Positions 1-10,143 of a DNA stretch of 10,143 nucleotides are shown one piece after another. A model generated the notes under the pieces. The model did not search any database, was not told where the DNA came from, and was given only the letters and a program-made list of their open reading frames with translations. The position numbers and the translations under genes are program-made. Position 1 is the first letter of the stretch. Each line of letters starts with the position of its first letter. Location: assembly GCA_019308705.1 (NCBI GenBank), contig JAFDHW010000055.1, positions 1-10,143 on the forward strand, given 5' to 3'. This DNA comes from Deltaproteobacteria bacterium (GTDB taxonomy: Bacteria; Desulfobacterota; Desulfobacteria; Desulfobacterales; Desulfatibacillaceae).

Positions 1-43
1 TACTTTGGTACGCCGAGCCCCGATAACGCGGCCAGCGCGGAAA

Positions 44-57
44 TCGGGCGAGCCCGA
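44..57. repeat. Short palindrome TCGGGCGAGCCCGA in the left repeat copy
   Basis: TCGGGC (44-49) and GCCCGA (52-57) are perfect 6-bp arms around GA. The right copy has the same palindrome at 10103-10116. The half-site GCCCGA/TCGGGC also forms the inner edge of the internal arms at 62-78 and 168-184, so the same hexamer occurs four times within each repeat copy. Confidence 0.8.
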
Positions 58-61
58 AGGG

Positions 62-184
62 TGAACAATTTTGCCCGAATGGCAGAATTCCTCAAATAAT
101 CAGACTGTCTTTGGAGCAAGACCCGAAAAACAGCTCCAACGGATTGAAAATAAAGAAAAATTCGATCTCGGGCAAAATTGCTCA
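62..184. repeat. Internal inverted repeat inside the left repeat copy (MITE-like core)
   Basis: Arms 62-78 and 168-184 are 17 bp each and pair with a single mismatch (65/181). The perfect core CAATTTTGCCCGA lies at 66-78 and its complement TCGGGCAAAATTG at 168-180. The 89 bases between them are AT-rich. The right copy keeps the same arms at 9975-9991 and 10082-10098 with no change, while most divergence between copies falls between the arms. Conserved terminal arms around a drifting noncoding centre are what a nonautonomous mobile element or a structured intergenic RNA repeat would show. No transposase is present and I cannot see a target duplication. Confidence 0.75.
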
Positions 185-186
185 TG

Positions 187-192
187 AATAAT
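187..192 (+). promoter_or_regulatory. Possible -10 element supplied by the repeat to the thioredoxin-like gene
   Basis: AATAAT matches the sigma-70 -10 consensus at five of six positions and would start transcription near base 199, just ahead of the ATG at 213. No good -35 box sits 16-18 nt upstream (TTCGAT at 161-166 is 20 nt away). This is a weak call. Confidence 0.2.
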
Positions 193-212
193 CCGGGTGA
201 AAGGGGCCGTTT

Positions 213-443
213 ATGGAGATCAAGATCTTGGGACCGGGGTGTGCGAAATGCAAGAAGGCGGAGGAAGTGGTCAAGGCTGCGGTTGCGGAGAGCGGCTCGG
301 ACGCGGAGGTGGTGAAGGTGACGGACCTGATGGAGATCGCCAGCCACGGGCCGCTGGCCACGCCCGCGGTGATCGTGGACGGCGAGGTGAAGGCCACGGG
401 CAAGGTGCCCAAGAAGGAGGACGTGCTCTCCTGGCTCAAGTAG
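213..443 (+). CDS. Small CXXC thioredoxin-like protein (redox-active disulfide protein 2 type)
   Basis: A 76-residue cytosolic protein with a compact thioredoxin fold of the Thioredoxin_3 / MTH895-like kind. The redox pair is C10-A-K-C13 in the N-terminal segment (GPGCAKC), directly after the first beta strand. T50-P51 supplies the cis-proline expected opposite the active site, and a VDGE turn and a final helix complete the fold. The length agrees with the family's usual 75-80 residues. The ATG at 213 follows GAAAGGGG (199-206), a usable ribosome binding site. Family members are thiol-disulfide carriers whose partners are mostly unknown; some lie next to permease genes, but here the gene stands alone between the repeat and kdsA. 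Its substrate cannot be told from the sequence. Confidence 0.9.
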   Translation: MEIKILGPGCAKCKKAEEVVKAAVAESGSDAEVVKVTDLMEIASHGPLATPAVIVDGEVKATGKVPKKEDVLSWLK

Positions 444-473
444 GTCGCAGTCGCTTGTGGCAAGGCGCGCGTG

Positions 474-502
474 TTGACATGCCGGGCGGGGCGGGGTAGC
501 TT
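474..502 (+). promoter_or_regulatory. Sigma-70-type promoter for the kdsA operon
   Basis: A perfect -35 box TTGACA (474-479) is followed by a 17-nt, very GC-rich spacer and TAGCTT (497-502) as the -10 box, with T, A and the final T conserved. Transcription would begin near 509-510, before the hairpin at 519-534. It is the most convincing promoter upstream of kdsA. Confidence 0.65.
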
Positions 503-509
503 TTCAGGC

Positions 510-572
510 ATGGCTTCACGCCGCCAAGGCGGCGTTTTTCCTTGTGCATTCCCTGGAGACAACCGGTGCTGA
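510..572 (+). CDS. Possible 20-codon leader ORF overlapping the kdsA start
   Basis: An ATG at 510, close to the predicted transcription start, opens a 20-codon frame that runs through the hairpin (519-534) and stops at TGA 570-572, seven nucleotides into kdsA. The peptide would begin MASRRQGG and end DNRC. There is no clear ribosome binding site; if transcription starts at A510 it would be leaderless. Its position over an attenuator-like hairpin is suggestive, but a short ORF like this can arise by chance. Confidence 0.2.
   Translation: MASRRQGGVFPCAFPGDNRC
519..539 (+). terminator. Hairpin plus T5 in the kdsA leader (terminator or attenuator)
   Basis: CGCCGC (519-524) pairs with GCGGCG (529-534) across a CAAG loop and is followed directly by five T (535-539). 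It could end transcription from the thioredoxin-like gene, but it also lies about 10 nt downstream of the predicted kdsA start point, so transcripts from that promoter must pass it too. That position fits an attenuator as well as a plain terminator. Confidence 0.6.
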
Positions 573-1411
573 CCATAGGCAACCTGCGGCTTGCGTTTCC
601 CCGCAAAAACCTTTTTTTCATCTGCGGCCCGTGCGTGCTGGAGGACAAGGCCCTGGCCCTGGACATAGCCGCCCGGATCAAGGAGGCGGCGGCGTCCTTG
701 GGCGCGGACGTGGTGTTCAAGGCCTCCTTTGACAAGGCCAACCGCACCAGCGCCAAGAGCTTCCGCGGCCCGGGCATGGACAAGGGGCTGTCCATCCTGG
801 CCGAGGTCAAGGAGGCCACGGGGCTTTCCGTGACCTCGGACATCCACCTGCCGGAACAGGCCGGGCCCGCGGCCGAGGTCCTGGACATGATCCAGATCCC
901 CGCGTTCTTGTGCCGGCAGACCGATCTTCTGGTGGCCGCGGGAGAGACGGGGCTTGCCGTGAACGTGAAAAAGGGCCAGTTCATGGCTCCCTGGGACATG
1001 GTCCACGCCGCGGAAAAGATCGCCTCCACGGGCAACCGCCAGATATTGTTCACCGAGCGGGGCAGCTTTTTCGGGTACAACAACCTGGTGGTGGACATGC
1101 GGTCCATCGCCATTTTGCGGGACCTGGGCCATCCGGTGGTGTTCGACGCCACTCATTCGGTGCAGCTTCCCGGCGGCGGGTCCGGGTGCTCGTCCGGGGA
1201 CCGGGAAATGGCGCCAGTGCTGGCCCGGGCCGCGGTGGCCGCGGGGTGCGACGGCGTGTTCTTCGAAGTGCACCCCCAGCCGGACCGGGCCGAGTGCGAC
1301 GGTCCCAACTCCCTGGTGCTGGCGGACCTCCCCGGGGTGCTGGAAAACCTCGCCGCCGTGCGGGCCGCCGTGGCCGGGCAGTTGAAGGTCCCGGCCACAA
1401 GGTTCAACTAG
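566..1411 (+). CDS. kdsA: 3-deoxy-8-phosphooctulonate (KDO-8-P) synthase
   Basis: KdsA condenses phosphoenolpyruvate with arabinose 5-phosphate to give KDO 8-phosphate in the cytoplasm, a committed step towards lipopolysaccharide inner core. Family blocks are all present: GPCVLE (21-26), KASFDKANRTS (52-62), SFRGPGM (65-71), then TDIHLPEQ, VNVKKGQF, the THS block, the EVHP block and CDGPNSL. C23, H197, E234 and D245 stand exactly 12 residues after the metal ligands C11, H185, E222 and D233 of the Aquifex enzyme, so this looks like the metal-dependent class. The start is GTG 566, preceded by GGAG (555-558) with 7-nt spacing; an upstream in-frame TTG (542) lacks a site. The resulting 281 residues match the family. 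It heads a tight operon with kdsC and lptC-A-B. Confidence 0.97.
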   Translation: MLTIGNLRLAFPRKNLFFICGPCVLEDKALALDIAARIKEAAASLGADVVFKASFDKANRTSAKSFRGPGMDKGLSILAEVKEATGLSVTSDIHLPEQAGPAAEVLDMIQIPAFLCRQTDLLVAAGETGLAVNVKKGQFMAPWDMVHAAEKIASTGNRQILFTERGSFFGYNNLVVDMRSIAILRDLGHPVVFDATHSVQLPGGGSGCSSGDREMAPVLARAAVAAGCDGVFFEVHPQPDRAECDGPNSLVLADLPGVLENLAAVRAAVAGQLKVPATRFN

Positions 1412-1420
1412 GACCCCGCC

Positions 1421-1969
1421 GTGAATCGTCCATCCCCCCCTTTCGTGGACCAGGCAATGGAAACCATGGCCCGGGTGCGCGCCCTTCTCCTGGACGTGGA
1501 CGGCGTGCTCACCACGGGCGAGATCACCTACGACGCCGAGGGCCGGGAGATCAAATCCTTCTACGTGCGCGACGGCCTGGGCATCCGCCTGCTGCACCTG
1601 GCAAAAATCCCCGTGGGCGTGATCACGGGCAGGGCCAGCGCGGCGCTTCGCCACCGGCTCGACAACCTGAACATCATCCACCTGGCCGAGGGGGTGTGGA
1701 ACAAGGCCGAGGCCGTGGAGCGCATGTGCGGGGACATGGGTGTGGAACCGGGGCAGGCGGCGTTCGTGGCGGATGATCTTCTGGACGTGGGAGGTCTTGA
1801 GACCTGCGGGGTTCCCCTGGCCGTGGCCGACGCCCACCCGGAGGTCATCGCCCGGGCCGCGGCCATAACCCGTTCGCCCGGCGGCAGGGGCGCGGTGCGG
1901 GAAATCTGCGAGGCCCTGTTGAAGTCTCAGGGCCTTTGGGAGCAGGTGGTTGGCAAGCTGGGCGCCTAA
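1421..1969 (+). CDS. kdsC: 3-deoxy-8-phosphooctulonate (KDO-8-P) phosphatase
   Basis: A 182-residue HAD-superfamily phosphatase that hydrolyses KDO 8-phosphate to KDO, the step after KdsA. HAD motif I is DVDGVLT (25-31), with D25 as nucleophile and D27 as acid/base. Motif II is the ITGR threonine T69, K95 is the motif III lysine, and ADDLLD (117-122) is motif IV for magnesium. There is no large cap domain, as expected for the C0-type tetrameric KdsC. The GTG start lies 9 nt after the kdsA stop, with TAGGA (1409-1413) as a binding site that includes that stop. In-frame ATG codons at residues 13 and 16 are alternative starts, since the HAD domain begins only at about residue 19. The gene's 3' end overlaps lptC by 20 nt. 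Confidence 0.95.
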   Translation: MNRPSPPFVDQAMETMARVRALLLDVDGVLTTGEITYDAEGREIKSFYVRDGLGIRLLHLAKIPVGVITGRASAALRHRLDNLNIIHLAEGVWNKAEAVERMCGDMGVEPGQAAFVADDLLDVGGLETCGVPLAVADAHPEVIARAAAITRSPGGRGAVREICEALLKSQGLWEQVVGKLGA

Positions 1970-2528
1970 AGCCGCGTTTTTCTTTTTGGCTGCCGTGGCC
2001 CTGGCGGCCGCGTCGGCCCTTCTTTTCGGGCTGGTCCGCCACGGCGGGGACGCCGACCCCTTGCCCGCTCCCGACTTCCTGCCCCCGGGCCGGGATTTGA
2101 GCCTGACGGACATCCGCCAGACCGCGGTCAAGGACGGCAAGGTCCAGTGGACGCTCTCCGCGGACAAGGCGTGGCTGGCCGAGGCCAAAAACCGGGCCCG
2201 GCTACAGGCGGTCAAGGGCGTGCTCTACCCCGGCTCCGGGGAGGGCAAACCCCTGGACCTTTCCGCCGGGGCGGCGGTCATCAACACCAAAACCAACGAC
2301 GTGAGCCTGCGGGGCGGGGTGAAGCTTTTGTATGGGTCCTATGTCCTGGAAACAGAAAGCGCCACTTACAAGGACCGGCAAAAGCGCGTCCGGGGCGACC
2401 AGCGGTTTCTGCTTTCCGGCGGCGGGCTTGTGGTGGCCGGGGACGCGTTTGTGTACGACCTGGACGCCGGCCGCGTGGTAGTGACCGGCAACGTGGAGGC
2501 CGCGATCGATGACGTGCAGACGCCATAA
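1950..2528 (+). CDS. lptC: LPS export ABC transporter periplasmic protein LptC
   Basis: LptC is the membrane-anchored periplasmic link that passes lipopolysaccharide from the LptBFG transporter to LptA. The 192-residue product has a single N-terminal membrane segment (about residues 8-30, rich in A, F, L and V). A beta-rich domain follows with short repeated strands such as a DLSAGAAVINTKTNDVSLRG block, consistent with the LptC/OstA beta-jellyroll. Sequence conservation in this family is low, so the call rests on topology, size and place between kdsC and lptA. The start is TTG 1950, chosen because GGGAG (1938-1942) is spaced 7 nt before it and no ATG or GTG lies in frame nearby. It overlaps kdsC by 20 nt and lptA by 20 nt, which implies translational coupling. 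Confidence 0.86.
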   Translation: MASWAPKAAFFFLAAVALAAASALLFGLVRHGGDADPLPAPDFLPPGRDLSLTDIRQTAVKDGKVQWTLSADKAWLAEAKNRARLQAVKGVLYPGSGEGKPLDLSAGAAVINTKTNDVSLRGGVKLLYGSYVLETESATYKDRQKRVRGDQRFLLSGGGLVVAGDAFVYDLDAGRVVVTGNVEAAIDDVQTP

Positions 2529-3048
2529 CCGGGCGTTTCTTGTCCCTGCCGTTGTTCTGTTCCTTGCCGCGGCGGCCGCCGCCCAGCAGATGGAAGCCCC
2601 GGTTCTGTTCGATTCCCGGAAGGGGCCGGTGAACATCACCTCCCAGCGGTTGGTCGTGGACAACCAGGAAAACTGGGCCGAGTTCTCCGGTCAGGTGCGC
2701 GCGGTGCAGGCGGACACGGAGGTCACCTGCGAAACCCTGCGCATCTGGTACAAGTCCGGCGGCGGCGGGGAGCACGGCCAGGAGGCCCGCTCCATCGACA
2801 GGGTCGTGGCCAAGGGAAAAGTGCGCATCGCATCGCCCCGGGTCACGGCCACGGCCCGGAAGGCCGTGTACCAGGCGGAAAGCGGGAGCCTGCTCCTTTC
2901 CGGACACCCGGTGCTGCAATCCGGCGAAAACCGGGTGTCCGGCTCCAAGATCACCCTCACCGGCGAGGGCAGGGTGGTGGTGGAAAGCGCGAAAGACGCG
3001 CCGGTCAAGGCCCGGTTCTTCCCCGAATCCGCCGAACAGGCCCCCTAG
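2509..3048 (+). CDS. lptA: LPS transport periplasmic protein LptA
   Basis: LptA oligomerises into the periplasmic bridge that carries lipopolysaccharide from LptC to the outer-membrane LptD/E complex. The 179-residue precursor has a classical signal peptide: an arginine-rich start, a hydrophobic core at about residues 10-24, and an alanine run with likely cleavage after A25 before QQ. The mature part has the OstA-like pattern: PVNITSQRLVVDNQENWAEFSG, then repeating beta strands ending in ITLTGEGRVVVES. The ATG at 2509 is served by GGAGG (2495-2499), which lies inside lptC, and the gene overlaps lptC by 20 nt. lptB follows 11 nt after the stop. LptF/LptG permeases and LptD/E are not in the window. 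Confidence 0.89.
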   Translation: MTCRRHNRAFLVPAVVLFLAAAAAAQQMEAPVLFDSRKGPVNITSQRLVVDNQENWAEFSGQVRAVQADTEVTCETLRIWYKSGGGGEHGQEARSIDRVVAKGKVRIASPRVTATARKAVYQAESGSLLLSGHPVLQSGENRVSGSKITLTGEGRVVVESAKDAPVKARFFPESAEQAP

Positions 3049-3059
3049 CAGGAAACGCC

Positions 3060-3782
3060 ATGTCCACGTTGAACCTCCATGAACTGGAAAAGACTTACGG
3101 GAAGAAGAAGGTGGTGAACCAGGTTTCCCTGTCCGTGGAAAGCGGCCGGGTGGTGGGGCTTCTGGGCCCCAACGGCGCGGGCAAGACCACCACCTTTTAC
3201 ATGGCCGTGGGCATGATCCGCCCGGACGGCGGCAGGGTGCTTTTAGACGGCGAGGACATCACCGCCGCGCCCATGCACGTGCGCGCCAGAAAGGGCCTGG
3301 GCTACCTTCCCCAGGAAAGCTCCGTGTTCCGCAAGCTCACCGCCCGGGACAACGTGCTGGCCATCCTGGAGCTTTCCGGCCTTTCCCGCGCCGAGCGCAG
3401 GCGGCGGGCCGACAACCTATTGGAGGAGCTTGGCATCCTTAAGCTGGCGGACCAGGCGGCGGTGTCCCTTTCCGGCGGGGAGCGCCGGCGGCTGGAGATC
3501 GCCCGGGCCCTGGCCTCGGGCCCCAAGTTCATGCTGCTGGACGAGCCCTTTGCGGGCATCGACCCCCTGGCCGTGGTGGAGATCCAGAACATCATCCGCC
3601 AGCTTGCGGGCCGGGACATCGGGGTGCTCATCTCCGACCACAACGTCCGGGAGACCCTGGGCGTGTGCGACCACGCCTTCATCATGAACGAGGGCCGTGT
3701 CATCGAATCCGGAAACCCGGACCACATCTCCCAGAGCCCGGTGGCCCGGCGATTCTACCTGGGCGAGGACTTCCGCTTCTAG
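3060..3782 (+). CDS. lptB: LPS export ABC transporter ATP-binding protein LptB
   Basis: LptB is the cytoplasmic ATPase that powers extraction of lipopolysaccharide by the LptFG permease. All ABC motifs are intact in 240 residues: Walker A GPNGAGKTT (36-44), Q-loop Q85, the signature LSGGERRR (137-144), Walker B FMLLDE (157-162) with D-loop AGID, and switch histidine H194 (ISDHNV). The sequences GYLPQESSVFRKL and LLDEPFAGIDP are characteristic of LptB rather than of amino-acid transporter ATPases, and the position after lptA settles the role. The ATG is preceded by AGGAAA (3050-3055). It is the last gene of the kdsA-lptB block; no convincing terminator is visible behind it, so some read-through into rpoN is possible. 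Confidence 0.97.
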   Translation: MSTLNLHELEKTYGKKKVVNQVSLSVESGRVVGLLGPNGAGKTTTFYMAVGMIRPDGGRVLLDGEDITAAPMHVRARKGLGYLPQESSVFRKLTARDNVLAILELSGLSRAERRRRADNLLEELGILKLADQAAVSLSGGERRRLEIARALASGPKFMLLDEPFAGIDPLAVVEIQNIIRQLAGRDIGVLISDHNVRETLGVCDHAFIMNEGRVIESGNPDHISQSPVARRFYLGEDFRF

Positions 3783-3896
3783 CGCCCGTGCGGTCTTCGG
3801 CCCCGGATAACACCGCCCGGGTCCCTCCCCCCTTTCCCCCGTTCTTCTCGGTTTCCGCCGATAAGTTTTTCCTCTTTTTTGGCCCCGTTCTTGCTG

Positions 3897-3919
3897 TCCG
3901 CCCCCTTGCATTTGGCGGA
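3897..3919 (+). other. Hairpin in the lptB-rpoN intergenic region
   Basis: TCCGCC (3897-3902) pairs with GGCGGA (3914-3919) around an 11-nt loop. No T tract follows, so it is not an intrinsic terminator. The 267-nt spacer (3783-4049) otherwise holds pyrimidine-rich tracts at about 3826-3880 and the rpoN promoter; I see no gene in it. Confidence 0.3.
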
Positions 3920-4014
3920 TAGAACCATAGATCGGCACCTGGAGGCCTGCGGGCGATGTTTGCGTTTCCGGGGCCGGACGCGTGCTTGCGGTTTTCTTCC
4001 CCTGGACAAGGGTG

Positions 4015-4020
4015 TATAAT
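4015..4020 (+). promoter_or_regulatory. -10 box of a promoter for rpoN
   Basis: A perfect TATAAT lies 29 nt before the rpoN ATG, so transcription would start near 4027 and leave a leader of about 23 nt. No good -35 hexamer is found 16-18 nt upstream (the region is T-rich, around TTTTCT 3992-3997), so the promoter may need an activator or rely mostly on its -10. Confidence 0.55.
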
Positions 4021-4049
4021 AAAATTTCGAGAAACAGGAACGGGACGCC

Positions 4050-5513
4050 ATGGGTCTGGAGCTTCGCCAGCAGCTTCGTTTAAGCCAGCAGCTCATCATG
4101 ACGCCCCAGTTGCAGATGGCCATCAAGCTGTTGCAACTGAGCCACCTTGAGTTGCTGGACGTCATCCGCCAGGAGATGGAGGAAAACGCCGCCCTGGAGG
4201 AAGGGGAGGAGTTCGCCGGCCCCAAGGCGGACCTGGAGCCCGGCGACGGCGAGGCGGAAGCGCCCATGGGGGCCGAGACCCCGGCCGAGCAGGAGGTGTC
4301 CGTTTCCGAGGACAGCTTGGAGAACGTGGACTGGGAGAACTTCGTGGGCGAGTACAACACGGAGTACAACTCCCCGGGGCAGATTCGTGCGGAGACCGAG
4401 GAGCAGGACGCCCCCCGGTACGAAGCCTTCATGGCCCGCAAGGAGACCTTGACCGACCACCTGTTGTGGCAGGCCATGCTCCACTTTTCCGACGAAACGG
4501 ACAAGAAGATCGCCCACGCCGTTATCTGCAACCTGGACGCCGACGGGTACCTGAAGGCCACCACCGGGGAGGTCGCCCATCTGCTTTCCGTGGAGGCGGA
4601 GCAGGTGGAGGCCGTGCTGGGCGAACTCCAGCAGTTCGACCCGCCCGGCGTGTGCGCCCGGAACATCTCCGAGTGCCTCCTCATCCAGGCCCGCCAGCTG
4701 GGCGCGGACACTCCCCTGGTGAAGAACATCATCACCAGGTGGATGAACCACCTGCAGAACAGGAACTACAAGGCCATCGCCCAGGCCGCCAAGGCGCCCC
4801 AGGGCCAGGTCCGGAAGGCCGTGGCCGCCATTTTGTCCTTGGAGCCCAAGCCCGGCCGCGTGTTCTCCGAGGAAGAACCCCGGTACATCACTCCGGACAT
4901 CTACGTGTACAAGGTGGGTGACGAGTACGAGATCGTGCTGAACGACGACGGGATGCCCAAGCTGCACGTCTCGCGCTTCTACCAGGAGGCGCTCTCCAAG
5001 GACGGAGAATTGAGCGACGAGGCCAAGGCCTACGTGAAGGGAAAGCTTCGGTCCGCGGCCTGGCTCATCCGCAGCATCCACCAGCGCCAGCGCACCATCT
5101 ACAAGGTGATGGAGAGCATCCTGAAGTTTCAGAGGCCCTTTTTCGACAAGGGCATCGCCCACTTAAAGCCCATGGTGTTGAGGGAGGTGGCCGAGGACAT
5201 CGGCATGCACGAGGCCACCATCAGCCGGGTCACCACCAACAAGTACGTGCACACCCCGCACGGCATTTTCGAGCTCAAGTTCTTTTTCAACAGTTCCATC
5301 AAGCGGGTGCACGGCGAGGCCATCGCCAGCGCCAGCGTGAAGGAAAAGATCAGCCGGATCGTGAAAAACGAGGACCCGTCCCGGCCTTACAGCGATGAGA
5401 AGATCATGGAACTTTTGGCGGCGGAAAATATCCGGATCGCCAGGAGGACGGTGGCCAAGTATCGGGAAGCCCTCGGGATACTGCCATCCGGAAAGCGGAA
5501 ACAACTTGCCTGA
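4050..5513 (+). CDS. rpoN: RNA polymerase sigma-54 factor
   Basis: Sigma-54 directs RNA polymerase to -24/-12 promoters that need AAA+ enhancer-binding proteins; its regulons include nitrogen metabolism, motility and envelope functions. The 487-residue protein has the glutamine- and leucine-rich activator-interaction region I (about 1-45, QQLRLSQQLIMTPQLQMAIKLLQLS), an acidic region II (about 46-110), the core-binding domain, a helix-turn-helix around residues 378-400 (TISRVTTNKYVHTP) and the RpoN box ARRTVAKYRE (464-473), which reads the -24 element. Length is normal. The ATG follows AGGAA (4036-4040). The partners hpf, ptsN and rapZ downstream are the standard rpoN neighbours; the enhancer-binding activators are elsewhere. 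Confidence 0.98.
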   Translation: MGLELRQQLRLSQQLIMTPQLQMAIKLLQLSHLELLDVIRQEMEENAALEEGEEFAGPKADLEPGDGEAEAPMGAETPAEQEVSVSEDSLENVDWENFVGEYNTEYNSPGQIRAETEEQDAPRYEAFMARKETLTDHLLWQAMLHFSDETDKKIAHAVICNLDADGYLKATTGEVAHLLSVEAEQVEAVLGELQQFDPPGVCARNISECLLIQARQLGADTPLVKNIITRWMNHLQNRNYKAIAQAAKAPQGQVRKAVAAILSLEPKPGRVFSEEEPRYITPDIYVYKVGDEYEIVLNDDGMPKLHVSRFYQEALSKDGELSDEAKAYVKGKLRSAAWLIRSIHQRQRTIYKVMESILKFQRPFFDKGIAHLKPMVLREVAEDIGMHEATISRVTTNKYVHTPHGIFELKFFFNSSIKRVHGEAIASASVKEKISRIVKNEDPSRPYSDEKIMELLAAENIRIARRTVAKYREALGILPSGKRKQLA

Positions 5514-5516
5514 AAA

Positions 5517-5532
5517 CCTGGTTTCAGCCAGG
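5517..5532 (+). other. Small hairpin behind rpoN
   Basis: CCTGG (5517-5521) pairs with CCAGG (5528-5532) around TTTCAG, starting 3 nt after the rpoN stop. No T run follows directly; the first T-rich tracts lie at about 5593-5598 and 5614-5620. It may be a transcript-end stabiliser or nothing. Confidence 0.25.
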
Positions 5533-5625
5533 ACTGTGCACCACACCAGCGCCATGGCCCATGCGTCCGGGCGCAGCCGTTCCTCTTTATTGCCTTTTTT
5601 CCAAGAAGACAGGTTTTTTTCCCCA

Positions 5626-5675
5626 CCCCGCCGCGGGCGGGGACGCGCGTTGGGCCGCGCGGTCTTGGGCGGCCC
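5626..5675 (+). promoter_or_regulatory. Cluster of strong, partly exclusive GC hairpins in the hpf leader
   Basis: Three perfect stems crowd into 50 nt. CCCCGCC (5626-5632) pairs with GGCGGGG (5636-5642). CGCGCG (5644-5649) pairs with CGCGCG (5656-5661). GGGCCGC (5652-5658) pairs with GCGGCCC (5669-5675). The second and third share bases and cannot form together. The last is followed by GTCCTTCTTTTCC, a broken T-rich tract, and then by the hpf ribosome binding site AGGGAGG (5695-5701). It could be a terminator behind rpoN or a regulatory leader of hpf. Confidence 0.45.
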
Positions 5676-5705
5676 GTCCTTCTTTTCCTAATACAGGGAG
5701 GCGTC

Positions 5706-6245
5706 ATGCACACATCGATCACCTTCAAGAACCTGGACCCCTCGGATGCCTTGAAGTCCTACGTGTCGGAGAAGTTAAACCGGTTTGACCGGTACCTGGA
5801 CAGCATGGCCGAGGCCGCTGTGGTGCTTACGGTGGAGAAGTTCAGGCACTCGGCGGAGATCACCCTGACCGGCGACAAATTAAGCGTAAACGCCAAGGAG
5901 GAGAACCAGGACATGTACTCGGCCATCGACCGGGTGCTGGACAAGGTGGAAAAGCAGGTAAAGAAGCTCAAGGAAAAGAAGCGGAACAAGAGGACCCACA
6001 AGGCGCGCAACCAGAGGCGCCAGGAGGAGCGGAGCCGGGAGTCCGCCGGTCCCCGCGCGGACGGCGTGCGGCACATTTCCATCGAAACCATCGAATACAA
6101 GCCCATGGACGTGGACGAGGCCATCCTCCAGATGGACCTGGTGGAGGACGAATTCATGGTGTTCACGAACTCCCGCACCGATCGGGTGAACGTGCTCTAC
6201 CGCAAAAAGGACGGCAGCATGGGGCTCATCGAACCCGCGGCCTGA
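5706..6245 (+). CDS. hpf: Ribosome hibernation-promoting factor, long form
   Basis: Long HPF binds the 30S subunit at the decoding centre and pairs ribosomes into inactive 100S dimers in starved cells. The 179-residue product has an N-terminal HPF/YfiA domain (about 1-95, with the HxSAEITLTGDKLSVNAKEE strand region and AIDRVLDKVEKQVKKLKEK helix). A very basic linker follows (about 90-118, KKRNKRTHKARNQRRQEERSRE), and a C-terminal dimerisation domain (about 120-179: ISIETIEYKPMDVDEAILQM ... RVNVLYRKKDGSMGLIEP) completes it. The second domain separates it from the short HPF of enteric bacteria. The start has an excellent ribosome binding site, AGGGAGG (5695-5701). A strong terminator follows, so hpf seems to be the last gene of its transcript. 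Confidence 0.97.
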   Translation: MHTSITFKNLDPSDALKSYVSEKLNRFDRYLDSMAEAAVVLTVEKFRHSAEITLTGDKLSVNAKEENQDMYSAIDRVLDKVEKQVKKLKEKKRNKRTHKARNQRRQEERSRESAGPRADGVRHISIETIEYKPMDVDEAILQMDLVEDEFMVFTNSRTDRVNVLYRKKDGSMGLIEPAA

Positions 6246-6251
6246 GCGCGA

Positions 6252-6265
6252 GGCGGCGCACCGCC
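6252..6265 (+). other. Small GC hairpin just behind hpf
   Basis: GGCGG (6252-6256) pairs with CCGCC (6261-6265) around CGCA, shortly before the main terminator. It may help to protect the transcript end; no separate function can be assigned. Confidence 0.3.
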
Positions 6266-6279
6266 GACATGACATGGTG

Positions 6280-6322
6280 AGGGGGAGTCTTCCCTTTGGG
6301 GACGGACTCCCCCTTGTTGTTT
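6280..6322 (+). terminator. Rho-independent terminator of hpf
   Basis: AGGGGGAGTC (6280-6289) pairs perfectly with GACTCCCCCT (6305-6314). The loop folds further, TCCC (6291-6294) against GGGA (6299-6302). The stem ends in TTGTTGTTT (6314-6322). This is the clearest intrinsic terminator in the window and separates hpf from ptsN. Confidence 0.85.
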
Positions 6323-6419
6323 ACAGGGTAACCGTTTGCCTTCCCCGGCGTACCGGACATCGAATACCTGGCGGGAGAGGGGGTTTTCTTTTTGCCCGGG
6401 CCGTGTTACGAGATTTCGT

Positions 6420-6434
6420 TCTCCCCAGGGGAGA
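6420..6434. promoter_or_regulatory. 15-bp palindrome upstream of ptsN, possible operator
   Basis: TCTCCCC (6420-6426), a central A, and GGGGAGA (6428-6434) form perfect 7-bp arms, 64 nt before the ptsN ATG. The 175-nt stretch between the hpf terminator and ptsN must hold the promoter of the ptsN operon; a weak candidate is TTGCCT (6336-6341) with TCGAAT (6360-6365) at 18-nt spacing. The palindrome has no T tract and so is better read as a DNA site than as a terminator, but no regulator can be named. Confidence 0.35.
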
Positions 6435-6497
6435 GGAATGGACCCCCAAACCGCGCACAGGCTGTTTTGCGCGTAAAAAAACCGCGGATCGTTGCTG

Positions 6498-6956
6498 ATG
6501 AGAATTCTTGACAAACTGGACCCGTCCGCCGTGCTTTGCGACCTGAAGGCGCGGGACAAGAAGGGCGTGATCGAGGAACTGGCCGGGCCTGTGGCCGACA
6601 TCGCCAAGGTGCCCAAAGAAAAGCTGGTGAAGGTGCTCCTGGAAAGGGAACGCCTGGGCTCCACGGGCATCGGCGGGGGCATCGGTATCCCTCACGGAAA
6701 GATGCGGGGCATCGAGGACCTGCTCCTGGGCTTCGGGGTGAGCAGACAGGGGGTGGATTTCGATTCCATGGACGGCAAGCCCGCGCACCTGTTTTTCCTC
6801 CTGGTCACCCCGGAAGACTCCGCCGGCCTGCATCTTTCCATGCTGGCCCGCATATCCCGGCTGCTGAAGAACGACCTCTTCCGGGAAAGCCTGCTAAACG
6901 CCGAGAATCCCCGGAAGGTCCTGGAGATCATCGGCGAGGTGGACGAGGATTTTTGA
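6498..6956 (+). CDS. ptsN: PTS IIA-like nitrogen regulatory protein (EIIA-Ntr)
   Basis: EIIA-Ntr is the terminal phosphoacceptor of the nitrogen PTS. Phosphate passes from PEP through EI and an HPr-like carrier to a histidine here, and the protein regulates rather than transports. In the 152-residue product the active-site histidine is H66 in IGGGIGIPHGK, and the LLERERLGSTGIG block before it is typical. It is a lone EIIA domain of the PTS_EIIA_2 (fructose/mannitol) fold, with no transporter attached. ATG 6498 is preferred, with GGA (6485-6487) about 10 nt upstream; the in-frame TTG at 6492 would add two residues. EI and HPr are not in the window. The stop overlaps the rapZ start by 4 nt. Confidence 0.95.
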   Translation: MRILDKLDPSAVLCDLKARDKKGVIEELAGPVADIAKVPKEKLVKVLLERERLGSTGIGGGIGIPHGKMRGIEDLLLGFGVSRQGVDFDSMDGKPAHLFFLLVTPEDSAGLHLSMLARISRLLKNDLFRESLLNAENPRKVLEIIGEVDEDF

Positions 6957-7855
6957 CGGCCCAGAACCTGGAAATCATCATCATCACCGGGCTTTCCGGG
7001 TCGGGCAAGAGCACGGCCCTGGCAGCCCTGGAGGACGCGGGCTATTATTGCGTGGACAACCTGCCTGTGGCGCTTTTGCCCAAGTTTCTGGAGTTGCCCA
7101 CCGAATCCGTGGCCGGCGTGAGCAAGCTGGCCTTTGTCATGGACCTGAGGGAAAAGGGCCTGCTCCAGTCGTACAAGACGGTGTTCGACCAGCTGGCCCG
7201 CCAGGGTTTCGAACCCTTCATCATCTTCCTGGAGGCAGGCGACGAGGAGCTCTTGCGGCGGTATTCCGAAACCCGCAGGCAGCATCCCTTGTCCGGCGGG
7301 GAGGGCGTGGCCGCGGGCATCCGCAGGGAAAGGGAGCGCCTGGAGGTGCTGCGCCAGGCGGCCAACCGGGTCATCGACACTTCCCGCACCAACGTCCATG
7401 AGCTGAAGGCCCACATCATCGACGTGGTGGGCAAGAACGCCCCGGCCTCGCGGCTTAAGATCCACGTCACCAGTTTCGGGTTCAAATACGGGGTTCCCAG
7501 GGAGGCGGACCTTGTCATGGACGTCCGGTTTTTGCCCAATCCCTATTTTATGCCCGAGTTGAAGGAACTTTCCGGGGAGGACGCGCCCGCCAGGGAATTC
7601 GTGCTGTCCAGGCAGGAAAGCAGGGAGTTTCTCGAGCGGTTTTACGCGCTTTTGGATTACCTTTTGCCCATGTACGAAAGGGAGCGCAAATCCTATCTGA
7701 CCCTGGCCTTTGGATGCACCGGGGGCCGTCACCGCTCGGTCACCATCGCCGCGGAAGTCAGCCGGCACATCCAGGAGCAGGGCAGGGAAGCGACCCTGAT
7801 TCACCGGGACTTGCGCCCCGCGGACGCGGACCGGGGTACGGAAGAGAACCTATGA
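6953..7855 (+). CDS. rapZ: RNase adapter / nucleotide-binding protein RapZ (YvcJ family)
   Basis: In enteric bacteria RapZ binds glucosamine 6-phosphate and delivers the small RNA GlmZ to RNase E, controlling amino-sugar supply for the envelope; elsewhere the role is less known. The 300-residue product has Walker A GLSGSGKS (13-20), then the GYYCVDNLP block, a basic middle (RRYSETRRQHPL), VTSFGFKYGVPREADLVMDVRFLPNPYF, and the C-terminal GCTGGRHRS loop (254-262). The start is TTG 6953, whose first bases form the ptsN stop (TTGA), with GAGGTGG (6936-6942) as ribosome site. Starting upstream would overlap ptsN heavily and add unrelated sequence. Its place behind ptsN is the widespread rpoN-cluster arrangement. 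Whether it acts on an RNA here is unproven. Confidence 0.96.
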   Translation: MTAQNLEIIIITGLSGSGKSTALAALEDAGYYCVDNLPVALLPKFLELPTESVAGVSKLAFVMDLREKGLLQSYKTVFDQLARQGFEPFIIFLEAGDEELLRRYSETRRQHPLSGGEGVAAGIRRERERLEVLRQAANRVIDTSRTNVHELKAHIIDVVGKNAPASRLKIHVTSFGFKYGVPREADLVMDVRFLPNPYFMPELKELSGEDAPAREFVLSRQESREFLERFYALLDYLLPMYERERKSYLTLAFGCTGGRHRSVTIAAEVSRHIQEQGREATLIHRDLRPADADRGTEENL

Positions 7856-8274
7856 TCGGAATCGTCGTAGTAACCCACAGCCAGCTGGGACAAGCCCTCC
7901 TGGACGCCGCGGGGTTTGTCCTGGGCCAGCCCGTGGAGCAGGCGAAAAGCGTTTCGGTGGATCTTAAGGAATCCGCCTCCAAGCTGCGCAAGGACATCGG
8001 CGCGGCCATCAAGGAAGTCAGCGCCCAACAGGGCGTGCTGGTCCTGACGGACATGTTCGGCGGCACCCCCTCCAACCTGGCGTACTCCTTTCTGGAGGAG
8101 GGGAGGGTGGAAGTCATCTCCGGGGCCAACCTGCCCCTGCTCATCCGGGCGGACAACCTGCGGCGGCGAAAGAACCCGGACCTGAAGGATCTGGCCCAGG
8201 AGCTGGAAGAATACGGCAAGAAGAGCATCTGCCTGGCTTCCGGCATGCTCAAAGGCAAAAAGACCGCCGGATGA
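7852..8274 (+). CDS. PTS mannose-family EIIA component, stand-alone
   Basis: A 140-residue EIIA-Man fold protein, which receives phosphate from HPr on a histidine. H9 in VVTHSQLG is the phosphorylation site, matching H10 of the E. coli IIA-Man domain. D67 in the DMFGGTPSN block (67-75) is the companion aspartate. The length equals one IIA domain, with no IIB fused and no IIC or IID in the window, which points to a regulatory or incomplete phosphorelay rather than sugar uptake. The start overlaps the rapZ stop as ATGA, so translation is likely coupled. A pairing of EIIA-Ntr and EIIA-Man around rapZ is seen in Desulfobacterota-type rpoN clusters. No gene symbol is secure. Confidence 0.93.
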   Translation: MIGIVVVTHSQLGQALLDAAGFVLGQPVEQAKSVSVDLKESASKLRKDIGAAIKEVSAQQGVLVLTDMFGGTPSNLAYSFLEEGRVEVISGANLPLLIRADNLRRRKNPDLKDLAQELEEYGKKSICLASGMLKGKKTAG

Positions 8275-8729
8275 ACGGGCGGTTTTCCGTGCGTCCCCTG
8301 AAGCCCGGGGACCTGGACTGGGTGGTCGAGCTGGAACAGGCCGCCATGAAAAGCCCGTGGAACAAGGCGCTGTTCGCCTCGGAACTGGAACGCGAAGACT
8401 CGGTTTGCCTGGCGGGACTGGCAAGGGAGCGGGGGAAAGAAGAACCCGCGGCCTTTGCTTTTTCCCGGATTCTGATGAACGAGATGCACCTTTTGCGCCT
8501 GGCCGTGGCCCCCCGGTTCCGCGGCCGGGGGCTGGGCCGGCTGTTGACCAGGAAAAGCCTGGCCAAGGCGGCGGCCAAGGGGGCGGACACCGCCTGGTTG
8601 GAGGTGCGCGAGTCCAACACCGCCGCCCAGGCCATGTACCGGGCCGAGGGGTTCGATCGGGTGGGCACCAGGCGCAGCTACTACCATGACACCCGTGAGG
8701 ACGCGGTGATCATGTTCAGGCGCATCTGA
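8271..8729 (+). CDS. rimI: Ribosomal protein S18-alanine N-acetyltransferase family (GNAT)
   Basis: A 152-residue single-domain GNAT acetyltransferase. The N-terminal SPWNKALFASEL segment (28-39), the acetyl-CoA loop RFRGRGLG (82-89), and the end RRSYYHDTREDAVIM are the hallmarks of RimI, which acetylates the N terminus of ribosomal protein S18 from acetyl-CoA. E111 and Y123 are 12 residues apart, as are the catalytic E103 and Y115 of E. coli RimI. The start overlaps the EIIA stop as ATGA, so it is the fourth gene of the ptsN unit. A broader N-terminal acetylation role, as in some RimI homologues, cannot be ruled out. A T6 tract (8771-8776) behind an imperfect stem may mark the operon end. 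Confidence 0.9.
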   Translation: MNGRFSVRPLKPGDLDWVVELEQAAMKSPWNKALFASELEREDSVCLAGLARERGKEEPAAFAFSRILMNEMHLLRLAVAPRFRGRGLGRLLTRKSLAKAAAKGADTAWLEVRESNTAAQAMYRAEGFDRVGTRRSYYHDTREDAVIMFRRI

Positions 8730-8785
8730 CGGATTCGCCGCCACGAAAACCAGGCTCCGTGGATTCCGAGTTTTTTGGGGAGAAG

Positions 8786-8822
8786 GGCCGGGAGGGAGCC
8801 CGGCCGCGGGCGCTTTGCCCGC
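8786..8822 (+). other. Tandem perfect GC hairpins between rimI and gap
   Basis: GGCCGGG (8786-8792) pairs with CCCGGCC (8799-8805) around AGGGAG. Immediately after it, GCGGGC (8806-8811) pairs with GCCCGC (8817-8822) around GCTTT. No T run follows, so they are not classical terminators. They lie in the 227-nt spacer that must also carry any gap promoter; I could not find a convincing -35/-10 pair there. Confidence 0.5.
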
Positions 8823-8915
8823 AAGACATCTACAACCTGCCGGTTGCCGCCGGGAGGCCGTGGCTTTTTTGCACAAGCCCGTGCGCCGGAGGCGGCAAGG
8901 CCGGAATTTGCTGGA

Positions 8916-8941
8916 CCCGGCGGCGGTTCGCCGGGCCTTTT
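8916..8941 (+). terminator. Hairpin plus T4 just upstream of gap (terminator or attenuator)
   Basis: CCCGGCG (8916-8922) pairs perfectly with CGCCGGG (8929-8935) around GCGGTT, followed by CC and four T (8938-8941). Only 6 nt later the gap ribosome binding site begins (8948). The T run is short, so termination may be partial. The arrangement resembles the leaders of hpf and kdsA. Confidence 0.5.
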
Positions 8942-8956
8942 GAACAGGGAGGTCCA

Positions 8957-9961
8957 ATGAGCACGAAAGTGGCGATCAACGGGTTTGGAAGGATCGGCCG
9001 GCTGTTTTTCCGGGCGGCCCAGAAAACGGACGGCCTCGAGGTGGTGTCCATCAACGACCTCATGGATCCCGCCACGCTGGCGCATTTGTACAACTACGAC
9101 TCGGTCCACCGCCGGCCGGACCAGCCCGCCGAGGCTGTTGAAGGAGGCATCAAGGTGGGCGGCAAGACCATTCCCGTGACCTCGGAGAGAAACCCCGCGG
9201 ACCTTCCCCACAAAAGCCAGGGGGTGGACATAGTCGTGGAATCCACCGGGCTTTTCCGCGAGCGGGACAAGGCCGCGGGCCACCTTTCCGCGGGCGCGAA
9301 AAAGGTGCTCATCTCCGCGCCGGCCAAGAACCCGGACTTCACCGTGGTCCTGGGTGTGAACCACGAAGACTATGACCCGGAAAAGCACCACATCATCTCC
9401 AACGCCTCCTGCACCACCAACTGCCTGGCGCCGGTAGCCAAGGTGATCATGGACACCTTTGGCATCGAAAAGGGGCTCATGACCACCACCCACGCCTACA
9501 CCGCGGACCAGCGGCTTCTGGACGCCCCGCACAAGGACCTGCGGCGCGCCCGGGCCGCGGCCCTGTCCATGATTCCCACCACCACGGGCGCGGCCAAGGC
9601 CGTGGCCCTGGTGCTGCCCCAGCTGGAAGGAAAGCTCAACGGCTTCGCCATCCGCGTGCCCACCCCGGACGTGTCCCTGGTGGACCTGGTGGTGCACACC
9701 ACCAGGGCCCCCGCCAGCGCCGACGAGGTGAACGCGGCCCTGAAGGAGGCCGCCGAAGGCCCCTTGAAGGGCATCCTGGGCTTTTCCGACGAGCCCCTGG
9801 TTTCCATGGACTACACGGGTTGCCCGCTTTCCTCCATCGTAGACGCAGGCATGACCTACACCATCGGCGACCTGGTCAAGGTGTGCTCCTGGTACGACAA
9901 CGAAACCGGGTACGCCACCCGCCTGGCCCAGTTGGCCGCGCTGGTGGGAAAAAGCCTCTAA
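8957..9961 (+). CDS. gap: Type I glyceraldehyde-3-phosphate dehydrogenase
   Basis: GAPDH oxidises and phosphorylates glyceraldehyde 3-phosphate to 1,3-bisphosphoglycerate with NAD(P), and works in reverse in gluconeogenesis. The 334-residue protein has the Rossmann start INGFGRIGR (7-15), the catalytic SCTTNC with C152, and the base H179 (TTTHAY). The S-loop reads DQRLLDAPHKDLRRAR, and the C-terminal WYDNETGYATR is intact. D34 after the second strand favours NAD, while A190 in DAPHK, where NAD-specific enzymes often have leucine, makes the coenzyme preference less certain. The ATG at 8957 follows GGGAGG (8948-8952 region), so the long in-frame extension upstream is not coding. The stop codon shares its last base with the right inverted repeat. 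Confidence 0.98.
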   Translation: MSTKVAINGFGRIGRLFFRAAQKTDGLEVVSINDLMDPATLAHLYNYDSVHRRPDQPAEAVEGGIKVGGKTIPVTSERNPADLPHKSQGVDIVVESTGLFRERDKAAGHLSAGAKKVLISAPAKNPDFTVVLGVNHEDYDPEKHHIISNASCTTNCLAPVAKVIMDTFGIEKGLMTTTHAYTADQRLLDAPHKDLRRARAAALSMIPTTTGAAKAVALVLPQLEGKLNGFAIRVPTPDVSLVDLVVHTTRAPASADEVNAALKEAAEGPLKGILGFSDEPLVSMDYTGCPLSSIVDAGMTYTIGDLVKVCSWYDNETGYATRLAQLAALVGKSL

Positions 9962-10143
9962 CCCGGATTATTCATGAGCAATTTTGCCCGAGATCGAATT
10001 TGTCGTTAGTTTCAATCCGTTGGAGCTGTTTTTTTGGGTCTTGCGCCAAAGACGGTCTGATTATTGGAGGAATTCTGCCATTCGGGCAAAATTGTTCACC
10101 CTTCGGGCTCGCCCGATTTCCGCGCTGGCCGCGTTATCGGGGC
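9961..10143 (-). repeat. Right copy of the long inverted repeat, cut by the window end
   Basis: This is the reverse complement of 17-198, with seven base differences and one single-base indel. Most differences are A in the left copy against C here when both are read in the left orientation. The repeat begins on the last base of the gap stop codon (TAA, 9959-9961), so no spacer separates gene and repeat. The match runs to the final base of the window, so the outer boundary is not seen. The copy includes a T7 tract (10029-10035) that could assist transcription termination behind gap, though no compact stem sits immediately before it. Confidence 0.95.

Follow-up and report, generated by a model that had tools for sequence, protein, structure and literature searches.

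Inverted arms of a Desulfatibacillaceae contig match a dispersed MITE with IS1380-type ends and a folded 5′ module

Background

ERIC and BOX are structured interspersed repeats that are conserved across related genomes, BOX being modular, and by description they resemble the element analyzed here. MITEAba12, associated with ISAba12 (PMC6382973), is like this element in being short and non-coding, in sharing its ends with a resident insertion sequence (IS), in being flanked by target duplications, and in being dispersed. As described there, the MITEAba12 duplication is 9 bp long and shows no sequence trend, whereas the duplication here is 4 bp and follows a YTAR rule, and the presumed parent belongs to the IS1380 family. 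That account puts MITEAba12 at 90 copies in total across the genomes it surveyed, and the copy number here is far higher.

QMITE1 and QMITE2 of Coxiella burnetii (PMC5896051) likewise combine many copies with stable predicted folds, a single family there reaching at most 78 copies, compared with 322 termini here. According to the same source, all functional annotated genes affected by these elements have the insertion at their 3′ ends, a preference that is called unexplained there; in the present case, the YTAR target can contain a stop codon. MITEPye1 of Paracoccus yeei (PMC11578231) shares IS-like terminal repeats, a long predicted stem-loop, and a mostly intergenic location, but it is attributed to IS1182 and described in just 1–3 copies per chromosome. 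Within the IS1380 family, IS1247 is listed with a 5 bp target duplication (PMC3281130). No description of the MITE or of its folded module was found in the literature, as judged by titles and abstract openings.

The contig and its inverted arms

The window, meaning the whole stretch of 10,143 nucleotides that was analyzed, is one entire contig (C265) of a 500-contig draft of a 2.84-Mb genome. A sequence-only reading had reported reverse-complement arms of about 96% identity with 77 and 41 bp perfect at the two ends, and realignment agrees: positions 17–197 and the reverse complement of 9962–10143 are identical at 174 of 182 aligned positions (95.6%), with 7 mismatches, 1 gap, and perfect runs of 77 and 41 positions at the two ends of the alignment. 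An inverted-repeat search of the window returned the arm pairs 17–130/10030–10143 and 126–204/9955–10033.

Neither arm is complete: each is a copy of a MITE of ~254 bp that is cut by a contig end (Table 1). In comparison with another copy (L009), base 1 of the window corresponds to base 58 of the 254-bp unit and base 10143 to about base 73, and the arm match runs to the final base because that base is the end of the contig. A target duplication is not visible for either copy because the far end of each arm lies outside the contig. The outward 4-mer of the left arm is an exception to the YTAR rule, which counts against the MITE account.

Table 1. Features of the window, numbered from its first base
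Feature	Position	Strand	Basis
MITE copy, beta type, 5′ part cut by contig end; unit bases 58–254	1–197	+	Genome copy comparison, alignment
3′ part of folded 5′ module: inner hairpin, CCCCGATAACGCGGCC strand, 3′ side of outer stem, mini-hairpin GCCCGAAGGGT	1–64	+	Comparison with full copies
Terminal inverted repeat TGAATAATCCGGG; outward flank TGAA, unlike the usual YTAR	185–197	-	Sequence, end counts
ArsE/MTH895-type thioredoxin gene; start codon 15 bases from left element	213–443	+	Gene identification
kdsA, kdsC, lptC, lptA, lptB, rpoN, hpf, ptsN, rapZ, PTS IIA, rimI, gap, in this order; order common to relatives, outside element	542–9961	+	
YTAR target site CTAA; TAA at 9959–9961 is the gap stop codon	9958–9961	+	Sequence
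Terminal inverted repeat CCCGGATTATTCA	9962–9974	+	Sequence, end counts
MITE copy, beta type, cut by contig end; about unit bases 73–254	9962–10143	-	Genome copy comparison, alignment

Copies in this genome and in relatives

The 13-base end CCCGGATTATTCA has 322 exact matches in the genome (139 + 183), and a reversed-pattern control does not occur at all. In 58 relatives, the same end is present 0–5 times per genome, with the control pattern found once (in G057); a 29-base right-end pattern had no matches in a search of named genomes from which the source genome was possibly excluded. At least 45 stretches of the genome match the arms when the best 40 of 326 candidates are scored. Full-length candidates number 27, with lengths of 146–277 bp in 23 of them and a total range of 55–295 bp. 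A perfect 4-bp target duplication, mostly YTAR, flanks 16 of the 27 and is absent in the other 11, and the outward 4-mers at 150 MITE ends are CTAG (28), TTAG (26), TTAA (25), CTAA (23), and others (48). The element thus has the features of a MITE: it is short, lacks a transposase gene, has the inverted ends CCCGGATTATTCA and TGAATAATCCGGG and 4-bp duplications, and is dispersed in many copies. These copies are a small mobile repeat family with well over a hundred members in this genome, and across the 59 genomes compared the burst is peculiar to this species.

Contig ends in the draft can fall within members of the family. In a sample of 80 contigs taken by number, 49 were readable, the other 31, all <3 kb, being given as N. 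Of the 98 ends of the readable contigs, 30 lie inside such a MITE. Short-read assembly presumably breaks at MITE copies, so that contigs would begin or finish inside them. The more cautious alternative offered by the sequence-only reading, a dispersed intergenic family with a contig stopping at an unresolved repeat, is supported by the exact 13-mer ends and matching stretches, by the contig end that cuts the arm, and by the sampled ends; the search of the source genome and its relatives likewise gave many scattered copies here and few ends per relative.

The arms are almost certainly two copies of this dispersed, IS1380-ended MITE at which the assembly broke, and their pairing is accidental. 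The two copies would face each other around kdsA–gap by accident of landing place. That the repeats are assembly duplications and not real copies might be suspected from the contig ending inside both arms, but this is scarcely credible, given that other contigs contain complete copies, with flanks that differ and 4-bp duplications that match, and that the MITE has diverged relatives in other genera.

Long inverted repeats can recombine, and the arms are long and ~96% identical. The sequence-only reading had accordingly raised an inversion of the block, in which recombination between the arms would flip 9.76 kb and alter the outside transcription reaching its genes. Such a switch is very improbable. 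The same ends occur throughout the genome, gene order is the same in relatives (a check that covers the inside of the block only), and the arms are not mutual closest copies. Their right modules are 93.9% identical, the median over 29 copies being 95.4%, and 293 of 406 copy pairs equal or exceed the arms in similarity; because the arms are less alike than most pairs, they show no sign of repeated exchange, and we infer that the block does not invert. Homologous recombination is possible in principle between any two inverted copies, equally for every such pair in the genome. With the arms explained as accidental neighbors, the inverted ends as such are ordinary; the MITE burst and the folded domain beneath them are less so.

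A presumed parent of the IS1380 family

One PF13701 protein was found in the genome, on contig C34 (517 bits, cut-off 34.7), and this transposase also matches the IS1380 model NF033539 (409 bits, cut-off 180). The IS1380-type element lies between CCCGGATTATTCA and TGAATAATGCGGG, its right end having one mismatch to the MITE end, and its flanks are imperfect (TTAA/CTAA). Among IS1380 relatives elsewhere, similar ends are present at 31 of 53 loci; CTAG makes up 33 of 57 outward 4-mers at those ends, and perfect 4-bp duplications occur in 16 of 26 two-ended cases. To judge from these sequences, the MITE is most likely mobilized in trans by the resident transposase, in that the C34 enzyme would act on ends like its own.

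Target sites and stop codons

The MITE inserts mostly at YTAR (CTAG, CTAA, TTAG, and TTAA), duplicating the four target bases. Since YTAR includes TAG or TAA, an insertion that lands on a stop codon can recreate it, gap being an example. A stop codon lies exactly within the 4-bp site at 35 of the 150 MITE ends, and at 8 of 43 ends in the contig sample taken by number. Among the 102 YTAR ends, 29 have it, versus 13.5 expected from unoccupied non-coding YTAR sites, the p-values for the three motif groups being 0.007, 0.003, and 0.023. Because this background used unoccupied sites only and a gene caller based on codon scores, with the 13 window genes as its training set, most of the stop-codon pattern may reflect target choice plus loss of harmful insertions. 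Such landings suggest how a compact genome could tolerate the MITE load, as the YTAR duplication rebuilds a stop codon that has been hit.

The possibility that the IS1380 clade in general targets stop codons was also considered. An open frame of ≥100 codons ends at the duplication at 4 of 43 ends of IS relatives in other genomes, compared with 41 of 766 sites in the control (p 0.21, Fisher test), leaving the proposal unsupported there.

A folded 5′ module

The 5′ ~110 bases of the MITE form a fold that covaries strongly, has G-U pairing specific to one strand, and keeps its loop bases nearly unchanged. Alignment A1, whose rows were chosen without a covariance model, has 54 G-U pairs to 3 A-C mismatches, and A3 has 111 to 8. 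One constant G-U pair in the 3′ mini-hairpin supplies many of these counts, and without that hairpin the ratios are 38 to 3 (A1) and 79 to 8 (A3). Little or no variation is seen in the internal-loop bases AAGG and over much of the AACGC strand.

With the best 9 candidates per genome scored, the module matches 179 of 389 genomes and 84 of 150 genera of the order, in a patchy pattern, as well as 31 of 395 genomes drawn from the phylum. It also occurs between terminal repeats other than those of the MITE. In Rfam 15, the module stayed below the gathering score of every family, both in the window and in sets of 7 and 8 loci. The matches were weak and sub-threshold; one of them, RF01581 (31 of 70 bits), overlaps a copy in L287. 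The module is outside the Rfam 15 families. Viral contigs gave 4 pattern matches, none upheld by model R1 at E 0.1, and plasmids gave none with one 300-base query. The module was found in 0 of 54 transposase-bearing loci, some of them partial, and this 220-kb search is the sole negative control for model R2.

A tentative reading, to which we give somewhat less than even weight, is that the 5′ ~110 bases make up a conserved structured RNA domain not described before, MITE-borne across the order and beyond, and kept because it acts as RNA. In this proposal, the stems covary, the loop bases AAGGC/AACGC are conserved, and the G-U pairs would reflect selection of one strand as a single strand. The domain might, for instance, bind a protein of the host or of transposition, or it might shield transcripts at landing sites. 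Being combined with several different terminal repeats, the module would be exchangeable and no remnant of one IS.

Mobile palindromes can also be corrected toward perfect pairing, and the covariation could then be a functionless by-product of palindrome repair through template switching between arms. Several observations would suit such an origin. MITEs show no orientation bias to neighboring genes, 27 genes reading into a 5′ end and 36 into a 3′ end (p 0.31), and the module is patchily distributed, with no match in 5 of 8 other members of the taxonomic family. The three 149-bp copies found lack the module and have perfect duplications, so it is not needed in cis for insertion. Repair toward identity would, however, erase G-U pairs and A-C mismatches alike, contrary to the excess of G-U, and the constancy of the loop bases also speaks against it; we regard repair as the sole cause as rather unlikely. 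If the domain instead has a role as RNA, it would be a structured RNA that transposition has distributed widely, and its abundant natural copies make function testable.

The lack of orientation bias also speaks against the MITE as a sense-strand 3′ UTR element. Consensus scans of one full copy with its flanks found neither a terminator nor a promoter.

Genes between the arms

The sequence-only reading had counted thirteen co-oriented genes between the arms, and gene identification gives the same number, from the ArsE-type thioredoxin gene to gap (Table 1). In the relative regions fetched, rpoN–gap is collinear in 8 of 8, with PTS IIA unmatched in 2, and kdsA–gap is collinear in 3 of 8. Two relatives (G002 and G006) have non-kds/lpt genes upstream of lptB or rpoN although the contig continues, so the block is not uniformly conserved in its upstream half.

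Collinearity in relatives indicates that the block is not recent cargo. A composite transposon carrying kdsA–gap between two mobile ends, also raised by the sequence-only reading, would account for the transposase-type terminal repeat on each arm, but its probability is close to nil: each arm is an element in its own right that bears a terminal repeat, the right arm sits at a separate YTAR site on the gap stop codon, and neither the arms nor the 13 genes include a transposase gene.

Downstream of gap, a triosephosphate isomerase gene, recognized by eye from sequence without a family search, comes next in 5 of 6 relative regions viewed (G001, G002, G004, G005, and G007); in G006, the gene caller found none after gap. 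No tpiA match was obtained in the searchable part of the present genome, probably owing to the masking of short contigs. At the other end of the block, a consensus scan of the first 560 bases of the window gave one promoter-like match at 71–100 on the + strand (9/12; shuffles averaged 0.0), which sits within the left arm and is directed toward the thioredoxin gene.

Inverted arms and the assembly break

The inverted repeats at the window ends are present as the sequence-only reading described them, with 174 matches, 7 mismatches and 1 gap between one arm and the reverse complement of the other, and the thirteen genes between them are co-oriented as it reported. Its suggestion of a pair specific to this gene block is not borne out, as 293 of 406 copy pairs are at least as alike as the two arms. 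In the right module, arm-to-arm identity is 93.9% versus a median of 95.4% across 29 copies (30 loci taken, one incomplete); ranked by likeness to one arm, the other comes 23rd or 24th of 28. Its more sober alternative, a dispersed family, agrees with a genome search using the repeat: window bases 1–204 have at least 45 matching stretches (40 of 326 candidates scored), and counts of the terminal 13-mer are 139 forward and 183 reverse, against 0 for the control.

Comparison with a complete unit in the fetched locus L009 identifies the arms as its bases 58–254 and about 73–254, the remainder lying beyond the contig ends. The window is the entire contig C265 of a draft of 500 contigs and 2.84 Mb. 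Of 80 contigs sampled by number, 49 could be read, giving 98 contig ends, of which 30 fall within an element; the bracket around the gene block is therefore the place where the assembly broke. Sampled contigs shorter than 3 kb all read as N (31/31, within C200–C239 and C330–C350), so own-genome counts are lower bounds and genes can be missed.

Coordinates of the arms, the complete unit and associated features
Feature	Location	Sequence or class	Basis
Left arm	window 17–197 (aligned stretch)		
Right arm	window 9962–10143		
ArsE-type thioredoxin gene	window 213–443		
Complete unit	L009 1180–1433	CTAG, CCCGGATTATTCA...TGAATAATCCGGG, CTAG	copies laid side by side
Inverted 5' module	L022 1414–1534		
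Putative transposase remnant	L081 from about 2150	IS200/IS605-type	
Sub-threshold RNA match	L031 88–270	RF02625	39.4 of 65.3 bits, E 5e-5
Group II intron domain	L137 12477–12547	RF00029	45.3 vs gathering 40 bits

Gene order in relatives

The order from rpoN to gap is the same in eight regions of relatives, with PTS IIA unmatched in two (genomes G005 and G008). Order from kdsA to gap is intact in three regions (G004, G005 and G007); the contig stops near lptB or rpoN in G001, G003 and G008, and continues upstream of lptB or rpoN without kdsA in G002 and G006. This shared core and variable kdsA stretch indicate that the core of the block is old and its upstream half common to some genera only. 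A tpiA-like gene follows gap in five of the six relative regions inspected.

Among the genomes checked, the ArsE-type thioredoxin gene adjoins kdsA in the own genome only. In G001, G004, G005 and G007, the four relatives with a located kdsA, the two lie on separate contigs; in the remaining four the thioredoxin gene and rpoN are on separate contigs. The upstream neighbour of kdsA in G004, G005 and G007 is a divergent gene, whose product resembles an M23-type peptidase and whose best own-genome match is on contig C76.

Target site, copy number and modular make-up

Perfect 4-bp duplications flank 16 of 27 full-length candidates and are absent from 11. The four bases outward of 150 distinct ends are CTAG in 28, TTAG in 26, TTAA in 25, CTAA in 23 and others in 48. 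The terminal 13-mer occurs 0–5 times in each of 58 relatives, and at all in 15 of 59 genomes, the own included; the MITE burst is therefore specific to this species within the 59-genome sample.

Elements come in lengths of 149, ~254 and ~226 bp and as mixtures of these, with common ends and exchanged interiors (56 type A by end, 37 B, 24 C, 14 D, 9 E, 2 F and 15 other in the fetched data). In one copy, in locus L022, the 5' module lies inverted within the outer stems, which looks like the outcome of recombination across the stem. Immediately to the right of some copies, in loci L002, L013, L029 and L030, comes a second right end (ATAAATATTTTATTCGGTGAAATTTTTCATG... or a similar form, with a terminal repeat after it), which may be a nested or alternative end.

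A presumed IS1380 parent

The one PF13701 transposase found in the own genome, on contig C34, is an IS1380-family protein (409 bits vs a cut-off of 180). The left end of its element is as in the MITE, the right end differs by one mismatch, and the flanks are TTAA and CTAA. A scan of named genomes yielded 53 loci with IS1380 relatives in several phyla. In 31 of them, with ends picked by terminal repeat alone, perfect duplications occur in 16 of 26 two-ended cases, and 33 of 57 ends are bordered by CTAG. The shared ends and duplications support a MITE that would borrow an IS1380-type transposase. Adjoining the IS1380 element in locus L081 is a stretch that resembles an IS200/IS605-type transposase remnant.

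Stop codons in the target site

In the window, gap terminates in CTAA and the element starts at the very next base. The adjoining gene's stop codon falls exactly within the 4-bp site at 35 of 150 ends, and at 8 of 43 ends in number-sampled contigs; at the 74 ends facing a gene's 3' end, no stop codon lies 1–6 bases off the site. Against unoccupied non-coding YTAR sites (CTAG, CTAA, TTAG or TTAA), 29 such ends were observed versus 13.5 expected, about twofold, using the analysis's own gene calls and an expectation that leaves out occupied sites. No such excess was seen for IS1380 relatives in other genomes. We read the pattern as target choice combined with survival of harmless insertions.

MITEs with resident parents, MITEs with long-stem folds and a 3'-end bias in Coxiella have already been published; the reports consulted are PMC5896051, PMC6382973, PMC2229807, PMC11578231, PMC3281130 and PMC4853749. 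The element and its module were not found described in the literature searched, a scope that excludes bioRxiv preprints and most subscription journals.

Covariation and distribution of the folded 5' module

A full copy has a predicted fold of -122 kcal/mol (z -9.85), and diverged elements of the same plan occur in relatives G001, G003, G006 and G016. In a structure-blind alignment of 16 modules (A1), 11 of 31 predicted pairs are changed on both sides, with 97.2% of cells paired vs 89.9 +/- 0.6 in shuffles and 33 double-change cells vs 8.1 +/- 2.3. Pairing is lost when the partner is slid, a comparison biased towards the A1 structure, which was drawn from the same rows. A second structure-blind alignment (A3; 27 rows, 26 of them hits of covariance model R1) has double changes in 25 of 35 pairs (133 such cells vs 35.1 +/- 5.6). 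A fitted 28-row alignment of hits of R2, a second model built without the terminal repeat, still covaries, and leans to the model by construction. Little or no variation is seen in the unpaired AAGG bases or over much of the AACGC strand.

With R1 (E up to 0.001; nine candidates scored per genome), at least 179 of the 389 genomes searched within the order, and at least 84 of 150 genera, have the module; five of the positive genomes supplied the model. The 210 genomes without a match include five of the eight other members of the own family, and the distribution across the order is patchy. Among 395 genomes sampled across the phylum, R2 finds the module in 31, of which 24 lie outside the order; its negative control, 220 kb of other loci, gave 0 matches. 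Among 27 phylum-search loci inspected (23 outside the order), 15 have the module enclosed by inverted 12-base sequences that differ at no more than one position, 14 of these outside the order; no such pair was found in the other 12. Eleven of the 15 enclosed elements are 255–261 bases long, and their terminal letters differ (CCTAAATCCTGC, CCTAAACGTTGC, CCCGGATTATGC and others).

A candidate RNA role

G-U pairs are more frequent than A-C mismatches, with 54 against 3 in A1 and 111 against 8 in A3 (38 against 3 and 79 against 8 without the 3' mini-hairpin). Because G-U pairs would read as A-C mismatches on the other strand, one strand appears to be favoured as the folded strand. A double-stranded cruciform should not give this excess; single-stranded DNA might. 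Action as RNA is a candidate role suggested by sequence and predicted fold, although elements are not preferentially oriented relative to the genes beside them (27 against 36), copies without the module are likewise inserted with perfect duplications, and the module's occurrence is patchy.

A scan of the window and fetched loci against Rfam returned no family for the module. The RF02625 match in locus L031 lies outside the element, and the Group II intron domain in locus L137 is on contig C346 of the own genome.
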